Shown here one piece after another: positions 1-64,000 of a stretch of DNA of 64,000 nt (positions are counted from its first letter, which is position 1; every line of letters starts with the position of its first letter). The stretch covers positions 1 through 64,000 of the forward strand of contig JAFYKZ010000020.1 in NCBI GenBank assembly GCA_017537365.1. The letters run 5' to 3'. The position numbers and the translations under genes are program-made. A model generated the notes under the pieces. That model was not told where the DNA came from, did not search any database, and saw only the letters and a list, made by a program, of their open reading frames with translations. The stretch comes from Clostridia bacterium. Lineage in GTDB: Bacteria > Bacillota > Clostridia > Oscillospirales > Acutalibacteraceae.

Positions 1-172
1 GCTCTCCAATCGCGTCTGCTCCTTTTGCACCACCTGAAACAATAACAATATTATTTTCTTTTCGAACATTAGATAAACATATATCAATAAATTCTTTCGC
101 TTCGCTATAATTATTATAATCTCTGCAACCTGCAATAACAATTCGTTTAGTTGATAATTTTTTATTTTCCAT
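1..172 (-). CDS. SLOG/DUF2493-family protein, N-terminal part (runs off window)
   Basis: The reverse strand encodes a start followed by a Rossmann-like segment: an RIVIAGCRDY strand near residues 10-19 and a VIVSGGAKGADAIG loop near residues 42-56. This is the hallmark of the DUF2493/YspA branch of the SLOG superfamily, related to DprA and predicted to bind nucleotides or nucleotide-derived ligands. Only about 57 residues are present because the gene leaves the window at base 1. The ATG at 172 is preceded by a GAGGT ribosome binding site. The gene follows directly after the terminator hairpin of a structured RNA, so read-through of that terminator may control it. Such genes are common in phages and mobile elements. 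The molecular function is not known. Confidence 0.72.
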   Translation of the reverse strand, partial: MENKKLSTKRIVIAGCRDYNNYSEAKEFIDICLSNVRKENNIVIVSGGAKGADAIGE

Positions 173-184
173 AATGTACCTCAA

Positions 185-212
185 TAAAAAAGCACACCCC
201 GAGAGGTGTGCT
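185..212 (-). terminator. intrinsic terminator / attenuator before SLOG gene
   Basis: The 8-bp stem AGCACACC/GGUGUGCU (212-205 with 198-191) is followed by a run of U residues at 190-186 in the minus direction. The ribosome binding site of the SLOG gene lies only a few bases beyond, which is the geometry of transcription attenuation. Confidence 0.7.
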
Positions 213-330
213 GAAAAAGTGTTTCCCTCGGTCGTTGCTACACGAATTAACTCCACACGGGAAAAGAGGTAAACACCTTTTACTAAGGTAGTTTTCCCCC
301 ATGTAGAGTTATATTCAATTCGTGTAGCAC
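185..330 (-). ncRNA. structured leader RNA or small RNA with pseudoknot and terminator
   Basis: On the minus strand a promoter would start RNA at about 328-330. The first 13 bases (329-317) pair perfectly with 248-236. A second 13-bp helix joins 310-298 with 261-249; its two non-Watson-Crick positions are G-U pairs in minus-strand RNA but A-C mismatches in plus-strand RNA, which favours minus transcription. The apical loop (276-266) pairs at 10 of 11 positions with 229-219, downstream of the closing stem, giving a pseudoknot. A terminator follows at 212-185. I do not recognise a known riboswitch or 6S/SRP/tmRNA signature. It could be an independent small RNA or an attenuation leader of the SLOG gene. 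Confidence 0.6.
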
Positions 331-334
331 AATT

Positions 335-363
335 ATATTACCATACAAATATTGAAATTGCAA
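335..363 (-). promoter_or_regulatory. sigma-A-type promoter of the structured RNA
   Basis: On the minus strand TTGCAA (363-358), a 17-base spacer and TAATAT (340-335) preceded by an extended TGG. The predicted start falls at the first base pairs of the RNA's closing stem. Confidence 0.5.
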
Positions 364-414
364 GAAAAACGACTTAAAAAAGCGGTTATAACTATTTGTT
401 TAGCTGAAAATATT

Positions 415-445
415 ATATTGTCGCTCATGCCGCGACGGGCACGCC
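415..445. repeat. dispersed short palindromic repeat, copy 1 of 3
   Basis: A ~30-bp intergenic sequence (ATTGTCGCTCATGCCGCGAC followed by GGGCACGCC) recurs at 28192-28222 and 41171-41199 with one to three changes. Its core TGCC-N6-GGCA can form a hairpin. All three copies lie between genes and next to terminators. Confidence 0.7.
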
Positions 446-480
446 AGTTCTCTTAATAGCAAAAAAGGCGTGAAAACGAA

Positions 481-511
481 ATATCCACTAGCTAGGCTAG
501 TGGATATTTTT
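481..511. terminator. terminator downstream of yebC
   Basis: A 10-bp inverted repeat ATATCCACTA/TAGTGGATAT with a 7-base loop, followed by T runs on both sides (stronger on plus). It sits 22 bases past the yebC stop codon. Confidence 0.65.
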
Positions 512-533
512 AGGTTTATTCGATATTTTTTAA

Positions 534-1268
534 TTATTCCTCATCAGGCATTTCCCAGTTATGCCAAACTGCCTGAACATCATCGTTTTCTTCAAGCATA
601 TCAATAAGCTTTTCCATCTTAGTAATGGCTTCCTCATCGGTCAAAGAGGTCATAGTCTGAGGTATATATGCCACCTCTGCGGAAAGGAAGCTGTAACCTG
701 CTGTTTCAAGAGCATCACGAACAGCACCCAAATCGTTTGGACCGGTTAAAATCTCGAAAACATCACCATTGAAGCTGAAATCCTCTGCACCTGCTTCAAG
801 AGCGGCTTCCATAACAGTATCCTCGTCTAAGCCTTCGCCTTCGATTACGATAACACCCTTGCGGTCGAACATAAACATAACCGAGCCTGACTGACCTAAA
901 TTACCGCCGCATTTATCGAAATAATGGCGCATTTCACCTGCGGTTCTATTGCGGTTATCGGATAAGGTTTCAACAACAACTGCAACTCCCGAAGGACCGT
1001 AACCCTCGTAGATTAACTCCTCGTAGTTATTAGCCTCGCCGTCTCCTGCGGCTTTTTTAATGATTCTTTCGATATTTTCGTTTGGAACATTGGCAGCCTT
1101 TGCCTTTGCGATAGCATCTTTAAGCTTGCTGTTCTCATTGGGGTTTGCACCGCCGGTTTTAACTATAACAGCAATTTCTCTGCCTATTTTGGTGAAAATC
1201 TTTGCTTTTGCGGCATCGGTTTTCTCTTTTTTCTTTTTTATATTGTTCCATTTGGAATGTCCTGACAT
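534..1268 (-). CDS. yebC: YebC/PmpR-family protein
   Basis: The 244-residue product begins MSGHSKWNNIKKKK, the classic YebC start, and has the usual family length and three-domain layout, including the central GYGPSGVAVVVE and LSDNRNRTAGEMRH motifs. Family members were first described as DNA-binding regulators; more recent work on YebC proteins links them to relief of ribosome stalling at proline-rich stretches. Which role applies here cannot be told from sequence. The ATG has an AAAGGAT site upstream. It lies downstream of dusB on the same strand with 37 bases between them, so the two are probably co-transcribed, and a terminator follows. Nothing unusual is seen in the protein. Confidence 0.95.
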   Translation of the reverse strand: MSGHSKWNNIKKKKEKTDAAKAKIFTKIGREIAVIVKTGGANPNENSKLKDAIAKAKAANVPNENIERIIKKAAGDGEANNYEELIYEGYGPSGVAVVVETLSDNRNRTAGEMRHYFDKCGGNLGQSGSVMFMFDRKGVIVIEGEGLDEDTVMEAALEAGAEDFSFNGDVFEILTGPNDLGAVRDALETAGYSFLSAEVAYIPQTMTSLTDEEAITKMEKLIDMLEENDDVQAVWHNWEMPDEE

Positions 1269-1305
1269 AATTTCATATCCTTTCAGTATCTTACAAAACT
1301 AAATT

Positions 1306-2277
1306 TTACCACAAATTACGGTTTTGTTCAAGTGCTTTTTCGCAAATAAGCTCGATATCCTTTAAAGAGGAGATTTCTCCGCATTGTCTTCTTAACGCTG
1401 CCGCGCCTTTTAGACCTTGCATATACCAAGCGGTATGCTTTCTCGATTCTAAAATTGCTATATGAGGGTCTTTATATTTTTGCATTAGCTCTACTTGTTC
1501 CATTAAAGCTTTAAATTTTTGCTCTAAGGTGGGTGGGTTATAGCTTTCACCCTTTAAAAATGCATTTATTTCGGCAAAAATAAAGGGATTTCCCTCGGCT
1601 GCACGCCCCACCATAATGAAATCGCATTCGGTTTTTTCATACATATTTTTAGCCGACTCGCCGTCTTTAACATCACCGTTTGCAATAACAGGGATTTTAA
1701 CCGCTTTTTTAACTTTTTTTATAATATCCAAATCAACAGGGGGAGCATACATCTGCATTCTGGTTCTTCCGTGAACAGTAATTGCGAAAGCGCCTGCGTT
1801 TTCACAGATTTTGGCAAGTTCCACCGCATTTTTACTGTTTTCATCCCAACCGGCTCGCATTTTAACTGTTACGGGAATATCAACTGCATTTACAACAGCT
1901 TTAACTATTTCGCCCGCAAGCTTAGGGGTTTTCATTAAAGCGCTTCCGCCACCGTTTCCTGCAACCTTAGGGGCAGGGCAACCCATATTAATATCAATAA
2001 AATCGGGTTTGAATTCGAGCGCGGTTTTGGCGGCTTCTGCCATGGTTTCGGGTTCTCTGCCAAATATCTGCGAGGCTATCGGTCGCTCGTTCTCACCAAA
2101 GGAAAGAAGCTTCTTGGATTTTTTATCTCCGAGGGATATTCCTTTAGAGCTTGTAAGCTCACCAACGCAAAAAGCGGCACCGTTTTTTATGCAGATTTCT
2201 CGCATAGCTCTATCTGCCACACCCGCCATAGGCGCTAATGCCGCAAAACCATTTATTTCAACATTTCCTATCCTCAT
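1306..2277 (-). CDS. dusB: tRNA-dihydrouridine synthase (DusB type)
   Basis: A flavin-dependent enzyme that reduces uridine to dihydrouridine in tRNA D-loops. The 323-residue protein starts with the family strand IEINGFAALAPMAGV-like segment, carries the catalytic-cysteine motif MGCPAPKV near residue 100, the HGRTR motif near 168, and the phosphate-binding ANGDV and GRAAEGNP loops of the TIM barrel. The C-terminal helical tRNA-binding domain is complete. The GCPAxKV-GGGSALM stretch fits DusB rather than DusA or DusC. AAGGTG precedes the ATG at a normal distance. It is the first gene of a probable two-gene unit with yebC. Confidence 0.93.
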   Translation of the reverse strand: MRIGNVEINGFAALAPMAGVADRAMREICIKNGAAFCVGELTSSKGISLGDKKSKKLLSFGENERPIASQIFGREPETMAEAAKTALEFKPDFIDINMGCPAPKVAGNGGGSALMKTPKLAGEIVKAVVNAVDIPVTVKMRAGWDENSKNAVELAKICENAGAFAITVHGRTRMQMYAPPVDLDIIKKVKKAVKIPVIANGDVKDGESAKNMYEKTECDFIMVGRAAEGNPFIFAEINAFLKGESYNPPTLEQKFKALMEQVELMQKYKDPHIAILESRKHTAWYMQGLKGAAALRRQCGEISSLKDIELICEKALEQNRNLW

Positions 2278-2454
2278 AAAACACCTTAATTGTTTGTTTT
2301 AAAACAACATTATCACATCTTTCAAAATAAGTCAATAGAACCTAAATTTTAAATATCTATTAACATTGTAAAAAAATTAAAAATATTGATGACATATTGG
2401 TAAAAATATGTTATACTATTATAGATTATAATATAAGTATAAGGGGTTGGGATT

Positions 2455-4980
2455 TTGAAGCTTCTGGCGATTGACGGTAACAGCATTATAAACCGCGCTT
2501 TTTACGGTATTAAACTGCTTTCAACAAAGGACGGAGTTTATACAAATGCGGTTTATGGATTTATAAATATTTTAAACCGTCTCATAGAAAACGAGAGTCC
2601 TGACGGTGTTGCAGTTGCCTTCGACCTTAAAGCTCCAACCTTCCGCCATAAAGAATATGAGCTATATAAAGTGGGCAGAAAGGGTATGCCTGAGGAACTT
2701 CATTCCCAAATGCCGATTTTAAAGGAATGGCTTTCGCTTGCAGGATACACCTGTGTTGAATGTGAGGGCTTTGAGGCGGACGATATTTTAGGAACTTTGG
2801 CTTCGGTTTGCGAGAATAACGGTGATGAATGTGTTATCTCAACCGGCGACCGTGATAGCTTGCAGTTAATCTCGGATAAAACCCGCGTGCTTCTTGCTGC
2901 CACCAAAATGGGCAGACCGGAAATTATAAATTATGATAAAGAGGCTTTATTTGAAAAATATGGTCTTACCCCTTGCGAAATGATAGAGCTTAAAGCACTT
3001 ATGGGGGATAGCTCAGATAATATCCCCGGTGTTGCAGGGGTTGGCGAGAAAACCGCAACCGATTTGATTACCCGTTTTCATACGATAGATTATATTTACG
3101 AAAATATTGATGAACTTGATATTAAAGCAGGAGTTAAAGCAAAGCTTGTTGCGGATAAAGATAATGCATTTTTAAGCCGAAGGCTCGGAACTATTTGCAA
3201 AACCGCTCCGATTGATACTAATATTGAAAGTTATAAAATAAAAGAAAAAAATATTGCTGAGCTTACCCGTCTTATGACTCGTTTGGAATTTTTTAAGCTT
3301 ATGGAAAAGATGGGAATAGAAGCTTCTAACACACAACTTTCTATGCTTGAAGAAAGTGATAAAAAAGAAATAACCGTTTCAGAAAAGGTTATGCCAAAAA
3401 GCAATGCCGATATTTTTATAGAAAATGATAATATTGCGGTGGTTTCACAAGATACAGTGGCTTATTGCAATGAGGCTCAGTTAATAGAAATTCTTAAAAA
3501 TGAAAAAATCGCAAAAAGGGTTCACGATTATAAAAATCTTTCTAAAAAATATGCGGATATAGAAAATATTGTTTTCGATTCTCAGCTTGCGGGATATTTA
3601 TGCAATCCCTCATCTTCTGATTATTCGCCCTCTCGTTTAGCTCAGGAATATTCGGCTATAATGCCTGAGTTTAAGGGCGAAGCAGATGAGTTTTTAAAAT
3701 CGGCTTGTCTTTTCTCAGATACCTGCGATAAACTTGAAACCGAGCTTCAAAAAACTGCTCAGTCAGAGCTTTTAAGAAATATAGAAATTCCTCTGGCTCG
3801 CGTGTTAGCCGATATGGAAATCAAAGGCTTTTTGGTTGATAAGGAAGGTCTTGAAAAATTATCGCTAGAATTGGGCGATAGAATATCGGTTTTGGAAAAT
3901 GAGGTTTACTCTCTTGTTGGATATAATTTCAACCTTAATTCTCCAAAGCAACTAGGTGAGGCGCTATTTGAAAAATTAGGGCTTCCTGCCAAAAAGAAAA
4001 CCAAAAGCGGATATAGCACCAATGCTGAGGTTTTAGAAAGTTTAGTCGATAAGCATCCTGTTATAAATATTATTTTGGAATACAGGAAATTATCTAAATT
4101 AAAATCAACCTATGCGGATGGTTTGGTTTCCTGCATATCTTCTGACGGCAGAATTCATACAACCTTTAATCAAACCGAGGCAAGAACAGGCCGAATCAGT
4201 TCATTAGAGCCTAATCTTCAAAATATCCCTGTCAGGACTGACGAGGGCAAAAGGCTCAGAGAATATTTTATAGCGGATGAGGGCAAGGTTTTATGCGACG
4301 CCGATTATTCGCAAATTGAGCTTAGGGTTTTAGCCTCTATTGCGAATGATGAAAATATGATTTCGGCATTTGAAAACGGAATAGATATTCACACAGCAAC
4401 CGCTTCTCAGGTTTTCTCGATGCCGATTGATATGGTAACACCCATAATGAGAAGCAGGGCAAAGGCGGTTAATTTTGGTATAGTTTACGGTATTGGCGCC
4501 TTTTCCTTATCAAAGGATATTGGGGTAACAAGAGCTGAGGCGGATAATTATATTAAGAGTTATTTAGCAAGTTACAGCGGTGTTGCCGAATATATGGAAA
4601 ACACCATAAAAACCGCCAAGGCGGACGGATATGTTAAAACTTTATTCGGCAGAAGAAGATATTTACCCGAGCTTAATAATTCTAATGGTATGATAAGAAG
4701 CTTTGGCGAGCGTGTTGCTCGAAATGCTCCAATTCAGGGTACGGCGGCAGATATTATAAAAATTGCTATGATAAAGGTTTCAGAAAGACTTAAAAAAGAG
4801 CTTCCAACGGCTTCTCTTATTCTTCAAGTTCACGATGAACTTATAGTTGAATGTTTAGAAGCAGATAGCGAAAAAGCTTGCGATATTTTAAGAGAAGAAA
4901 TGGAAAATGCGGTGTCTATGGCGGTTAAGCTTACGGCGGACGCGAATGTTGGCAAAAACTGGCTCATAGCTAAGGGATAG
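2455..4980 (+). CDS. polA: DNA polymerase I
   Basis: An 841-residue polymerase for gap filling and primer removal. Order of domains: 5'-nuclease (about 1-290; DGNSIINRAFYG, EADDILG, STGDRDSLQL, GDSSDNIPGV), a degenerate 3'-exonuclease-like domain (about 300-470), then the family A polymerase with motif A DYSQIELR near 616, motif B RSRAKAVNFGIVYG and motif C QVHDELIVE near 793. The acidic residues that hold metal ions in proofreading exonucleases are not visible, so proofreading is probably absent, as in the Bacillus and Thermus enzymes. The start codon is TTG at 2455, chosen because AAGGGG lies just upstream and the conserved N-terminus starts there. It begins a plus-strand run and its stop is 3 bases before the next gene. 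Confidence 0.97.
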   Translation: MKLLAIDGNSIINRAFYGIKLLSTKDGVYTNAVYGFINILNRLIENESPDGVAVAFDLKAPTFRHKEYELYKVGRKGMPEELHSQMPILKEWLSLAGYTCVECEGFEADDILGTLASVCENNGDECVISTGDRDSLQLISDKTRVLLAATKMGRPEIINYDKEALFEKYGLTPCEMIELKALMGDSSDNIPGVAGVGEKTATDLITRFHTIDYIYENIDELDIKAGVKAKLVADKDNAFLSRRLGTICKTAPIDTNIESYKIKEKNIAELTRLMTRLEFFKLMEKMGIEASNTQLSMLEESDKKEITVSEKVMPKSNADIFIENDNIAVVSQDTVAYCNEAQLIEILKNEKIAKRVHDYKNLSKKYADIENIVFDSQLAGYLCNPSSSDYSPSRLAQEYSAIMPEFKGEADEFLKSACLFSDTCDKLETELQKTAQSELLRNIEIPLARVLADMEIKGFLVDKEGLEKLSLELGDRISVLENEVYSLVGYNFNLNSPKQLGEALFEKLGLPAKKKTKSGYSTNAEVLESLVDKHPVINIILEYRKLSKLKSTYADGLVSCISSDGRIHTTFNQTEARTGRISSLEPNLQNIPVRTDEGKRLREYFIADEGKVLCDADYSQIELRVLASIANDENMISAFENGIDIHTATASQVFSMPIDMVTPIMRSRAKAVNFGIVYGIGAFSLSKDIGVTRAEADNYIKSYLASYSGVAEYMENTIKTAKADGYVKTLFGRRRYLPELNNSNGMIRSFGERVARNAPIQGTAADIIKIAMIKVSERLKKELPTASLILQVHDELIVECLEADSEKACDILREEMENAVSMAVKLTADANVGKNWLIAKG

Positions 4981-4983
4981 TTT

Positions 4984-5826
4984 ATGAATATTTTATTTGT
5001 TTGCACGGGTAACACCTGCCGAAGTCCTATGGCAGAGGGTTATCTTGAATCAAAAAATATAGACGGTTTAAGTGTCAGAAGCCGAGGGCTTGCGGCAAAT
5101 GGTGAGGATATAAGCGAAAACTCAAAGGCGGTTTTGGCTGAAATCGGTATTGATATGACTGATTATATATCAGAGCCTTTAACCCAGTCTGATTTGCTTT
5201 GGGCAGATAAGATTTACTGTATGTCTTTATCCCATAAAACCGCTGTTTCGATGTTTGCCAGTAAAGATAAGGTTTTTGTTCTGGGAGACGGAATATCCGA
5301 CCCCTTTGGCAGCGATTTGGAAACCTACCGAAAATGCAGAGACGAAATTATAAATGCTATTGATTTGCTTATTGATGAAGGCGAGTTTGAGGAACTTTAT
5401 ATAACAAAAATCGAAAGAGAACATATTTCTCAAATAGCCAAACTTGAAAAAATATGCTTTGCTTCACCTTGGAGTGAGGAAGTGCTGTTAGATGCATATT
5501 CCAGAGGAACGAATTTTTTCGTTTGTGTTAAAGGCAAAAAAGTTTTGGGATATATTGGCATAAACTGCATTTTAGATGAGGGTTATATAACTAATATTGC
5601 GGTTTTTCCCGAATATAGAGGAAAAGGTATTGGAACCGCTCTTTTAAACCGCGTTTTTTCTGAGGCTTCCGATTTAAATCTTTCCTTTGTTTCCTTAGAG
5701 GTCAGAGAAAGTAATTTTTCGGCAATTTCGCTTTATGAGAAAAACGGCTTTAAAGAAGCGGGCCGCCGACCGAGATTTTATAGCGACCCTGAAGAAACCG
5801 CAATTATTATGACAAAAGAATTTTAA
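4984..5826 (+). CDS. fusion: YwlE-like protein arginine phosphatase + RimI acetyltransferase
   Basis: Two complete domains lie in one 280-residue reading frame. Residues 1-130 are a low-molecular-weight phosphatase: the P-loop CTGNTCRS holds Cys7 and Arg13, and SDPFGSD supplies the general acid. Thr11 at the fifth P-loop position is the residue that marks YwlE-type arginine phosphatases over tyrosine phosphatases. Residues 137-280 are a GNAT domain with RimI features: FASPWSEE, the acetyl-CoA loop EYRGKGIGTALL, and VRESNFSAISLYEKNGF. RimI acetylates the N-terminal alanine of ribosomal protein S18. The next gene is tsaD, the usual partner of rimI. No stop, frameshift or internal ribosome binding site was seen at the joint. 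Starts 3 bases after polA with AAGGGA upstream. Confidence 0.88.
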   Translation: MNILFVCTGNTCRSPMAEGYLESKNIDGLSVRSRGLAANGEDISENSKAVLAEIGIDMTDYISEPLTQSDLLWADKIYCMSLSHKTAVSMFASKDKVFVLGDGISDPFGSDLETYRKCRDEIINAIDLLIDEGEFEELYITKIEREHISQIAKLEKICFASPWSEEVLLDAYSRGTNFFVCVKGKKVLGYIGINCILDEGYITNIAVFPEYRGKGIGTALLNRVFSEASDLNLSFVSLEVRESNFSAISLYEKNGFKEAGRRPRFYSDPEETAIIMTKEF

Positions 5827-5845
5827 ACCTAGAGGTTTTTAAATA

Positions 5846-6850
5846 ATGATAATATTAAGTATTGAAAGCTCTTGCGACGAAACTTCGGTCGCGATAGTTA
5901 AAGAACGCGAGGTTCTTTCAAATATTGTTGCAACTCAGATTGCAGAACATAGAATTTATGGCGGTGTTGTTCCCGAAATAGCATCTCGCAGACATACCGA
6001 GGCAATTTCTGCCGTTTGCGATGAGGCTATAAAAACCGCAGGAATCACTTATGAGGATATTGATGCGATTGCGGTTACATTTGCACCGGGACTTATCGGT
6101 GCGCTTTTGGTTGGTGTTAACTTCGCAAAAGGATTGGCGCTAAGTCTAGGTGTTCCTCTTATTCCTGTTCACCATTTGCGCTCGCATATTGCGGCAAATT
6201 ATATAGACCATTTAGATTTAAAGCCGCCATTTTTATGTCTTTTAGTTTCGGGCGGAAATACGGTTATCGCAGAGGTTACCGATTATACATCCTTTAAAAT
6301 CATCGGTCAAACAACCGATGATGCGGCAGGCGAATGCTTTGATAAAACCGCAAGGTGTATGGGGCTTGAATATCCGGGCGGTGTTACTCTTGATAAAATT
6401 GCTACCAAATCGGATTTTGTAAAATATCCGCTTCCAACACCCAAAACCGTAGGTGAATATGATTTTAGTTTTTCAGGTCTTAAAACCGCGGTTATAAATT
6501 TAGTTCATAACAAGTCTCAAAAGGGCGAGGAAATTGATGTTCCTGTTCTTTCGGCAACGGTTAGAGAGCGAGTTTGCGATATACTAATTAAGAAAACTCT
6601 TAAAGCCGCTGAGGACTTGGGATATAAAAAAATAGTTTTAGCAGGCGGAGTTTCGGCTAACAGTGAGCTCAGAAGCCGAATGGAAAACGAATGCAAGGAA
6701 AATGGTTTAGAGTTATATTTTCCACCGCTTAAATATTGCGGTGATAATGCGGCAATGGTTGGAGTTCAGGGATATTATGAATATCTATCGGGTAATATTT
6801 CCGATAGCTCGCTTAATGCCTTGGCAACTCTTGATATTAATTACAGATAA
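5846..6850 (+). CDS. tsaD: tRNA N6-threonylcarbamoyladenosine transferase TsaD
   Basis: A 334-residue Kae1/Qri7-family enzyme that transfers the threonylcarbamoyl group to A37 of ANN-decoding tRNAs. Seen are the N-terminal IESSCDETS phosphate loop, the metal-binding HHLRSHIAAN motif near residue 110, LVSGGNT, the DDAAGECFDK segment and the ASNP-type C-terminal GGVSANSELR and CGDNAAMVG motifs. Family length is normal. It follows the phosphatase-RimI fusion by 19 bases with an AGAGG site, consistent with the widespread rimI-tsaD pairing. The partners tsaB and tsaE are not in this window. Confidence 0.96.
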   Translation: MIILSIESSCDETSVAIVKEREVLSNIVATQIAEHRIYGGVVPEIASRRHTEAISAVCDEAIKTAGITYEDIDAIAVTFAPGLIGALLVGVNFAKGLALSLGVPLIPVHHLRSHIAANYIDHLDLKPPFLCLLVSGGNTVIAEVTDYTSFKIIGQTTDDAAGECFDKTARCMGLEYPGGVTLDKIATKSDFVKYPLPTPKTVGEYDFSFSGLKTAVINLVHNKSQKGEEIDVPVLSATVRERVCDILIKKTLKAAEDLGYKKIVLAGGVSANSELRSRMENECKENGLELYFPPLKYCGDNAAMVGVQGYYEYLSGNISDSSLNALATLDINYR

Positions 6851-6885
6851 AAATTTTGATAAGTTAAAGATTAGAGGTTAATTTT

Positions 6886-7788
6886 ATGGCTAATGAAAAA
6901 CTTTTGCTTATTGTTAATCCTTGCTCAGGCAGAGCAAAAATGAGACCGCAGCTTTTAAAGGTTATCGAGATTTTCTCAAATGCGGGATATATTGTAACGG
7001 TTTATCCAACCAAGCATCAGGGCGATGCAACCGAGTTGGTTTCAAAGCTTTCCAAGCATGCTTATGATGTTATAGTGGCTTGCGGAGGAGACGGTACTTT
7101 AAACGAGGTTATAACCGGACTTATGGAGTCTAAAACCGAATGCAGATTGGGTTATATCCCATCGGGTACTTTGAACGAATGGTCAACAGGACTTGGAATT
7201 TCAAAAATAATACCCGATGCGGCTAAGGATATCGCGGAAGGAACTGTTGCTCCGCTTGACATTGGAAAATTCGGTCATAAATATTTTTCATATACCGCTT
7301 CCTTTGGCGCGTTTACCTCGGCTTCATATTCAACCGCTCAGGAATTTAAAAATGTTTTAGGTCAGGCGGCTTATGTATTAGAGGGAATTAAAAGTGTTGG
7401 TCAGATAAAACCGATTCATATGAAAATTACTGCTGATGACCGTGAAATTGAGGGAGACTTTTTGTTTGGTGCAATATCAAATTCAATGTCGGTTGGTGGT
7501 ATTGTTAAGTATGACGATTCAACCGTTGCATTAAATGACGGTTATTTTGAAATGTTTTTAATTAGAAATTTTGATAATGTTTTGAAACTTCCGCCTTTGG
7601 CAGAGGGTATTTTAAGAAAAGACCTCGACCGCGAGGGAATGGAATTTTTGCACGCAAGACGGATAACAATAAAAACAGACCAGCCCGTTTCCTGGACCTT
7701 GGATGGTGAATTTGCCGAGAGTAGCGGTAAACTTAAAATTTCAAATATTCATAACGCGATTAATTTTATACTTCCAAATAAAAAGTAA
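6886..7788 (+). CDS. diacylglycerol kinase-family lipid kinase
   Basis: A 300-residue protein of the DagK/YegS/BmrU family. It begins with the strand LLLIVNPCSGR, has the nucleotide-binding GGDGTLNEV motif near residue 68 and a PSGTLNEW loop in place of the more usual PxGTxND, and ends with the beta-rich C-terminal domain including SWTLDGEFAES. Members phosphorylate diacylglycerol or related lipids at the membrane to recycle it into phospholipid; the exact substrate is not visible. It lies 35 bases after tsaD and 18 before mreB, so it is likely part of the same transcript. Functional class is sure, substrate is not. Confidence 0.88.
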   Translation: MANEKLLLIVNPCSGRAKMRPQLLKVIEIFSNAGYIVTVYPTKHQGDATELVSKLSKHAYDVIVACGGDGTLNEVITGLMESKTECRLGYIPSGTLNEWSTGLGISKIIPDAAKDIAEGTVAPLDIGKFGHKYFSYTASFGAFTSASYSTAQEFKNVLGQAAYVLEGIKSVGQIKPIHMKITADDREIEGDFLFGAISNSMSVGGIVKYDDSTVALNDGYFEMFLIRNFDNVLKLPPLAEGILRKDLDREGMEFLHARRITIKTDQPVSWTLDGEFAESSGKLKISNIHNAINFILPNKK

Positions 7789-7806
7789 AATAGAAAGAGG
7801 AAAAAT

Positions 7807-8826
7807 ATGTTTACAAGAGATATTGGTGTTGACTTAGGCACTGCGAATACCTTGGTTTGTTTAAAGGGAAAAGGAATAATAATGAGAGAGCCATCGGTTG
7901 TGGCTTATGATATAAGAAACGATGCTGTTCGTGCGGTTGGTCGCGAGGCTAAGGAAATGATAGGAAGAACTCCGGGTTCAATAGTTGCAGTTCGTCCTTT
8001 GAAAGACGGTGTTATTGCCGACTTTGATGTTACTGCCGCTATGCTTAAAAGATTTATAAATCAGTCGCTCAGAGGCTCTTTGTTTTCAAGAGTTCGTATG
8101 GTTATTTGTATTCCCGCAGGTATCACAGAGGTTGAAAGCCATGCGGTTTATGATGCCGCTAAGCAGGCAGGCGCGGCTGATGTTGATTTGATAGAAGAAC
8201 CAATGGCGGCGGCTGTTGGCGCAGGGCTTCCTGTCTGGGATGCTTCGGGCAGTATGATTGTTGATATCGGAGGCGGTACCAGTGAGGTTGCAGTTATTTC
8301 GCTTGGTGATATAGTAACCGCGCAGTCGATAAGAATTGCGGGCGATGACCTTGATGAAGCTATTATTAACTATGTTAGAAGAAAATATAATCTTTTAATC
8401 GGTGAACGCACCGCCGAGCAGATTAAAATAGAAATCGGCTCTGCAAAGCCTTATGAAAATGAAACAAGCATTGAAATTAAAGGTAGAAATCAGGTTGACG
8501 GTTTGCCAAAGAATATAACCTTAACCTCGGAAGAGGTTAGAGATGCATTTGCCGACCCGATTTCGCAAATAATAGATACAATCCGTTTGACCCTTGAAAA
8601 AACCCCTCCTGAATTGGCGGCGGATATTATTGACAGGGGAATAACTATGACAGGCGGCGGCGCGCTTTTAAGAGGTTTAGCTGAGCTTATCGCAGAAGAA
8701 ACCGGAATACCTGTAACCGTTGCGGCAAATCCGCTTGATTGTGTTGTTTTGGGAACTGCAAAGCGTCTTGAAGGCGATGCAGGCTTTGCAAATTATGTAT
8801 TCCGCAGAGGAAAGCGTTTCAGATAA
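7807..8826 (+). CDS. mreB: rod-shape actin homologue MreB
   Basis: A 339-residue bacterial actin. Phosphate-1 motif [13 protein letters not shown] lies at the N-terminus, phosphate-2 [15 protein letters not shown] near 155, and the adenosine loop [11 protein letters not shown] near 280. MreB filaments under the membrane direct the elongation machinery of the cell wall. The order mreB-mreC-mreD-mrdA that follows is the classic elongasome operon and indicates a rod-shaped cell. The ATG has AAAGAGG upstream. Mbl and MreBH paralogues cannot be separated from MreB with certainty by sequence alone, but the operon position supports mreB. Confidence 0.96.
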
Positions 8827-8843
8827 CATCTAGGAGGATAAAA

Positions 8844-9704
8844 ATGCGATTTTTCTTTCGCAGTAGGCAGTTTAAAATTATTTTAAGTATAACGCTTTGT
8901 TTGGTTGCGTTATCGATTATGAGCTTTTTAATAGGCGGCAATTTATCTCCTCAAAGCAATGTTTTCGGTACTATTGCCGCGCCTTTCAGAACCGCCTTTA
9001 CCACCGTTTCGGGTTGGACTTCGGATTTTGTTAAAATGATAGGCGACGGTAACGAAGCTCAGATTAAAAATGCCGAGCTTGAAAACGAGCTTAATGAACT
9101 CAGGAAAAAACTTTCCGATTATGATGAGGCGGTAAAGCAAAATGAGTTTTATGAGGATTATCTTGAAATCAAGGATGAAAATCCCGATTTTAAGTTTTGC
9201 CCTGCAACCCTTGTGGCAAGAGATAAAAACGACCCTTATAAGAGCTTTACCATAAATAAAGGTTCATTAAGCGGTCTTAAAGAATATGATACCGTTATAA
9301 CCGATGCAGGTCTTGTTGGTTATATAACTGATGTGGGGCTTACAACCTCTAAGGTTATAACTATTTTAAGCCCTGATATAACATTAGGTGCTCTTGACGA
9401 CAGAACGGACGATTCGGGTGTTCTTTCGGGAACATTGGAGCTGGCTGAAGAGGGTAACACCCGTTTTTATAATCTTTCCCGTTCTTGCAATGTTGCTATC
9501 GGCGATTTCGTTGTAACCTCAGGTGAGGGGATTTTTCCGTCGGGATTGCTTATCGGAACGGTTCAGTCTATCGGAAGCGATAAATATAATACCTCTATTT
9601 ATGCCTCGGTTAAACCTTTTGTTGATATTGCGGAAATTCGCAGTGTTATGGTTATAACCAACTTTGAAGGCAAAGGCGGTTTAGAGGTTGGGGGAAGTAA
9701 ATAG
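8844..9704 (+). CDS. mreC: rod-shape-determining protein MreC
   Basis: A 286-residue bitopic membrane protein. A basic N-terminus and one transmembrane helix (about 12-31) are followed by a coiled coil (about 70-100, rich in E, L, N and K) and the extracytoplasmic beta-barrel domain with ATLVARD, NKGSLSGL, VITDAGLVGYI and VVTSGEGIFPSGLLIG motifs. MreC links MreB to the penicillin-binding proteins. It starts 17 bases after mreB with an AGGAGG site and ends one base before the mreD start, within the same operon. Confidence 0.95.
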   Translation: MRFFFRSRQFKIILSITLCLVALSIMSFLIGGNLSPQSNVFGTIAAPFRTAFTTVSGWTSDFVKMIGDGNEAQIKNAELENELNELRKKLSDYDEAVKQNEFYEDYLEIKDENPDFKFCPATLVARDKNDPYKSFTINKGSLSGLKEYDTVITDAGLVGYITDVGLTTSKVITILSPDITLGALDDRTDDSGVLSGTLELAEEGNTRFYNLSRSCNVAIGDFVVTSGEGIFPSGLLIGTVQSIGSDKYNTSIYASVKPFVDIAEIRSVMVITNFEGKGGLEVGGSK

Positions 9705-9705
9705 T

Positions 9706-10218
9706 ATGATACGCAAAAAACTAAACCCCATTATAATTTTAAGCAATATACTTATTTTTATTGTAGTTCTGTTTTTTCAAACTTCTGAAATTTTTGATAT
9801 AAGCATAAAAACCGCAACCCCTATGATACCTTTATCTCTGATTATTGGTTTTGCGTTTTTTTCAAGTATGAGAAGTGCAATTATTTGGGGGCTTATAAGC
9901 GGTATTATGATAGACAGCGTAGCTTATAAAAGCTATTGCTTTAATGCGATAGCTTTTATGCTTATCGCAGTTGCAGTATATTTAGCTTCAAACAACCTTT
10001 TTAATAAAAACTTAAAAGCCGCTTTGGTGCTGGCACTTATATGCTCGGTTGTTTATTTTGTTTTATTATGGATTTTATTTTATTCTAAAACCTCGATAGA
10101 CAGCAGTTTGGGCTATCTCTTAAAATATGCCCTTCCTTCTGCAACATATACTGCGGTTTTAGTTATTCCGTTTTATTTTATTTATAGGTATTTTTCAAAA
10201 AAGATTATTAAAAATTAG
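9706..10218 (+). CDS. mreD: rod-shape-determining protein MreD
   Basis: A 170-residue very hydrophobic protein with five or six membrane segments, as expected for MreD of the elongasome. Sequence similarity in this family is weak; the assignment leans on length, topology and position between mreC and mrdA. I chose ATG 9706 over a TTG at 9688, because 9688 would overlap the mreC end and the GGGGGA site inside the mreC tail is correctly spaced for 9706. Confidence 0.88.
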   Translation: MIRKKLNPIIILSNILIFIVVLFFQTSEIFDISIKTATPMIPLSLIIGFAFFSSMRSAIIWGLISGIMIDSVAYKSYCFNAIAFMLIAVAVYLASNNLFNKNLKAALVLALICSVVYFVLLWILFYSKTSIDSSLGYLLKYALPSATYTAVLVIPFYFIYRYFSKKIIKN

Positions 10219-10238
10219 ATTAAAGGAGGCGAAAAGAA

Positions 10239-12215
10239 GTGCCGTTTCAGAAAAAAAGCCAAGGAAAGCTAACATTTTTATCAATTTTGTTAGTGCTTGC
10301 AATAATTCTGTTTTCATTCAGAGTTTATAATATTCAGGTGCTTCATTCCGCCGATTATACCGATAAAGACGATGGTTCTTCCTCTGCGCTCAGAGCGGTT
10401 TTAAAAGCGCCGAGAGGTGAAATTATAGATTGCTATGGAAGACAAATTGCAATTAACCGAGACGGTTATAACATAGTTTTCAATAAAGCGTATGTCAGTG
10501 ATAATATAAACGATATTATTTTAACCCTCGTAAACGAGATGCAAAAAGCAAATGCCGAGTGGGTGGACGAGCTTCCAATGGAGCTTAATTCTCCCTATTC
10601 CTTTAAGAAGGACGGAGATAAGGAAAAGCTGATTGAAACCTTAGAGCTTGCTCACTATGCTACCGCAAAAAACTGTTTTGATGAAATGGTTTTAAGGTAT
10701 GAATTAGAGGATTATAAAAAAGACGAGCAACGCAAAATAATGGGAATAAGATACAGTATGGAAATTTCCGATTTCTCGATTTCCTATCCTTATACCTTTG
10801 CCGAGGATATACCAACCGAGCTTATGAGAAGAATTTCAGAGTCTTCATTCAGGCTTTCGGGGGTTACGGTTGAGGTTGTGCCTTTCAGAGAATACACCGA
10901 TACAACCCTTGCGGTAAATCTTATAGGTTCAGTAGGTCCTATATTCAAGGAGGACTGGGAAACCTATAAAGAAAAAGGGTATTCCTATAATGATAAGGTT
11001 GGAAAGAGCGGTATTGAGAAATGGGGCGAAGAATATCTTCGCGGAATAGACGGTGAGGTAACATACAAATTAGATGCTAATGGCAACATAATTTCAAAGG
11101 AAATAACCAAAGAACCGATAGCAGGCAAAACCATTATGCTTACTATGGATAAAAAAATTCAGCAAACAGCTCAAAAATCGCTCGAAACGATTATAAAAAA
11201 ATTGCAGTCTGAGGGCGGAACGGTTAAAGCAGGCGCGGCAGTTGCAGTTCATATTGATTCGGGTAAGGTTATCTGCGCGGCAAACTATCCGACTTACGAC
11301 TCGGCAACTATGAACGAAAATTACGAGCAATTAGCTTCAAACCCATACAAGCCATTAACCGACCGTGCTTTTCAGGGTGTTTATCCGGTTGGCTCCACCA
11401 TTAAACCTATCGTTGCTATTGCGGCTATGGAAAATAGCAAATATACTCAGGGCGAGAGCATAAGATGTGTTCAGACTTATAGTCTTTTCGGGGATTACAA
11501 GCCTCAATGTATGCATTATCACGGACCTATGAATTTAACAAATGCGCTTTCAAAAAGCTGCAACTATTTCTTCTTTGAGTTAGGCCGTCGCGTTGGTGCG
11601 ATTTCGCTTACTGATTATTATAAGCAGTTTGGTCTAGGGGTTAAAACAGGTGTTGAGGTTGACGATGCAGCAGGTATTATTTTAGAGCCGAAATCTAACG
11701 GAGTCGGCGGTGATACCTTGCAGATTTCGATAGGTCAGCTTAATGCGTTTACCCCCTTGCAGCTTGCTAATTATACCGCAACTCTTGCAAACGGAGGAAC
11801 TCATTATAGGGCGAGCTTAATTGATAAGGTTGTTTCATATAATATGGCGGATACTTTTGCAACCGTTAAGCCTGAGGTTAAAAACAAGGTTTCTATTAAA
11901 GAAAGTAATCTTGAAGCAGTTAAAAAGGGTATGCTTTCGGTTACGGTTGACGGTACAGGCCGAGCCGCGCTCGGTGATTACCCCATTAAAATCGGCGGTA
12001 AAACGGGTACTTCTCAGGTAACCGGCAAGCCTGACCATAGCGTGTTTATAGCGTTTGCGCCCTTTGATAATCCCGAAATTGCTATTTCGGTTGTTTTAGA
12101 GCACGGAAACTCGGGTTATTCGGCAGGTACTATTGTTAGAAATATCCTTGATGCATATTTCTTTACCGATAGCAACACTCCTGCTGAGGATGTGCCGTTT
12201 ACGGTGTTAGGTTAA
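10239..12215 (+). CDS. mrdA: penicillin-binding protein 2 (elongasome transpeptidase)
   Basis: A 658-residue class B penicillin-binding protein that cross-links peptidoglycan during elongation. One N-terminal membrane helix (about 11-29) is followed by the dimerisation/pedestal domain starting at LRAVLKAPRGEIID, then the transpeptidase domain with the active-site GSTIK (Ser386, Lys389), the SCN triad at 440-442 and KTG at 588-590. All catalytic motifs are intact. The start codon is GTG at 10239, supported by a strong AAAGGAGG nine bases upstream. It closes the mreBCD set; rodA/ftsW is not in the window. Confidence 0.95.
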   Translation: MPFQKKSQGKLTFLSILLVLAIILFSFRVYNIQVLHSADYTDKDDGSSSALRAVLKAPRGEIIDCYGRQIAINRDGYNIVFNKAYVSDNINDIILTLVNEMQKANAEWVDELPMELNSPYSFKKDGDKEKLIETLELAHYATAKNCFDEMVLRYELEDYKKDEQRKIMGIRYSMEISDFSISYPYTFAEDIPTELMRRISESSFRLSGVTVEVVPFREYTDTTLAVNLIGSVGPIFKEDWETYKEKGYSYNDKVGKSGIEKWGEEYLRGIDGEVTYKLDANGNIISKEITKEPIAGKTIMLTMDKKIQQTAQKSLETIIKKLQSEGGTVKAGAAVAVHIDSGKVICAANYPTYDSATMNENYEQLASNPYKPLTDRAFQGVYPVGSTIKPIVAIAAMENSKYTQGESIRCVQTYSLFGDYKPQCMHYHGPMNLTNALSKSCNYFFFELGRRVGAISLTDYYKQFGLGVKTGVEVDDAAGIILEPKSNGVGGDTLQISIGQLNAFTPLQLANYTATLANGGTHYRASLIDKVVSYNMADTFATVKPEVKNKVSIKESNLEAVKKGMLSVTVDGTGRAALGDYPIKIGGKTGTSQVTGKPDHSVFIAFAPFDNPEIAISVVLEHGNSGYSAGTIVRNILDAYFFTDSNTPAEDVPFTVLG

Positions 12216-12243
12216 ATTTTGTCGATTTATAAAGGGTTTTAAA

Positions 12244-12272
12244 TTGACAATAAAAACCTGATATGATAAAAT
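12244..12272 (+). promoter_or_regulatory. promoter before minD
   Basis: TTGACA (12244-12249), a 17-base spacer ending in TGA, and TAAAAT (12267-12272), about 38 bases before the minD ATG. Confidence 0.55.
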
Positions 12273-12309
12273 GTATTAAAATTGTGTAAAATTTTGCGAG
12301 GTATAATAA

Positions 12310-13041
12310 ATGAGCAGTTTTTTTGCTGTAACCTCAGGCAAGGGCGGGGTTGGTAAATCAAGCTTTTGTGTTGGGTTAGCCTTTGCTTTTTGCGAAATGG
12401 ATAAAAAGGTATTGCTTATTGATATGGACGAGGGTTTCAGATGTCTCGACCTTATGCTAGGGGTAGATAAAGAGGCGGTTTTTGACCTTTCGGATGTTCT
12501 TATGGGAAAAGAGCTTGAAGCCGCAGTTTATACTTATGAAAAAAACGATAAGCTTTCGCTCATTCCCGCTCCCGCAAAGCAAGGTCTTATCGACCATTTT
12601 GCTCTCGCAAGCTTTATAAAAGATATTGAAAATAAATTTGATATTATAATTTTCGATTTTCCCGCAGGTATGGATATGCCTTTATATAAGGCGTTGCCTG
12701 AAAGCACCGGCTTTTTAACCGTTGCCGTGCCCGACCCTGTATCGATTAGAGATGCTTCGGTTATTGGTAGCGAGCTTTATAAATCGGAAATTAATTCAAG
12801 GCTTATTATTAACCGTTTTGTTTATAAGCAAAGCAGGAAAGAAAAGATAAAAAATATAGACAGTATGATTGATACCTGTTCTATAAGGCTTATCGGTATA
12901 GTTCCCGAAAGTGAGGAAATTTCCCGTCTTTCGTTAAACCATAAGCTTCATAGAAAGTCTAAAGCGGCGGCTTCTTTCAGAAGAATTGCTAAAAGACTTT
13001 TAGGTGAGAAAATACTTCTACCAAAACTAAAAACTATATAA
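12310..13041 (+). CDS. minD: MinD-like cell-division ATPase
   Basis: A 243-residue deviant Walker A ATPase: [10 protein letters not shown] at residues 9-18, [14 protein letters not shown] after it, and FDFPAG as the Walker B-like strand. MinD sits on the membrane with ATP and positions the septum by recruiting MinC. The C-terminal tail ([19 protein letters not shown]) is basic and hydrophobic and could be the membrane-targeting helix, though it diverges from the standard one. minC and minE are not next to it, which is odd since clostridia usually keep minCDE together; the protein is also shorter than typical MinD (about 265). A MinD-like ParA paralogue cannot be excluded, but the position after mreBCD-mrdA and before mgsA matches clostridial min loci. 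Confidence 0.82.
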
Positions 13042-13055
13042 AGGGGTTTAAAAAA

Positions 13056-13457
13056 ATGACAATTGCCTTAATCGCTCATGACGCTAAAAAAGAACTTATG
13101 GTTCAGTTTTGTATTGCTTATTGCGGTATTTTGAGTAAGCATAACCTGGTTGCAACCGGTTCAACAGGCAAAGTTGTATCGGAAGCCACCGGTCTTGATA
13201 TAACCTGTTTTTTAAGTGGATATCAGGGCGGCGCTCAGCAAATCGCTTCCCGTATCGGTTGCGATGAAATCGACCTTTTGCTTATGTTCCGCGACCCGCT
13301 TGACCCCAAAACAGGCGAGCCTGACGAGCGTTCTTTGCTTCGTCTTTGCGATGTTCATAATATACCCGTTGCAACCAATATTGCAACCGCAGAAATGCTT
13401 ATTCACGGCTTGGAGCGAGGCGACCTCGACTGGCGTGAAATAGTTAAAAAAGGATAA
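13056..13457 (+). CDS. mgsA: methylglyoxal synthase family protein with altered active site
   Basis: The 133-residue protein aligns along its whole length with methylglyoxal synthase ([10 protein letters not shown] at the N-terminus, [32 protein letters not shown]). The family converts dihydroxyacetone phosphate to methylglyoxal and phosphate. Two residues placed in the active site of the E. coli enzyme differ here: the loop usually read GGDQQ (catalytic Asp71) is GGAQQ, and the position of His98 before the conserved EPD is Gly. The Asp of FRDPL, the Asp of EPD and AHD are kept. Activity may therefore be reduced or changed. It sits 14 bases after minD and 13 before hisS, in the usual clostridial min-mgsA neighbourhood. 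Confidence 0.85.
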
Positions 13458-13470
13458 GAGGAATTTTTAA

Positions 13471-14772
13471 ATGGCAGAAATAAATCGCGCCGTAAAAGGA
13501 ACTAACGATATTTTGCCCGATAATAGCCATAACTGGCAGTTTGTTGAGGGTAAAATGCTTGAAACCGCTAATAATTACGGCTTTAATGAAATTCGTGTGC
13601 CTGTTTTTGAGCATACGGAGGTTTTTCTACGCAGTGTTGGTGATACTACTGATGTTGTTCAAAAAGAAATGTATACCTTTGATGATAAGGGTGGCAGGTC
13701 GATAACTCTTCGCCCTGAGCTTACTGCGGGTGTTATTCGCAGTGCTATCGAAAAAGGTCTTGTTAATAATGCTTTGCCTGTTAAGGTTTGTTATATCGGC
13801 GGTTGCTACCGCTATGAAAAGCCTCAGGCGGGAAGACTTAGAGAATTCCACCAATTCGGCGTTGAATGTATCGGTGCGGCAAGCCCGAATGCAGATGCTG
13901 AGGTTATATCCTTGGCTCGTCAGGTTTTGGAGAATATCGGCATTAAGAAGATTTCGCTTGAAATTAACTCTATCGGTTGCCCCCTATGCCGAAAGAATTA
14001 TCATAAGGCTTTAAAAGAATATTTTGAGGGCAAAAAGGCTGAGCTTTGCGGCACTTGTCTTGACAGACTTGATAGAAACCCAATGAGAATTCTCGATTGC
14101 AAATCTCCGATTTGCTCAGAAATTGCAAGCAAAGCTCCTGTTGTTCTTGATTATCTTTGCGATGATTGCCGCGACCATTTTGAAAAGGTTAAGAAAAACC
14201 TTGATGCTATGGATATAGCTTATACAGTTAATCCCCATATTGTTAGAGGTCTTGATTATTATACAAGAACTGTTTTTGAGTTTGTATCGGGTGATATCGG
14301 CGCTCAGTCAACCGTTTGCGGCGGCGGAAGGTATGACGGACTTATAGGTCAAATGGGTGGTCCTTCTATGGCTTCTCTCGGCTTTGCTATGGGAATTGAA
14401 CGCTTGATGATGGTGCTAGAAAGCCAAAAGGTTGAGCTTCCGGAAGCCAAGAAAACCGAGCTTTATATTGCTCCTTTGGGAGATACTGCGGTTATTAAAG
14501 CGTCTGCGCTTTGTAATGAATTAAGACGAGAGGGTTACAAGGTTGAAACCGATATTTGCTCTCGCGGTCTTAAAGCTCAAATGAAATATGCAAATAAAAT
14601 CGGTGCTAAATTCACTTTGGTTTTAGGTGATAGCGAGGTTGAAAGCGGCAAAGCTAAATTGAAAAATATGGCAAGCGGCGAGGAAAGAGAAATTGAACTT
14701 TCTGAATTGGTTGAAGAATTAGGCGAAGAAATTCGCAAAATTATATTCGAGAGTATTGCAGAAATATTTTAA
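13471..14772 (+). CDS. hisS: histidyl-tRNA synthetase
   Basis: A 433-residue class II aminoacyl-tRNA synthetase charging tRNA-His. Motif 1 region (RVPVFEHTEVF), motif 2 (CYRYEKPQAGRLREFHQFG), the histidine-specific LDYYTRTVFEF and GGGRYDGL loops, motif 3 (SLGFAMGIERL) and a C-terminal anticodon-binding domain (LYIAPLGD onward) are all present. A Cys-rich insertion (CGTCLDRLDRNPMRILDCKSP) is typical of bacterial HisRS. ATG at 13471 follows an AGAGGA site. It pairs with aspS as in many Firmicutes. Confidence 0.97.
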   Translation: MAEINRAVKGTNDILPDNSHNWQFVEGKMLETANNYGFNEIRVPVFEHTEVFLRSVGDTTDVVQKEMYTFDDKGGRSITLRPELTAGVIRSAIEKGLVNNALPVKVCYIGGCYRYEKPQAGRLREFHQFGVECIGAASPNADAEVISLARQVLENIGIKKISLEINSIGCPLCRKNYHKALKEYFEGKKAELCGTCLDRLDRNPMRILDCKSPICSEIASKAPVVLDYLCDDCRDHFEKVKKNLDAMDIAYTVNPHIVRGLDYYTRTVFEFVSGDIGAQSTVCGGGRYDGLIGQMGGPSMASLGFAMGIERLMMVLESQKVELPEAKKTELYIAPLGDTAVIKASALCNELRREGYKVETDICSRGLKAQMKYANKIGAKFTLVLGDSEVESGKAKLKNMASGEEREIELSELVEELGEEIRKIIFESIAEIF

Positions 14773-14803
14773 TGCTAATTTCTAGAATTTACGAGGTGAT
14801 TCT

Positions 14804-16576
14804 ATGCTAGATAGATTAGAGGGTGCTAAGCGCACTCATTATTGCGGAACTTTAAGCCGCGATAACGAAGGCAATTATGTTACTGTTTGTGGTTGGATTC
14901 AGCGCCAAAGAGATTTGGGCGGTCTTATATTTTGCGACCTTAGAGACAGAACAGGTATCGTTCAGTTAGCTTTTGATGATAATACCGATAAAGCTATTTT
15001 CGAAAAGGCTTCTGCTCTTCGCAGCGAATATGTTGTTATGGCGAGCGGTAAAGTTAGAGTTCGCTCTTCCATAAATACTGAAATTAAAACAGGTGAAATC
15101 GAAATTGAGGTTGATTCTTTAAAGGTTTTAGGTCTTTCTGAAACCCCTCCTTTTGAGATTTTAAACGATTCTAATGCAAACGAGGAATTAAGACTTCGTT
15201 ACCGTTATTTAGATTTGCGCCGTCCTGATATTCAAAATAATATTTTGCTTCGCCATAAGGTTACTAAGGTTACAAGAGATTATTTTGATGAAAATGGATT
15301 TATTGAAATTGAAACACCAACCCTTATTAAATCAACCCCCGAGGGCGCAAGAGATTATCTTGTTCCGTCAAGAATTCATAAGGGTAGCTTTTTTGCGTTA
15401 CCGCAATCGCCTCAACTTTATAAGCAACTTTTAATGCTTTCAGGGTTTGACCGCTATATGCAGATTGCCCGTTGCTATCGCGATGAAGATTTGCGTGCCG
15501 ACCGTCAGCCTGAGTTTACTCAGATAGACCTTGAAATGTCTTTCGTTGAGCCTGAGGATGTTTATGCTATTGCAGAGGGTTATATTAAAAGACTTTTCAA
15601 AGAGGTATTAAACGAGGATATCGAAACTCCGTTGCCGAGACTTACCTATACCGAGGCTATGAATGATTATGGTTCGGACAAGCCTGATACCCGATTTGAT
15701 ATGAAAATCAAGGATTTATCGGATATTGTTGAAAATTGCGGTTTCTCGGTTTTTGCAGACACAGTGAAAAACGGCGGAACGGTTAGAGCTATAACCGCTA
15801 AAAATGCCGCTTCGGTTTACACCCGCAAGGAAATCGACAAGTTGACCGAGGAAGCCAAGGGTATCGGTGCTAAGGGCTTGGCATTTATCCGTTGGGCAGA
15901 GGAAACACCTAATTGCTCTTTTGCTAAGTTTATGACTGAGGACGAAATGAAAGCAATTTATGAGAGAACAGGCGCCGAAAAGGGCGATGTTGTCTTTATA
16001 GTTGCCGACCGCAAAAAAATCGCGCTTTCGGTTTTAGGTGCGCTTCGTCTTACAGTTGCAAAGAAGCTTGATATTATCCCTGATAAATATAATTTCCTTT
16101 GGATTACCGAGTTTCCGTTCTTTGAATATAATGAGGAAACAGGTAATTGGGATGCTATGCATCATCCGTTCACATCTCCGTTGGATGAATCTATTAAATA
16201 TCTTGATACTGAGCCTGAAAAGGTGTTCGCAAAGGCTTATGATTTAGTTTTAAACGGAATTGAGCTTTCAAGCGGTTCTATCAGAATTACCGACCCTGCT
16301 TTGCAGTCTAAAATGTTTAAGGCTTTGGGTCTTTCTGACGAAGAGGCGCATGAGAAGTTTGGATTCTTAACCGATGCGTTTAAATACGGTGCACCGCCAC
16401 ATGGTGGTATGGGTATCGGTTTAGACCGTTTAGTTATGATTATGTGCGGTTGCGATTCGCTTAGAGATGTTATTGCATTTCCCAAGGTTTCAAATTCGAG
16501 CGAGCTTATGTCGGGTGCTCCTGCTGAGGTTGACGATGTTCAGCTAAGAGACCTTAATATAATGCATATTAAATAG
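14804..16576 (+). CDS. aspS: aspartyl-tRNA synthetase (bacterial type)
   Basis: A 590-residue class II synthetase of bacterial architecture: N-terminal OB-fold anticodon-binding domain (VCGWIQRQRDLGGLIFCDLRDR), catalytic core with RYRYLDLRRP, QSPQLYKQLLM and RCYRDEDLRADRQPEFTQIDLEMS-type motif 2 split over about 210-235, a GAD insertion domain (about 280-420), and motif 3 GIGLDRLVMIMCG. Whether it also charges tRNA-Asn cannot be decided from sequence alone. It starts 31 bases after hisS with a GAGGTG site and ends the long plus-strand housekeeping run. Confidence 0.97.
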   Translation: MLDRLEGAKRTHYCGTLSRDNEGNYVTVCGWIQRQRDLGGLIFCDLRDRTGIVQLAFDDNTDKAIFEKASALRSEYVVMASGKVRVRSSINTEIKTGEIEIEVDSLKVLGLSETPPFEILNDSNANEELRLRYRYLDLRRPDIQNNILLRHKVTKVTRDYFDENGFIEIETPTLIKSTPEGARDYLVPSRIHKGSFFALPQSPQLYKQLLMLSGFDRYMQIARCYRDEDLRADRQPEFTQIDLEMSFVEPEDVYAIAEGYIKRLFKEVLNEDIETPLPRLTYTEAMNDYGSDKPDTRFDMKIKDLSDIVENCGFSVFADTVKNGGTVRAITAKNAASVYTRKEIDKLTEEAKGIGAKGLAFIRWAEETPNCSFAKFMTEDEMKAIYERTGAEKGDVVFIVADRKKIALSVLGALRLTVAKKLDIIPDKYNFLWITEFPFFEYNEETGNWDAMHHPFTSPLDESIKYLDTEPEKVFAKAYDLVLNGIELSSGSIRITDPALQSKMFKALGLSDEEAHEKFGFLTDAFKYGAPPHGGMGIGLDRLVMIMCGCDSLRDVIAFPKVSNSSELMSGAPAEVDDVQLRDLNIMHIK

Positions 16577-16582
16577 AAATTA

Positions 16583-16612
16583 TTAGCCAAGTGCCTTAAA
16601 GCGCTTGGCTAA
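16583..16612 (+). terminator. stem-loop after aspS, probable terminator
   Basis: A 12-bp stem (TTAGCCAAGTGC with GCGCTTGGCTAA, one G-U pair) seven bases after the aspS stop. The following bases are AT-rich but lack a clean T run, so termination may be weak. Confidence 0.45.
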
Positions 16613-16676
16613 TTAACATAGTGAAAATTTCAACGATTTTGGCTTATATTAAAGTTCGATAAAAAGGAGAGGTATT

Positions 16677-18074
16677 ATGGAACGAGAAAAATTAGGAAGT
16701 AGATTAGGTTTTATTTTGCTTAGTGCGGGTTGCGCTATCGGTTGCGGAAATGTTTGGAAATTTCCTTGGATGGCAGGTCAATATGGTGGCGGAGCGTTTG
16801 TTCTTATTTATTTAATTTGTTTACTTATTTTAGGTTTGCCTGTTATGGTAATGGAATTTTCTTTGGGCAGAGCAAGTCAGGCTAGTCCTATTGGTATACA
16901 TCATAAATTGCAAAAACCTGGTCAAAAATGGCATTGGCACGGAAAAATGGCTTTGGCAGCTAATTTCTTGCTAATGATGTTTTACACCTCGGTTACCGGT
17001 TGGATGCTTTATTATTTTATTAAGTTTCTAAAAGGTGATATGACCTCAATTTCTGATAAGGTTTCCGCGGCGCAGTTTGCAAATATGCTTGGAAATCCTT
17101 GGATTATGGTTGGTTTTATGGCCATTATTGTGGTTTTAGGATTTTTAATTCTTTCTTTTGGTTTGCAAAAGGGCGTTGAGAGCGTTACCAAGTATATGAT
17201 GATTGCTTTGCTTGGGCTAATGATTATTTTGGCAATCAATAGCTTTACTCTTGATGGTGCAAAAAGCGGTCTCGAATTTTATTTAAAACCCGACCTTTCC
17301 AAAATAAACGGAAGCGTTATTGTTGGAGCAATGAATCAGGCCTTTTTCACATTAAGCTTAGGTATAGGCTCAATGGCTATATTTGGAAGCTATATCGGAA
17401 AAGAGCGCTCATTAATGGGTGAATCATTACATATCTTGGGATTAGATACATTTGTTGCTTTAATGGCAGGTTTGATTATTTTCCCTGCGTGCTTCACTTA
17501 TGATATTGAGGTCGGTGCAGGCCCCGGATTACTATTTCAGTCGATGGCATTAGTTTTTAATAACATGTCAGGCGGTCGTTGGTGGGGAAGTTTATTCTTC
17601 TTGTTTATGTTCTTTGCGGCAATGTCAACCATTATTGCTGTTTTTGAAAATATTTTGGCAATGGTTAGAGAGATTACAGGTCTTAGTCGCATAAAGGGTT
17701 GCATTATTTGCGGTTTAGCGGTTTTAGTTCTTTCTGTTCCTTGCGCATTAGGATTTAATGTTTTATCAGGCTTTGTTCCATTTGCTTCGGGTAGCGGTGT
17801 TTTGGATTTAGAGGATTTCTTGGTATCAAATTGCTGCTTGCCGATTGGTTCTTTACTTTATGTTATTTTTTGCGTTAGCAAAAAGGGATGGGGATTTGAT
17901 AATTTCCTTAAAGAAGCTAATACAGGTAAAGGACTTAAAATGCCGCGCTGGTTAAAGCCTTATCTTACTTATGTTTTGCCGCTGATTGTTATTGCGTTAT
18001 TTATAATCGGTATTTTAAACTTTAAATTTGCGGATGATTTCACAATTTGGGGTTGGATTAAGTCGGTATTATAA
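16677..18074 (+). CDS. sodium-dependent transporter, NSS/SNF family
   Basis: A 465-residue polytopic membrane protein of the neurotransmitter:sodium symporter family. The first segment GFILLSAGCAIGCGNVWKFP carries the unwound-helix motif that binds substrate and sodium in LeuT-type transporters. About twelve hydrophobic segments follow with the usual helix 6 region (MNQAFFTLSLGIGSMAIFGSY) and helix 8 region (FFAAMSTIIAVFEN). Members import amino acids or other amines driven by sodium; the substrate is not visible. It stands alone between aspS and the phosphate transporter, with AGGAGAGG before the ATG and a terminator after it. Confidence 0.93.
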   Translation: MEREKLGSRLGFILLSAGCAIGCGNVWKFPWMAGQYGGGAFVLIYLICLLILGLPVMVMEFSLGRASQASPIGIHHKLQKPGQKWHWHGKMALAANFLLMMFYTSVTGWMLYYFIKFLKGDMTSISDKVSAAQFANMLGNPWIMVGFMAIIVVLGFLILSFGLQKGVESVTKYMMIALLGLMIILAINSFTLDGAKSGLEFYLKPDLSKINGSVIVGAMNQAFFTLSLGIGSMAIFGSYIGKERSLMGESLHILGLDTFVALMAGLIIFPACFTYDIEVGAGPGLLFQSMALVFNNMSGGRWWGSLFFLFMFFAAMSTIIAVFENILAMVREITGLSRIKGCIICGLAVLVLSVPCALGFNVLSGFVPFASGSGVLDLEDFLVSNCCLPIGSLLYVIFCVSKKGWGFDNFLKEANTGKGLKMPRWLKPYLTYVLPLIVIALFIIGILNFKFADDFTIWGWIKSVL

Positions 18075-18132
18075 TGAGTTGATACATATAGCAATAGGAT
18101 TTTAAAGAATATAATTCTCTAAGGCACTTCCT

Positions 18133-18156
18133 GCCAAAGAGTGAAAACAAAGTTTT
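18133..18156. repeat. 24-bp sequence identical to one at 56265-56288
   Basis: GCCAAAGAGTGAAAACAAAG followed by TTTT occurs here and at 56265-56288 without mismatch. Here it lacks the second arm that makes the distal copy a hairpin. Function unknown; probably a fragment of a dispersed intergenic repeat. Confidence 0.6.
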
Positions 18157-18169
18157 AAATTGTATAACG

Positions 18170-18205
18170 AAACCTCCATCCATATTTATGGGTGGAGGTT
18201 TATCT
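18170..18205 (+). terminator. terminator after the NSS transporter
   Basis: A 12-bp stem AAACCTCCATCC/GGGTGGAGGTTT with an 8-base loop and a TTATCTTAT tail. It lies in the 336-base gap before the Na/Pi transporter, which otherwise holds only the 24-bp repeat and a promoter. Confidence 0.65.
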
Positions 18206-18300
18206 TATGCTTTCCTGAATTTACAATACAATTCTATTTAAAGTAATCAATCCCAATAATATATGCAGTTTACAGGATATTGTTAAAAATTTAATTTTAA

Positions 18301-18329
18301 TTGACAATATTGATTTTACGTTATAATAT
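18301..18329 (+). promoter_or_regulatory. promoter of the Na/Pi cotransporter gene
   Basis: Consensus TTGACA at 18301-18306, 17-base spacer, TAATAT at 18324-18329, about 80 bases before the start codon. Confidence 0.65.
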
Positions 18330-18410
18330 ATATTTGTATGCGTCTATTTGATAGGCTCATATTATTAGGAAAATAAAAATTGTTTGTTTTTGGAGAAAAA
18401 GGAGATTCAA

Positions 18411-20147
18411 ATGGACATTTTTTCAATTTTTACTTTGCTTGGTGGACTTGCATTCTTTCTTTTTGGAATGAATGTTATGTCTAACGGACTTGAAACGATG
18501 GCGGGCGGCGGCCTTGAAAAAACCATGAAAAAGGTTACCTCTAATGACTTTTTAGGTTTTTTCTTAGGTGCTGGCATAACCGTTGCAATTCAGTCCTCTT
18601 CGGCATTTACCGTAATGCTTATAGGTCTTGTTAACTCAGGACTTATAAATTTTTCGAATACATTTGGTCTTATAATGGGCTCAAATGTTGGAACTACACT
18701 TACTGCCTGGCTTTTAAGCTTGGCGGGAATTGAGGGTAAATGGTACATAGAAATTCTAAACCCAAGCGTTTTTGCGCCTGTTTTGGCTTTTATTGGAATT
18801 GCAATGCAAATGCTTTCAAAAAGCCAAAAGAAAAGTAATCTTGCTAATATTTTTATCGGGTTTACAATTTTAATCTGCGGAATGGATTTTATGAGCGATT
18901 CAATGCTTTCTTTCCGTGATTTACCTGGTTTCGACTCCTTCTTAGCAACCCTTAAAAGTCCGATAATTGCCCTGTTTGTATCAACTGCGTTTACAGGTGT
19001 TATTCAATCTTCTGCTGCAACAATCGGTATTGTTCAGGCATTGGCACTTTCGGGAGGTATAACTTGGGAAATGGCTATTCCGTTGGTTCTAGGCGCCAAT
19101 ATCGGTACTTGCGTTACTGCGCTAATCGGCAGTATTGGTACGAGCAAATCTGCAAAGCGCGTTGTTGTTATGCATTTTGCGGTTAATGTGTTTGGTTCAA
19201 TATTTTGCATGATTATTATGTATATATTGCGAGCATTCGGTATCGAGATACTTGAAGCCGAGATAGCAATGGTGGGTGTTGCAATAGTTCATACATTGTT
19301 TAACACGATTAATACTGTAATTTTACTTCCTGTTAAGAAGCCTCTTATTAAGTTTTGCGAATGGGTTGTGCCTGCACACGAGGAAAAGAAGCAGATTATT
19401 ATATTGGATGACCGTTTATTAACTATGCCAGCCGTTGCGGTTGGAACAGCATTTGATTATACTACCCAAATGTCCGCTCTTTCGATTGAGGCTATCAAAA
19501 AGTCGTTAAGTCTGCTTGATGGCTTTGATGAGAAGATTGCCGAGGAAGTTAAAGAGCTTGAAGGTCAGATTGATGAATATGAGGACAAGCTTGGAACCTT
19601 TATGGTTAAAATTTCAAAAGAAGAAATTTCTTATTCTGATGCAAATCAGGTTACCAAAATGCTTCATACTATAAATGATTTTGAGCGTATCGGAGACCAT
19701 GCCTGCAATATGGTTAAGGTTGCAAAGGAAATGAAGGACAAAGAGATTTGTTTCTCAGATGAGGCAACAAAGGAAATATCTGCTTTAACCGATGCCATTT
19801 ATGAAATTTTGGATTTAACCAAAGAATCCTTTGAAACAGGCAACCTTGCAACAGCATTTAGAATTGAGCCGCTTGAACAGGTTATTGATAAACTTATTTT
19901 TGATATTAAAGCTCATCATATATCCCGTTTGCAAAAGGGTAACTGCACGATAGAGCTAGGCTTTATACTTCACGATTTGCTTACGAATTACGAGCGTGTT
20001 TCGGACCATTGCTCTAATATAGCGGTTGCCATTATTGAAACAAAGCACGGTTCCTTTGAAACTCACGAATATTTGCGTGATATCAAAGGTACTAATGAGG
20101 AATTTAAAAAGGATTACGAAGAGTATCTTGAAAAATTTACATTTTAA
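18411..20147 (+). CDS. Na/Pi cotransporter family protein with PhoU-like tail
   Basis: A 578-residue protein. Residues 1-315 carry two repeated halves of the NptA/PiT-II fold, each with the QSS signature (VAIQSSSAFTVML and GVIQSSAATIGI) and GxNxGT loops (GSNVGTTLTAW, GANIGTCVTALIG). Residues from about 345 are a soluble helical PhoU-like domain with the ERIGDHACNM and ERVSDHCSNIA motifs that bind metal. The family takes up phosphate with sodium, and the PhoU part probably gates or signals. ATG 18411 was chosen for its AAGGAG site. It has its own promoter and a strong terminator, so it is a single-gene unit. Confidence 0.92.
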   Translation: MDIFSIFTLLGGLAFFLFGMNVMSNGLETMAGGGLEKTMKKVTSNDFLGFFLGAGITVAIQSSSAFTVMLIGLVNSGLINFSNTFGLIMGSNVGTTLTAWLLSLAGIEGKWYIEILNPSVFAPVLAFIGIAMQMLSKSQKKSNLANIFIGFTILICGMDFMSDSMLSFRDLPGFDSFLATLKSPIIALFVSTAFTGVIQSSAATIGIVQALALSGGITWEMAIPLVLGANIGTCVTALIGSIGTSKSAKRVVVMHFAVNVFGSIFCMIIMYILRAFGIEILEAEIAMVGVAIVHTLFNTINTVILLPVKKPLIKFCEWVVPAHEEKKQIIILDDRLLTMPAVAVGTAFDYTTQMSALSIEAIKKSLSLLDGFDEKIAEEVKELEGQIDEYEDKLGTFMVKISKEEISYSDANQVTKMLHTINDFERIGDHACNMVKVAKEMKDKEICFSDEATKEISALTDAIYEILDLTKESFETGNLATAFRIEPLEQVIDKLIFDIKAHHISRLQKGNCTIELGFILHDLLTNYERVSDHCSNIAVAIIETKHGSFETHEYLRDIKGTNEEFKKDYEEYLEKFTF

Positions 20148-20153
20148 AAAGGA

Positions 20154-20192
20154 AGGACAGAGAAGCGTATCTTCTCTGTCCTCTTTCGTTTT
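20154..20192 (+). terminator. terminator after the Na/Pi cotransporter
   Basis: A perfect 12-bp stem AGGACAGAGAAG/CTTCTCTGTCCT, 5-base loop, then CTTTCGTTTT. It lies just past the convergent end of the feo operon. Confidence 0.85.
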
Positions 20193-20200
20193 ATTAAACA

Positions 20201-20347
20201 TTATTTTTTGCATAAACCGCAGGTCTCGCAAGACATACCGCAAGAGCAAGAGGTTTTTCCGCTTTTGCGGTTTTTTATTTCTTTTATAACAATAGCTATA
20301 ACAAGACCTGAAATTAATACCGATATTATAATTGTTGGTATATTCAT
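20201..20347 (-). CDS. FeoB-associated Cys-rich membrane protein
   Basis: A 48-residue small gene directly after feoB, 11 bases downstream and in the same direction. The N-terminal half is a single membrane helix (IPTIIISVLISGLVIAIVI), followed by a basic stretch and a C-terminal cluster of six cysteines (CSCG, SCETCGLC). This arrangement is that of the small FeoB-associated Cys-rich proteins found after feoB in many clostridia; they are thought to help FeoB or bind iron at the membrane, but their biochemical role is unproven. AAAGGAG precedes the ATG at a good distance. Confidence 0.85.
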   Translation of the reverse strand: MNIPTIIISVLISGLVIAIVIKEIKNRKSGKTSCSCGMSCETCGLCKK

Positions 20348-20358
20348 AATAGTCTCCT

Positions 20359-22446
20359 TTACTTATTTGGATTTTTTCTGAATAACATAAAGAGCATAAA
20401 AGCTATGATAATTCCTGCAAAAACAGTTCCTATAACATTGCCTGAGCCTATAAACCAAGCACCGATTTGATAGATTATGAGAGATATTGCATAAGCAAAG
20501 CCACACATATAACCTATTGCACCGAAAGTCCATTTAGCGCTGTTCATTTCGCGTCTTATAGCGCCCATAGCGGCAACGCAAGGGGCACAAAGCAGATTAA
20601 ATACCAAAAAGCTGAAACCTGCAAGAGCAGAGTTGCCTAAAAACTCGGTGATTTGAGTTTGGCTGTTTTGGGCTAAAACTTCTAGGGTACTAACAACCTG
20701 TTCTTTTGCAATTAAACCTAAAATTGTTGCAACGGCAGATTGCCAGTTGCCAAAGCCCAAAGGCGCAAATACCCAAGCAAAAGCTTTGCCTATTGTTTCT
20801 AAAATAGATGGGTCTTTGGTTTCACCGATATAATGAATACCGCCTGAAATTGATAGCGAATCAAGAGCCCAGATAATAACGCTGGCGGCGAGGATTATTG
20901 TTCCTGCTTTTTTAATAAACGACCAACCGCGTTCCCAGGTTGTTTTTAAAATGTTAGTTGGTATTGGCATATGGTATTGGGGAAGCTCCATAACAAAGGG
21001 CGCGGGTTTGCCTGCAAATGCTTTGGTTTTTTTAAGCATTAAGCCGGATATTATAACCGCTAAAATACCAATGAAATATGACGCGGTTGCAATTAGCGGA
21101 CTTCCTCCAAAAAGTGCACCTGCAATAAATGCAACAATCGGCATTTTAGCGCCGCAGGGGATGAAGCATGTGGTCATAATAGTCATTCTTCGGTCGCGCT
21201 CCAGCTCGATTGTTCGGCTTGCCATAACACCGGGAACACCGCAGCCTGTTGCAACTAAAAGCGGAATAAAGCTTTTGCCTGAAAGACCGAATTTTCTGAA
21301 AATACGGTCCATAATAAAGGCTATTCGGGACATATATCCGCAATCTTCCAAAATGGCGAGTAAGAAGAAAAGGATTAGCATTTGCGGAACAAAGCCTAAT
21401 ACTGCTCCAACACCGCCTATAATTCCGTTGGTTATAAGTTCTATCAACCATTCGGCGCAGTTTATAGATGCTAGCCCTGCTGCCGCTAATTTTGATAAAC
21501 GCTCGAAAACGGTTTCGGTGAAACCGATAGTCCAGTTGCCAACCGAGCCGATTGAGATATAATAAACCAAAAACATCAAAACAATAAAAATCGGTATAGC
21601 TAAAATTCTATTTGTAACTATCTTATCGATTTTATCCGAGGTTGAAAGTCTATTCGGATGTTTTTTCTTGAAATATTTTGAGGCAAGGCTTGTTATGTAT
21701 GAATATCTTTCGTTGATAATAATGCTTTCGGCATCATCATCAAGTTCGTTTTCAACCTTTTTAATATCATTTTCGATATGCTCTAGGGTAGTTTTATCAA
21801 TATTCAACTGCTCTAAAACTTTATTATCGCGTTCGAAAATTTTAACCGCATACCAGCGTTGGCGGTCTTCGGGAAAGTGATGAACGGTTGCTTCCTCGAT
21901 ATGAGCCAATGCATGCTCAATTAAGCCTGAAAAATAATGAATGGGAGATTTTTTATTTTCTTTTGCCGCATTAATTGCAAGGTTAACCGCCTCATCAATG
22001 CCCTCGGATTTGAGCGCTGAAATTTGAACTATTTTGCAGCCTAAGGCTTCGCTTAAACTTTCGGTATCAATTTTATCTCCGTGTTTTTTTACAATATCCA
22101 TCATATTTATGGCAATAACAACGGGAATTCCAAGCTCGATAAGTTGAGTTGTTAAATATAGATTTCTTTCGAGATTAGTACCGTCAACTATATTTAATAT
22201 AGCATCTGGACGCTCGTTTACAAGATAATCTCTTGCCACAACCTCTTCTAAGGTATATGGAGAGAGAGAATATATACCCGGCAAATCGGTTATGATAACA
22301 TCATTTTTGTTTTTAAGTTTTCCTTCTTTTTTCTCAACTGTAACCCCAGGCCAGTTGCCAACATATTGATTTGAACCGGTTAGAGAGTTGAAAAGGGTTG
22401 TTTTACCGCAGTTTGGATTACCTGCTATTGCAATTTTGATTTGCAT
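20359..22446 (-). CDS. feoB: ferrous iron transporter FeoB (first locus)
   Basis: A 695-residue protein with an N-terminal G domain (G1 GNPNCGKTTLF, GNWPGVTVEKKEG, G3 DLPGIYS, G4 NMMD) followed by a GDI-like helical domain and a polytopic membrane domain with two Gate regions (GCGVPGVMASRTIE; LLCAPCVAAMG). It imports Fe2+ under anoxic conditions. The upstream feoA and downstream Cys-rich gene complete the operon. The sequence before it holds a TTAGC-N4-GCTAA palindrome that matches the one before feoA. This is the conventional FeoB; a second, divergent one lies at 24277. Confidence 0.95.
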   Translation of the reverse strand: MQIKIAIAGNPNCGKTTLFNSLTGSNQYVGNWPGVTVEKKEGKLKNKNDVIITDLPGIYSLSPYTLEEVVARDYLVNERPDAILNIVDGTNLERNLYLTTQLIELGIPVVIAINMMDIVKKHGDKIDTESLSEALGCKIVQISALKSEGIDEAVNLAINAAKENKKSPIHYFSGLIEHALAHIEEATVHHFPEDRQRWYAVKIFERDNKVLEQLNIDKTTLEHIENDIKKVENELDDDAESIIINERYSYITSLASKYFKKKHPNRLSTSDKIDKIVTNRILAIPIFIVLMFLVYYISIGSVGNWTIGFTETVFERLSKLAAAGLASINCAEWLIELITNGIIGGVGAVLGFVPQMLILFFLLAILEDCGYMSRIAFIMDRIFRKFGLSGKSFIPLLVATGCGVPGVMASRTIELERDRRMTIMTTCFIPCGAKMPIVAFIAGALFGGSPLIATASYFIGILAVIISGLMLKKTKAFAGKPAPFVMELPQYHMPIPTNILKTTWERGWSFIKKAGTIILAASVIIWALDSLSISGGIHYIGETKDPSILETIGKAFAWVFAPLGFGNWQSAVATILGLIAKEQVVSTLEVLAQNSQTQITEFLGNSALAGFSFLVFNLLCAPCVAAMGAIRREMNSAKWTFGAIGYMCGFAYAISLIIYQIGAWFIGSGNVIGTVFAGIIIAFMLFMLFRKNPNK

Positions 22447-22466
22447 TTTATACCTCTTTCTAATGA

Positions 22467-22480
22467 TTAGCCTATGCTAA
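22467..22480. promoter_or_regulatory. candidate metal-regulator operator before feoB
   Basis: TTAGC-CTAT-GCTAA, 20 bases before the feoB ATG. The same TTAGC-N4-GCTAA core lies in the operator before feoA. The sequence resembles sites of the DtxR family in general shape, but the regulator is not known. Confidence 0.5.
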
Positions 22481-22497
22481 CTAAATGATTTTAATAT

Positions 22498-22520
22498 ATC
22501 GGGGCAAGCCCCGATTTTTT
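22498..22520. other. GC-rich stem-loop in the feoA-feoB spacer
   Basis: The 8-bp stem ATCGGGGC/GCCCCGAT with a 2-base loop lies just past the feoA stop. Its T run faces the plus direction, away from the operon, so it is not a standard terminator for feoA. It could slow transcription or set different mRNA levels for feoA and feoB. Confidence 0.45.
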
Positions 22521-22749
22521 AGTTTATTGCTTCAACAATTATCATTTGCGAATCGGCTTTTCTGAGGGTTAGCTCATAGCCTCTAAGGTTGATTTCGATT
22601 GGGTCTCCGAGAGGGGCAACTTTGCGAACATAAATTTCAACACCTTTGGTTATACCCATATCCATAATTCTGCGTTTTAAAGCACCTTCACCGTTTAGCT
22701 TTAAAACCTTTACTTTCTTGCCTACTTTAATATCCTTTAAGGTTAGCAT
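22519..22749 (-). CDS. feoA: FeoA protein (first locus)
   Basis: A 76-residue SH3-like beta-barrel protein of the FeoA family, starting MLTLKDIKVGKKVKVLKL and containing RRIMDMGITKGVEIYV and DPIEINLRGYELTLRK. FeoA is a cytosolic partner needed for full FeoB activity. It is the first gene of the operon feoA-feoB-Cys-rich protein. An AGGAGAA site lies before the ATG. The promoter and a 30-bp palindrome overlap immediately upstream. Confidence 0.93.
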   Translation of the reverse strand: MLTLKDIKVGKKVKVLKLNGEGALKRRIMDMGITKGVEIYVRKVAPLGDPIEINLRGYELTLRKADSQMIIVEAIN

Positions 22750-22768
22750 TAGCTTTTCTCCTAAAATA

Positions 22769-22798
22769 AATCTCAGTTAGCAACGGCTAACTGAGATT
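22769..22798. promoter_or_regulatory. 30-bp perfect palindromic operator of the feoAB operon
   Basis: AATCTCAGTTAGC-AACG-GCTAACTGAGATT has two exact 13-bp arms. It sits directly downstream of the -10 box of the feoA promoter, over the expected start point, where a repressor would block transcription. Its core TTAGC-N4-GCTAA recurs before feoB. A metal-dependent repressor is the likely ligand by context; in RNA it would also form a hairpin in the leader. Confidence 0.65.
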
Positions 22799-22827
22799 AT
22801 AATACACCAAAAATTTACATTTGTCAA
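22799..22827 (-). promoter_or_regulatory. promoter of the feoA-feoB operon
   Basis: On the minus strand, TTGACA (22827-22822), 17-base spacer, TATTAT (22804-22799). The 30-bp palindrome begins at once after it. Confidence 0.75.
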
Positions 22828-22845
22828 TAAAAAATTTTAAAAATT

Positions 22846-24207
22846 TTAAAGACTTAAAAGCATAGTTGCAACACCGAAATAGATAACTAGCGAAATAGTG
22901 TCAACAACGGTGGTTATAAAGGGACTTGCCATAACAGCAGGGTCAAACCCGATTTTTTTAGCGAATATCGGCAAGGTGCTTCCAACCAGCTTTGAAACGA
23001 TAACCATAAAGAAAAGGGTTATACAAACAACCAGGCTTTCAATTAAAGCTTTGCCCACATCAAAAGCATTTAAAATCAAATGGTCGATTAGAAAAAGCTT
23101 TGCAAAATTTATAACCGAGAGGGTTAATCCGCAAAGGAAAGCAACGCTGAGTTCCTTTAAAATAACCCGACCTATATCGCGGAATTCAACATCGCCCAAG
23201 GATAAGGCTCTGATAATAGTAACCGAGGACTGACTGCCGCAGTTACCCGCGGTTCCCATCAGCATCGGGATAAAAGCAACCAACGCAATACAACCCGCGA
23301 GTTTATGCTCAAAGCTGGCTATAATAGCGCTTGTAAAGGTTGAGGTTAACATAAGGAGCAAAAGCCAAGGTATTCTGGATTTAAAGGTTGAAAAGATACT
23401 TAGCTTTAAATAGGCTTCGTCGGTAGGCAAAATAGCCGCCATTTTATCAATATCTTCGCTAGCTTCTTCTTGCATAACATCGATAGCATCGTCAACCGTA
23501 ACCATACCAACGAGGCGGTCTTCGGTATCAACAACGGGAAGAGACATAAGGTCGTATTTTTCGAACTGACTTGCAACCTGCTCTTTATCGTCAAGAGTTC
23601 GGGCGAAGATAACATTTTCGTCCATAATATCGCCTAAATGGGCGGTTTTTTCGGATAAAAGCAAATCCTTAACAGTTACAACACCTTTAAGCCTTCGGCT
23701 ACGGTCGGTAACATAGCATATATAAATCATTTCGGCATCAAAGCCAACAGTTCTGATGCGGTCAAAGGCTTCTTCCACCGTCATATCCCTTTTTAAGCTG
23801 ATATATTCGGTGGTCATAATACTTCCTGCACTATCATCAGGGTAAGCCAAAAGTTTATTTATCATACGCCTTGTTTCGGCATCGGTCTGCTTTAAGATAC
23901 GCTTTGCAACCGAGGCAGGCATTTCGTCAATAATATCAACCGTATCGTCCATAAAAAGCTCATCTAAAACCTCACGAAGCTCGGCATCGCTGAAGGCTTC
24001 AATTAGAAATTGCTGAGCATCGCTATCCATTTCAACGAAAACCTCTGCGGCAGGTTCTTTAGGCAAAATACGGAATATAACAGGAAGTTCTTTCTGAGGC
24101 GCTTCCTCTAAAATAACCGCTATATCGGCAGGATTCATATCGGAAAGTATTTGTTTGAGCTTAGAATACTTTTTTTCGGCTATAAGCTCTAAAATTTCAT
24201 TTTCCAT
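22846..24207 (-). CDS. mgtE: magnesium transporter MgtE
   Basis: A 453-residue magnesium channel. Residues 1-130 form the N domain of helical repeats (DPADIAxILE-like, here MNPADIAVILEEAP), 135-255 hold a CBS pair (DDSAGSIMTTEYISL; LMSLPVVDTEDRLVGMVTVDDA) and the C-terminal part has five membrane helices with the pore motif GTAGNCGSQSS. In the family, Mg2+ bound to the N and CBS domains closes the pore. AGGAGG precedes the ATG and a near-perfect promoter lies upstream, so it is an independent unit between the two feo loci. Confidence 0.95.
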   Translation of the reverse strand: MENEILELIAEKKYSKLKQILSDMNPADIAVILEEAPQKELPVIFRILPKEPAAEVFVEMDSDAQQFLIEAFSDAELREVLDELFMDDTVDIIDEMPASVAKRILKQTDAETRRMINKLLAYPDDSAGSIMTTEYISLKRDMTVEEAFDRIRTVGFDAEMIYICYVTDRSRRLKGVVTVKDLLLSEKTAHLGDIMDENVIFARTLDDKEQVASQFEKYDLMSLPVVDTEDRLVGMVTVDDAIDVMQEEASEDIDKMAAILPTDEAYLKLSIFSTFKSRIPWLLLLMLTSTFTSAIIASFEHKLAGCIALVAFIPMLMGTAGNCGSQSSVTIIRALSLGDVEFRDIGRVILKELSVAFLCGLTLSVINFAKLFLIDHLILNAFDVGKALIESLVVCITLFFMVIVSKLVGSTLPIFAKKIGFDPAVMASPFITTVVDTISLVIYFGVATMLLSL

Positions 24208-24239
24208 AATATATCCTCCTTTAATAGTCTTATTGATAT

Positions 24240-24268
24240 ATTATACCCCTATTTTCAAGCTATGTCAA
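24240..24268 (-). promoter_or_regulatory. promoter of mgtE
   Basis: TTGACA (24268-24263), 17-base spacer, TATAAT (24245-24240) on the minus strand; the leader is only about 25 bases, so no magnesium riboswitch fits here. Confidence 0.75.
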
Positions 24269-24276
24269 TTTTTAAG

Positions 24277-26325
24277 TTAAAAAATCAGGTTGATAAAAAA
24301 ACAGAGCAAAACACCTATAAGGGTTGGAAGCAGAGCCGAAAAAACGGCTAGCTTTAAACTGCCCGTTTCTTTTTTTATGGTCATAAGGGTTGTTGAGCAA
24401 GGCCAATGGAAAAGGCAGAATATTATAAAATTTATTGCGGTTTTTATTGTCCAACCGTTTTGGATGAAAATATCTTTCATAATATTTAGTGAGGGCAGGT
24501 CGGTCAAAGAGGAAGCCGAAAGGTATCCCATTATTATAATAGGTATAACAATTTCGTTTGCAGGGAGTCCTAAAATAAATGCGAGCAGAATAACTCCGTC
24601 TAGCCCCAGAAGAGAAGCAACTGGGTCTAAAAAAGCGGATATATGGGCTAAAAGGCTTAAATCTCCGATTTTAACATTTGCAAACAACCAAATAATTATT
24701 CCCGCAGGAACAGCCACCGTAACCGCGCGACCAAGCACAAATGCAGTTCGGTCTAAAAGCGAGCGGACAAGTATTTTTAAAATCTGCGGTTTTCTGTATG
24801 GCGGCATTTCTAAGGTGAACGCAGAGGGAGTGCCTTTAAAGAGGGTTGCAGATAATATTTTGGTTGATATTAATGTAAAAGCTACTGAGAGCATAATGAC
24901 TAAGGTTAAAATAAAGGCTTCGAGCAGACTTCCGAAAAATCCCCCAAGCGTTACCAAAAACATTGAAATAATCGCAATAATGGCAGGGAAACGACCGTTA
25001 CAAGGTACCAAGCTGTTAGTTATAATCGCGAGAATTCTATCGCGCTTTGAGTCGATAATTCTGCAACCGGTTACTCCTGCCGCATTGCAACCGAAACCCA
25101 TACACATAGTAAGTGCTTGTTTTCCGCAGCTCTTGCAACGGTTAAAGGGCTCATCAAGGTTATAGGCAATTCGAGGCAGATAGCCAATATCCTCCAAAAA
25201 GGTGAACAGAGGGAAAAATATCGCCATTGGCGGAAGCATAACCGAAACCACCCAAGAGGTTACTTTGAATGCGCCGTCTATAATAATATCTTTTATGAGA
25301 TTTGGAAGTTTTATAAAATCAAAAAAGCTTTCTAAAAACTTTTCTATATATGAAAACAGAAAGGATAGCCCGTTTGAAAGATAGTTTGCGCCGTAAATCG
25401 TAATCCAGAAAACGAGGCATAGACCTAAAAGCATTATTCCAAAGCCTGAAAATTTATGTGTTAAAATCTTATCGGCAGTTTCGGTGCGTTTTGAATATTG
25501 GCTTTTGGTTTTGGAAATAACCTCACTCGCTGTTATTTCCGCCATTTTCACCACCGCGCTTGCGATGAAATCAGAAATTCGGTTTTCATACAAGCCCTCT
25601 TTTTTAAGATAATCCAAAGCCTCAGACAAGGAGGCTTTGATTTCGGATATTTCCATAACAGATTTTCCGTTTTGCAGTTTAACTTTTTCTAAAAACGAGC
25701 GGTTTTGTTCTAAAATGCGAAGGCTTAAAAACCGTTTATTAATATTAAAATCAAAATTTTCGAGTGTTGTTTCAATGATTTTAATGGCATTTTCGATAAT
25801 TTTTGGATATTCTATTTTAAAATCGCTTTTAGTGTCTTTATAATTTAGGTTTTTTATTAAATTTGAAAGACTTTTCTTGTTTCTTGCAACCGTTCCAACA
25901 ACCCTAACATTTAAAATTTCAGATAGCTTTTCTAAATCTATTTTATAACCCATTCTTTCAGCTTCATCTAATAAATTAACACAGATTATAATATCATTTT
26001 TAATTTCCATACATTGCAAAGCTAAGATAAGGCTTCGTTCTAAGCAACTGGCTGAGCAAACAACAACCGTTTTATCTGAATTTTCGAAGCATAAAAAATC
26101 TCTTGCAACCGATTCTTCTGCTGAGTGGGTAAACAAAGAGTATGTACCCGGAAGGTCGGTCATTTCATAGGTTGTAGAATTTGATTTAAAATATCCTGTT
26201 GCGGTTTCAACCGTTTTGCCTGCCCAGTTACCTGTATGCTGTTTCATACCGGTTAAGGCATTGAAAACGGTGCTTTTACCAACATTTGGGTTGCCCATCA
26301 AAGCGATGGTTTTTTTAAGCTCCAT
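24277..26325 (-). CDS. feoB: second FeoB-type metal transporter
   Basis: A 682-residue FeoB homologue with G domain motifs GNPNVGKSTVF, GNWAGKTVETATG (instead of GNWPGVTVE), DLPGTYS and NLLD, then a membrane domain with CKSCGKQALTMCMGFGCN and LFHWPCSTTLM. It is clearly a different subfamily from the gene at 20359: extra cysteines lie before the first gate and there is no Cys-rich partner gene. In other bacteria with two FeoB proteins one may carry manganese instead of iron, so the metal is uncertain. It is directly joined to an upstream feoA and has no TTAGC palindrome, suggesting separate control. Confidence 0.92.
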   Translation of the reverse strand: MELKKTIALMGNPNVGKSTVFNALTGMKQHTGNWAGKTVETATGYFKSNSTTYEMTDLPGTYSLFTHSAEESVARDFLCFENSDKTVVVCSASCLERSLILALQCMEIKNDIIICVNLLDEAERMGYKIDLEKLSEILNVRVVGTVARNKKSLSNLIKNLNYKDTKSDFKIEYPKIIENAIKIIETTLENFDFNINKRFLSLRILEQNRSFLEKVKLQNGKSVMEISEIKASLSEALDYLKKEGLYENRISDFIASAVVKMAEITASEVISKTKSQYSKRTETADKILTHKFSGFGIMLLGLCLVFWITIYGANYLSNGLSFLFSYIEKFLESFFDFIKLPNLIKDIIIDGAFKVTSWVVSVMLPPMAIFFPLFTFLEDIGYLPRIAYNLDEPFNRCKSCGKQALTMCMGFGCNAAGVTGCRIIDSKRDRILAIITNSLVPCNGRFPAIIAIISMFLVTLGGFFGSLLEAFILTLVIMLSVAFTLISTKILSATLFKGTPSAFTLEMPPYRKPQILKILVRSLLDRTAFVLGRAVTVAVPAGIIIWLFANVKIGDLSLLAHISAFLDPVASLLGLDGVILLAFILGLPANEIVIPIIIMGYLSASSLTDLPSLNIMKDIFIQNGWTIKTAINFIIFCLFHWPCSTTLMTIKKETGSLKLAVFSALLPTLIGVLLCFFINLIF

Positions 26326-26559
26326 TTAAACCACCTCGCCTGAAACCATAATATCGGCGCAATCGCCATTTCTTATGGCTATAACCGCGCCCCTTATTAA
26401 ATATGCTTTTGGGTTTTTAAACGGACTAATTCCAACGCATTTAACAAGACATCCTTTAATTAATCCTATATCAATAAAGCGGCGACGCATAGCGCCGTCG
26501 GTTAGTATTTCGCTAACAACGGCTTTTTCGCCGACCTTTAAATCATTTAAAGCTTTCAT
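26326..26559 (-). CDS. feoA: FeoA protein (second locus)
   Basis: A 77-residue FeoA-domain protein (LKVGEKAVVSEI, MRRRFIDIGLIKGCLVKCVG, AYLIRGAVIAIRNGDC). The stop codon is immediately followed by the ATG of the second feoB, a tight translational pairing. GGGGTGAA lies before the ATG. No clear metal-regulator palindrome is visible in the 127 bases up to spoIVA, unlike the first feo operon. Confidence 0.9.
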   Translation of the reverse strand: MKALNDLKVGEKAVVSEILTDGAMRRRFIDIGLIKGCLVKCVGISPFKNPKAYLIRGAVIAIRNGDCADIMVSGEVV

Positions 26560-26686
26560 TATAACGCTTCACCCCGATACATTTTATTCTGAGTTTGCGA
26601 GTATTGTGAAAATAAAAGGTATAAAGCAGGTGATTAAATCATATTAATTAAGTACAGATTTTGTAAATTTATCGGGAGGAATATAT

Positions 26687-28165
26687 ATGACAAATTCAGG
26701 GATATATAAGGATATTGCCGAGCGGACGGGCGGAGATATTTATTTAGGAATAGTAGGTCCTGTAAGAACAGGTAAATCAACCTTTATAAAACAGTTTATG
26801 GATAAGCTGGTACTTCCTAATATGACTGCCGATTATTTAAAAGAAAGAGCAAACGATGAGCTTCCGCAATCTTCCTCAGGCAGAACCATTATGACTACTG
26901 AGCCTAAATTTATACCCGAAAAAAGCGCCGAGATAAATATTGAGGATAACGCTTCGATGAATGTAAGATTAATCGACTGTGTGGGTTACATAGTGCCGAG
27001 CGCATTAGGATATATTGAGGGAGACAGTCCCAGAATGGTTATGACTCCTTGGTATGAAGAGCCAATACCATTTAATATGGCGGCAGAAATAGGAACACGA
27101 AAGGTTATAAACGAGCATTCAACTATAGGTCTTGTTATAACAACCGATGGCTCTATAAGTGATATTCCCCGAGAGGAATATATGGAGGCGGAGGAAAGGG
27201 TTATTTCTGAGCTTAAAGAAATTAATAAGCCTTTTATTGTGCTTTTAAACTGTATGTATCCCGATAGCGAGGAAGCAAAGCAATCCGCTATCGAGCTTAG
27301 CGAAAAGTATAAGGTTTTAGTGCAACCGATTAACTGTTTGGAGCTTTCGGAGGAGGATATAAAACTTATTCTTTCGCAGATTTTATTTGAGTTTCCTGTT
27401 AAAGAAATCGGCATTAGTTTTCCGCGCTGGATAAACTCGCTTCCTTTAGACCACCAAATCAGAAACGGCATTATAAATGATATTAAAACAACCGCCGCAA
27501 ATATAAGAAAAATAAGAGATATAAGCATTTTCGAAAATGCTTTTTCTAAAAATGAAAATGCCGATAATATAACGGTTGATAATATTAATTTGGGTAACGG
27601 AAGCGCTAAAATTTCCATAAGAATAAAACCTGAGTTATTCTATAATGTTTTAGGGGAGAACACAGGTCTTAAAATATCTGATGAACAGGAGCTTATGGAA
27701 AGCTTAATTAAATTAGCTCAAATGGAAAAAGAATACAAAAGGATAAAAGGTGCGCTTGATGAGGTTGAGGCAACCGGTTACGGCATAATTATGCCTGATA
27801 TAGATGAGCTTACTTTGGAAGAGCCCGAAATTGTAAAACAGGGTGGTAGATTTGGTGTAAGACTAAAAGCCTCTGCTCCCTCCATACATCTAATGAAAGC
27901 AAATATAACCACCGAGGTAAGCCCCATTGTAGGAAGTGAAAAGCAATCGGAGGATTTGGTTATGTATTTGCTTAGCGGTTTCGAGGAAGACCCTGTTAAA
28001 ATTTGGGATTCGAACATTTTCGGTAAATCGCTTCACGACCTTGTTAACGAGGGACTTCATACCAAATTATCGCGTATGCCGGTTGATGCTCGAATGAGGG
28101 TTCAGGAGACGGTTGAAAGGGTTATAAATGAGGGTTGCAATGGACTTGTTTGCATACTTCTATGA
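26687..28165 (+). CDS. spoIVA: stage IV sporulation protein A
   Basis: A 492-residue ATPase that polymerises on the outer forespore membrane and forms the basement layer of the spore coat. The N-terminal third is a TRAFAC-like domain with Walker A GPVRTGKST near residue 27, RLIDCVGYIVPSALGY as the switch region and a VLLNCMYP strand; a long helical middle part and the conserved C-terminal region (MPVDARMRVQETVERVINEG) follow. The C-terminal end GCNGLVCILL matches the family. Presence of spoIVA is strong evidence that the organism forms endospores. The ATG has GGGAGGA upstream and the gene stands alone; control by sigma-E is expected from other species but no clear sigma-E box was recognised. 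Confidence 0.95.
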   Translation: MTNSGIYKDIAERTGGDIYLGIVGPVRTGKSTFIKQFMDKLVLPNMTADYLKERANDELPQSSSGRTIMTTEPKFIPEKSAEINIEDNASMNVRLIDCVGYIVPSALGYIEGDSPRMVMTPWYEEPIPFNMAAEIGTRKVINEHSTIGLVITTDGSISDIPREEYMEAEERVISELKEINKPFIVLLNCMYPDSEEAKQSAIELSEKYKVLVQPINCLELSEEDIKLILSQILFEFPVKEIGISFPRWINSLPLDHQIRNGIINDIKTTAANIRKIRDISIFENAFSKNENADNITVDNINLGNGSAKISIRIKPELFYNVLGENTGLKISDEQELMESLIKLAQMEKEYKRIKGALDEVEATGYGIIMPDIDELTLEEPEIVKQGGRFGVRLKASAPSIHLMKANITTEVSPIVGSEKQSEDLVMYLLSGFEEDPVKIWDSNIFGKSLHDLVNEGLHTKLSRMPVDARMRVQETVERVINEGCNGLVCILL

Positions 28166-28191
28166 TATTAAACTAATTTATAAATAATTAT

Positions 28192-28222
28192 ATATTGTCG
28201 CTCGTGCCGCGACAGGCACGCC
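28192..28222. repeat. dispersed short palindromic repeat, copy 2 of 3
   Basis: Copy of the element at 415-445, here with the most regular hairpin GTGCC-GCGACA-GGCAC. Lies between the spoIVA stop and its terminator. Confidence 0.7.
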
Positions 28223-28266
28223 TTTGACCTAATTAGTACGGTATTGGTTAGGTATAGCCTTAAAAT

Positions 28267-28306
28267 AAAAAACCGCTATCAGTTTTATCTGATAGCGGTT
28301 AATTTT
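28267..28306. terminator. bidirectional terminator between spoIVA and the carboxypeptidase gene
   Basis: A 12-bp stem AACCGCTATCAG/CTGATAGCGGTT with flanking A and T runs; it serves two converging genes. Confidence 0.8.
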
Positions 28307-29432
28307 ATTCACTCAAATTTTTATATAAATCTATCTGCCCGTGAAAAGCAGGCCAACGAGAAGAATTGCCAAAGGTAACAACTATATATTCGTTTTTAGT
28401 TTCATTATGCTCGCCAAAGGAGGCTATGCAATAACCCGATTCGCTGACAAAGCCTGTTTTTCCGCCTAAAATGGTTGCGGTTTCAGGCTCAGAGCCATAC
28501 ATATATTCGAAAATGGTGTTTGATAGAAGCAAGCCATTCGGATTTTGAGGTGTTTTGGTTGTTCTATATTGATAGGTTGAAAGAATTTCTTTGCAAAATT
28601 CGTTATTCATAGCGGCATTTAAGATAACCGCCATATCATAAGCTGAGGAATAGTTTTGCTCGCTATGAAGTCCCGTAACATTATCAAAATGGGTATTTTT
28701 AAGACCTAAGCTTTTAACCTTTTTGTTCATAAGCTTAACAAAATTTTCCTCGTTTCCCGCCGCCATAATAGCAAGAGCGGTTGCTGCGTCTGCTCCTGAG
28801 GGCAAAATTGTTCCGTAAAACAAATCTTTAACAGTTATGGTTTCGTCATTTAAAAAGCCTGCAACCGATGCTTCTTGAACAAAAAGCGGGTCGGTTATTT
28901 CATAGCTCATTGTAAAAGTATCCTCCAAGTCGGTCAAATGCTCACTTGCCACAAGCAAGGTCATAACCTTGGTGGTTGATGCGGGATATGCTTTTTCGTT
29001 TGCATTTCTGGCAGCAATAACCTTATTTTCGGATAAATCTATAATAATAGCGTTTCTGGCATCGTTGGAGGAGAGAATATCGGGAGTATTTTCAGGAAAC
29101 TCAAAAGAAATTTTTTGAGTTTTGGGTTTATTATCTTCAACTTTTTCCTCTGTTTTAGAGGTTGTTTCAAGGCTTTCTTCTTTAATGCTTGCAATTTTTT
29201 TAATAAGAGAAACAGCTCCGATAGAAGACGCGGTTATTGTTCCGATAAGAAACAAGCCAATAACCGCCAGAACCCATTTTCTAAGCCTTAAAACTTTATA
29301 AACTTTTTTCTTTTCTTGATGCTTTGGGGCAAAGTTTTTGTTTATGGTTTTAGGGTTTTCATTATTTAAACCTTTTTCAAGGTTTTCGAAATATTCACCG
29401 TAGCTCTTATTTTGCCACGAATTTTGCGACAT
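28305..29432 (-). CDS. D-alanyl-D-alanine carboxypeptidase (S11 family)
   Basis: A 375-residue penicillin-binding carboxypeptidase that trims the terminal D-Ala of peptidoglycan stem peptides. About 50 charged cytoplasmic residues precede one membrane helix (about 52-76), so the enzyme is anchored by its N-terminus rather than secreted with a cleaved signal. The catalytic SxxK is PASTTKVM near residue 150; KTG is LGGKTGFVSESGY near 322. The middle SxN motif reads PSGADAA, with Ala where Asn is usual. It is preceded on the strand by the TPM and LemA genes with 18 bases between, so the three may form an operon of envelope functions. Confidence 0.88.
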   Translation of the reverse strand: MSQNSWQNKSYGEYFENLEKGLNNENPKTINKNFAPKHQEKKKVYKVLRLRKWVLAVIGLFLIGTITASSIGAVSLIKKIASIKEESLETTSKTEEKVEDNKPKTQKISFEFPENTPDILSSNDARNAIIIDLSENKVIAARNANEKAYPASTTKVMTLLVASEHLTDLEDTFTMSYEITDPLFVQEASVAGFLNDETITVKDLFYGTILPSGADAATALAIMAAGNEENFVKLMNKKVKSLGLKNTHFDNVTGLHSEQNYSSAYDMAVILNAAMNNEFCKEILSTYQYRTTKTPQNPNGLLLSNTIFEYMYGSEPETATILGGKTGFVSESGYCIASFGEHNETKNEYIVVTFGNSSRWPAFHGQIDLYKNLSE

Positions 29433-29450
29433 TAAAATTCTCCGTTCTTT

Positions 29451-30260
29451 CTAAAATCTGCGACCTGCGCCGCCGCCTCCGAATGAGCCTCCGCCACCTG
29501 AGAAGCCGCCTCTGCCGCCGAAACCTCCTGAGCCGAAGCCGCCACCCATGTGATGTCCGCCATAAAATCTTGGTCCACCCATAAAGAATAGCATAGGTCC
29601 CATTCCGCCGCCGCCTCGGCGAGAACCGAAAAGGGATATGATTACAACTAAAACTATAAGAATTATCCAAGAAATAATAATTTTCGAACCGTTTTTCTTT
29701 AAATCGTTTGTTTGAGGAAGATTTTCTATTGCAACATAAGATTCTTCGGGGGTTTGCCCGTATGCAATATAAACCTCGTTGATTAAAGCACTTGTAACAT
29801 TATAAAGCCCTGCGGAAAAATCATCGTTTTTAAGATATTCTAAACCGTAGTAATCTATAATTCTGCCTGTTTTTGAGTCAGGCAAGTCGCCCTCTAAGCC
29901 ATAGCCAATCTCAATTCGGATTTCGCGTTCCTCAACCGCAAGTAAAACAACAATACCGTTATTTTTTTCCTTGTTTCCAACTCCCCAAGCTCTGCCTAAG
30001 TTTAAAGCAAATTCTTCGGGTGTTTCACCGTTTAAACTATCAACCGTTACAACAACCACCTGAGCGGTTGTGGCTTTATCTAAGGCGATAGCTTTATTTA
30101 AAAGCGCGGTTTCTTTTTCACTGTCAATAACATTTGCAAAATCATTAACATAAAATTGCTCGGTTGGTTTAAGCTCTTCGGTTTTATTTTCGCATCCGCA
30201 GAAAACCAAACAGAATAAAATTGCAACCAATAAGGCACTTATTATTTTTTTAAAACTCAT
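29451..30260 (-). CDS. TPM-domain lipoprotein, YgcG family
   Basis: A 269-residue protein with an N-terminal signal and lipobox (LVFCGC, Cys about 23), an extracytoplasmic TPM domain (FYVNDFANVIDSE, TTAQVVVVTVDSL, RIEIGYGLEGDLPD), one membrane helix near 195-215 and a low-complexity Gly/Phe/Arg tail of about 50 residues. The family is often coupled to LemA, as here (LemA gene ends 5 bases before it). TPM domains bind metal ions and some act as acid phosphatases; the function in this organism is unknown. The glycine-rich tail may be a flexible surface segment or a spacer. Confidence 0.88.
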   Translation of the reverse strand: MSFKKIISALLVAILFCLVFCGCENKTEELKPTEQFYVNDFANVIDSEKETALLNKAIALDKATTAQVVVVTVDSLNGETPEEFALNLGRAWGVGNKEKNNGIVVLLAVEEREIRIEIGYGLEGDLPDSKTGRIIDYYGLEYLKNDDFSAGLYNVTSALINEVYIAYGQTPEESYVAIENLPQTNDLKKNGSKIIISWIILIVLVVIISLFGSRRGGGGMGPMLFFMGGPRFYGGHHMGGGFGSGGFGGRGGFSGGGGSFGGGGAGRRF

Positions 30261-30265
30261 AATGG

Positions 30266-30847
30266 TTAGAATTCAACCGAAGGAGCATTTTCTGCACCCT
30301 CTTGTGCCTCAAAATATTCCACCTTTTCAAAACCGAATATAGAAGCTAAAATGTTTTTCGGGAATTTTCTGATATTGGTGTTATATTTTTTAGCTGAATC
30401 GTTATAATCTTTTCTGGCGGTTGAAATTCGGTTTTCGGTGCCTTCAAGCTGGTCCTGCAAGGCGATGAACTGAGTATTTGCTTTAAGCTCGGGATATGCC
30501 TCGGTTACTGCATTTACCCAAATATCCAAAGCTCCCGAAAGTCTTGAAGAAGCCTCAGCCTGTTCACCGAGATTATCAGCGCCGTTTAATGCGTTTCTAG
30601 CCTCGGTTACCGCTTTAAAGGTTTCAAGTTCATGTTCGGAATAGCCTTTTACAACCTCTACCAAATTAGGAATTAAATCGTTTCTTCTTTGAAGTTGGGT
30701 TGAGATATTAGAGGAGGCGGTTTCAACCGATTCACTCATCTCAACAAGACCGTTATAAGAACCGATAACGGTGCCGGTTAAAGCAATACCTATTATTAAA
30801 ACTGCGGCAACTACCGATAGAATAATTACTGTACTTTTCTTTTTCAT
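30266..30847 (-). CDS. lemA: LemA family protein
   Basis: A 193-residue protein with one N-terminal membrane helix (about 7-27) and a LemA helical bundle: SYNGLVEMSESVETASSNISTQLQRRNDLIPNLVE is the family-defining region (split around 30-65), followed by VTEAYPELKAN and a GTENRISTARKDYN segment. LemA proteins are widespread inner-membrane proteins of unknown molecular function, frequently beside TPM-domain proteins. It is the first gene of the lemA-TPM-carboxypeptidase run. Its start is supported by GGAAG and by the position of the helix. Confidence 0.92.
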   Translation of the reverse strand: MKKKSTVIILSVVAAVLIIGIALTGTVIGSYNGLVEMSESVETASSNISTQLQRRNDLIPNLVEVVKGYSEHELETFKAVTEARNALNGADNLGEQAEASSRLSGALDIWVNAVTEAYPELKANTQFIALQDQLEGTENRISTARKDYNDSAKKYNTNIRKFPKNILASIFGFEKVEYFEAQEGAENAPSVEF

Positions 30848-31005
30848 TTTAATTACTTCCTTTCAAAAGATATTTATATTTTACTATATTTTAATCAAAA
30901 TTTCTACTATAAATTAAATATTTAACAAATTATTGATTTTTTAGAAAAAAGAGGTTATTATATATATAAATATTTATATATAAGTTTAAAAAGGCGGATT
31001 TTAAA

Positions 31006-31740
31006 ATGCTAGAGCTTAAAAATATTTCTTTCTCTGCCGAAGGCGAAAACGGCAAAAAGGAAATACTTAAAAATATAAACCTTAAAATTGAAGATGGCTT
31101 TTCGGTTATCACAGGACCTAACGGCGGTGGTAAATCAACCTTAGCTAAAATTATAGCAGGTATTATTAAGCCAACCTCGGGTCAGATTTTTTTAGACGGC
31201 GAGGACATTACTGATTTATCCATAACCGAGCGCGCCCAAAAGGGTGTTAGCTTTGCTTTTCAGCAACCTGTTCGTTTTAAGGGTATAACAGTTCACGACC
31301 TTATAAGTCTTGCGGCGGGAAAGCAAATAGGTATAACCGAGGCTTGCGATTATTTATCTCAGGTTGGTCTTTGCGCAAGAGATTATATCAACCGCGAGGT
31401 TAATGCATCATTATCGGGCGGTGAGCTTAAAAGAATTGAAATCGCAACCGTTTTAGCCCGTTCAACCAAAATTTCCCTTTTTGATGAGCCTGAGGCGGGT
31501 ATCGACCTTTGGAGCTTTAACAGTTTAATTAAGGTTTTTGAAAAAATGCATAATACATTAGGCGGCTCAATAATTATTATATCCCATCAAGAGCGAATTC
31601 TTAACATTGCGGATAAAATTATTGTTGTTTCGGCAGGCGATATTATAAACGAGGGCAAAAAGGAAGATATTTTGCCTGAGCTTTTAGGCAAATCAAAAGC
31701 CGCTTGCAAGGTTTTGGTTGATAACATGGAGGGCGAATAA
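31006..31740 (+). CDS. sufC: Fe-S cluster assembly ATPase SufC
   Basis: A 244-residue ABC-type ATPase: Walker A GPNGGGKST near 37, signature LSGGELKR near 135 and Walker B KISLFDEPEAGID near 160. SufC has no membrane partner; it drives the SufB-type scaffold for iron-sulfur assembly. Its stop codon overlaps the next start by one base, so the two genes are translationally coupled. There is no sufD, sufS or sufU here, matching the minimal SufC-SufB layout (also called SMS) found in archaea and many anaerobic clostridia. It is divergent from lemA across an AT-rich 158-base gap. Confidence 0.92.
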   Translation: MLELKNISFSAEGENGKKEILKNINLKIEDGFSVITGPNGGGKSTLAKIIAGIIKPTSGQIFLDGEDITDLSITERAQKGVSFAFQQPVRFKGITVHDLISLAAGKQIGITEACDYLSQVGLCARDYINREVNASLSGGELKRIEIATVLARSTKISLFDEPEAGIDLWSFNSLIKVFEKMHNTLGGSIIIISHQERILNIADKIIVVSAGDIINEGKKEDILPELLGKSKAACKVLVDNMEGE

Positions 31741-32657
31741 TGAATAATACAGAGCTTGAACTTTTGAAGATAATCGCCGATATGGATGAAAATGTAAATG
31801 GCGCTTTCAATATTCGTGCAAACGGTGATTTAGCTGCCAGAAATGTTACCGAAAATATAAATATTGTAACAAAATCTGATAAATCTGGTATAGATATTAT
31901 AATTAAACCCAATACTAAGAACGAAAAGGTTCATATTCCGGTCATTATAAGCGAAACAGGTCTTAATGATTTGGTTTATAACGATTTTCATATCGGCGAA
32001 AATGCCGAGGTTGAAATAGTTGCAGGCTGCGGTATTCATAACTGCGGCGGCGAAAATTCAGGGCATGACGGTATTCATACCTTTTATGTTGGCAAAAATG
32101 CTAAAATCAAATATGTTGAAAAGCATTATGGCTCAGGTGAGGGAACCGGTGAAAACACCATGAATCCAACCACCGTTATCAATATTGAGGAAGGTGGATA
32201 TATGGAAATGGAAACCACCCAGATTAAAGGTATTGATTCAACTAAACGAATAACAACCGCAAAGCTCGGCTGTGATGCTACTCTTGTTATTAAAGAAAAG
32301 CTTATGACTCACGGCAGGCAATATGCCGCAACTGATTTCACGGTTGATTTAAACGGTGAAAATTCGAGTGCTAATGTTGTTTCCCGTTCGGTTGCTAAGG
32401 ACGATTCTTATCAGGTTTTTGTTTCTAAAATTAACGGAAACAATGTCTGCTCAGGTCATACCGAGTGCGATGCTATTATAATGGATAATGCTCATGTTTC
32501 GGCAGTTCCTGAGATTACTGCAAATCATATTGATGCCTCGCTTATTCACGAGGCGGCAATAGGTAAAATCGCAGGCGAGCAGCTTATAAAGCTTATGACC
32601 TTGGGACTTACCGAGCAAGAGGCAGAAGAGCAAATCGTTAATGGATTTTTAAAATAA
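31740..32657 (+). CDS. sufB: SufB/SufD-like scaffold protein of the minimal Suf system
   Basis: A 305-residue member of the SufBD beta-helix family, shorter than full SufB (about 470). It shows the repeated right-handed beta-helix pattern (VEIVAGCGIHNCGGEN, GIHTFYVGKNAKIKYVEKH), a conserved NGNNVCSGHTECDAIIMD turn and the C-terminal ASLIHEAAIGKIAGEQLIKLM segment that contacts SufC. In the two-gene system this protein alone provides the scaffold where a full SUF system uses SufB and SufD. Cysteines in GCGIHNC are candidates for cluster contact. It is coupled to sufC by an ATG that overlaps the sufC stop. Confidence 0.88.
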   Translation: MNNTELELLKIIADMDENVNGAFNIRANGDLAARNVTENINIVTKSDKSGIDIIIKPNTKNEKVHIPVIISETGLNDLVYNDFHIGENAEVEIVAGCGIHNCGGENSGHDGIHTFYVGKNAKIKYVEKHYGSGEGTGENTMNPTTVINIEEGGYMEMETTQIKGIDSTKRITTAKLGCDATLVIKEKLMTHGRQYAATDFTVDLNGENSSANVVSRSVAKDDSYQVFVSKINGNNVCSGHTECDAIIMDNAHVSAVPEITANHIDASLIHEAAIGKIAGEQLIKLMTLGLTEQEAEEQIVNGFLK

Positions 32658-32702
32658 TTTTTTAATTATTTGAAAATAAAAATATTCTATGAGGTGTTTA
32701 AA

Positions 32703-33236
32703 ATGGATTTAAAGGGTTCTAAAACAGAACAAAATTTAAAAGACGCTTTTTCCGGTGAAAGTGAAGCCAGAAATAAGTACACTTATTTTGCATCGGTTGC
32801 TAAAAAGGAAGGCTTTGAGCAAATTTCTGCAATTTTCCAAGATACCGCTAATAATGAAAAAGAGCACGCTAAAATGTGGTTTAAATATTTAGGCGGTATA
32901 GGTAATACTATTCAAAATTTAAAGGCTGCCGCTGAGGGCGAGAATTACGAGTGGACCGATATGTATGCCACATTCGCAAAAGAGGCAGAGGAAGAAGGTT
33001 TTACCGAGATTGCTTCTAAATTCAGAATGGTAGCTGAAATTGAAAAAACTCATGAGGAAAGATACCTTAAACTTTTAAACAATGTAGAAATGCAAAAGGT
33101 ATTTGAAAAGTCAGAGGAAATTATGTGGGAATGCCGAAATTGCGGACATTTGGTTGTTGGCAAAAAGGCTCCCCAGGTTTGCCCCGTTTGCAATCATCCT
33201 CAAAGTTATTTCGAGCAGAGAAAAGAAAATTATTAA
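32703..33236 (+). CDS. rubrerythrin
   Basis: A 177-residue non-haem iron protein that reduces hydrogen peroxide in anaerobes. The N-terminal ferritin-like four-helix domain supplies the diiron ligands ([39 protein letters not shown]) and the C-terminus is a rubredoxin domain with WECRNCG and VCPVCNHP providing the FeCys4 site. ATG 32703 was preferred to an upstream ATG because of a GAGGTG site just before it and because the family starts at this point. It follows sufCB by 45 bases; co-expression with Fe-S assembly under oxidative stress would make sense but is inferred. Confidence 0.95.
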
Positions 33237-33251
33237 TTTAATATTTTAAAG

Positions 33252-33284
33252 AAAAACCGCCATAGAAATATGGCGGTTTTTAAT
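33252..33284. terminator. bidirectional terminator after rubrerythrin
   Basis: Stem AAAACCGCCATA/TATGGCGGTTTT with a GAAA loop and T run, between converging genes. Confidence 0.85.
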
Positions 33285-33303
33285 TTTAATTAAACTGTAT
33301 TGA

Positions 33304-34032
33304 TTATTTTATTTTCTGTTGGAGTTCGGATATGATTCTTTGTCCCTCTTTATAGGTCTGCTTTGCGTTTTTGCTTTTCTCTAAGGTTGTGCCTTTTATT
33401 CTTCGGCAAGAAATTTGAAGGTCATCAGGTAAAGAGCCTAATTTTTCGTTGGTTGTGGCTTTATAAAAATCTTCGCCGAACTTTACAGGCTCGCCCTCAA
33501 ATATACCTATTTCGCCGCCGATTTTATCGAAATATTTAATCGAGGCTTCGTCGGTTATATAAAGCATTGTATCGTCGCTTATCACCTTGGCTTGCAGGCT
33601 TTGGAATTGCGCCAAGCGGTAATTAGCATCATTATTTTGAACACTAACACTTAAATTTACAACCTGAACTTTAACCTCACCGTCGCCATTCAAATCTTTT
33701 CCGATTTTTTCAAAATATTTAGCAATAGGTGCAATTTGGGTATCAATTACAGGGGTATATGAGAAATAGATAATGCTAAAATCATATTTAGGTCTGGTTG
33801 CACACTGAGTTACTAAAACTGCAAGCACAACAGCTATAAAAACAGAAATTAAGGTTTGCCATTTATAATGATACCAAAAGTTTTCCCGTTTTTCCTTAAA
33901 GGTTTCGGGTGCAACTGCAACCTCACTCGGTTTTGGTTCAGGAGACAGGTCTCCATGCTGCATTTGTTTTAGCTCTAAAAAGCTTTTTCTGGCTTTTCTT
34001 TGTTCTTCCAAAATTTTGTTTTTCTTTGCCAT
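33304..34032 (-). CDS. single-pass membrane protein of unknown function
   Basis: I do not recognise this 242-residue protein. It has a basic, charged N-terminal segment of about 55 residues (KKNKILEEQRKARKSF), one strong membrane helix (about 58-78, TLISVFIAVVLAVLVTQCA) and an extracytoplasmic domain of about 160 residues with an acidic calcium-like loop DLNGDGEVKV that resembles an EF-hand or dockerin-type loop. The domain layout suggests an N-in anchored protein. It lies one base after the uvrB stop and is surely co-transcribed with it, but nothing ties it to DNA repair. Confidence 0.75.
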   Translation of the reverse strand: MAKKNKILEEQRKARKSFLELKQMQHGDLSPEPKPSEVAVAPETFKEKRENFWYHYKWQTLISVFIAVVLAVLVTQCATRPKYDFSIIYFSYTPVIDTQIAPIAKYFEKIGKDLNGDGEVKVQVVNLSVSVQNNDANYRLAQFQSLQAKVISDDTMLYITDEASIKYFDKIGGEIGIFEGEPVKFGEDFYKATTNEKLGSLPDDLQISCRRIKGTTLEKSKNAKQTYKEGQRIISELQQKIK

Positions 34033-34033
34033 T

Positions 34034-35992
34034 TTATTTTCCTTGCCTTAATTTATTTATTTTATCGCGAAGCATTGCGGCATGTTCAAATTCGAGGATT
34101 TTTGCCGCTTGTTTCATTTCAACCGTTAGTCGCTTAATTTCTGCCTCGCGTTCAACTCGGCTCATTCGGGATATAGGTTTATCCTCTTTCGGTTTAGCAC
34201 CGATTTCTATAATATCGCGAACATCCTTGATAATAGTTTTTGGGGTTATGCCGTTTTCGGTATTATATTTTTCTTGAATAGCGCGGCGGCGCTCGGTTTC
34301 GGTTATTGCTCTTTCCATGGACCGAGTAACATTATCGGCATACATTATAACCTCGCCCTCGGCGTTTCGGGCGGCTCTTCCTATGGTTTGAACAAGGGGA
34401 GTTTCGCTTCTTAAAAATCCCTCTTTATCGGCATCTAAAATTGCCACAAGTGATACTTCGGGGATATCCAAGCCCTCGCGCAAGAGGTTTATACCAACCA
34501 AAACATCAAATTCGCCAAGACGCAAATCGCGGATAATTTCCATTCGCTCAATGGTATCAATATCATAATGCATATAACGAACTTTGATGTCTAGTTCTTC
34601 AAGATACTCGGTTAAATCCTCTGCCATTTTCTTGGTTAGAGTTGTTATTAAAACACGCTCGTTTTTAGCAGTTCGGGTGTTTATCTCGCTTATTAAATCG
34701 TCTATTTGACCGTCAGACGGGCGGACTGAGACTTTTGGGTCTAAAAGACCTGTCGGTCTGATAACCTGCTCAACAATTTGAGCAGAGTGGTCCTTTTCAA
34801 AGTCGGCAGGGGTTGCCGAAACGAATATTGCCTGATTTACATGCTTATAAAATTCCTCAAAGTTTAAAGGTCTATTATCAAAAGCCGAGGGGAGCCTGAA
34901 ACCGTATTCAACAAGATTTTCTTTTCTTGCGCGGTCTCCCGCATACATTCCTCTGACCTGAGGGAGAGTTACATGGGATTCGTCAACAAATAAAATAAAA
35001 TCGTCGGGAAAATAGTCAAGCAAGGTAGAAGGCGTACTGCCCTTAGGTCTTCTCGCCATAACTCTGGAATAATTTTCTATTCCCTTGCATGTGCCGATTT
35101 CTCTTAACATTTCAATATCGTATTCGGTGCGTTGGCGGATTCGCTGAGCTTCAATTAACTGCTCGTTTTTAATAAAGAATTTAACCCTTTCTTCCATTTC
35201 TTCTTTGATTTCGGCAAGCGCTTCTTCTAATTTATCCTGAGGAACGATATAGTGGGAAGCAGGGTAGATTGCAATATGCGAAAGAAAGGCTTTTACCTCG
35301 CCTGTAAGTGTATTTATTTCGGAAATACGGTCAATTTCGTCTCCAAAAAACTCAATTCTTATAGCGTTTTCATGCGAATAAGCAGGAAAGATTTCAACCG
35401 TATCGCCTCTGACTCTGAACTTATTTCTTATGAAGTTTATATCGTTTCGCTCATATTGAAGGTCAACCAGCTTCATAATAAGTTCGTCTCGGCTTTTTTC
35501 CATACCTGTTCTTAAAGAAATAACCATATTGCGATAATCAATAGGGTTACCGAGCGAATAAATACAAGAAACCGATGCCACGATTATAACATCTCTGCGC
35601 TCGGATAATGCACAGGTGGCGCTATGGCGAAGTTTATCAATTTCGTCGTTTATAGCGGAGTCTTTTTCAATATAGGTATCTGTTCCAGGAAGATATGCTT
35701 CGGGCTGATAATAGTCGTAATAGGAAACAAAATATTCCACCGCATTCTCAGGGAAGAATTCGCGAAACTCTGAACAAAGTTGCGCAGCAAGGGTTTTATT
35801 GTGAGCGAGAACTAGGGTTGGACGGTTTACTTTTTCGATAATATTAGCCATGGTAAATGTCTTACCCGAGCCTGTTACACCAAGCAAAGTTTGCTCGCGG
35901 TCGCCACGGTTTAAACCCTCAACTAATTTTTCAATAGCTTGGGGCTGGTCGCCCGTAGGCTTATAAGCCGAATGCAAAATAAACTTATCCAC
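34034..35992 (-). CDS. uvrB: excinuclease ABC subunit B
   Basis: A 652-residue DNA-repair helicase-like protein that verifies damage with UvrA and recruits UvrC. Motifs: the TGDQPQAI start, Walker [15 protein letters not shown], the beta-hairpin region [25 protein letters not shown] and the helicase C part with [26 protein letters not shown] and QTIGRAARN; the C-terminal UVR domain (about 610-650) is present. I start it at GTG 35992, preceded by GAGGTGAGG, rather than a TTG 30 bases upstream that overlaps the promoter. uvrA and uvrC are not in the window. Confidence 0.95.
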
Positions 35993-36026
35993 TTGCCTCA
36001 CCTCACAGCGTAAATTATACAAATAT

Positions 36027-36054
36027 ATTATAACATGAAATTTATTTATGTAAA
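36027..36054 (-). promoter_or_regulatory. promoter of uvrB
   Basis: On the minus strand TTTACA, 16-base spacer, TATAAT (36032-36027), about 35 bases before the GTG start. No LexA-type box was recognised. Confidence 0.45.
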
Positions 36055-36155
36055 TGAATTTTATGTAAATAAATTAAATATCAAAACATAATATAGTTGT
36101 TATTTGGTTTACTACGATATATTAAATGATTTTATTAAAAATTTTTTCTTAACCG

Positions 36156-36184
36156 TTGAAAAGTTTTTTAAAATATGGTATATT
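36156..36184 (+). promoter_or_regulatory. promoter of ddh
   Basis: TTGAAA (36156-36161), 17-base spacer ending TGG, TATATT (36179-36184), about 30 bases before the ATG. Confidence 0.6.
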
Positions 36185-36214
36185 TTTTTTATTAAGTTTA
36201 AAGAAGGTTTTTTA

Positions 36215-37201
36215 ATGAGCATAAAAATAGGAATTTATGGTTACGGAAATTTAGGCAGAGGCATTGAAAATGCCATTAAGCAAAATGAGGATATGTCGCT
36301 CGTTGCGGTTTTTACAAGGCGCGACCCTGCAACCTTAAAAATCAACACACCTGATGCTTTGGTTTTAAGGGCAGACGAGGTTGAAAATTATAAAGACAAG
36401 ATAGATGTTTTAATTCTTTGCGGCGGTTCGGCTACCGATTTGCCGGTTCAAACACCTCAAATGGCTGAGATGTTTACAGTGGTGGACAGCTTTGATACAC
36501 ACGCTAAAATCCCCGAGCATTTTAAAAATGTTGACGAGGCTTCTAAAAAAGGCGGAAATGTTGCCCTTATATCTGCGGGTTGGGACCCCGGTATGTTTTC
36601 GCTTAACCGTCTTTATGCTTCTGCAATACTTCCCGAGGGCAAGGATTACACTTTTTGGGGCAAGGGCATAAGCCAAGGCCATTCAGATGCTATCAGAAGA
36701 ATAGAGGGTGTTAAAAACGCTAAGCAATATACCATTCCGATAGAAGCCGCATTAGAAGCCGTGCGTTCTGGTGAGTGCCCTGAGTTTACAACTCGCGAGA
36801 AGCATTTAAGAGAATGTTTTGTTGTGGCAGAGGATGGCGCTGACAAGGCTAGAATTGAAAAAGAAATCAAGGAAATGCCTAATTATTTTGCCGATTATGA
36901 TACTACCGTTCATTTCATAACTGAGGAAGAGCTTATTCGCGACCATAGCGGTATTCCGCACGGTGGTTTTGTTATAAGAACAGGTAAAACAGGTTTAAAC
37001 AAAGAGCATAACCATATTATTGAATACAGCTTGAAATTAGATTCTAACCCTGAATTCACCGCAAGCGTTATAGTTTGCTTTGCAAGAGCGGTTAAAAGGC
37101 TTAAAGATGAAGGTGTTTCGGGGTGCAAGACGGTGTTTGATATTCCGCCTGCATATCTTTCAGCAAAATCTTATGATGAGCTTATAAAAACAATGTTATA
37201 A
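36215..37201 (+). CDS. ddh: meso-diaminopimelate D-dehydrogenase
   Basis: A 328-residue NADPH-dependent enzyme that makes meso-diaminopimelate from tetrahydrodipicolinate in one step for lysine and peptidoglycan. It starts with the dinucleotide loop IGIYGYGNLGRGIE, followed by VFTRRDP (NADP binding), LCGGSATDLP, VDSFDTHAKIP, SAGWDPGMFSLNR and the substrate-site GKGISQGHSDAIRRIEGV region (split near 150-168). ATG 36215 has AGAAGG before it; an upstream in-frame ATG at 36104 would add 37 hydrophobic residues and overlap the promoter, so it was rejected. Single-gene unit closed by a terminator. Confidence 0.94.
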   Translation: MSIKIGIYGYGNLGRGIENAIKQNEDMSLVAVFTRRDPATLKINTPDALVLRADEVENYKDKIDVLILCGGSATDLPVQTPQMAEMFTVVDSFDTHAKIPEHFKNVDEASKKGGNVALISAGWDPGMFSLNRLYASAILPEGKDYTFWGKGISQGHSDAIRRIEGVKNAKQYTIPIEAALEAVRSGECPEFTTREKHLRECFVVAEDGADKARIEKEIKEMPNYFADYDTTVHFITEEELIRDHSGIPHGGFVIRTGKTGLNKEHNHIIEYSLKLDSNPEFTASVIVCFARAVKRLKDEGVSGCKTVFDIPPAYLSAKSYDELIKTML

Positions 37202-37205
37202 AGAT

Positions 37206-37238
37206 AAAACCTCGATGATATTCATCGAGGTTTTAAAA
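37206..37238. terminator. bidirectional terminator after ddh
   Basis: A 13-bp stem AAAACCTCGATGA/TCATCGAGGTTTT with a 3-base loop, between converging genes. Confidence 0.85.
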
Positions 37239-37239
37239 T

Positions 37240-38157
37240 TTATGCAACAGTTTGCGCTAAGGTTATAATAAGCGGCATGGTTAAAATTGAGAGTATTGTG
37301 CTTAAAGATACCATACTAACCGAAAGGGGAGTATTTGCTGAAAATTTTGCCGAGAACATGGTTGCCATTGCGGCGGTTGGCGCGCTGAAAGAAATAACCG
37401 AGGATACAAGCATATCTCCTCTAACACCGCAAAGATAAATAACACCGAATGCAACAAGCGGAAATAAAATAAGTTTCAAGAAAATTGCAAACATAAGGTT
37501 TAAATTTTTAAGGTCTTTTAATAGATTGCTTTTAGTTAGATGATAGCCGATTATAATCATAGGAAGAGGGGTATTAAGTCCTGCCATATAGGTTATAGGC
37601 TCTAATATTATTTTAGGCACCGGGATAGAAAACAAAAAGACGATAAGACCTATCGAAATACCGATTAATCCGGGATTTAAAATGAGCTTTTTAGGAGTTA
37701 AATATTTTTTGTCTCCGCTCATTGCGATAATACCGTAGCTCCAAATAAAGAGGTTGAATATTGCTATGAAGGAAGAACCGTAAAACACTCCTGTGTCCCC
37801 AAGAAGCGCCTGTTGCAACGGAATAGACATAAATCCGCAGTTTGAAAAAATAGTTGAAAAGCTAAGCACTTTTTCACTTTGTTTATCTTTTGAATGAATG
37901 AGAAGTTTAGCGAGTATTATAAATCCTAAATGAACTAAAAAAGCGATAAGAAAGCTGATAAGCAGATTTTTAAACACCGATTTATCAAATTCTCTTATGA
38001 AAGATTTTATGATAACGCAAGGGGTTACGATAAGCAATACTATCTCGGTCATACCTTTAACGGTTGTTTCGTTTAAAAGCTTGCATTTGGTTAAAACAAC
38101 ACCTAAAATTATCAGGATAAAAAGTATTAAAACCTGAACTAAAACATTTGTAAACAA
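37240..38157 (-). CDS. AEC family transporter
   Basis: A 305-residue polytopic membrane protein with about ten helices of the auxin efflux carrier (AEC) family. Helpful segments are the N-terminal VLVQVLILFILIILGVVLTK, the pseudo-symmetric crossover region LNPGLIGISIGLIVFLF and MAGLNTPLPMIIIGYHLT, which is typical for this family. Bacterial members move malate, malonate or other small organic acids, or amino acids; the substrate is not visible. It is downstream of the rRNA methyltransferase genes on the same strand (15 bases from the rsmF-like gene), possibly co-transcribed. Confidence 0.88.
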   Translation of the reverse strand: MFTNVLVQVLILFILIILGVVLTKCKLLNETTVKGMTEIVLLIVTPCVIIKSFIREFDKSVFKNLLISFLIAFLVHLGFIILAKLLIHSKDKQSEKVLSFSTIFSNCGFMSIPLQQALLGDTGVFYGSSFIAIFNLFIWSYGIIAMSGDKKYLTPKKLILNPGLIGISIGLIVFLFSIPVPKIILEPITYMAGLNTPLPMIIIGYHLTKSNLLKDLKNLNLMFAIFLKLILFPLVAFGVIYLCGVRGDMLVSSVISFSAPTAAMATMFSAKFSANTPLSVSMVSLSTILSILTMPLIITLAQTVA

Positions 38158-38172
38158 TTCTATAAACTCCTA

Positions 38173-39528
38173 TTAAAATTTTCTAAGACCTTTGGGATAA
38201 TGGTTTTTGATTTTTCCGCCTACGGCTTTACCGCCGCCGACTGCCGCACCGTTAAAGGTTATAACAACATATCCGTTTTCCACATCGGCAGATATTTCCT
38301 CGCCGTGAAGATATTTTTCTAATTTTTCTCTATCCTCAGATAACTCGACCTTTCGCTTGAAGTTTTTACCAAGCGAGGTGAAAAACTGATGGTGGGCCAA
38401 AATATAGTTTTTCTTGATTTCACCAATAGTTACGCCTAAGCTGAATGCGATACCTTCGGGTACAGAAAGAGAAGATGGAAAATAAACAGGTCTTCCGTTA
38501 TATAGTTTAACCGCCCTTTTGTCAAACTCAGTTAGAGTATCGTTTAAAAAATCTAAAAGAATTTTATCCGGCATATAATTTGTTTGCGGTTTTGAGAAAT
38601 AAGAGCCGACTGGCTCGTTTTTATTATGAAGCAAAGCCACAAATTGCCCTTCGCCTTTTATTTTATGAGGATAAGCTCTGCCGCAGAAACTGATATTTTC
38701 GCATTCGCATCCCTCGAATTTAATGCCTCTTTCGGTTGCTTTTTGAACTCTATCGGTTAAAGGCATAAGCTCAAAATCGGGATTTTCTTTTAAGAAATTA
38801 TCAACAACCATTTCGTTTTCTTCCAAAGAAAAGGTGCAGGTGGCATAGATAATATAACCGCCGGATTTTAAAGCTTTAACTGCATTGTTTAAAATTTCGG
38901 TTTGCCTTGAAGCACATTTTTTAACATTATCTATACTCCATTCTAAAATAGCATTATCGTCTTTTCTGAACATACCTTCGCCTGAGCAAGGCGCGTCTAC
39001 CATAATTAAATCAAAGGTTTTTGGGAAAGTTTTTGCGATTTTTTCGCTATCTGAACAGGTTGTTACTGTATTTAAAAATCCAAGTCTTTCAATATTTCCT
39101 GTTAGTATTTTGCAACGAGAGGAAATTATTTCGTTAGATACTAAAATTCCGTTTTTGCCTAGCTTATTTTTGAGCTGACTTGATTTGCCACCAGGTGCTG
39201 CGCACATATCAAGAACACACCACTCGGGGTTTATTTCAAGACTTTCAGCCGGAAGCATAGCGGCAGGCTCTTGAACATAAATAAGACCTGCATGATGAAA
39301 TGGGTGGTTTCCGATTTTATCTTTTTCGAAATAAAAACCGGTCTCAACATAATCTATTTTTTCGGTTGATAAATCGTTTATTTTATTAAAATCTTCTAAT
39401 GAAATTTTATCGGTATTAACCCTGAATGCCCTTTGAACAGGGGAATTAATAGCTTTTATGTAATCTTCTGAATCGTTTCCTAAAATAGATTCCATTCGGC
39501 ATAGAAAATCGGTTGGCAAATTTTTCAT
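38173..39528 (-). CDS. RsmF/NOP2-type rRNA m5C methyltransferase
   Basis: A 451-residue RNA cytosine-5 methyltransferase of the RsmB/NOP2/RsmF group. The N-terminal region (RAFRVNTDKI) precedes the SAM-binding motif VLDMCAAPGGKSSQL, motif IV DAPCSGEGMFRK with one catalytic Cys and motif VI YATCTFSLEENE with the other. A C-terminal domain of about 150 residues with PVYFPSS and an SLGVTIGEIKKNY segment is the PUA-like part of RsmF proteins. Target is likely a 16S rRNA cytosine, but the position is not decidable. It begins one base after the rsmE stop region, so the two methyltransferases are coupled. Confidence 0.9.
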   Translation of the reverse strand: MKNLPTDFLCRMESILGNDSEDYIKAINSPVQRAFRVNTDKISLEDFNKINDLSTEKIDYVETGFYFEKDKIGNHPFHHAGLIYVQEPAAMLPAESLEINPEWCVLDMCAAPGGKSSQLKNKLGKNGILVSNEIISSRCKILTGNIERLGFLNTVTTCSDSEKIAKTFPKTFDLIMVDAPCSGEGMFRKDDNAILEWSIDNVKKCASRQTEILNNAVKALKSGGYIIYATCTFSLEENEMVVDNFLKENPDFELMPLTDRVQKATERGIKFEGCECENISFCGRAYPHKIKGEGQFVALLHNKNEPVGSYFSKPQTNYMPDKILLDFLNDTLTEFDKRAVKLYNGRPVYFPSSLSVPEGIAFSLGVTIGEIKKNYILAHHQFFTSLGKNFKRKVELSEDREKLEKYLHGEEISADVENGYVVITFNGAAVGGGKAVGGKIKNHYPKGLRKF

Positions 39529-39529
39529 T

Positions 39530-40276
39530 TTATTCTCCTAAGGCAATTTCAGAGTATAGCATACACATACTAAGCGCGGTTATGGCGGCGGTTTCGGTGC
39601 GCAAAATTCGGCTTCCAAGCGATATAGCTTTTCCGCCTATTTGGATTGCTTTTTCAACTTCTTTTTCTTCAAAACCGCCCTCGGAACCGATTAAAATACC
39701 AACTTTCATACCTTTTTTAATCTGCTTTAAGGCTTCTAGCGTTTCGCTCATACCGTTTTTGTTTTCATAAGGTATAAGAAGCAAATCGAGGTCTTTTGCG
39801 ATTTCTAAGGCTGAGTTTAAGCTTTTAATATCTAAGACCTCGGGTATTGAGTTTCGTTTGCTCTGTTTTGCGGCAGATTCGGCTATTGCCTGCCAGCGCT
39901 CGCGTTTTGATTTCTTTTTCTTTTCCTCAATTTTAACAACGCATCGGCTAAGCTCGGTTGGAACTATCGTATCAACTCCGAGTTCAACTGCTTTTTGAAT
40001 AATAAGCTCCATTTTATCGCTTTTGGGAAGTCCCTGAAAGAGATAGAGTTTAATTGGCAGAGAGGTGTTTTGATAGTTTTCTTCTATGATTTTGGCGGTT
40101 ATGGTATCAACATTAATTTCGGCGATTTCGCATAAATCGCTTTTATTATCAGAGCTTACCAAAAACTGCTCGCCTATTTTCATTCTGAGAACATTTTTTA
40201 TATGATTAAAATCGGTGCCGGTTATAAAATAACAGTCGCCGTTTTTTGATTTAATATCCGTGAAAAAATTATACAT
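39530..40276 (-). CDS. rsmE: 16S rRNA m3U1498 methyltransferase RsmE
   Basis: A 248-residue SPOUT-fold methyltransferase. The N-terminal PUA-like domain (HIKNVLRMKIGEQFLV) is followed by the SPOUT domain with LFQGLPKSDKMELIIQKAVELGV (split near 80-102), the GSEGGFEEKEV loop and the knot region SLGSRILRTETAAITAL. It methylates N3 of U1498 in 16S rRNA. Its stop is next to the start of the RsmF-like gene. An AGGTGG site precedes the ATG. Confidence 0.94.
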   Translation of the reverse strand: MYNFFTDIKSKNGDCYFITGTDFNHIKNVLRMKIGEQFLVSSDNKSDLCEIAEINVDTITAKIIEENYQNTSLPIKLYLFQGLPKSDKMELIIQKAVELGVDTIVPTELSRCVVKIEEKKKKSKRERWQAIAESAAKQSKRNSIPEVLDIKSLNSALEIAKDLDLLLIPYENKNGMSETLEALKQIKKGMKVGILIGSEGGFEEKEVEKAIQIGGKAISLGSRILRTETAAITALSMCMLYSEIALGE

Positions 40277-40341
40277 TTATATCCACCTCGAACACATCAT
40301 ACCACAAACCGCCTCAGTTTACAATTTTTTTATTTAAACTA

Positions 40342-40370
40342 TTGAAAAAACTGAAAAAATAATGTATCAT
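40342..40370 (+). promoter_or_regulatory. promoter of the 40402 membrane protein gene
   Basis: TTGAAA (40342-40347), 17-base spacer ending ATG, TATCAT (40365-40370), about 30 bases before the ATG. Confidence 0.5.
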
Positions 40371-40401
40371 AAAATTATAAAGTTTAAGGAGGTAAACTTG
40401 T

Positions 40402-41079
40402 ATGGAAGAGATTATGGAAAGTATGATAGGCTCAGGAATGACCGAAAGCGTGATGGCTATGGGAGTTATGCTTCTCGTTATTGCTATTTACGGCGGTATA
40501 TTTTTAATAGCAGGAATATCTTATTTGCTTGAATCCATAGCTTTTTTCAAGATTGGACAGAGAAGACTTATTCCGAATTCTTGGCTTAGCTTTATTCCGA
40601 TTGCTAATTATTGGATTATTGGTAAAATAGTTGAAGATTACGACCTCAAACAGCAAAATATTAAAAGAAACTGGGCAAAGACCTTGCTTATTTTAGTTAT
40701 TGCAGGTCCTGCTTTGGTTATTGTTTCGTATATAGCTTTATTATTAACGGCTATGGGTATGGGTATTTTTGCCGACACTATTGTGGACGAAAGCGCAATA
40801 ATAGCGATTTTACCGATATTTATTTTGTTTTACATAGTTTTTTTAGTAGCGGTTATGATTATGTCGGCATTTAGCATTTTAACAGCGGTTTGCATTTTCA
40901 AAATATTTGAATCCTTAAAGCCTGAGAAGGCAATTAAATATATGATTCTTTTTATGGTAGTTCCGCTTGCAGGTCCTATTCTTTTGTTTAAAAACAGAAA
41001 CGAAGGATATGATTATCTGCCGATTGAGGAAGATGAAACAGAGGAAGCTCCTTTGTTTGAAGAAACAGAAGATTTATAA
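40402..41079 (+). CDS. multi-pass membrane protein of unknown function
   Basis: A 225-residue protein with four or five hydrophobic segments. The stretch FFKIGQRRLIPNSWLSFIPIANYWIIGKI is recognisable from many Firmicute membrane proteins of unknown role, where a conserved NxWLxxIPIxNxWxxG block lies between the first two helices. The C-terminal tail is strongly acidic (EEDETEEAPLFEETEDL). No catalytic motif is visible. AAGGAGG precedes the ATG, a promoter lies upstream and a strong terminator follows, so it is an independent unit. Confidence 0.78.
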   Translation: MEEIMESMIGSGMTESVMAMGVMLLVIAIYGGIFLIAGISYLLESIAFFKIGQRRLIPNSWLSFIPIANYWIIGKIVEDYDLKQQNIKRNWAKTLLILVIAGPALVIVSYIALLLTAMGMGIFADTIVDESAIIAILPIFILFYIVFLVAVMIMSAFSILTAVCIFKIFESLKPEKAIKYMILFMVVPLAGPILLFKNRNEGYDYLPIEEDETEEAPLFEETEDL

Positions 41080-41094
41080 TTTGACAAATGAATT

Positions 41095-41128
41095 AAATAG
41101 CAGGGGTTTTAAGCCCCTGCTATTTTTA
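41095..41128 (+). terminator. terminator after the 40402 gene
   Basis: A 12-bp stem AAATAGCAGGGG/CCCCTGCTATTT followed by TTTTATA. Confidence 0.85.
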
Positions 41129-41170
41129 TATAACGAGAATTGAGTGATAGTTAGATATAAAAATATTATA

Positions 41171-41199
41171 ATTGTCGCTCATGCCGCGGCGGGCACGCC
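41171..41199. repeat. dispersed short palindromic repeat, copy 3 of 3
   Basis: Third copy of the element at 415-445 (ATTGTCGCTCATGCCGCGGC then GGGCACGCC), between two converging genes. Confidence 0.7.
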
Positions 41200-41236
41200 C
41201 TTGATTGATTTCGGGATAGATATTTATTTAAAAAAT

Positions 41237-42337
41237 TTATATTAAATCTTTGGTATCAAAATATCTTAGCATTAATTCAACCATTTCGTCATAGCTTAAA
41301 ATTCCGCTTTCAACTCCGTTTACCTTTATAAAAGTATCGTTAACATTTTGAGAGTTTTCCATAACCTCGCCTCTGAATTTATCCCAATATTCGTTTTTTG
41401 CGTTGAGGTCGCGAATCATACCCTCAGAGCAGTTTGAAACCGCTTTTCTCCATAAATCCTTATCGGCTTTATAAAGTGCGTTTGAACAATGAATAAATGC
41501 CGATAAATTACCCGAATAAACAAAATCGGGCATACCTGAGGTATCTGAGGCTAGCCAAGCCAAAAAATTGCATTCGTTTTCTTTTGCAAAACCCATAGTG
41601 TGAGCAATTTCGTGGGCGGCGGTTGAGGGGATAGAAAATGGGAGAACATCGGTATTAACATTGGTTTCTACTGTCCAAGGGCAGTAAACACCCGTTGTTC
41701 CTGTATACGACCATTTATGTGAAAGCATAACCGATTTAACTTTTCTTGTTCCTGTTATTAAAAAGGGGTATTCTTTTTTGATGTTTTTATAACTATCGTC
41801 TGCTAAACGAAGCATTTCGTTAAGGTTAAGATTAGGCTTTGCAACTCCGTTTTTATCTTCTTTTAAATTTTCGCGGGCGGCAGAAGCGTTTTTTGCAAGG
41901 ATTGAGGTTACCTGATATAAATCCTCGGCGGTATATTCGCGTGATTCGAGCTTCATATTTTCATATAAAGGAAGTCTTGAGAAGTTCGCACCGTCGGTTA
42001 CCATAAATATAAATAGGAATAAGGAAAGGCACAAAGCTACAAACCTTATACCCTTTTCGGCGGTGGATTTTTTGTTTTTTGAGCGGCAAAATTTTATGAT
42101 AAATGTTATCATTAAGCCTACAATTATCGGAACAAGCGATAAAACCAATATTTCGGTTATTGAAAAAGGAATAAAAGATACTAGCCATTGAAAAGCAAAG
42201 GTTAATCTGAAAATTCCTCTGGTGTAAACATATTCGGTAAATTTTGGGAAATATGGTAGTATAAAATACATTAAAGCCGCTAATAACAGCGGAATTAAGC
42301 AAAATATCCATTTAAGCCATAATGGTTTGTTTTTCAT
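41237..42337 (-). CDS. DUF3810 family membrane protein with HExxH motif
   Basis: A 366-residue protein with three N-terminal membrane helices (starting KPLWLKWIFCLIPLLLAAL) and an extracytoplasmic domain holding AAHEIAHTMGFAKENECNFLAW-type zinc-metallopeptidase signature (HEIAH near residue 245 with a downstream Glu). This layout is that of DUF3810. It is probably a membrane-bound zinc protease, but no substrate is known. I use ATG 42337, which has an AGAGG site, instead of an ATG 54 bases upstream that has none and overlaps the cysK promoter on the other strand. Confidence 0.85.
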   Translation of the reverse strand: MKNKPLWLKWIFCLIPLLLAALMYFILPYFPKFTEYVYTRGIFRLTFAFQWLVSFIPFSITEILVLSLVPIIVGLMITFIIKFCRSKNKKSTAEKGIRFVALCLSLFLFIFMVTDGANFSRLPLYENMKLESREYTAEDLYQVTSILAKNASAARENLKEDKNGVAKPNLNLNEMLRLADDSYKNIKKEYPFLITGTRKVKSVMLSHKWSYTGTTGVYCPWTVETNVNTDVLPFSIPSTAAHEIAHTMGFAKENECNFLAWLASDTSGMPDFVYSGNLSAFIHCSNALYKADKDLWRKAVSNCSEGMIRDLNAKNEYWDKFRGEVMENSQNVNDTFIKVNGVESGILSYDEMVELMLRYFDTKDLI

Positions 42338-42367
42338 TTTTATTTGCCTCTTTTTGTAAATTTTAAC

Positions 42368-42396
42368 TTGCTTTTTGTATACATAGAACATATAAT
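42368..42396 (+). promoter_or_regulatory. promoter of cysK
   Basis: TTGCTT (42368-42373), 17-base spacer, TATAAT (42391-42396), about 38 bases before the cysK ATG. Confidence 0.55.
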
Positions 42397-42433
42397 GTAA
42401 TAAGTAATAAAATTAAAATATAAAGGTGTATAT

Positions 42434-43360
42434 ATGATTTGCAATTCGATTTTGGAAGCCTTGGGCAACACCCCGATTATAAGGCTTAACAATATGGTGG
42501 ATTCTGATTCTGCAGAAATACTTGTTAAGTTTGAAGGTCTTAATGTTGGAGGCTCGATTAAAACCAGAACGGCTCTTAATATGATAAAGGATGCTGAGGA
42601 AAAAGGTCTTATAAATAAAGATACCATTATTGTTGAGCCAACGAGCGGAAATCAGGGTATTGGTCTGGCTTTAGTTGGCGCCGTTAAGGGTTTAAAGGTT
42701 AAGATTATTATGCCTGACTCGGTAAGCGAGGAAAGAAGAAAGTTAGTCGAGCATTACGGCGCGGAGGTTATTTTAGTGCATGATGCCGGAAATATCGGTC
42801 TTTGCATTGAGGAGTGTTTGAACATTGCCCTTAAAATGAGGGAAGAAGATAAAAATGTTTTTGTTCCTCAACAGTTTGAAAATCCTGCAAATGTTGAAAT
42901 TCAAAGAATGGCGACAGGTAAAGAAATTCTAGACCAAGTCGGCGGCAGGATAGACGGTTTTTGCTCGGGTATCGGAACAGGCGGAACTATTACAGGTATC
43001 GGCGAAACCCTTAAAAAAGAAAATCCTGATATGACCATTTGGGCGGTTGAGCCTGAAAATGCCGCTATTTTATCGGGCGGTTCTATCGGAACTCATATTC
43101 AAATGGGCATTGGCGACGGAATTATCCCTGAAATACTTAACTGCAATATTTATGATGATGTTTGCATTATAAAAGACGAGGAAGCTTTGCAGACCGCTAA
43201 GAATTTGGCTTCAAAAGAGGGAATAATGTGCGGCATAAGCAGCGGAACGAATGTTGCCGCGGCTATAAAGCTTGCTAAAAAGCTTGGCAAAGGAAAAAGA
43301 GTTGTTACGGTTTTGCCTGATACTGCCGAGAGATATTTCTCAACCGAATTATTTAAATAA
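42434..43360 (+). CDS. cysK: cysteine synthase (O-acetylserine sulfhydrylase)
   Basis: A 308-residue fold-type II PLP enzyme joining O-acetylserine and sulfide to cysteine. The PLP lysine lies in GGSIKTRTALNM near residue 41 (the usual text is KDR; here KTR), the substrate loop is PTSGNQGIGLA and the phosphate-binding loop is GIGTGGTITGIG near 177. The C-terminal SSGTNVAAAI segment is normal. Cystathionine beta-synthase-like or O-phosphoserine enzymes cannot be fully excluded. AAGGTG precedes the ATG; the gene stands alone with its own promoter and terminator. Confidence 0.9.
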   Translation: MICNSILEALGNTPIIRLNNMVDSDSAEILVKFEGLNVGGSIKTRTALNMIKDAEEKGLINKDTIIVEPTSGNQGIGLALVGAVKGLKVKIIMPDSVSEERRKLVEHYGAEVILVHDAGNIGLCIEECLNIALKMREEDKNVFVPQQFENPANVEIQRMATGKEILDQVGGRIDGFCSGIGTGGTITGIGETLKKENPDMTIWAVEPENAAILSGGSIGTHIQMGIGDGIIPEILNCNIYDDVCIIKDEEALQTAKNLASKEGIMCGISSGTNVAAAIKLAKKLGKGKRVVTVLPDTAERYFSTELFK

Positions 43361-43370
43361 TTTATATTTT

Positions 43371-43400
43371 AAAAGGTTGTCTTTAAGACAACCTTTTGTT
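43371..43400. terminator. bidirectional terminator after cysK
   Basis: Arms AAAAGGTTGTC/GACAACCTTTT with a short TTTAA loop, between converging genes. Confidence 0.8.
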
Positions 43401-44002
43401 TATTCTAACGGTCTGATTCTAAGTGTAGCGCCTAAATCTTCGCAGATTTTCAAAGCTTTCTCCTGTTCTTCTTTTGAGGTTACAGTGTCTACCACCGTCA
43501 TAACAACATTAGGAACGAATTTTACACAGTCTCTTGTAAATTCGAGCATTTTTTCAAAAGACTCAATGCCGAATTTCGACTGAACAACTTCGAGATAATC
43601 CTCTTTGTTAGTGGCATTAAGGCTTATTGAAACAGTATCAATTAAGCCTTCGAGCTTTCTAGCGGTTTTTTCGCCGTTTATAAGGTCGGACAAGCCATTG
43701 GTATTAATTCTTATAGGAACATTGCTGTTTTCTTTAATGAATTTTGCAACTTCTAAAAGGTCGTTTAGTCTCTCAGTAGGCTCGCCGAATCCGCAGAAAA
43801 CAATTTCACTGTATTTTTTATAATCGGCTGAAACCAAGCTTTCGCATACCTCTTTCACGGTTGGTTCACGGTCTAGCCATAATGGGTCTGAGCCGTAAAC
43901 CGAGTCCGAATTTTGCCTTAAACAAAATGTGCAAGCGCAAGGGCAACGGTTGGTCATATTAACATAAAGTCCTGATTTAACGGGGTAGGTTATAGTCATC
44001 AT
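43400..44002 (-). CDS. TatD-associated-type radical SAM protein
   Basis: A 200-residue radical SAM enzyme with the [4Fe-4S] motif NRCPCACTFCLR near residues 18-28 (C-x3-C-x2-C), the SAM-binding FCGFGEPTER near 69 and INTNGLSDL. Length and motif match the small radical SAM proteins named after their frequent fusion or adjacency to TatD DNases; no tatD gene is in this window. There is no SPASM or other auxiliary cluster domain. The reaction is unknown. It lies 4 bases after the pyridoxamine kinase gene in the same direction, so the two are co-transcribed. Confidence 0.82.
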   Translation of the reverse strand: MMTITYPVKSGLYVNMTNRCPCACTFCLRQNSDSVYGSDPLWLDREPTVKEVCESLVSADYKKYSEIVFCGFGEPTERLNDLLEVAKFIKENSNVPIRINTNGLSDLINGEKTARKLEGLIDTVSISLNATNKEDYLEVVQSKFGIESFEKMLEFTRDCVKFVPNVVMTVVDTVTSKEEQEKALKICEDLGATLRIRPLE

Positions 44003-44006
44003 AAAA

Positions 44007-44846
44007 TTAATCTCCTAAAACAGAATTTATTTCGGATAAAAATTCTTCAAAGCAAACGCCGTCAGTCGTTGGAATATCAAGCTCAACCGTTCTTCTCAGC
44101 ACCTTGCCTATGAAGTTTGAAGCATGTTTTACCGATTCGCCAAAAGTAACTCCGTTTACCGCATCTGCGGCGATTATAGAGGAAAAAACATCCCCTGTTC
44201 CCGAACGGCAAATTCCAACCTTATGCTCGCGGATTACCTGATAGGGTTTGCCTTTTTCGAATATAAAGTTTTCGAGGTCGTCTCCTCGCTCAATTCCCGA
44301 AACAACTATTTTTTGAGGGCCTTTTTCGGATAGCTTTTTGCAGATTTCAAAAATACTCTCATCATTCATAGTGTTATCAAAAGGAGCGTCGGTCAAAATG
44401 CAGGCTTCGGTTAAATTCGGGGTTATTATATCGGCAAATTCTAAAAGCTCGCGCATTTTTGAGGCGAGTTCCTTAGAATAAGTTGGGTATAGTTTTCCGT
44501 TATCACCCATAACAGGGTCAACAACGATGATAGTTTTATCGGTTTTAAATTTCTTAAAAAACTCTTTAACAATATCTATTTGGTCAACAGAACCTAAAAA
44601 TCCGGACAAAATACCCTCGAATCTAAGCCCTAAATTTTCCCATTCTGAAATATATGAGGGCATATTTTCGGTGAAATCATTAAAATAAAAGCTTTCAAAT
44701 CCTGTATGATTTGAAAAAACAGATGTCGGCAGAGGGCAACAATGGATTTTCATAGCAGAAATAATAGGCAAAGAAACAGCAATAGAGCATTTGCCGAAAC
44801 CGCAAAAATCGTTAATAACCGCTATCTTTTTTTGATAATTATGCAT
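44007..44846 (-). CDS. pyridoxamine/pyridoxal kinase (PdxY-like)
   Basis: A 279-residue ribokinase-fold kinase that phosphorylates B6 vitamers to feed pyridoxal 5'-phosphate salvage. It begins AVINDFCGFGKCSIAVSLPI, has VDPVMGDNGKLYPTY near 130, ITPNLTEACILT and the catalytic GTGDVFSSIIAADAV near 235 with the general-base Asp. The PLP-dependent cysK lies close by but on the other strand. Hydroxymethylpyrimidine kinase is the main alternative, but the N-terminal DFCGFGKCS motif fits pyridoxamine kinase. Confidence 0.88.
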   Translation of the reverse strand: MHNYQKKIAVINDFCGFGKCSIAVSLPIISAMKIHCCPLPTSVFSNHTGFESFYFNDFTENMPSYISEWENLGLRFEGILSGFLGSVDQIDIVKEFFKKFKTDKTIIVVDPVMGDNGKLYPTYSKELASKMRELLEFADIITPNLTEACILTDAPFDNTMNDESIFEICKKLSEKGPQKIVVSGIERGDDLENFIFEKGKPYQVIREHKVGICRSGTGDVFSSIIAADAVNGVTFGESVKHASNFIGKVLRRTVELDIPTTDGVCFEEFLSEINSVLGD

Positions 44847-44945
44847 TTTTTACCCTCCTTTTATTTTAACTAATAAATTATAGCATATATTATATAAAAC
44901 TTGCAAGTTATAATTTCTTATGATATTATTTGTTTTGGTGATGAT

Positions 44946-45584
44946 ATGTTTAGTGTTATTTTTGATATGGACGGAACTCTTTTAGATACCCAAAGAATAT
45001 GTATTCCTGCCTGGGAATATGCGGGGCTTTTGCAAGGTATAAACGGTATGGGCGACCATGTTGTTAATGTTTGCGGAACAAACCACGCGGGCTCAAACAA
45101 ATATTTAAAAGATAATTTTCCCACTCTTGATATAGAAAAGTTTCGTGCAGATTCGCTTTATTATATAAATGAAAATATGATAGTTCGTTTTAAAAGCGGT
45201 GCAAAAGAACTTTTGGATTATTTAAAAAAGAGAAATATAAAGATAGCTCTTGCAACAGGAACTTCTCGGCAATCGGTAGAGCATCATTTAAAAGAGGTTG
45301 GAATAGAAGATTATTTCGGAGCCTTAGTTTGCGGAACCGAAATAGAAAACGGAAAGCCTGCGCCCGATATATTTTTAAAATGCGCCTCTCTTTTAGGGGT
45401 GAACCCCGAAGACTGTTTCGTTTTTGAGGATTCTGCAAACGGTATAAAAGGCGGATTTACTGCCGGAATGAAATGCATTGGCGTTCCTGATGTGGTGGAA
45501 TTTGATGAAGAAACCAAAAAAATGCTTTTTAAAGAAATGAAAACGCTGGACGAAGCGATCGAGTTATTTGAAGGTTTAAAATAG
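44946..45584 (+). CDS. HAD-superfamily phosphatase (subfamily IA)
   Basis: A 212-residue haloacid dehalogenase-type hydrolase. Motif I FDMDGTLLDTQ holds the nucleophile Asp, motif II is LATGTSRQS, motif III is Lys in NGKPAPDIF and motif IV FVFEDSANGIKGG carries the metal-binding acidic residues. An alpha-helical cap lies between motifs I and II, as in beta-phosphoglucomutase and related phosphatases. The substrate cannot be predicted. ATG 44946 was chosen over an upstream in-frame ATG at 44901, since GGTGAT and motif I are close to it and the upstream part is a non-coding-like AT-rich leader. Confidence 0.88.
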   Translation: MFSVIFDMDGTLLDTQRICIPAWEYAGLLQGINGMGDHVVNVCGTNHAGSNKYLKDNFPTLDIEKFRADSLYYINENMIVRFKSGAKELLDYLKKRNIKIALATGTSRQSVEHHLKEVGIEDYFGALVCGTEIENGKPAPDIFLKCASLLGVNPEDCFVFEDSANGIKGGFTAGMKCIGVPDVVEFDEETKKMLFKEMKTLDEAIELFEGLK

Positions 45585-45601
45585 GTTGATATAAATTTTC
45601 T

Positions 45602-45653
45602 CTCCCTCCGGCTTTTGCTAAGCAAAAGCCACCTCCCTCTAAGACGGGAGGCT
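45602..45653. repeat. intergenic hairpin repeat (CTCCCTCC family), copy 1
   Basis: Contains the inverted repeat GGCTTTTGCT/AGCAAAAGCC followed by CACCTCCCTCTAAGACGGGAGG. The same arrangement, with changes, is at 49322-49372. Lies just after the HAD gene. Confidence 0.55.
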
Positions 45654-45675
45654 GTTAATAGGGTTTTATTAAAAC

Positions 45676-45707
45676 AAAAACTGTGCAGTTTTTCTGCACA
45701 GTTTTTT
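45676..45707. terminator. bidirectional terminator between HAD gene and CNNM genes
   Basis: A 12-bp stem AAAACTGTGCAG/CTGCACAGTTTT with a 5-base loop and T run. Confidence 0.85.
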
Positions 45708-45710
45708 ACT

Positions 45711-46985
45711 TTAATCGTCTTCCTCGTCTTCGGTTTCAAGTTCTTCAACCAAAATCTTTTCAACTCGAACACCGTCAGCTTGTTTTACGGTTATTATAAG
45801 ATTTTCAAATGTGAAGCTTGCGTTTTCCTCAGGCTCGCCGTCAAGCATAGAAACAACCCAACCGCCTATGGTTGCGGTTTCACCTTCAAAGCTTTCTTCG
45901 TCGTCTATATCAATGTCAAATTCGTCGAAAAAGTCGTAAATTCGCATATCGCCGTCTGCTTCGAAATGGGTGTCGTCTATGGCGATAAATTCGCGCTCGA
46001 TTTCGTCGGTTTCGTCAAAAATTTCGCCAACCAACTGTTCAAGCACATCCTCCATAGTGATAATTCCCATTGTTCCGCCGTACTCGTCTAAAACGATAAC
46101 CAAATGGCTTTTGGTTTCTTTCATTTTATCGAGAACATCAGGCAGAGGCATTGTTTTATGAACAGTAACCGCAGGGAGCAAAAGCTTACGGATGTTAACT
46201 CTTTCTTTTTCAACATATGCTTTATAAAAATGGTTCAGGTGGAGAACACCTATGATTTCGTCAGGCGTGTCCTCATAAACCGGTATACGCGAATAAATAC
46301 ATTCGTGTATTTTTTTAACATTTATTTCATAAGGGTCGCGGATATCTATGCCTTGCATATCTACTCGCGGAGTTATAATTTCGAAAGCCAAAACCTCGTC
46401 AAAATCAAGGGCGTTTTGCAACAGGTCGCATTGTTCCTCGTCAAGAACACCTTCGTCCTCAACGATATCGATGATATTTTCGAAATCATCCTCGGAAACC
46501 GAATCATTGTCGGAAATGTTTGATTTCCAGAAAAATGAACCGATTTTAACTATGCCCATTGTTAAAATTGTTATGGGCTTGAAAATCATATCTAAAATGT
46601 GAATAGGTATTGCGGTTATATAGCAAAACTGCTCGGGCATCTGTTTAGCTAAAACCTTGGGGATAATCTCACCAAAGGTTAAAACAATAAGAGTCATAGC
46701 AATGGTGGCTACCCAAGAGGGAAGCTTTAAATCTAAAACAATTAAGGTTGCTATTGCAGAAGAAGCGGTGTTCGCTAAATTGTTGCCGATTAGAATGGCG
46801 CTTAATGTTTTATTATAATTATCGGCTATTTTAGAGGCAAGTCTTAGAGCTAAATTGTCTTTTTTCTCGCGTTTGGTTTTGAGTCTTGCGGTGTTAACGC
46901 TGGCATACGCTATCTCGGTCGAAGAGAAAAATGCCGAGACTAAAACCAATAAAAATATGAGTATATAGCGGAGGTAATCATCCAT
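45711..46985 (-). CDS. CNNM/CBS domain protein with CorC-type C-terminal domain
   Basis: A 424-residue HlyC/CorC-family protein: N-terminal DUF21 (CNNM) membrane domain of about 190 residues (FFSSTEIAYASVNTARLKTK, AILIGNNLANTASSAIATLI), a CBS pair (about 205-330; FEIITPRVDMQGID, LVIVLDEYGGTMGIITMEDVLEQLVGEI) and the C-terminal transporter-associated domain (FEADGDMRIYDFF, TIGGWVV). Relatives take part in Mg2+ or Co2+ extrusion or homeostasis. Its ATG lies inside the end of the upstream paralogue (8-base overlap), so both are translated from one mRNA. The gene ends in an acidic tail. Confidence 0.92.
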   Translation of the reverse strand: MDDYLRYILIFLLVLVSAFFSSTEIAYASVNTARLKTKREKKDNLALRLASKIADNYNKTLSAILIGNNLANTASSAIATLIVLDLKLPSWVATIAMTLIVLTFGEIIPKVLAKQMPEQFCYITAIPIHILDMIFKPITILTMGIVKIGSFFWKSNISDNDSVSEDDFENIIDIVEDEGVLDEEQCDLLQNALDFDEVLAFEIITPRVDMQGIDIRDPYEINVKKIHECIYSRIPVYEDTPDEIIGVLHLNHFYKAYVEKERVNIRKLLLPAVTVHKTMPLPDVLDKMKETKSHLVIVLDEYGGTMGIITMEDVLEQLVGEIFDETDEIEREFIAIDDTHFEADGDMRIYDFFDEFDIDIDDEESFEGETATIGGWVVSMLDGEPEENASFTFENLIITVKQADGVRVEKILVEELETEDEEDD

Positions 46986-47997
46986 TTAGCTCACCTCCCA
47001 TATCATCCTCATCATAAATCTCGCCGACTAGCTCCTCCAAAATATCCTCAACCGTTAATATTCCTGCAACCTTACCGTCATTATCCCGAACAAAAGCGAG
47101 ATTTCGGCGGTGGTTACTCATTTCGGTCAAGGCTTCGTCAATAGGAAGCTCGGCTTGAATGTAATATGGGTAATCAATAACAGAAGCCAGTATAACGTTA
47201 TGTTTGAGTCTGGCATAGGTTTTAAGATATTTTCTGATATGCAAAATACCTTTAATATTTCCCGAACGGTCAATAACGGGAATGCGGGAATGGTTGGAGG
47301 CTTTAACAATTTCAAGAATTTCCTTATGCTTTAAGGCTATGGAAATTTTTTGAACATCCTCCCAAGGAATCATAGCTTCGCCTACCTTTGCATTTGAAAA
47401 ATGCAAAGCGGATTTAACGAGTTTTCCTGTGTCCTCGTCGAAATCGTCCTCCTCGGATATGTTTTCAACGATGTCAGTAAGCTCGTCCTCAGTCATAGTA
47501 ACCTGATTTTCGGTATGCTTTTTAAAGGGTCTTGAAGCAAGCTTTGAAATGCTTGTAAAAATTAAAGACAACGGCTTTAATATTTTCATAAGCGCTAAAA
47601 GTATACCTGAGGAAACCTGAGCATAAGTTTCGTTGCAGGAATGTGCAAAGCTTTTAGGAAGCATCTCACCGAAAATGAATATGATAGCGGTTGTAACAAC
47701 GGTTGCGATGGAAACGGTTGCCGCGTCCTCACCCCAAACCTTAGTTGCAAGAACGGTTGCTAATGTACCGCAGGCGATGTTAACAATGTTATTGCCGATA
47801 AGCAATACCGATAAAGCCTCATCAAAATTATCAAGAATTTTAAGCACTCGTTCAGCACTTTTAACTCCCTTTGAGGACTTGCTCATCATGTGTATTCGGT
47901 TAACCGATGCTAATGAAATTTCTGTTCCGGAAAAATAAGCGCTGCAAAAAATAAGCGCTATAAAGAGTATAATACTCCCCGCAGGACTATCGTCCAC
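46978..47997 (-). CDS. CNNM/CBS domain protein lacking the CorC domain
   Basis: A 339-residue paralogue of the next gene. The DUF21 membrane domain (YFSGTEISLASVNRIHMMSK, VLLIGNNIVNIACGTLATVL) and the CBS pair (EAMIPWEDVQKISIAL; LAFVRDNDGKVAGILTVEDILEELVGEIYDE) are complete, but the protein ends right after the second CBS domain, so the C-terminal domain present in its neighbour is missing. The end is a normal stop overlapping the next start by 8 bases, which argues that this is a settled short form and not a fresh truncation. The two may act as a heteromeric pair. Confidence 0.9.
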   Translation of the reverse strand: MDDSPAGSIILFIALIFCSAYFSGTEISLASVNRIHMMSKSSKGVKSAERVLKILDNFDEALSVLLIGNNIVNIACGTLATVLATKVWGEDAATVSIATVVTTAIIFIFGEMLPKSFAHSCNETYAQVSSGILLALMKILKPLSLIFTSISKLASRPFKKHTENQVTMTEDELTDIVENISEEDDFDEDTGKLVKSALHFSNAKVGEAMIPWEDVQKISIALKHKEILEIVKASNHSRIPVIDRSGNIKGILHIRKYLKTYARLKHNVILASVIDYPYYIQAELPIDEALTEMSNHRRNLAFVRDNDGKVAGILTVEDILEELVGEIYDEDDMGGELNG

Positions 47998-48115
47998 GAA
48001 AAACCATCTCCTATAATAAATATAGATTAGATACCTAATCGGTTATATAATACATTATATATATGCGTTTGTCAAATATTTGTTGATAAAGTTTGGCGGT
48101 TGGTGTATTATCTAT

Positions 48116-48195
48116 TGTAGGGGAGGGTCTCCGTGCCCTCCCTTTTTTAAAGTTAAAATAAATTTATCGGGAGGGCGCGGAGACCCTCCCCTACA
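48116..48195. repeat. 27-bp inverted repeat element (GTAGGGGAGGG family)
   Basis: Left arm 48116-48142 (TGTAGGGGAGGGTCTCCGTG then CCCTCCC) and right arm 48169-48195 pair at 26 of 27 positions around an AT-rich 26-base centre. It lies in the 233-base gap between the CNNM and birA genes. MITE-like in form, without coding capacity; related CCCTAC-ended palindromes occur at 49101-49292. Confidence 0.7.
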
Positions 48196-48230
48196 AACAT
48201 ATCAATTAAATTTACAATAAGGGGATTAAA

Positions 48231-49028
48231 ATGCCTATATATAATGTATATAATAATATAGATATATTAAATAATAATATAATAGCAGAAAAATCGGGCA
48301 AAAAAGCAGAGAATGTTATTTTGTTTGAATCGGTTGATTCAACCAATAATTATATAAAACAAAATTTCAAATCTCTTTCTTATGGAACTGTTGTTATAGC
48401 AGAAAATCAAACTGCGGGGAAAGGCAGACTCGGCAGAAGTTTTTTAAGCTTTAATAACAGCGGTATATATATGAGTGTATATTTAAAGGCTTTGGAAAGC
48501 TCAGAGGCATCACTTAAAATAACTGCCGCGGCGGCGGTTGTGATTTCAGAAGCGATTGAAAAATGTGCGAAAAAATCTCCCCAAATCAAATGGGTTAACG
48601 ATTTGATCTTAGAGAACAGGAAAATTTGCGGAATTTTATGCGAGGGAATAGTGTCGCCCGAAAGCGCGAGACTTGAAGGTATTGTTTTAGGAATCGGTAT
48701 AAATGTTTATAAACCCGAAAATGATTTTTCAGATGAGATAAAAGATATTGCGGGGTATATAGCGGAAAAGCCTTGCGAAAATCTTAGAAACGATATAGTT
48801 GCAGAGATTTTAAAAGGTTTAGATGATTTAGATTTGGAAAATAATTCGGTTTTGGAAGAGTATCGCGAGCGGTCGTGTGTTTTAGGTAAAGAAATTTTGG
48901 TTTTAAAGAATGGCGAAAGCAAAAAAGCCAAGGCTCTGGAAATCGACGAGAATTTTCATTTAAAGGTTTTGTATTCTGACGGTTTGGAAGAATCTCTTTC
49001 CTTTGGTGAGGTTAGTATCAGGGTTTGA
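48231..49028 (+). CDS. birA: biotin-[acetyl-CoA-carboxylase] ligase without DNA-binding domain
   Basis: A 265-residue biotin protein ligase. The ATP/biotin loop is AGKGRLGRSF near residue 64, the catalytic region contains KWVNDLILENRKICGIL near 122 and GIGINVY near 167, and a short C-terminal SH3-like domain follows. The N-terminal winged helix of bifunctional BirA is absent: after about 25 low-complexity residues (many N and I) the catalytic core begins. It should biotinylate carboxylase carrier proteins but not repress bio genes. The real start could be a little downstream; ATG 48231 follows AAGGGG. Confidence 0.9.
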   Translation: MPIYNVYNNIDILNNNIIAEKSGKKAENVILFESVDSTNNYIKQNFKSLSYGTVVIAENQTAGKGRLGRSFLSFNNSGIYMSVYLKALESSEASLKITAAAAVVISEAIEKCAKKSPQIKWVNDLILENRKICGILCEGIVSPESARLEGIVLGIGINVYKPENDFSDEIKDIAGYIAEKPCENLRNDIVAEILKGLDDLDLENNSVLEEYRERSCVLGKEILVLKNGESKKAKALEIDENFHLKVLYSDGLEESLSFGEVSIRV

Positions 49029-49321
49029 TATTTGTTTCTCCCTTCTGTCGGGCGGTGGATGGTATCCGCCCCTGTGAAAATGCAATTTGGTTTTATTGTA
49101 GGGTATGGATTTATCCATACCGCAAACAAAAAATTTGATTTAATTTGGTGTGTTATTTTGAATCCCTTTATCTTTTGCTTTGCAAAATTTACATTCATTC
49201 AGGCAAAGGAAGTTTATCGGAACGGATAAATCCGTTCCCTACGAAAATAAATTTAATTGATATATTGTAGGGGATGGCGTTCTCGACATCCCGTTTAACA
49301 AATTTTGCATTTTTAAAATAA

Positions 49322-49372
49322 TCCCTCCGTCTTTTTGCTTCGCAAAAATCCACCTCCCTTTACAAAGGAGGC
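49322..49372. repeat. intergenic hairpin repeat (CTCCCTCC family), copy 2
   Basis: CCCTCCGTCTTTTTGC, a loop, GCAAAAATCCACCTCCCTTTACAAAGGAGG; diverged copy of 45602-45653. Confidence 0.55.
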
Positions 49373-49432
49373 TTATAATATAAATTAAACCCTGTTGCCT
49401 AATAGGGAAAATCGAAATTTGAATTAAAAAAT

Positions 49433-49567
49433 AGCCTTCTCCAGCGGAGAAGGTGGCAAAACCTTGGTTTTGACGGATGAGGAGAGCATTTTTCCAATAA
49501 AAATTCAAAATATTTATTATTCTCCTCATCCACCGCAAGCGGTCCCCCTCCATTTACAAAGGAGGCT
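49433..49567. repeat. composite repeat flanking the peptide cluster, left copy
   Basis: Two blocks separated by about 40 AT-rich bases: CCTTCTCCAGCGGAGAAGG with GGCAAAACCTTGGTTTTGAC and GGATGAGGAG, then CTCCTCATCCACCGCAAGCG with GTCCCCCTCC and a short GGAGG end. The same two blocks occur in inverse order and orientation at 55958-56101, so the elements form an inverted pair around the 49.8-55.8 kb cluster. Confidence 0.75.
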
Positions 49568-49721
49568 TTGGGTGATTTTTAATTTTGCATTTTGCATTTT
49601 TGGGGGTTGGCTTTAAATGATAACCCTATATATTGATTGGTAAAAATTGCATTTATACTTTTTGCACAAAAAGACAGACGATTTTTTTATGCGTATGGTT
49701 TGAAAATGATTAAAATTGTGC

Positions 49722-49750
49722 TTGCATTTTTTGAGAAGTGTTGCTATAAT
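49722..49750 (+). promoter_or_regulatory. promoter of the secreted-protein gene
   Basis: TTGCAT (49722-49727), 17-base spacer, TATAAT (49745-49750). The leader of about 85 bases holds a 7-bp inverted repeat (ATAGTAC/GTACTAT) followed by a T-rich run, then AAGGAG eight bases before the ATG. Confidence 0.65.
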
Positions 49751-49842
49751 AAACTTAACCATAGTACATATATCCGTCTCTCTCTTACTAACTGTGGTAC
49801 TATTTTATTTTTTCGGCTATATGCCGGTAAGGAGTAATTTAT

Positions 49843-51957
49843 ATGAAAAAGATTCTCAAAAAGTCGCTTGCATGTATGCTAGCTGCTATCCTTTGCTTAA
49901 CAGCATGTGTTGGCGCTATGGCATCTGTTAGCGCAGAAGACGCTATCACCTATACAATTGATGACGTTGCAATTAACCAGGGTGGAAGCGATACGATTAA
50001 CGTTACAATTAGCAATTTTGCTGATGTAGCAGGTCTTATCGCTGAGATTACACTTCCTGATGCTGTTGATAGCATTGGTGATGTAAAACTCAATAACACT
50101 GCTGAGCTCGTTAAGATGACAGATGACGAGCCAGGTCATTATGTTCTTAATGGTAAAACCATTAAATTTGTTGGTTTATTTAACTCTCTCGATGAGTTCA
50201 AACTTGGCGATGTAGTAAATACTTTAACTATCAACATCGATGTAACTGTTGTTGATGAAGCTAGAGAAGCTGCACCAATTACAGCTGTTTTCGCTGCAGG
50301 TGATTTCAACGAAGGTACTCTCGCTGTTAATGGTACTGATGGTACTTTAACTGTTAAAGCAGTTTGCAAGCATGAAGATGTAACAACTGTTAAAGAAAAT
50401 GAAGTTGCTGCTACTTGCTATGCAGAAGGTTCTTATGACGAAGTTGTTAAATGTTCATGTGGCCATGTAGTTTCAAGCACACATAAAACTATTGCGAAAA
50501 TAGCTCATACTCCTGCTGAGGCAGTTGTAGAAAACAATGTTGATGCAACTTGCTATGCAGAAGGTTCTTATGATTCAGTTGTATACTGCTCAGTAGAAGC
50601 ATGTAAGGCTGAAATTTCTCGTACACCTGTTACTGTTGAAAAGACTGAGCACACTCCTGCTGAAGCTGTTGTTGAAAACAATGTTGATGCAACTTGTTAT
50701 AAAGAAGGTTCTTATGATTCAGTAGTTTACTGTTCAGTTGAAGCATGCAAACATGAAATTTCTCGTACAAATGTTCCTGTTGAGAAAATAGCTCATACTC
50801 CTGCTGAGGCAGTAGAAGAGAACAGAGTAGAAGCTCAACCTGGCGTTGCAGGTTCTTATGATTCAGTTGTATACTGCTCAGTAGTAGGATGCGGAGCTGA
50901 GATTTCTAGAACTCCTAACGAAATTCCTGCTCTTCCTGTAGAGCCAGAAGGTCCTGTTGTTGATAGCAACTTAGTATTCTACAGAACTTCTCTTGCTTAC
51001 GGTAATAGCTCATTAGAGTTTAACTTCCGTATCGCAACTACTGTTTTAGACCTTTATAACAATGTAGAAGTTGTTATTGTTCCTCAGAAGTATGATATGA
51101 CTACTCTTAACCTTGTTGAAAATCCTGCTGAAATAGTTATTGCTAAGGCTGACCTTGCAGCTGCAGGTTCAAAATATAAGCAGTATACATATACTGATAT
51201 TCAGCTTTATGAATTAGGTTTAAATATCGACTATATGTTAAGAGCTTATGATGCAAACGGCGAACTCGTAGCTGTTTCCGAGACATTCAAAACCTCTATC
51301 GCTAAATTGTTGGCAGACAATGCTGCTGATCAAACAAAGAGTGCTGCTTATAGAACATTATGTGTTGATACATTGGTTGTTTGCGACGAGGTTATGAAGA
51401 ATGTTGCTAAAAGCTATGAAGATTCTGATTTGGCAGACGCTGTAGCTGCTGGTTCTGTACTTGATGGCGTAGATACTTCTATAGCAACTCAAACTATTGA
51501 GGAGTGCAATACTGTAAATGAATTCGTATCTTATGATCCTGAATTCCTTCAAGAAACTTCTACTCATCAAATTCGTTCTTCTGTAGCTATCGGTAAGGTT
51601 CCTTATATCAACTTCCGTGTTAAAGACCAAAAGAATGCTTTTGATCTTAACAAGTTAGAGGTTAATGTTAAGTATACATCTAAGGATAGTGCCGGCGAGC
51701 ATCCTTATAACAAGACTTTCTCTGGTTCTGCCCTTACTGACGGTACATTTATCAACTGCACATTTGATGAAGTAGGTTTCCACGATAGTGATAAGGATAT
51801 TCTCTTTACCGTATCCTATGACGGTGAAAAGAAATGCGAATGGACTTATAGCATTGAAACATATCTTGATGGTTTGAAAGATAGTACAAATACGGGTGCG
51901 CAAATGACTGCTTTGATTAAGTTAGGTCAATCATTCCGTACCTATCAAGGACTATAA
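49843..51957 (+). CDS. large secreted protein with cohesin-like domain and four Cys repeats
   Basis: A 704-residue exported protein. The signal peptide spans about 1-32; cleavage after SVSA is likely, although LTAC at 19-22 could also serve as a lipobox. Residues 35-175 form a beta-rich domain resembling cohesins (ITYTIDDVAINQGGSDTINV-like start). Residues 174-362 are four repeats of about 46 residues built on HTPAEAV-ENxVxATC-GSYDSVVYCS-C-EISRT; each of the first three has three or four cysteines, and the last has lost one (ATC to AQP). The C-terminal 330 residues are not recognised. Repeats of this kind occur in many surface proteins of gut Firmicutes. Codon use (more ATC, CTC, GCT and GATC sites) differs from most of the window and matches the small peptide gene downstream. 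Whether it belongs to the peptide pathway or only neighbours it is unknown. Confidence 0.85.
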   Translation: MKKILKKSLACMLAAILCLTACVGAMASVSAEDAITYTIDDVAINQGGSDTINVTISNFADVAGLIAEITLPDAVDSIGDVKLNNTAELVKMTDDEPGHYVLNGKTIKFVGLFNSLDEFKLGDVVNTLTINIDVTVVDEAREAAPITAVFAAGDFNEGTLAVNGTDGTLTVKAVCKHEDVTTVKENEVAATCYAEGSYDEVVKCSCGHVVSSTHKTIAKIAHTPAEAVVENNVDATCYAEGSYDSVVYCSVEACKAEISRTPVTVEKTEHTPAEAVVENNVDATCYKEGSYDSVVYCSVEACKHEISRTNVPVEKIAHTPAEAVEENRVEAQPGVAGSYDSVVYCSVVGCGAEISRTPNEIPALPVEPEGPVVDSNLVFYRTSLAYGNSSLEFNFRIATTVLDLYNNVEVVIVPQKYDMTTLNLVENPAEIVIAKADLAAAGSKYKQYTYTDIQLYELGLNIDYMLRAYDANGELVAVSETFKTSIAKLLADNAADQTKSAAYRTLCVDTLVVCDEVMKNVAKSYEDSDLADAVAAGSVLDGVDTSIATQTIEECNTVNEFVSYDPEFLQETSTHQIRSSVAIGKVPYINFRVKDQKNAFDLNKLEVNVKYTSKDSAGEHPYNKTFSGSALTDGTFINCTFDEVGFHDSDKDILFTVSYDGEKKCEWTYSIETYLDGLKDSTNTGAQMTALIKLGQSFRTYQGL

Positions 51958-51995
51958 TTTAATTTATTTAGTTTATATGTGGTGGTGAATTTGAA

Positions 51996-52115
51996 ATGAA
52001 GGCTTACTTAGAGATCGTTGAATTAAAGAACGATATTATTACTACTTCTGGTGAAGAAGAGTGCTGTGACTACGGATGTCCTACCGATGGTGATCAGATG
52101 GAAGGTATCTGGTAA
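51996..52115 (+). CDS. candidate RiPP precursor peptide (39 aa, Cys-rich C-terminus)
   Basis: A 39-residue peptide. The first 18-19 residues read as a leader (MKAYLEIVELKNDIITTSG) and the rest as an acidic core with C23, C24 and C28 (EEECCDYGCPTDGDQMEGIW). Short peptides with a conserved VELKNDxITTSG-like leader are something I have seen beside radical SAM genes in gut clostridia, but I know no formal family name. It has a GGTGGTGAA stretch upstream, strongly favoured codons, and an intrinsic terminator after the stop, before a radical SAM/SPASM gene. That order would give much more peptide mRNA than enzyme mRNA. It is 38 bases after the large secreted-protein gene. Modification, if any, would likely involve the cysteines (thioether links as in sactipeptides or ranthipeptides); this is inference. 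Confidence 0.75.
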   Translation: MKAYLEIVELKNDIITTSGEEECCDYGCPTDGDQMEGIW

Positions 52116-52136
52116 TAATTATCAGGCTAAAAATAG

Positions 52137-52164
52137 AAAGCTCCCTTACGGGAGCTTTTGTTTT
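52137..52164 (+). terminator. terminator between precursor gene and maturase gene
   Basis: A 9-bp stem AAAGCTCCC/GGGAGCTTT with a TTAC loop and a TTGTTTT tail, 21 bases past the peptide stop. Confidence 0.85.
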
Positions 52165-52248
52165 AGCATATAATTTTAGAGACGACTGTCTTTACGGTAA
52201 ATATTTTTAAATTAAATTCATTATAAATAATTTATATAGGAGCGCATT

Positions 52249-53622
52249 ATGAAAAAGATATATGAACAAACGGCTATCATTAAGCAACTTTTAAGCAAAC
52301 AGGTTATTAACCAAAACAAAAAATATCGCAGATTTTTTTATTTAACCGAATGCCCGATAGATGATGGCACTATTGTTTATAACACAGTAACTTATGAGTT
52401 GTTGTTTTTAAGCAATGAAGAAAGAGCTTTGTTAAATAATCCTGATATAAGCGATCCTATTGTTAAATATTTAATTGAGAGTTATTATTTAGTGCCTGAA
52501 GATTTTGAGGATAAAAAATTAGCTTCTCAGGTTATTAATACCCGATTACAAGTGCAAAGTTTATATAATCCCGTTCCTTTGAGTTATTTTGTTATTTTAA
52601 CAACAACAGGGTGCAATGCTCGTTGTTTTTATTGCTTTGAGGCGGGCGCAAAGGTTTCTAATATGACCGAGCAAACGGCGCATGATGTTGCCGATTTTAT
52701 AGAGCGAAAAGGCGCAAAGAAAATAAAGCTTCAATGGTTTGGCGGAGAGCCGCTATGCAATATGAAAGCCATTGATATTATTTCAAAAGATTTAAAAGAA
52801 AAAAACATTGATTATTCTGCTAAAATGGTTACAAACGGTTATTTGCTTGATGAAGAGGCGCTTAAAAAAGCTGTTGACCTCTGGAAACTTGATACCCTGC
52901 AAATAACCCTTGACGGAACCGAAGAGGTTTATAACAAGATTAAAAATTATGTATATAAAGATGTAAGCAGTCCTTTTATAAAGGTTTTAAATAATATAGA
53001 AAATGCTTTGAAAGCAGGAATACAGGTTAATATCCGTCTTAATATGGATGAGCATAATGCCGAAGACCTTTTTGATTTATCAAAAATATTGGTTGAAAGA
53101 TTTAGCAAATATAATAAATGCTACATTTATGTTGTAAGGCTTTTTGAGGATACCTGTTCAGAAATTAAAAACCGCGAGGTTAAAGACAGGCATAAGCTAA
53201 TAGAAAACTCTGTAAGACTTCAAAACTTTATTAATGAGAATATGCCTACTATTGAAATTGACTATTTGCCGAAGTCGTTCAGCAAGCCCAACACCTGTAT
53301 GGCTTGCAGTGATAGTGCGGTTATGATAGTGCCGGACGGACATTTGGGCAAATGCGAGCATTTTGTTGACAGTGATTTTTACGGCAGTATTTACAGCGAT
53401 GAAATTGATATTGCAAAAATTCAAAAATACAAAGAACGTAAATTCGTATCCGAAAAATGTGAGGATTGCGAATTGAGGTCTTTATGTGTTGCTTTGAAAT
53501 GTTGCACAGGTGTTCCTGATCATTGCGACGAGGTTGACAAAATAGCTATTAAAAACCGAATTGATACAAAACTTCGAAATATTTATAATGCATTTATAAA
53601 GCTTGAAAAAGAAAAGCAATAG
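52249..53622 (+). CDS. radical SAM/SPASM peptide maturase
   Basis: A 457-residue enzyme. The radical SAM cluster motif is TGCNARCFYC (C122, C126, C129), followed by FGGEPLCN (SAM binding) near 164 and VTNGYLL near 194. The C-terminal SPASM region holds C350, C353, C369, C404, C407, C413, C418, C419 and C426, enough for two auxiliary [4Fe-4S] clusters. The first 110 residues include YNTVTYELLFLSNEE, which resembles the recognition-type N-terminus seen in peptide maturases. Such enzymes install thioether or carbon-carbon links in peptides. The neighbouring 39-residue peptide is the obvious substrate and the PqqD-like protein the likely peptide-binding partner. AGGAG lies before the ATG. Confidence 0.9.
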   Translation: MKKIYEQTAIIKQLLSKQVINQNKKYRRFFYLTECPIDDGTIVYNTVTYELLFLSNEERALLNNPDISDPIVKYLIESYYLVPEDFEDKKLASQVINTRLQVQSLYNPVPLSYFVILTTTGCNARCFYCFEAGAKVSNMTEQTAHDVADFIERKGAKKIKLQWFGGEPLCNMKAIDIISKDLKEKNIDYSAKMVTNGYLLDEEALKKAVDLWKLDTLQITLDGTEEVYNKIKNYVYKDVSSPFIKVLNNIENALKAGIQVNIRLNMDEHNAEDLFDLSKILVERFSKYNKCYIYVVRLFEDTCSEIKNREVKDRHKLIENSVRLQNFINENMPTIEIDYLPKSFSKPNTCMACSDSAVMIVPDGHLGKCEHFVDSDFYGSIYSDEIDIAKIQKYKERKFVSEKCEDCELRSLCVALKCCTGVPDHCDEVDKIAIKNRIDTKLRNIYNAFIKLEKEKQ

Positions 53623-53632
53623 GTGAAAGTTA

Positions 53633-54373
53633 ATGGATATTACTAAATGCAAAATAGCAGATTTTAATATGGCATTTGAAACGGACATTAAAAATCTTTC
53701 TAAGATTTTTAGAGAGTATGTTTCTGATTTTTCAAAAGAGGATGTTAAAATCTGCATTACAGATAACGATATAGAGCTTGAAAAAAAACTGGCGGAGGAT
53801 GGTTTCGATACTAAATATGCCACCACCTACAAGCTTTCTGCTATTCACCGCAAAATTGGTGATTGGTTGCCTTCGCAAAAAGCCTTTGTGCTTCATTCGG
53901 CTTGCTTTGATGTTGACGGGGTTGGAGTTGCTTTCGCGGCGCATAGTGGCACAGGTAAATCAACTCATATGATGCTATGGCAGAAGTTGTTGGGCGATAG
54001 AATGACGGTTGTTAACGGAGACAAACCGATAGTAAGGTTTTTTGATAACGAGTCTGATAAAGCTTACGCTTATGGCTCGCCCTGGATGGGGAAGGAAAAA
54101 TTAGGTTCTAATATGAAAACTCAGTTAAAGCATATTTGTTTTATTGAGCGCGCAAAAGAAAATTCTTGCGAGCCTATCCCAACCGAAGAGGCGATTGCTA
54201 AAATTTTTAAACAGGTTTATATGCCGACAGACCCTATTGCGACTTCAAAAACAGCCGAGCATATAAACAGGCTTTTAAATTCCTGTAAGCTTTGGAGAAT
54301 CAGATGCAATATGGAGTTGGATGCGGCAGAAGTTGCGTATGGCACTATTTTTCGCCAGGAAGGCGAAAAATAG
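53633..54373 (+). CDS. HPr kinase-like P-loop protein of the peptide cluster
   Basis: A 246-residue protein related to the C-terminal kinase domain of HPr kinase/phosphorylase. The P-loop HSGTGKST is at 104-111, NGDKP at 128-132 and GSPWMGK at 148-154; the N-terminal 80 residues are a separate small domain. It lacks the N-terminal domain of true HprK and no HPr gene is nearby. Related proteins recur in RiPP clusters with PqqD-type proteins, where some phosphorylate the peptide. The core peptide here has Thr30 and Tyr26 as possible acceptors, and Ser18, Thr16-17 if the leader is included. It starts 10 bases after the maturase with AGGTGAAAG. The stop codon touches the first base of a palindromic repeat. 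Confidence 0.82.
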   Translation: MDITKCKIADFNMAFETDIKNLSKIFREYVSDFSKEDVKICITDNDIELEKKLAEDGFDTKYATTYKLSAIHRKIGDWLPSQKAFVLHSACFDVDGVGVAFAAHSGTGKSTHMMLWQKLLGDRMTVVNGDKPIVRFFDNESDKAYAYGSPWMGKEKLGSNMKTQLKHICFIERAKENSCEPIPTEEAIAKIFKQVYMPTDPIATSKTAEHINRLLNSCKLWRIRCNMELDAAEVAYGTIFRQEGEK

Positions 54374-54507
54374 AATGCAAAGTGCAAAATGCTAAATGCA
54401 AAATTAAATTCAAAATGCAAAGTGCTAAATTATAGTGCTCCGTTAGGTGCGGATATATGTCGCTTGCGACACATTAATTTAGCACTTTGCATTTAGCGTT
54501 TTGCATT
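54374..54507. repeat. palindromic repeat, left copy flanking the four-helix-bundle gene
   Basis: Begins at the base after the upstream stop codon. Outer arms are built from AATGCAAAGTGC and GCTAAAT words; inner part is ATAGTGCTCCGTTAGG, then TGTCGC-TT-GCGACA. The right arm ATTTAGCACTTTGCATTTAG-CGTTTTGCATT pairs with the left. From about 54419 on it is near-identical to the copy at 54886-54988 (one substitution, one 2-base indel); the left arm has an extra duplicated segment. Confidence 0.85.
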
Positions 54508-54532
54508 ATTATTTACAGTGGGAGATATTTAA

Positions 54533-54886
54533 ATGAAAAATAATATTATCGAAACCAAAAGTTTTGATTTTGCTGTTAGAATTGTGAATTTATATAAGTA
54601 TCTCACGGAAATAAAAAAAGAATTTGTTTTGTCAAAACAGTTGCTTAGAAGTGGCACAAGTATCGGTGCAAATATTTCAGAAGCCGAACGAGGACAGTCT
54701 AAAGCGGATTTTTATGCTAAAATGAGTATTGCATTAAAAGAAGCAAATGAAACATATTATTGGATACGTTTGTTATATCAAACTGAGTATTTAAATCAAG
54801 AGCAATTTGAAAGTATCGAAAATAATATAAAAGAAATTATTGCTCTTTTAATGTCTATTTGCAAATCTACACAGAAATTTAAATAA
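54533..54886 (+). CDS. four-helix bundle protein (IVS/S23 family)
   Basis: A 117-residue all-helical protein with the family hallmark LLRSGTSIGANISEAERGQS near 40-60, then DFYAKMSIALKEANETYYWI. Relatives are encoded inside rRNA intervening sequences, as stand-alone genes in many bacteria, and as the Avd accessory protein of diversity-generating retroelements. They form basic pentamers that bind nucleic acid in the Avd case; the role of the stand-alone proteins is unknown. No reverse transcriptase or template repeat is in the window. The gene lies between direct copies of a ~100-bp palindrome and splits the peptide cluster, which suggests that gene plus repeat arrived as a unit. GGGAG precedes the ATG. 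Confidence 0.88.
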   Translation: MKNNIIETKSFDFAVRIVNLYKYLTEIKKEFVLSKQLLRSGTSIGANISEAERGQSKADFYAKMSIALKEANETYYWIRLLYQTEYLNQEQFESIENNIKEIIALLMSICKSTQKFK

Positions 54887-54988
54887 ATGCAAAGTGCAAA
54901 ATGCTAAATTATAGTGCTCCGTTAGGCGCGGATATATATGTCGCTTGCGACACATTAATTTAGCACTTTGCATTTAGCGTTTTGCATT
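54886..54988. repeat. palindromic repeat, right copy flanking the four-helix-bundle gene
   Basis: 103 bp, starting on the last base of the four-helix-bundle stop codon. Same sequence and same orientation as 54374-54507. The promoter of the PqqD-like gene starts 8 bases after it. Confidence 0.85.
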
Positions 54989-54996
54989 AATATCGT

Positions 54997-55025
54997 TTGA
55001 CAATATGTTTGTTATGTGTTAATAT
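54997..55025 (+). promoter_or_regulatory. promoter of the pqqD-like and peptidase genes
   Basis: TTGACA (54997-55002), 17-base spacer, TAATAT (55020-55025), about 33 bases before the ATG. It lets the distal genes be expressed despite the inserted repeat unit. Confidence 0.7.
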
Positions 55026-55058
55026 ATTTAGGTAAATAAAATTTGCAGGTGATAGTAT

Positions 55059-55325
55059 ATGAAACTTAAATATGATTTTATAGTTAATGAGGTTGCAGAC
55101 CAATTTGTTGCGGTTGCTGTTGGGGATGCGCTTAGTGAATTTAACGGTTTTGTTAAAATGAATGATGTTGGTGCATCTATTTTCGATAAGCTTAAAAACG
55201 ATATTTCTATGGAAGACCTTATTGCTTTAATGGCTAAGGAATATCCTGATGAAACAGTTGAGACCATAACTGATTGTGTTACAGGATTTATTGACGGTCT
55301 TAAAGAAAAGGATTTAATTGCTTAA
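55059..55325 (+). CDS. PqqD-family peptide recognition protein
   Basis: An 88-residue PqqD-like winged-helix protein, the fold that acts as RiPP recognition element by binding leader peptides. Characteristic parts are FNGFVKMNDVGASIFDKLK near 29-48 (usual form LNxxGxxIWxLL), SMEDLIALMAKEYPDE and a final VTGFIDGLKEKDLI helix. It probably delivers the peptide at 51996 to the radical SAM enzyme. The start has CAGGTGAT upstream. The last codons overlap the possible TTG start of the peptidase gene. Confidence 0.88.
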   Translation: MKLKYDFIVNEVADQFVAVAVGDALSEFNGFVKMNDVGASIFDKLKNDISMEDLIALMAKEYPDETVETITDCVTGFIDGLKEKDLIA

Positions 55326-55815
55326 TATGGCTAGCCGAAAAATGACCGAGCTTAGTATTAAAAATACTGAGCTTATAAAATCGAAAATTGAGGAAGACGG
55401 TCTGGTTTATTCTCTCATTAAGGGCGTTAGCATGCAACCAATGCTTAAACAGGGCAGGGATATTGTTGTTATCGAGGCGGTTTCCTTAGATGATATTAAG
55501 ATTAATGACTGTTTGCTTTACAAGCGCGAAAATTATGATTTTTTGCCGCTTCACAGAGTGCTGAAAATCAAGGGTGAAACCTTAATCATTCGCGGTGATA
55601 ATACATACACGCTTGAATATGTGCCGAAGGATTATGTTGTAGGTCGTCTTAAAGCTTTTTACCGCAAAGGAAAATATTATGACTGCGAAAAAAGTTTTAA
55701 ATATAAAATTTATGTATTTTATAACCGAGCAACCTATTTGCCGAGGTGTTTTTGGAAAAAGGGTTTAAGACCTATACTTTCTAAAGTTTATCATTCGGTG
55801 TTTAAAAGAAAATAA
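55318..55815 (+). CDS. S24/S26-family serine peptidase of the peptide cluster
   Basis: A 165-residue peptidase with GVSMQPML (nucleophile Ser38), GRDIVVIE, LPLHRVLKI and IRGDNTY motifs. The HRV in place of a catalytic Lys is the SipW/eukaryotic-type signal-peptidase arrangement with a Ser-His dyad. No clear membrane helix is seen, unlike ordinary signal peptidases. By position it is the best candidate for removing the leader of the precursor peptide. Start is uncertain: TTG 55318 has AAGG six bases upstream and overlaps the pqqD-like gene; ATG 55327 is possible but its site is about 15 bases away. A terminator follows, closing the cluster. No exporter gene is present. Confidence 0.82.
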   Translation: MLNMASRKMTELSIKNTELIKSKIEEDGLVYSLIKGVSMQPMLKQGRDIVVIEAVSLDDIKINDCLLYKRENYDFLPLHRVLKIKGETLIIRGDNTYTLEYVPKDYVVGRLKAFYRKGKYYDCEKSFKYKIYVFYNRATYLPRCFWKKGLRPILSKVYHSVFKRK

Positions 55816-55830
55816 TCAAACTGATATTTG

Positions 55831-55860
55831 CAGGAGGCGTTTTGCCTCCTGTTTTTGTTT
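55831..55860 (+). terminator. terminator at the end of the peptide cluster
   Basis: An 8-bp stem CAGGAGGC/GCCTCCTG with a 5-base loop and TTTTTGTTT tail, 16 bases after the peptidase stop. Confidence 0.8.
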
Positions 55861-55957
55861 ATGCGGCGCCGCACTCTACAAGGGGGGTTATTAATATTAA
55901 ATTAAATTGCTGAAAATATTTAGGAAAATAAATCTAGTTGAGTTTTGATTCTAATAT

Positions 55958-56101
55958 AGCTTTCTCCTCAGGAGAAGGGGGACCGCTTGCGGTGGATGAG
56001 GTGATTACTAATTAATCTAAGTTATATTGGGTGATATAAAAAGTTGCTCTCCTCATCCGTCAAAACCGTTGGTTTTGCCACCTTCTCCGCTGGAGAAGGC
56101 T
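55958..56101. repeat. composite repeat flanking the peptide cluster, right copy
   Basis: Inverted copy of 49433-49567: a GGGGGACCGCTTGCGGTGGA block with TGAGG, about 40 AT-rich bases, then CTCCTCATCCGTCAAAACCG, TTGGTTTTGCCACC and CTTCTCCGCTGGAGAAGG. Block identity is high; the spacer differs. Confidence 0.75.
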
Positions 56102-56260
56102 TGCGATAAATTGGAAATACAAAACAACAGGTAGGATTTGCTTTTCTATATTATCGGGAGGGCGCAGATGTCTCGGCTGCCGCCTCGGTCGGCGCTTCTA
56201 CTTCGTAGAGGTGTCCATCGGACACCCGCACGGGCGACGAAATTAGAGTTTTAACTAAAC

Positions 56261-56301
56261 TGCCGCCAAAGAGTGAAAACAAAGTTTTCAATTTGGCGGC
56301 A
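56261..56301. repeat. hairpin containing the 24-bp repeat
   Basis: TGCCGCCAAA (56261-56270) pairs with TTTGGCGGCA (56292-56301); the loop contains a second hairpin GAAAAC-AAA-GTTTTC. The 24 bases 56265-56288 are identical to 18133-18156. Confidence 0.65.
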
Positions 56302-56418
56302 AGTTTATATTTGTTTTATAGTGGCATATCTGTCGCCTTAACCCCCAAACGAGTATGGCTTCGCCCATACGGGATGCGATTTGGTTTGAATTTATTTTTT
56401 AAATTTTATATATTTTTG

Positions 56419-56448
56419 TTGTAAGTGTATGTTAAAATGTGGTACAAT
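56419..56448 (+). promoter_or_regulatory. promoter of the ymfF-ymfH-lgt-folD run
   Basis: TTGTAA (56419-56424), 18-base spacer ending TGG, TACAAT (56443-56448), 60 bases before the ymfF ATG. Confidence 0.5.
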
Positions 56449-56507
56449 ATATTATGTATAATTATATTTTGCAGGCGGTTAGTCTGTTTTGAAACGGAGA
56501 ATGAGAT

Positions 56508-57800
56508 ATGCCCGATAAAATTTTAAAATTAGGAGAGGGAGTAGAGGGGTTATTTATTAAAAATACCCGATTTAACACAACTCGAATTTCTGCAAACTTT
56601 TATTTGCCTTTAAATGCCGAAACAGTTGCAGAATATGCGTTGCTTCCCTTTATATTAACCACCTGTTCTAAAAAATATCCTGATTTTTCAAGGCTTAATT
56701 ACAAATTGAACAGGCTTTATGGGGCAAGTCTTGACGCTTCTGCGGAGAAATACGGCGATTATCAGTTGCTTCGAATAACTTTATCGGTTATAAATGACAG
56801 ATTTAGTTTAGACGAGGAATCCCTGGCGCGCCGTGGCGCCGAGCTTTTATGCGGACTTATATTTGAGCCGAGTACAGAAAACAACGCTTTTTTAAAGGCC
56901 GACCTTGACCGTGAAAAACGAAAGGTTATTGAGCATATTAAGGGTGAGTTTAGCGAAAAGAGAGTTTATGCCAAAAATCGATTAATCGAGGAAATGTATA
57001 AAGGTGAGGCTTACGGTCTTCCAAAATGCGGTAGCATTGAGGGTGTTGAAAAAATAACCGGCGAATCGCTATATTTTGCCTGGAAGAAGATGCTTGAAAC
57101 TGCTTTTGTTCGTTTCCATGTTGTAGGTTCTGAGGTTCCGCAAGGGCTTTTTGAGGTTATAACTGAAAAATTTTCCAAGGTTCAGCGAGAAAACATTATA
57201 GAACCCACGAAAACCATGCCTACTCTTGCCAGAACGCGTTCTAAGACTATAACCGAGAATATAGATGTTAACCAAGGAAAGCTTGTTATGGGCTTTTCGA
57301 GCGAGGTTTACGGCAACGATGATGAATCATTATCTTTGCTGATTGCAGGCGATATTTTTGGCGGTGGTCCTTATTCAAGGCTATTTAGCTTTGTCAGAGA
57401 AAAAATGAGTCTTTGCTATTATTGTTCTGCCAGAACTATAAGACAAAAAGGACTTTTAACGGTTGAATCAGGTATTGAAGCCGAAAATGCCGAGAAGGCG
57501 CAAAAAGCTATTTTAAATCAGCTTAAAATTGTTAAAGCGGGTAAGTTTTCTGATTTTGAATTTGAGTCCTCTAAAAAAAGTATTTGCGACTCGTTGAAGG
57601 GATATAATGACAGTCAGCAATCAATTGATATGTGGTATGCTCTCAAAATTAATAACGATGAAATTTATTCTCCCGAGGATATTGCCGAGAAGATATCAGC
57701 AATTACCCGAGAGGATGTTATTAAAGCTGCCGAGGGTATCAGACTTCACACAGTCTACAAGCTTTTACCGTTAGAAGCTAAAGAAAGCGAGGGGAAATAG
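56508..57800 (+). CDS. ymfF: M16-family peptidase-like protein YmfF (no zinc motif)
   Basis: A 430-residue pitrilysin-fold protein. The position where active M16 peptidases have HxxEH is occupied by an ordinary stretch (LLPFILTTCSKKYPDF), so this half is not expected to be catalytic. The second domain contains GGGPYSRLFSFVREKMSLCYYC, the substrate-side motif of M16 proteins. With the next gene it makes the YmfF-YmfH pair, one inactive and one active subunit, like many two-subunit M16 enzymes. In B. subtilis the ymf genes are connected with modification of elongation factor P. The stop overlaps the next start codon by one base. Confidence 0.88.
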   Translation: MPDKILKLGEGVEGLFIKNTRFNTTRISANFYLPLNAETVAEYALLPFILTTCSKKYPDFSRLNYKLNRLYGASLDASAEKYGDYQLLRITLSVINDRFSLDEESLARRGAELLCGLIFEPSTENNAFLKADLDREKRKVIEHIKGEFSEKRVYAKNRLIEEMYKGEAYGLPKCGSIEGVEKITGESLYFAWKKMLETAFVRFHVVGSEVPQGLFEVITEKFSKVQRENIIEPTKTMPTLARTRSKTITENIDVNQGKLVMGFSSEVYGNDDESLSLLIAGDIFGGGPYSRLFSFVREKMSLCYYCSARTIRQKGLLTVESGIEAENAEKAQKAILNQLKIVKAGKFSDFEFESSKKSICDSLKGYNDSQQSIDMWYALKINNDEIYSPEDIAEKISAITREDVIKAAEGIRLHTVYKLLPLEAKESEGK

Positions 57801-59065
57801 TGAAACGCGAATATTTTGAAAATGAAATTGGTGAAGCTTATGTTAAAGCGGTTCATTCAAGCGGTTTGGAAATCTACATTTTAGAAAAACCGCAGTATAA
57901 TTCCGCTTATGCCGTTTTTGGCACGCGTTACGGCTCTATTGATACCTGCTTTAAGGTTGACGGTGAAACCGTAACTGTTCCTGAGGGTATTGCGCACTTT
58001 TTGGAGCACAAGCTTTTTGAGAGCGAGGAGGGTGATGCTTTTACCCGATTTGCTGAGACAGGAGCTTATGCAAATGCGTTCACCTCTTTTGACAGAACCT
58101 GTTATTTATTTTCTTGCACCGATAAGTTTTATGAAAATTTAGATATACTTTTAGATTTTGTTCAGTCGCCCTATTTTACCGAGCAAACGGTTAAAAAGGA
58201 GCAGGGCATAATCGGTCAGGAAATCAGGATGTATGATGATAGTCCGGGCTGGCGGGTTATGTTTAATATGCTTATGGCGATGTATCATAACCACCCTGTA
58301 AGAATTGATATTGCGGGTACAGTTGAGTCTATCGCAGAGATAGATTACGACCTTTTATACAAATGCTATAACACATTTTACAATCCTTCAAATATGTTTA
58401 TTTGCGTTGCGGGTAATGTTGATACCGAAAAGATTTTAAATAAGGTTAAAAACGGGCTTAAACCTCGCGAGGAGGTTATTCTCGAACGCATTACAACAGA
58501 TGAGCCTGAAAATGTGGTAGAAAATTATGTTGAGCAGAGCTTAGCGGTGGCTCAACCGATGTTTTGTTTAGGCTTTAAGGAAAGCCACAAATCGCCTGAG
58601 CGCTCGGCAAAAGAAAAAATCCGCACAGCTTTGGCTATTGAGGTTATTGCAGGCGAGGCTTCGCCTTTATATGCCCGTCTTGTAAACAAAGGGCTTATAA
58701 ACGACGAATTTTCAAGCGAATATTTTAACGGTTTTGGTTATGCGGCGGTTACCTTCGACGGTGAGTCGAGCGACCCTAAGGCTGTTGCTGAGGAAATCAA
58801 GGCGGAGATTGAGAGAATTAAAACAGAGGGTATTGATAAAAAGCTGTTTTCTGCGGTTCGCTGTGGTATGTACGGCGGCGCGATAAGAATGTTCAACAAT
58901 GTTGAGAGCATTGCAATGCAGCTTACCGACTGTGCTATGACCGGTAACGGACTTTTTGATGATATTAAGTATCTCAAATCGGTTACCGCTGAGGATGTTT
59001 ACAAGAAGATTTTAAAAATTGATACCGAAAATTTTGTTTTATCGGTTATAAATCCTAAGGAGTAG
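57800..59065 (+). CDS. ymfH: M16-family zinc peptidase YmfH
   Basis: A 421-residue pitrilysin-type metallopeptidase with the inverted zinc motif HFLEH near residue 63 and further acidic residues downstream (EQGIIGQEIRMYDD). The R/Y substrate motif region lies near ASPLYARLVNKGLINDEF. It starts with GTG at 57800 and is coupled to ymfF by overlap. It is the catalytic subunit of the pair. The substrate is unknown. Confidence 0.9.
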   Translation: MKREYFENEIGEAYVKAVHSSGLEIYILEKPQYNSAYAVFGTRYGSIDTCFKVDGETVTVPEGIAHFLEHKLFESEEGDAFTRFAETGAYANAFTSFDRTCYLFSCTDKFYENLDILLDFVQSPYFTEQTVKKEQGIIGQEIRMYDDSPGWRVMFNMLMAMYHNHPVRIDIAGTVESIAEIDYDLLYKCYNTFYNPSNMFICVAGNVDTEKILNKVKNGLKPREEVILERITTDEPENVVENYVEQSLAVAQPMFCLGFKESHKSPERSAKEKIRTALAIEVIAGEASPLYARLVNKGLINDEFSSEYFNGFGYAAVTFDGESSDPKAVAEEIKAEIERIKTEGIDKKLFSAVRCGMYGGAIRMFNNVESIAMQLTDCAMTGNGLFDDIKYLKSVTAEDVYKKILKIDTENFVLSVINPKE

Positions 59066-59068
59066 GTT

Positions 59069-60013
59069 ATGGATTCTTATAATGTTGTTATTTTCGGTTT
59101 GGAGCTTACTCTTAAACCGATTGCGTTCACTTTGCCTATTGGTAATGGTTGGGATGTTTATTGGTATGGCATAATTATTGCGTTAGGCTTTTTGCTTGCA
59201 ATAATTTATGCTATGAAAAATTACAAGAGGTTTGAACTTAATTTAGACCGCATGCTTGATGTGGTTTTAGTTGCGGTGCCTGTTTCTATTCTTTGCGCCA
59301 GAACTTATTATGTTCTTTTCGACCCTAACGGAAAAATAAGTTCGATAGGCGAGTTTTTTGGGTTTGGTACCGGCTCGGGTTTATCGGGCATTGCGATTTA
59401 CGGGGCAGTTATCGGCGCTTTTGCCGCCGGTGGTCTTACCTGTTACATACGTAAAGTTAACATACTTGATATGTTTGACATAGGTGCTATCGGTTTCCTT
59501 ATAGGCCAAGCGGTTGGCCGTTGGGGCAATTTTGTAAACCAAGAGGCTTTTGGCAGTTTTACCGGAAGCAGTTGGTGGGGTATGGAAAGCGAAAGAACGA
59601 TATTTGAAATGGGCGAAGGTTTAGTTCATCCTTGTTTCTTATATGAATCGCTTTGGTGCTTGGCAGGATTTTTTGTGCTTAATTATTTCAGCAAAAAGAG
59701 AAGCTTTAAGGGTCAGATTGTGCTTTTATATTGCGTTTGGTATGGCTTCGGAAGAGCGATTATAGAATATTTTAGAACTGATAGCTTGATGATAGGTGCT
59801 TTTAAAGTTTCGGTTTTGGTTTCGGTTATAATTTGTATTGCAGCCATTATAATTCTTATAGTTGTTAGCAAAAAGAAGAAGGTTAAAGTTTTAGCTGAGG
59901 GTTATGAGGGTATTTTTGCAGAGTCTGAGGAAACCGAAGGTTTGGAAGAAGTAAAAGAAAACGAATTAGAAGAAGAGAATATTGAGGAGAATAAAAATGG
60001 CGAAATTGATTGA
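59069..60013 (+). CDS. lgt: prolipoprotein diacylglyceryl transferase
   Basis: A 314-residue membrane enzyme that adds diacylglycerol to the lipobox cysteine of prolipoproteins. About seven helices, the Lgt signature GRWGNFVNQEAFG near 150 and YWYGIIIALGF, LHPCFLYESLWCL-type and WYGFGRAIIEYFRTD motifs are present. After the last helix (about 250-270) a highly acidic tail of about 35 residues rich in Glu extends the protein beyond the usual size. Start 3 bases after ymfH. Its end overlaps folD by 17 bases. A substrate in this window is the TPM lipoprotein. Confidence 0.94.
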   Translation: MDSYNVVIFGLELTLKPIAFTLPIGNGWDVYWYGIIIALGFLLAIIYAMKNYKRFELNLDRMLDVVLVAVPVSILCARTYYVLFDPNGKISSIGEFFGFGTGSGLSGIAIYGAVIGAFAAGGLTCYIRKVNILDMFDIGAIGFLIGQAVGRWGNFVNQEAFGSFTGSSWWGMESERTIFEMGEGLVHPCFLYESLWCLAGFFVLNYFSKKRSFKGQIVLLYCVWYGFGRAIIEYFRTDSLMIGAFKVSVLVSVIICIAAIIILIVVSKKKKVKVLAEGYEGIFAESEETEGLEEVKENELEEENIEENKNGEID

Positions 60014-60848
60014 CGGTAAGGTTATTTCTGCCGCAGTAAAGGAAAGAGTAAAACAGGGTGTTGCTAAGTTAAATGAGCAAGGTATATCGGTAGGTTTAGC
60101 AGTTATAATTGTTGGCGAAGACCCTGCTTCTAAGGTTTATGTTGCAAACAAGAAAAAGGCTTGCGAGGCTTTGGGTATAGTTTCCGAGGAATATGCTTTG
60201 CCCGAAAACACAACCGAGGATGAGCTTTTGAGCTTAATTAAAGAATTAAATGCAAAAAAGAGCATAAACGGAATTTTATGCCAATTACCGCTTCCTCGTC
60301 ATCTTGATGAAAAGCTTATTATAAATTCAATTTTGCCCGAAAAGGATGTTGATGCTTTTCATCCGAGTAATGTTGGCAGAATTATGATAGGTGATTATGA
60401 TTTTGTTCCTTGCACCCCAGCGGGTATTATGGAAATGCTTGCTTATGAGAATATTGAAGTTGAGGGGAAAACATGCGTTGTTATCGGTAGGTCTAATATC
60501 GTTGGAAAACCGATGGGAATGTTGCTTCTTCATAAGAACGGAACGGTTACCATTTGTCATTCGAAAACCAGAAATTTAAAGGATATTTGTCTTGGTGCCG
60601 ATATTTTGGTTGCAGCCGTTGGCAGACCAAAATTTGTAACCGAGGATATGGTTAAAGAGGGAGCGGTTGTTATTGATGTTGGTATTCATCGCACCGAAAA
60701 CGGTCTTTGCGGAGATGTTGATTTTGAAAATGTTTCTAAAAAGGCTTCCGCTATAACCCCTGTTCCCGGCGGTGTTGGTCCTATGACTATTGCTATGCTT
60801 ATGCAAAACACATTGACCGCCGCAAAAAGACAAAACAAGATTGGGTGA
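59997..60848 (+). CDS. folD: bifunctional methylenetetrahydrofolate dehydrogenase/cyclohydrolase
   Basis: A 283-residue FolD that interconverts methylene-, methenyl- and formyl-tetrahydrofolate. Features: VYVANKKKACEALGI with the catalytic Lys, QLPLPRHLD, PEKDVDAFHPSNVGR, the NADP loop VIGRSNIVGKPMGMLL and the PVPGGVGPMTIAML end. ATG 59997 is chosen because GAGGAG lies just upstream and the protein then begins MAKLIDGK as usual; it lies inside the lgt tail. Its stop overlaps the GTG of the next gene. Confidence 0.95.
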   Translation: MAKLIDGKVISAAVKERVKQGVAKLNEQGISVGLAVIIVGEDPASKVYVANKKKACEALGIVSEEYALPENTTEDELLSLIKELNAKKSINGILCQLPLPRHLDEKLIINSILPEKDVDAFHPSNVGRIMIGDYDFVPCTPAGIMEMLAYENIEVEGKTCVVIGRSNIVGKPMGMLLLHKNGTVTICHSKTRNLKDICLGADILVAAVGRPKFVTEDMVKEGAVVIDVGIHRTENGLCGDVDFENVSKKASAITPVPGGVGPMTIAMLMQNTLTAAKRQNKIG

Positions 60849-61552
60849 AAAAATTGGTTAAAAAGATTTTAACAGTTGTTTTAATTTTAAGCCTTTGTTT
60901 AACCTTAAATGTCTCTGCCCTTAGCGGTTTAGAGCTTAAAACGGATAAAGAGTTTATAAGCTTTAATGAAGATAGCAAAAAGGTTGCTGAAATTTTTAAG
61001 TCGGATTCCAGTGAGATAGCTGAATACTGCAAAGCAGAGGGTATCGAGTATCTTGCTGTTAATGAAAAGAACACCAAGCAAATACGAATCACTTCAAAAC
61101 AAAATGAGTTTACAAGCAGTGTTATAAACATTAGCGGTTTATCAAACGATAAAATATCTGCTTTATTGCCTGAGCTTTTGGGAGATAGCAATATCAAGGG
61201 TGAAATTATAGAGAAGAATGGGCAAAAGTTTATTAGAACCGATATTTTGTCAACTGATAGCGGTGGAAAATACCGCATAACTGAATATATCACTGTTGCA
61301 GATAAAGAAAGCATTGTTTTAAGCTTTTATACCGGAGAAAACGAGGATGACAGTTATATTGAAGCTTGTTTTGAAAGCTTTTCAGCTGACGGCTTTAAAG
61401 ATAACCAAACAGAGAAAAAGCTTTCAGTTTGGCAATATGCTTTGCCGATTATCATAGCGGTTTTTGTTGCGGTTATTCTAGTTATAGGTATTACGATTAT
61501 CATTGATTTAAAAAGAAAAGACGATGAACCGCAAGAAACTGAAAACGAATAG
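60845..61552 (+). CDS. exported membrane-anchored protein of unknown function
   Basis: A 235-residue protein not assigned to a family. It has an N-terminal signal peptide (LTVVLILSLCLTLNVSA, cleavage after about 25), an extracytoplasmic domain of about 165 residues with alternating charged and beta-prone stretches, a C-terminal membrane helix (about 199-219) and a short charged cytoplasmic tail (DLKRKDDEPQETENE). The start is GTG, overlapping the folD stop by four bases, so expression is tied to folD. No catalytic motif is visible. Confidence 0.75.
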   Translation: MKKLVKKILTVVLILSLCLTLNVSALSGLELKTDKEFISFNEDSKKVAEIFKSDSSEIAEYCKAEGIEYLAVNEKNTKQIRITSKQNEFTSSVINISGLSNDKISALLPELLGDSNIKGEIIEKNGQKFIRTDILSTDSGGKYRITEYITVADKESIVLSFYTGENEDDSYIEACFESFSADGFKDNQTEKKLSVWQYALPIIIAVFVAVILVIGITIIIDLKRKDDEPQETENE

Positions 61553-61554
61553 AA

Positions 61555-61589
61555 AAAATCCTTCCCATTTTTTGATGGGAAGGATTTTT
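61555..61589. terminator. bidirectional terminator after the 60845 gene
   Basis: A 14-bp stem AAAATCCTTCCCAT/ATGGGAAGGATTTT, also facing the end of the holin gene. Confidence 0.85.
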
Positions 61590-61597
61590 ATGTATTA

Positions 61598-61804
61598 TTA
61601 ATTTTCTTTTATTTCAGGCAGACCTGCGATACTTGTTAGTAAAGATAAAATTCCTGCAAGAAGCGAGGAGGAAGCAACAATTGTCCAATTAACATCTCCG
61701 AGTACTGCTGATGTTCCGATTGTTGCAACAGCGGTTTGGGATACGGTTTTTAAGGCTCTGACTCCTGCGGCTTTAATCCAGGTTATAAGCTTATGTTTGT
61801 CCAT
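61598..61804 (-). CDS. r1t-type phage holin
   Basis: A 68-residue protein with a short N-terminal amphipathic segment ([25 protein letters not shown]) and a second hydrophobic stretch ([22 protein letters not shown]). This small two-segment form with a PEIKEN end is typical of r1t-like holins that permeabilise the membrane for endolysin release. It is the last gene of a four-gene unit, 13 bases after the endolysin gene with AAAGGAGG upstream. Confidence 0.85.
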
Positions 61805-61817
61805 TTTTCAACCTCCT

Positions 61818-62528
61818 TTATTTTAATAAACGATTTACAATAGGTTGAATTTCACTATATTTATATCCAGCTTTGGCAAGCTTGGTTTTTCTTTCTTCGC
61901 CGTTACCCCATTTGCCCGCGATTACTTCTTTTGCAATTTCTAAATTGCTTTTTTTAGAAGCGGATAGGCGGTTAACCTCTTTTTGAACAGCGGTATAATC
62001 ATAGCCTGCGGAAGTAAGCTTCTTTTTTCGCTCTTCTCCGTTACCCCATTTGCCCGCGATTACCTCTTTGGCTAATTCTGAAATAGTTTTCTTGGGTTTT
62101 GAGGCAAAGAGGGTTGATGTATATGTACCCAAAGCGTTCGGGATTTCGCTTATATTATTAATATTTTTTATAATAGCTTTTGATGCGTTACCTCTAACGC
62201 AATAATGACAGTGGCTTCCTGTGGAATATCCGGTACTGCCTTCAACACCGATTAGCTCGCCTTCGTTTACGGTTTGACCGACAGTTACATAAATTTTAGA
62301 CAAATGACCAAAATAATAACGGTCGATACTGTCTTCCTTTTTTATTCGCACATAAAGACCGAAGCCTTGCTTTTTATCATCGGGATTTTCCCAACCCGCG
62401 CGCTCAACCTTTCCTGTTACGGTTGAATAGATATTTTTATCGTCAATACCAACGAGGTCAAGACCGTCGTGGGTTTTACCTTTGAATATCTGTGATACTT
62501 TGAATTTGTTTTTATATGGACTTTTCAT
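61818..62528 (-). CDS. M23 endopeptidase with two CW_7 repeats (endolysin)
   Basis: A 236-residue peptidoglycan hydrolase. The LytM-type M23 domain (about 1-130) shows THDGLDLVG (zinc ligands His and Asp) and GSHCHYCV (HxH), with a YYFGHLSKIYV strand. Two CW_7 (Cpl-7) wall-binding repeats follow, each built on LAKEVIAGKWGNGEERKxKL and ending in VNRL, at about 148-190 and 196-236. It has no signal peptide, as expected for an enzyme released through a holin. GGAGG before its ATG lies inside the tail of the preceding small gene. Confidence 0.92.
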   Translation of the reverse strand: MKSPYKNKFKVSQIFKGKTHDGLDLVGIDDKNIYSTVTGKVERAGWENPDDKKQGFGLYVRIKKEDSIDRYYFGHLSKIYVTVGQTVNEGELIGVEGSTGYSTGSHCHYCVRGNASKAIIKNINNISEIPNALGTYTSTLFASKPKKTISELAKEVIAGKWGNGEERKKKLTSAGYDYTAVQKEVNRLSASKKSNLEIAKEVIAGKWGNGEERKTKLAKAGYKYSEIQPIVNRLLK

Positions 62529-62529
62529 T

Positions 62530-62697
62530 TTAATTACCTCCGTATTTGAAAATACATTTTAAATTATTGTCGTAAACATTGCATTTTGATTGTTTTGCTT
62601 TTTTTATCGCGGCTTCTAACAAAATATATGCGCCCTTTTGAGATTTTATATCATAAGCCGAGCGTCTTACGCGATAAATTGTTAATGTTTTTTTCAT
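62530..62697 (-). CDS. 55-residue protein resembling a wall-hydrolase accessory domain
   Basis: A small gene whose ATG overlaps the sigma-like stop by four bases (ATGA) and whose end carries the ribosome binding site of the endolysin. The sequence pattern LTIYRVRRSAYDIKSQKGAY followed by LLEAAIKKAKQ resembles the YRVRKSWxDxKSQxGAF domain attached to many phage and clostridial amidases. It may be a detached wall-binding or regulatory part of the hydrolase. Function is unproven. Confidence 0.7.
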   Translation of the reverse strand: MKKTLTIYRVRRSAYDIKSQKGAYILLEAAIKKAKQSKCNVYDNNLKCIFKYGGN

Positions 62698-63224
62698 AAC
62701 AGCATGTCCTTTGAAAGTTCTGATTTTAAAACAGATAAAGCTCTGTTTTTTAGTCGATTTACGGCTTGACGGCTAATATTTAAATTAACTGATATTTCGA
62801 AATCCGAGTAACCGTAAATATATTTTAAAATTATAACGGCGCCTTGCTTTGGGGATAGAAGCTTGATTGCTTCTAAAAGCTCATTTGTATAATATTCGTC
62901 ATAGTATGCTGATTCATCAAATAAATTAAGCGAAACTAATTTATATTTTTGGTTGAGCTTAGATATTTTTAGATATTTGTTTTTTAGTCCAACTGCAATA
63001 TAACGGGACAGCCCGTCCGAAAAGTCGCAGGGGAATTTATTTAAATCAAGCGAGTATAAAAGCTCTATAAAGAATAAATTAAGCTCGCACAACGCATCTT
63101 CATCGCCGAGTTTTGCAGAATAAAAAAGTATAAGTTTTTTAAAAGCATCATATATTATAGGAAAGCTATTCATATTGCCTGATTTAAATTCAGATATCAG
63201 TTTTATGAGCCTTAAATTTGTCAT
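62694..63224 (-). CDS. sigma-70-like regulator (TcdR/UviA-type context)
   Basis: A 176-residue protein with a weak sigma region 2-like N-terminal part (FYSAKLGDEDALCELNLFFIELLY) and a clear C-terminal helix-turn-helix of region 4 type (IILKYIYGYSDFEISVNLNISRQAVNRLKNRALSVL, about 128-163). Start ATG 63224 has a strong AAAGGAGGG; an upstream in-frame ATG at 63314 lacks one. It resembles the small sigma factors that drive toxin or bacteriocin genes in clostridia, which are often linked to a holin as here. A phage late-gene activator is the alternative. It is the first gene of the endolysin-holin unit and diverges from the LytTR gene. Confidence 0.78.
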   Translation of the reverse strand: MTNLRLIKLISEFKSGNMNSFPIIYDAFKKLILFYSAKLGDEDALCELNLFFIELLYSLDLNKFPCDFSDGLSRYIAVGLKNKYLKISKLNQKYKLVSLNLFDESAYYDEYYTNELLEAIKLLSPKQGAVIILKYIYGYSDFEISVNLNISRQAVNRLKNRALSVLKSELSKDMLL

Positions 63225-63245
63225 TTTCAACCCTCCTTTACTTAT

Positions 63246-63273
63246 AAAAAGAAAAAAGTTGAAAATTTGTAAA
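63246..63273 (-). promoter_or_regulatory. candidate TcdR-like promoter of the sigma-endolysin-holin unit
   Basis: On the minus strand TTTACA (63273-63268), 16 bases, CTTTTTATA (from 63251), close to the TTTACA/CTCTTT pattern of TcdR-group promoters. If real, the sigma factor may control itself. A sigma-A promoter further upstream (TATAAT near 63370) is also possible. Confidence 0.3.
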
Positions 63274-63416
63274 CCTTTAAATTTAAAATAATTTCCAAAT
63301 TTTTCCGAAATCACGGAAATTTTATCGAAATGTAGTTCTTTTTGCCGAAAAAACAGAGTAAAAGGTAGTATTATAAGAGCGAAATACCAAAAATTATGGT
63401 TTTTAAAAGTTAAATA

Positions 63417-63445
63417 TTGACATTTTAATACACTTATTTTATAAT
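63417..63445 (+). promoter_or_regulatory. consensus promoter of the LytTR gene, leaderless arrangement
   Basis: TTGACA (63417-63422), 17-base spacer, TATAAT (63440-63445). The ATG is at 63453, about where transcription should begin, and no ribosome binding site precedes it. Confidence 0.75.
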
Positions 63446-63452
63446 CGTTAAT

Positions 63453-64000
63453 ATGAGAATTGCAATTTGTTATAGTCAGTCAGATTATTCGAATGAGCTC
63501 AAAAAAATAATATATCGCTATGCAGTTAAAATGAAACTTGAATGGGTAGTGGAGTGTTATTTATCAGTAGAGGAAATGTTAAGGGCGGGAAAAAAATATA
63601 ATATTGTTTTCTTGGAATATGGATTTACAGATCGATCGAGGCTTAGAACGGCTCGAAAAATTAAGGCTTTAAATCCATTTTGCTCTATGGTGCTTATAGG
63701 AAGCGACGGTGTATTTGCAGGCGATGTTTTTGATATTAGTCCTGAGGGGTATTTAACCCGTTTGGTTAGTGAAGAACAGGTGTATAAGATTTTGAGCGAA
63801 TATTTTATTAAGAAAGGCAGTAAATATCCCCTACTTATAAAAAGCAGGGGAGATACTTTTTGCCTTAATACTTCGGAGATAGTTTATCTTGAAGCGAATA
63901 ATAAACGATGTATTGTTCATTTAGAAGAGGATGAAATAGACTGCAATAAAACCATGGCAAAGGTTTATGATGATTTACCGAAAAGGTTGTTTTTAAAAAT
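63453..64000 (+). CDS. LytTR-family response regulator with degenerate receiver (partial)
   Basis: The first 182 residues of a regulator that runs off the window. Residues 1-115 form a receiver-like domain, but the phospho-acceptor position reads FLEYG instead of FLDxx (Asp to Glu) and the GYLTRLV segment replaces the usual DYLLKPV, so the conserved Lys is gone as well. The LytTR DNA-binding domain begins near 125 (PLLIKSRGDTFCLNTSEIVYLEANNKRCIVHL region). Such regulators bind direct repeats upstream of bacteriocin, toxin or wall-related genes. It is divergent from the sigma-endolysin-holin unit and may control it. No histidine kinase is in view. Confidence 0.85.
   Translation, partial: MRIAICYSQSDYSNELKKIIYRYAVKMKLEWVVECYLSVEEMLRAGKKYNIVFLEYGFTDRSRLRTARKIKALNPFCSMVLIGSDGVFAGDVFDISPEGYLTRLVSEEQVYKILSEYFIKKGSKYPLLIKSRGDTFCLNTSEIVYLEANNKRCIVHLEEDEIDCNKTMAKVYDDLPKRLFLK

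Follow-up and report, generated by a model that had tools for sequence, protein, structure and literature searches.

A probable RiPP operon of the LPP type extended by a radical SAM/SPASM maturase in a Clostridia bacterium

Organization of the locus

Within the window (the whole stretch of DNA analysed, 64,000 nucleotides), the open reading frames and the sequence between 49843 and 55815 were read for the genes that an earlier note had named there, and every one was found, all on the + strand; the note's gene list had omitted a 23S rRNA IVP-type gene at 54533-54886. The gene order is secreted protein, 39-residue peptide, hairpin, radical SAM/SPASM enzyme, HPrK-like protein, PqqD-like protein and SipW-like peptidase, and the features are as follows:

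49433..49549, + strand: inverted repeat bracketing the operon, left copy (I1, I2, I5; 31 nt at 100%)
49843..51957, + strand: secreted surface-type protein, 704 aa, with a signal-peptide-like start and three 48-aa repeats
51996..52115, + strand: probable LPP-type precursor peptide, 39 aa (C23, C24, C28; Ser18)
52137..52158, + strand: attenuator- or terminator-like RNA hairpin in the interval between peptide and enzyme
52249..53622, + strand: radical SAM/SPASM maturase, with an RRE-like N-terminal domain in the model
53633..54373, + strand: HPrK-like kinase (LppK-like)
54402..54512, + strand: palindromic repeat, left copy
54533..54886, + strand: four-helix bundle protein of the 23S rRNA IVP family (TIGR02436 and PF05635, both above cut-off)
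54881..54993, + strand: palindromic repeat, right copy
55059..55325, + strand: discrete RRE of the PqqD family (LppB-like)
55318..55815, + strand: SipW/archaeal-type signal peptidase-like leader peptidase (LppS-like)
55976..56101, - strand: inverted repeat bracketing the operon, right copy

The hairpin 3' of the peptide gene folds much more strongly than shuffled sequences (z -4.8), and within the 64-kb window an 18-mer from the core of the bracketing inverted repeat has just two occurrences. The two palindromic repeats (54402-54993) are almost identical and flank the 23S rRNA IVP-type gene, which is apparently an insertion and is not counted here among the pathway genes. The habitat of the source bacterium is probably the animal gut.

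Kinase, RRE and peptidase

The main text of Popov et al. (Nat Commun, May 2026, PMC13381572) describes a linear polyphosphorylated peptide (LPP) system with the parts LppA, LppK (HprK), LppB (RRE), LppS (SipW-like), LppN (NTP transferase) and LppD (MsbA-like), whose roles were shown experimentally with the exception of LppN, which had no effect there. In that account the kinase adds several phosphates to core Ser3, LppS cleaves after FET as presented by LppB (PDB entry 9x8z is LppB with leader), the leader consensus is YxxPxVLxHQxIxFETxxS with the Tyr 18 residues before the Ser, and the biological role of LPPs is stated as unknown.

The HPrK-like kinase of the window retains its P-loop and invariant motifs and gave weak model matches only, none above cut-off; assignment to an HPr-rel-A type system was rejected (HprK_rel_A, 16 bits versus 200). 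Against the PDB, the sole match of the kinase profile was a bare HPr kinase at 0.1, and the single sequences of kinase, RRE and peptidase gave nothing useful. The discrete RRE matches PF05402, and its profile found LppB (9x8z, E 5e-6) and PbaB1 (9x90, E 3e-6) in the PDB, its best match being the lasso RRE TbiB1 (E 1e-8), ahead of LppB. The peptidase matches TIGR02228 at E 7e-10, under the model's cut-off, with Ser, His and Asp invariant in 12 of 12 sequences.

A search of contig 19 for the PF14907 NTP transferase gave no match; three copies lie elsewhere in the window genome, and the transferase is present at the related loci L041, L043, L059 and L114. The search of contig 19 for an MsbA-like exporter was likewise negative at E 1e-15, in agreement with the earlier statement that no exporter is encoded at the locus, and on contig 31 of the same genome a second PqqD protein is accompanied by an ABC exporter that shares 34% identity with that of L043.

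Precursor peptide and leader

The closest outside relative, L034, comes from a Clostridia MAG of water deer cecum; its radical SAM enzyme is 84% identical and its peptide reads MKAYLEVVELKKDIITTSGDECCDYGCPTDGDQMEGIW. In a class-level genome draw, genome G705 (locus L201) was found to encode the peptide MKAYLEIVELKNDIVTTSTECCDFECPTDLDQMQGNY at the equivalent position, surrounded by a radical SAM enzyme, a kinase and a protein with an end resembling the window's secreted protein. Three cysteines and a PTDxDQM stretch are common to the peptides of the window, L034 and L201; conservation of the peptide with the enzymes, on which the earlier note had beforehand let its reading stand or fall, thus holds in two other genomes.

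Small open reading frames adjoining the kinase have a common leader, approximately YxxPEMEIxxFxxEDVITTSG, and variable, mostly acidic ends. The Ser position is kept in 47 of 50 leader peptides, an Asp five residues N-terminal of it in 45 of 50, a Pro 16 residues before it in 35 of 50, and a Tyr 19 residues before it in 38 of the 47 peptides of sufficient length. [YWF]xxP occurs in 36 of 50; the window peptide has the Ser and lacks YxxP. An acceptor-like Ser is retained in all nine peptides linked to a radical SAM enzyme and in L201. From the conservation of Ser, Asp, Tyr and Pro, and from a Tyr-to-Ser spacing near that of LPP, we read the Ser of ITTSG (Ser18) as probably the phosphate site and not leader. 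The IITTSG motif with which the leader had been said to end is therefore present as described, but would not be wholly leader, as it probably contains the phosphate-acceptor Ser.

Radical SAM/SPASM maturase and peptide cysteines

The window enzyme has the CxxxCxxC and SPASM cysteines of general radical SAM/SPASM maturases; C122, C126, C129 and six C-terminal cysteines, the latter taken by their spacing to be SPASM ligands, are invariant in nine of nine maturases. Against named radical SAM models it scores 82-132 bits, with cut-offs of 340-600. Membership of TIGR04463, CefB, FlmE/OhkG, Clo7bot and PapB was rejected, as among the matches listed the window enzyme and eight homologues fell far below the cut-offs, and the maturase, scoring short of the threshold of each NCBIfam model among those matches, does not clearly belong to a named family, which the earlier note had set as a refutation. 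We take CteB, TIGR04463, CefB, Clo7bot and PapB to be ranthipeptide/SCIFF-type maturases. The cysteine-bearing cores show no clear CX3D pattern, a motif associated with PapB. The structural model can be aligned with CteB and TigE, also in its N-terminal domain, and supports an RRE-like fold there; a sequence-based profile comparison of this domain with a PqqD alignment gave a probability of 0.12%.

Cysteine at or after ITTS is found in all nine peptides beside the maturase (eight loci) and in none of 40 others (Fisher 5e-10 over 49 distinct leader peptides, kinship ignored); L201 provides a tenth maturase-linked peptide, likewise with cysteine. In a tree built from 22 kinases, three of which come from genomes where the kinase lies apart from the radical SAM enzyme, the joint maturase and cysteine state changes at least three times. 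Maturase and cysteine coincide in all 22 rows, and the three independent pairs are too few for significance in a sign test (p 0.25); these pairs agree by construction, since both traits are identical in every row, and with three state changes only the independence of the test is limited. The cysteine correlation is the best evidence that the maturase acts on the peptide's cysteines, and C23, C24 and C28 are likely thioether sites, judged from sequence.

Kinase and RRE occur in all eight radical SAM genomes searched. Radical SAM enzyme and kinase stand together on one strand in the window, L034, L035, L043, L114 and L201, and in genome G121 the radical SAM enzyme lies within a complete LPP set including ABC exporter and PF14907 transferase; in L112 and L113 the enzyme and its peptide are found at a distance from kinase and RRE. 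The radical SAM clade was delimited at 480 bits on a profile built for this analysis (L090 and L035 are one locus, entered once as L035; L115 begins at a contig edge, with no peptide visible). Below this limit lie L086-L089 and L116, which gave no kinase, PqqD or peptidase match, L085, and four radical SAM enzymes inside kinase loci, in L054, L066, L067 and L073. Leader peptides were seen in L066 and in none of the other three; both are free of cysteine and were counted in the 40, and the radical SAM gene of L066 is on the opposite strand.

Distribution of leader peptides and kinases

The leader profile, seeded from kinase loci and searched in genomes blind to position, matched in 53 of 300 family genomes at E 0.01, and kinase relatives were found in 135 of 300 at E 1e-8. 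The kinase is present in 52 of the 53 leader-bearing genomes versus 83 of the 247 others (Fisher 4e-20, kinship ignored). A phylum-wide draw gave a leader match in three of 338 genomes, the window's own among them, a contrast with the family that is rough, since the profile applied to the phylum was shorter and the cut-off stricter.

Among 41 kinase-centred loci (40 stretches around a kinase and L034), PqqD proteins were present in 28 and peptidases in 25, some stretches being ended by contig edges. The 49 distinct leader peptides were drawn from about 100 fetched loci, a subset of all matches, including 20 added profile-match regions chosen mostly apart from known kinase loci. For 25 of the 49 the fetched stretch holds no kinase, a share raised by the choice of loci and by contig edges and therefore not to be taken as an estimate. 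The window genome (G000) carries a second, cysteine-free leader peptide on contig 4 with no adjoining machinery, and a single kinase of this HPrK-like family, the one described here. Together with the kinase-free peptide loci, this suggests that several peptides are probably matured in trans by a single set of enzymes.

Secreted protein upstream of the peptide

Of the 39 peptides whose upstream gene is complete, 31 follow a gene on the same strand that is secreted-like by a simple hydrophobicity rule, versus 92 of all 358 genes in these loci, where some upstream genes count double, having two peptides behind them, and the background consists of greedy open reading frames of at least 90 aa, some of which are not real genes. 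Counted by distinct upstream genes the figure is 26 of 33 (Fisher 2e-11), and for genes of at least 300 aa it is 24 of 29 versus 54 of 170 overall. The upstream gene was cut for six further peptides, and none was seen for four. An identity between the peptide core and the tail of the secreted protein was rejected as a rule; the resemblance is striking in L066 and L043, and over 44 pairs it does not hold generally (permutation p 0.01).

The steady pairing hints that the surface protein may be a target or a partner of the phosphopeptide. As a tentative view, which we hold to be somewhat less likely than its opposite, secreted proteins and the ITTSG peptides downstream of them would form a surface co-peptide system across the family, served in trans by one kinase-RRE-peptidase set, with a radical SAM enzyme gained in some branches to give thioether-linked phosphopeptides.

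Proposed pathway and alternative readings

The locus is best explained, and with reasonable confidence, as a RiPP operon of LPP type to which a radical SAM/SPASM maturase has been added. Gene set, gene order, conservation, folds, the co-occurrence of leader and kinase and the confinement of cysteine to peptides beside the maturase are direct observations. The RRE would bind the leader strand; the radical SAM enzyme, using its own RRE-like N-terminal domain, would use C23, C24 and C28 to form thioethers; one or more phosphates would be added to Ser18 by the kinase; and the peptidase would remove the leader by a cut near I15-T17, immediately ahead of Ser18. The acidic peptide may then leave through an ABC exporter encoded elsewhere, for which the PqqD and ABC pair of contig 31 is a candidate, and would end up beside the secreted protein encoded in front. 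The product proposed in the earlier note, a peptide that is cross-linked, perhaps phosphorylated, and cut by the peptidase, is thus plausible from the genes present. Counted against the LPP-type reading are the lack of YxxP in the window peptide, the LppA leader chain in the PDB, to which the leader profile found no match, the better match of the RRE to TbiB1, the lack of an adjoining transferase or exporter, the split arrangement of L112 and L113, and a kinase without a model above cut-off.

Some of these points would also fit two separate chemistries, in which the radical SAM enzyme modifies the cysteine peptide and other peptides, that of contig 4 for example, are processed in trans by kinase, RRE and peptidase. 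The isolated second peptide of G000, the 25 of 49 leader peptides without a kinase in the fetched stretch (a share biased by locus choice), the distance between radical SAM enzyme and kinase in L112 and L113, the maturase's own RRE-like domain in the model and the missing YxxP all speak for such a division; yet an acceptor-like Ser is found in every one of the nine maturase-linked peptides and in L201, and in six loci kinase and radical SAM enzyme share a strand, so we regard it as unlikely. Less likely again, at a level we would call improbable, is an origin separate from LPP, with similar enzymes acquired independently by another RiPP class: the leader consensus does not agree with that in the main text of PMC13381572, the LppA leader is unmatched in sequence and the RRE's top PDB match is a lasso RRE, but the four kinds of protein are those of LPP, relatives add PF14907 and ABC partners, the RRE profile does match LppB, and the Tyr-to-Ser spacing is similar. 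That the operon is decayed or silent in the window genome, its kinase separated from the RRE by the repeat-bracketed insertion at 54402-54993, is very improbable, given that all reading frames are intact, the conserved motifs of maturase, kinase and peptidase are retained, and a promoter-like TTGACA-17-TAATAT lies 3' of the insertion at 54997-55025 (from a scan with 32 sites versus 22.9 in shuffles, a modest excess).

Comparison with known systems

Phosphorylation and radical sulfur cross-linking are each known separately, and in open-licence PMC articles we found no report of the two on one small peptide; the radical SAM branch, if the LPP-type reading is true, would be the first case of a radical thioether and HPrK-type phosphorylation combined in this way within the reach of our searches, and the correlation of cysteine with enzyme makes the substrate prediction directly testable.

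Among established classes, a lasso peptide was rejected, as neither a macrolactam cyclase of the Asn synthetase type nor a B2 protease was found in the seven locus proteins scanned. The paeninodin and pseudomycoidin lasso systems, as far as described in excerpts of PMC8498205, share an HPrK-like kinase, an RRE and a nucleotidyltransferase (PF14907 in the relatives here) and differ in the peptidase, which here is signal-peptidase-like. Ranthipeptide/SCIFF-type systems likewise have a SPASM enzyme with an RRE-like N-terminal domain, and the cysteine peptide here lies just upstream of the enzyme, whereas the leader and partner genes of the window precursor are LPP-type.

The set of kinase, discrete RRE, SipW-type peptidase and short leader peptide is already described as LPP (PMC13381572), so the system is not, as the earlier note had it, undescribed, and the precursor that it could not place probably falls with LPP through the shared parts and the similar Tyr-Ser spacing. 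The likeness extends to the variable core, to the ABC exporter and NTP transferase added in relatives of the window operon, and to a Ser that mostly lies 19 residues after the Tyr here and 18 in the LPP consensus. The main text of PMC13381572 does not contain the words 'secreted', 'radical SAM', 'SPASM' or 'Clostrid'. Compared with the LPP system of that text, the window operon lacks an adjoining exporter and transferase, carries a secreted protein in front, has relatives whose leader reads EMEIxxF..EDVITTSG instead of VLxHQxIxFET, and, as its distinguishing part, adds a radical SAM/SPASM enzyme and a cysteine core.

Repeats within and around the operon

49433-49549 and 55976-56101: inverted repeats at both ends of the whole operon, with a perfectly complementary core of 31 nt
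54402-54993: 23S rRNA IVP-type four-helix gene, flanked by two 110-nt palindromic repeats

The IVP-type gene with its palindromes, whose halves are 91% and 98% alike, apparently constitutes an insertion separating the kinase gene from that of the RRE (PqqD family). A related palindrome was found again on contig C25 of the same genome (G000). The bracketing inverted repeats are perhaps the ends of a movable cassette, or else a common intergenic repeat; within the window, an 18-mer from their core occurred only twice.

Related loci

L066:7686-8902: secreted protein and adjoining peptide with similar tails
L090:13833-14966 (G254, another genome): gene for a sugar-transfer ATP-grasp protein (PF14397), with the kinase gene on one side and that of the peptidase on the other
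L160:7412-7892 (G000, contig 4): second ITTSG peptide of this genome, preceded by a 106-aa secreted protein
L211:8067-10002 (G000, contig 31): lone pair of PqqD and LppD-like ABC exporter

At L066, the secreted protein terminates in DEGWSDWWTPEY and the peptide in DKGWSDWWTPEF, with a similar case at locus L043 (IELPIITV / IELPIIPVK); this likeness is not general. The position of the ATP-grasp gene hints at a polysaccharide link.

In G000, the contig 4 peptide lacks accompanying maturation genes. The secreted protein ahead of it has an acidic tail and appeared dockerin-like by eye, with no match in a Pfam scan. A further RiPP-like cluster on contig 18 (L085) contains a PF14907 transferase, an ABC exporter and, as judged by eye, a SPASM-type radical SAM enzyme and a subtilase-like protein. 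The contig 31 exporter resembles LppD, the MsbA-like exporter of the linear polyphosphorylated peptide system.
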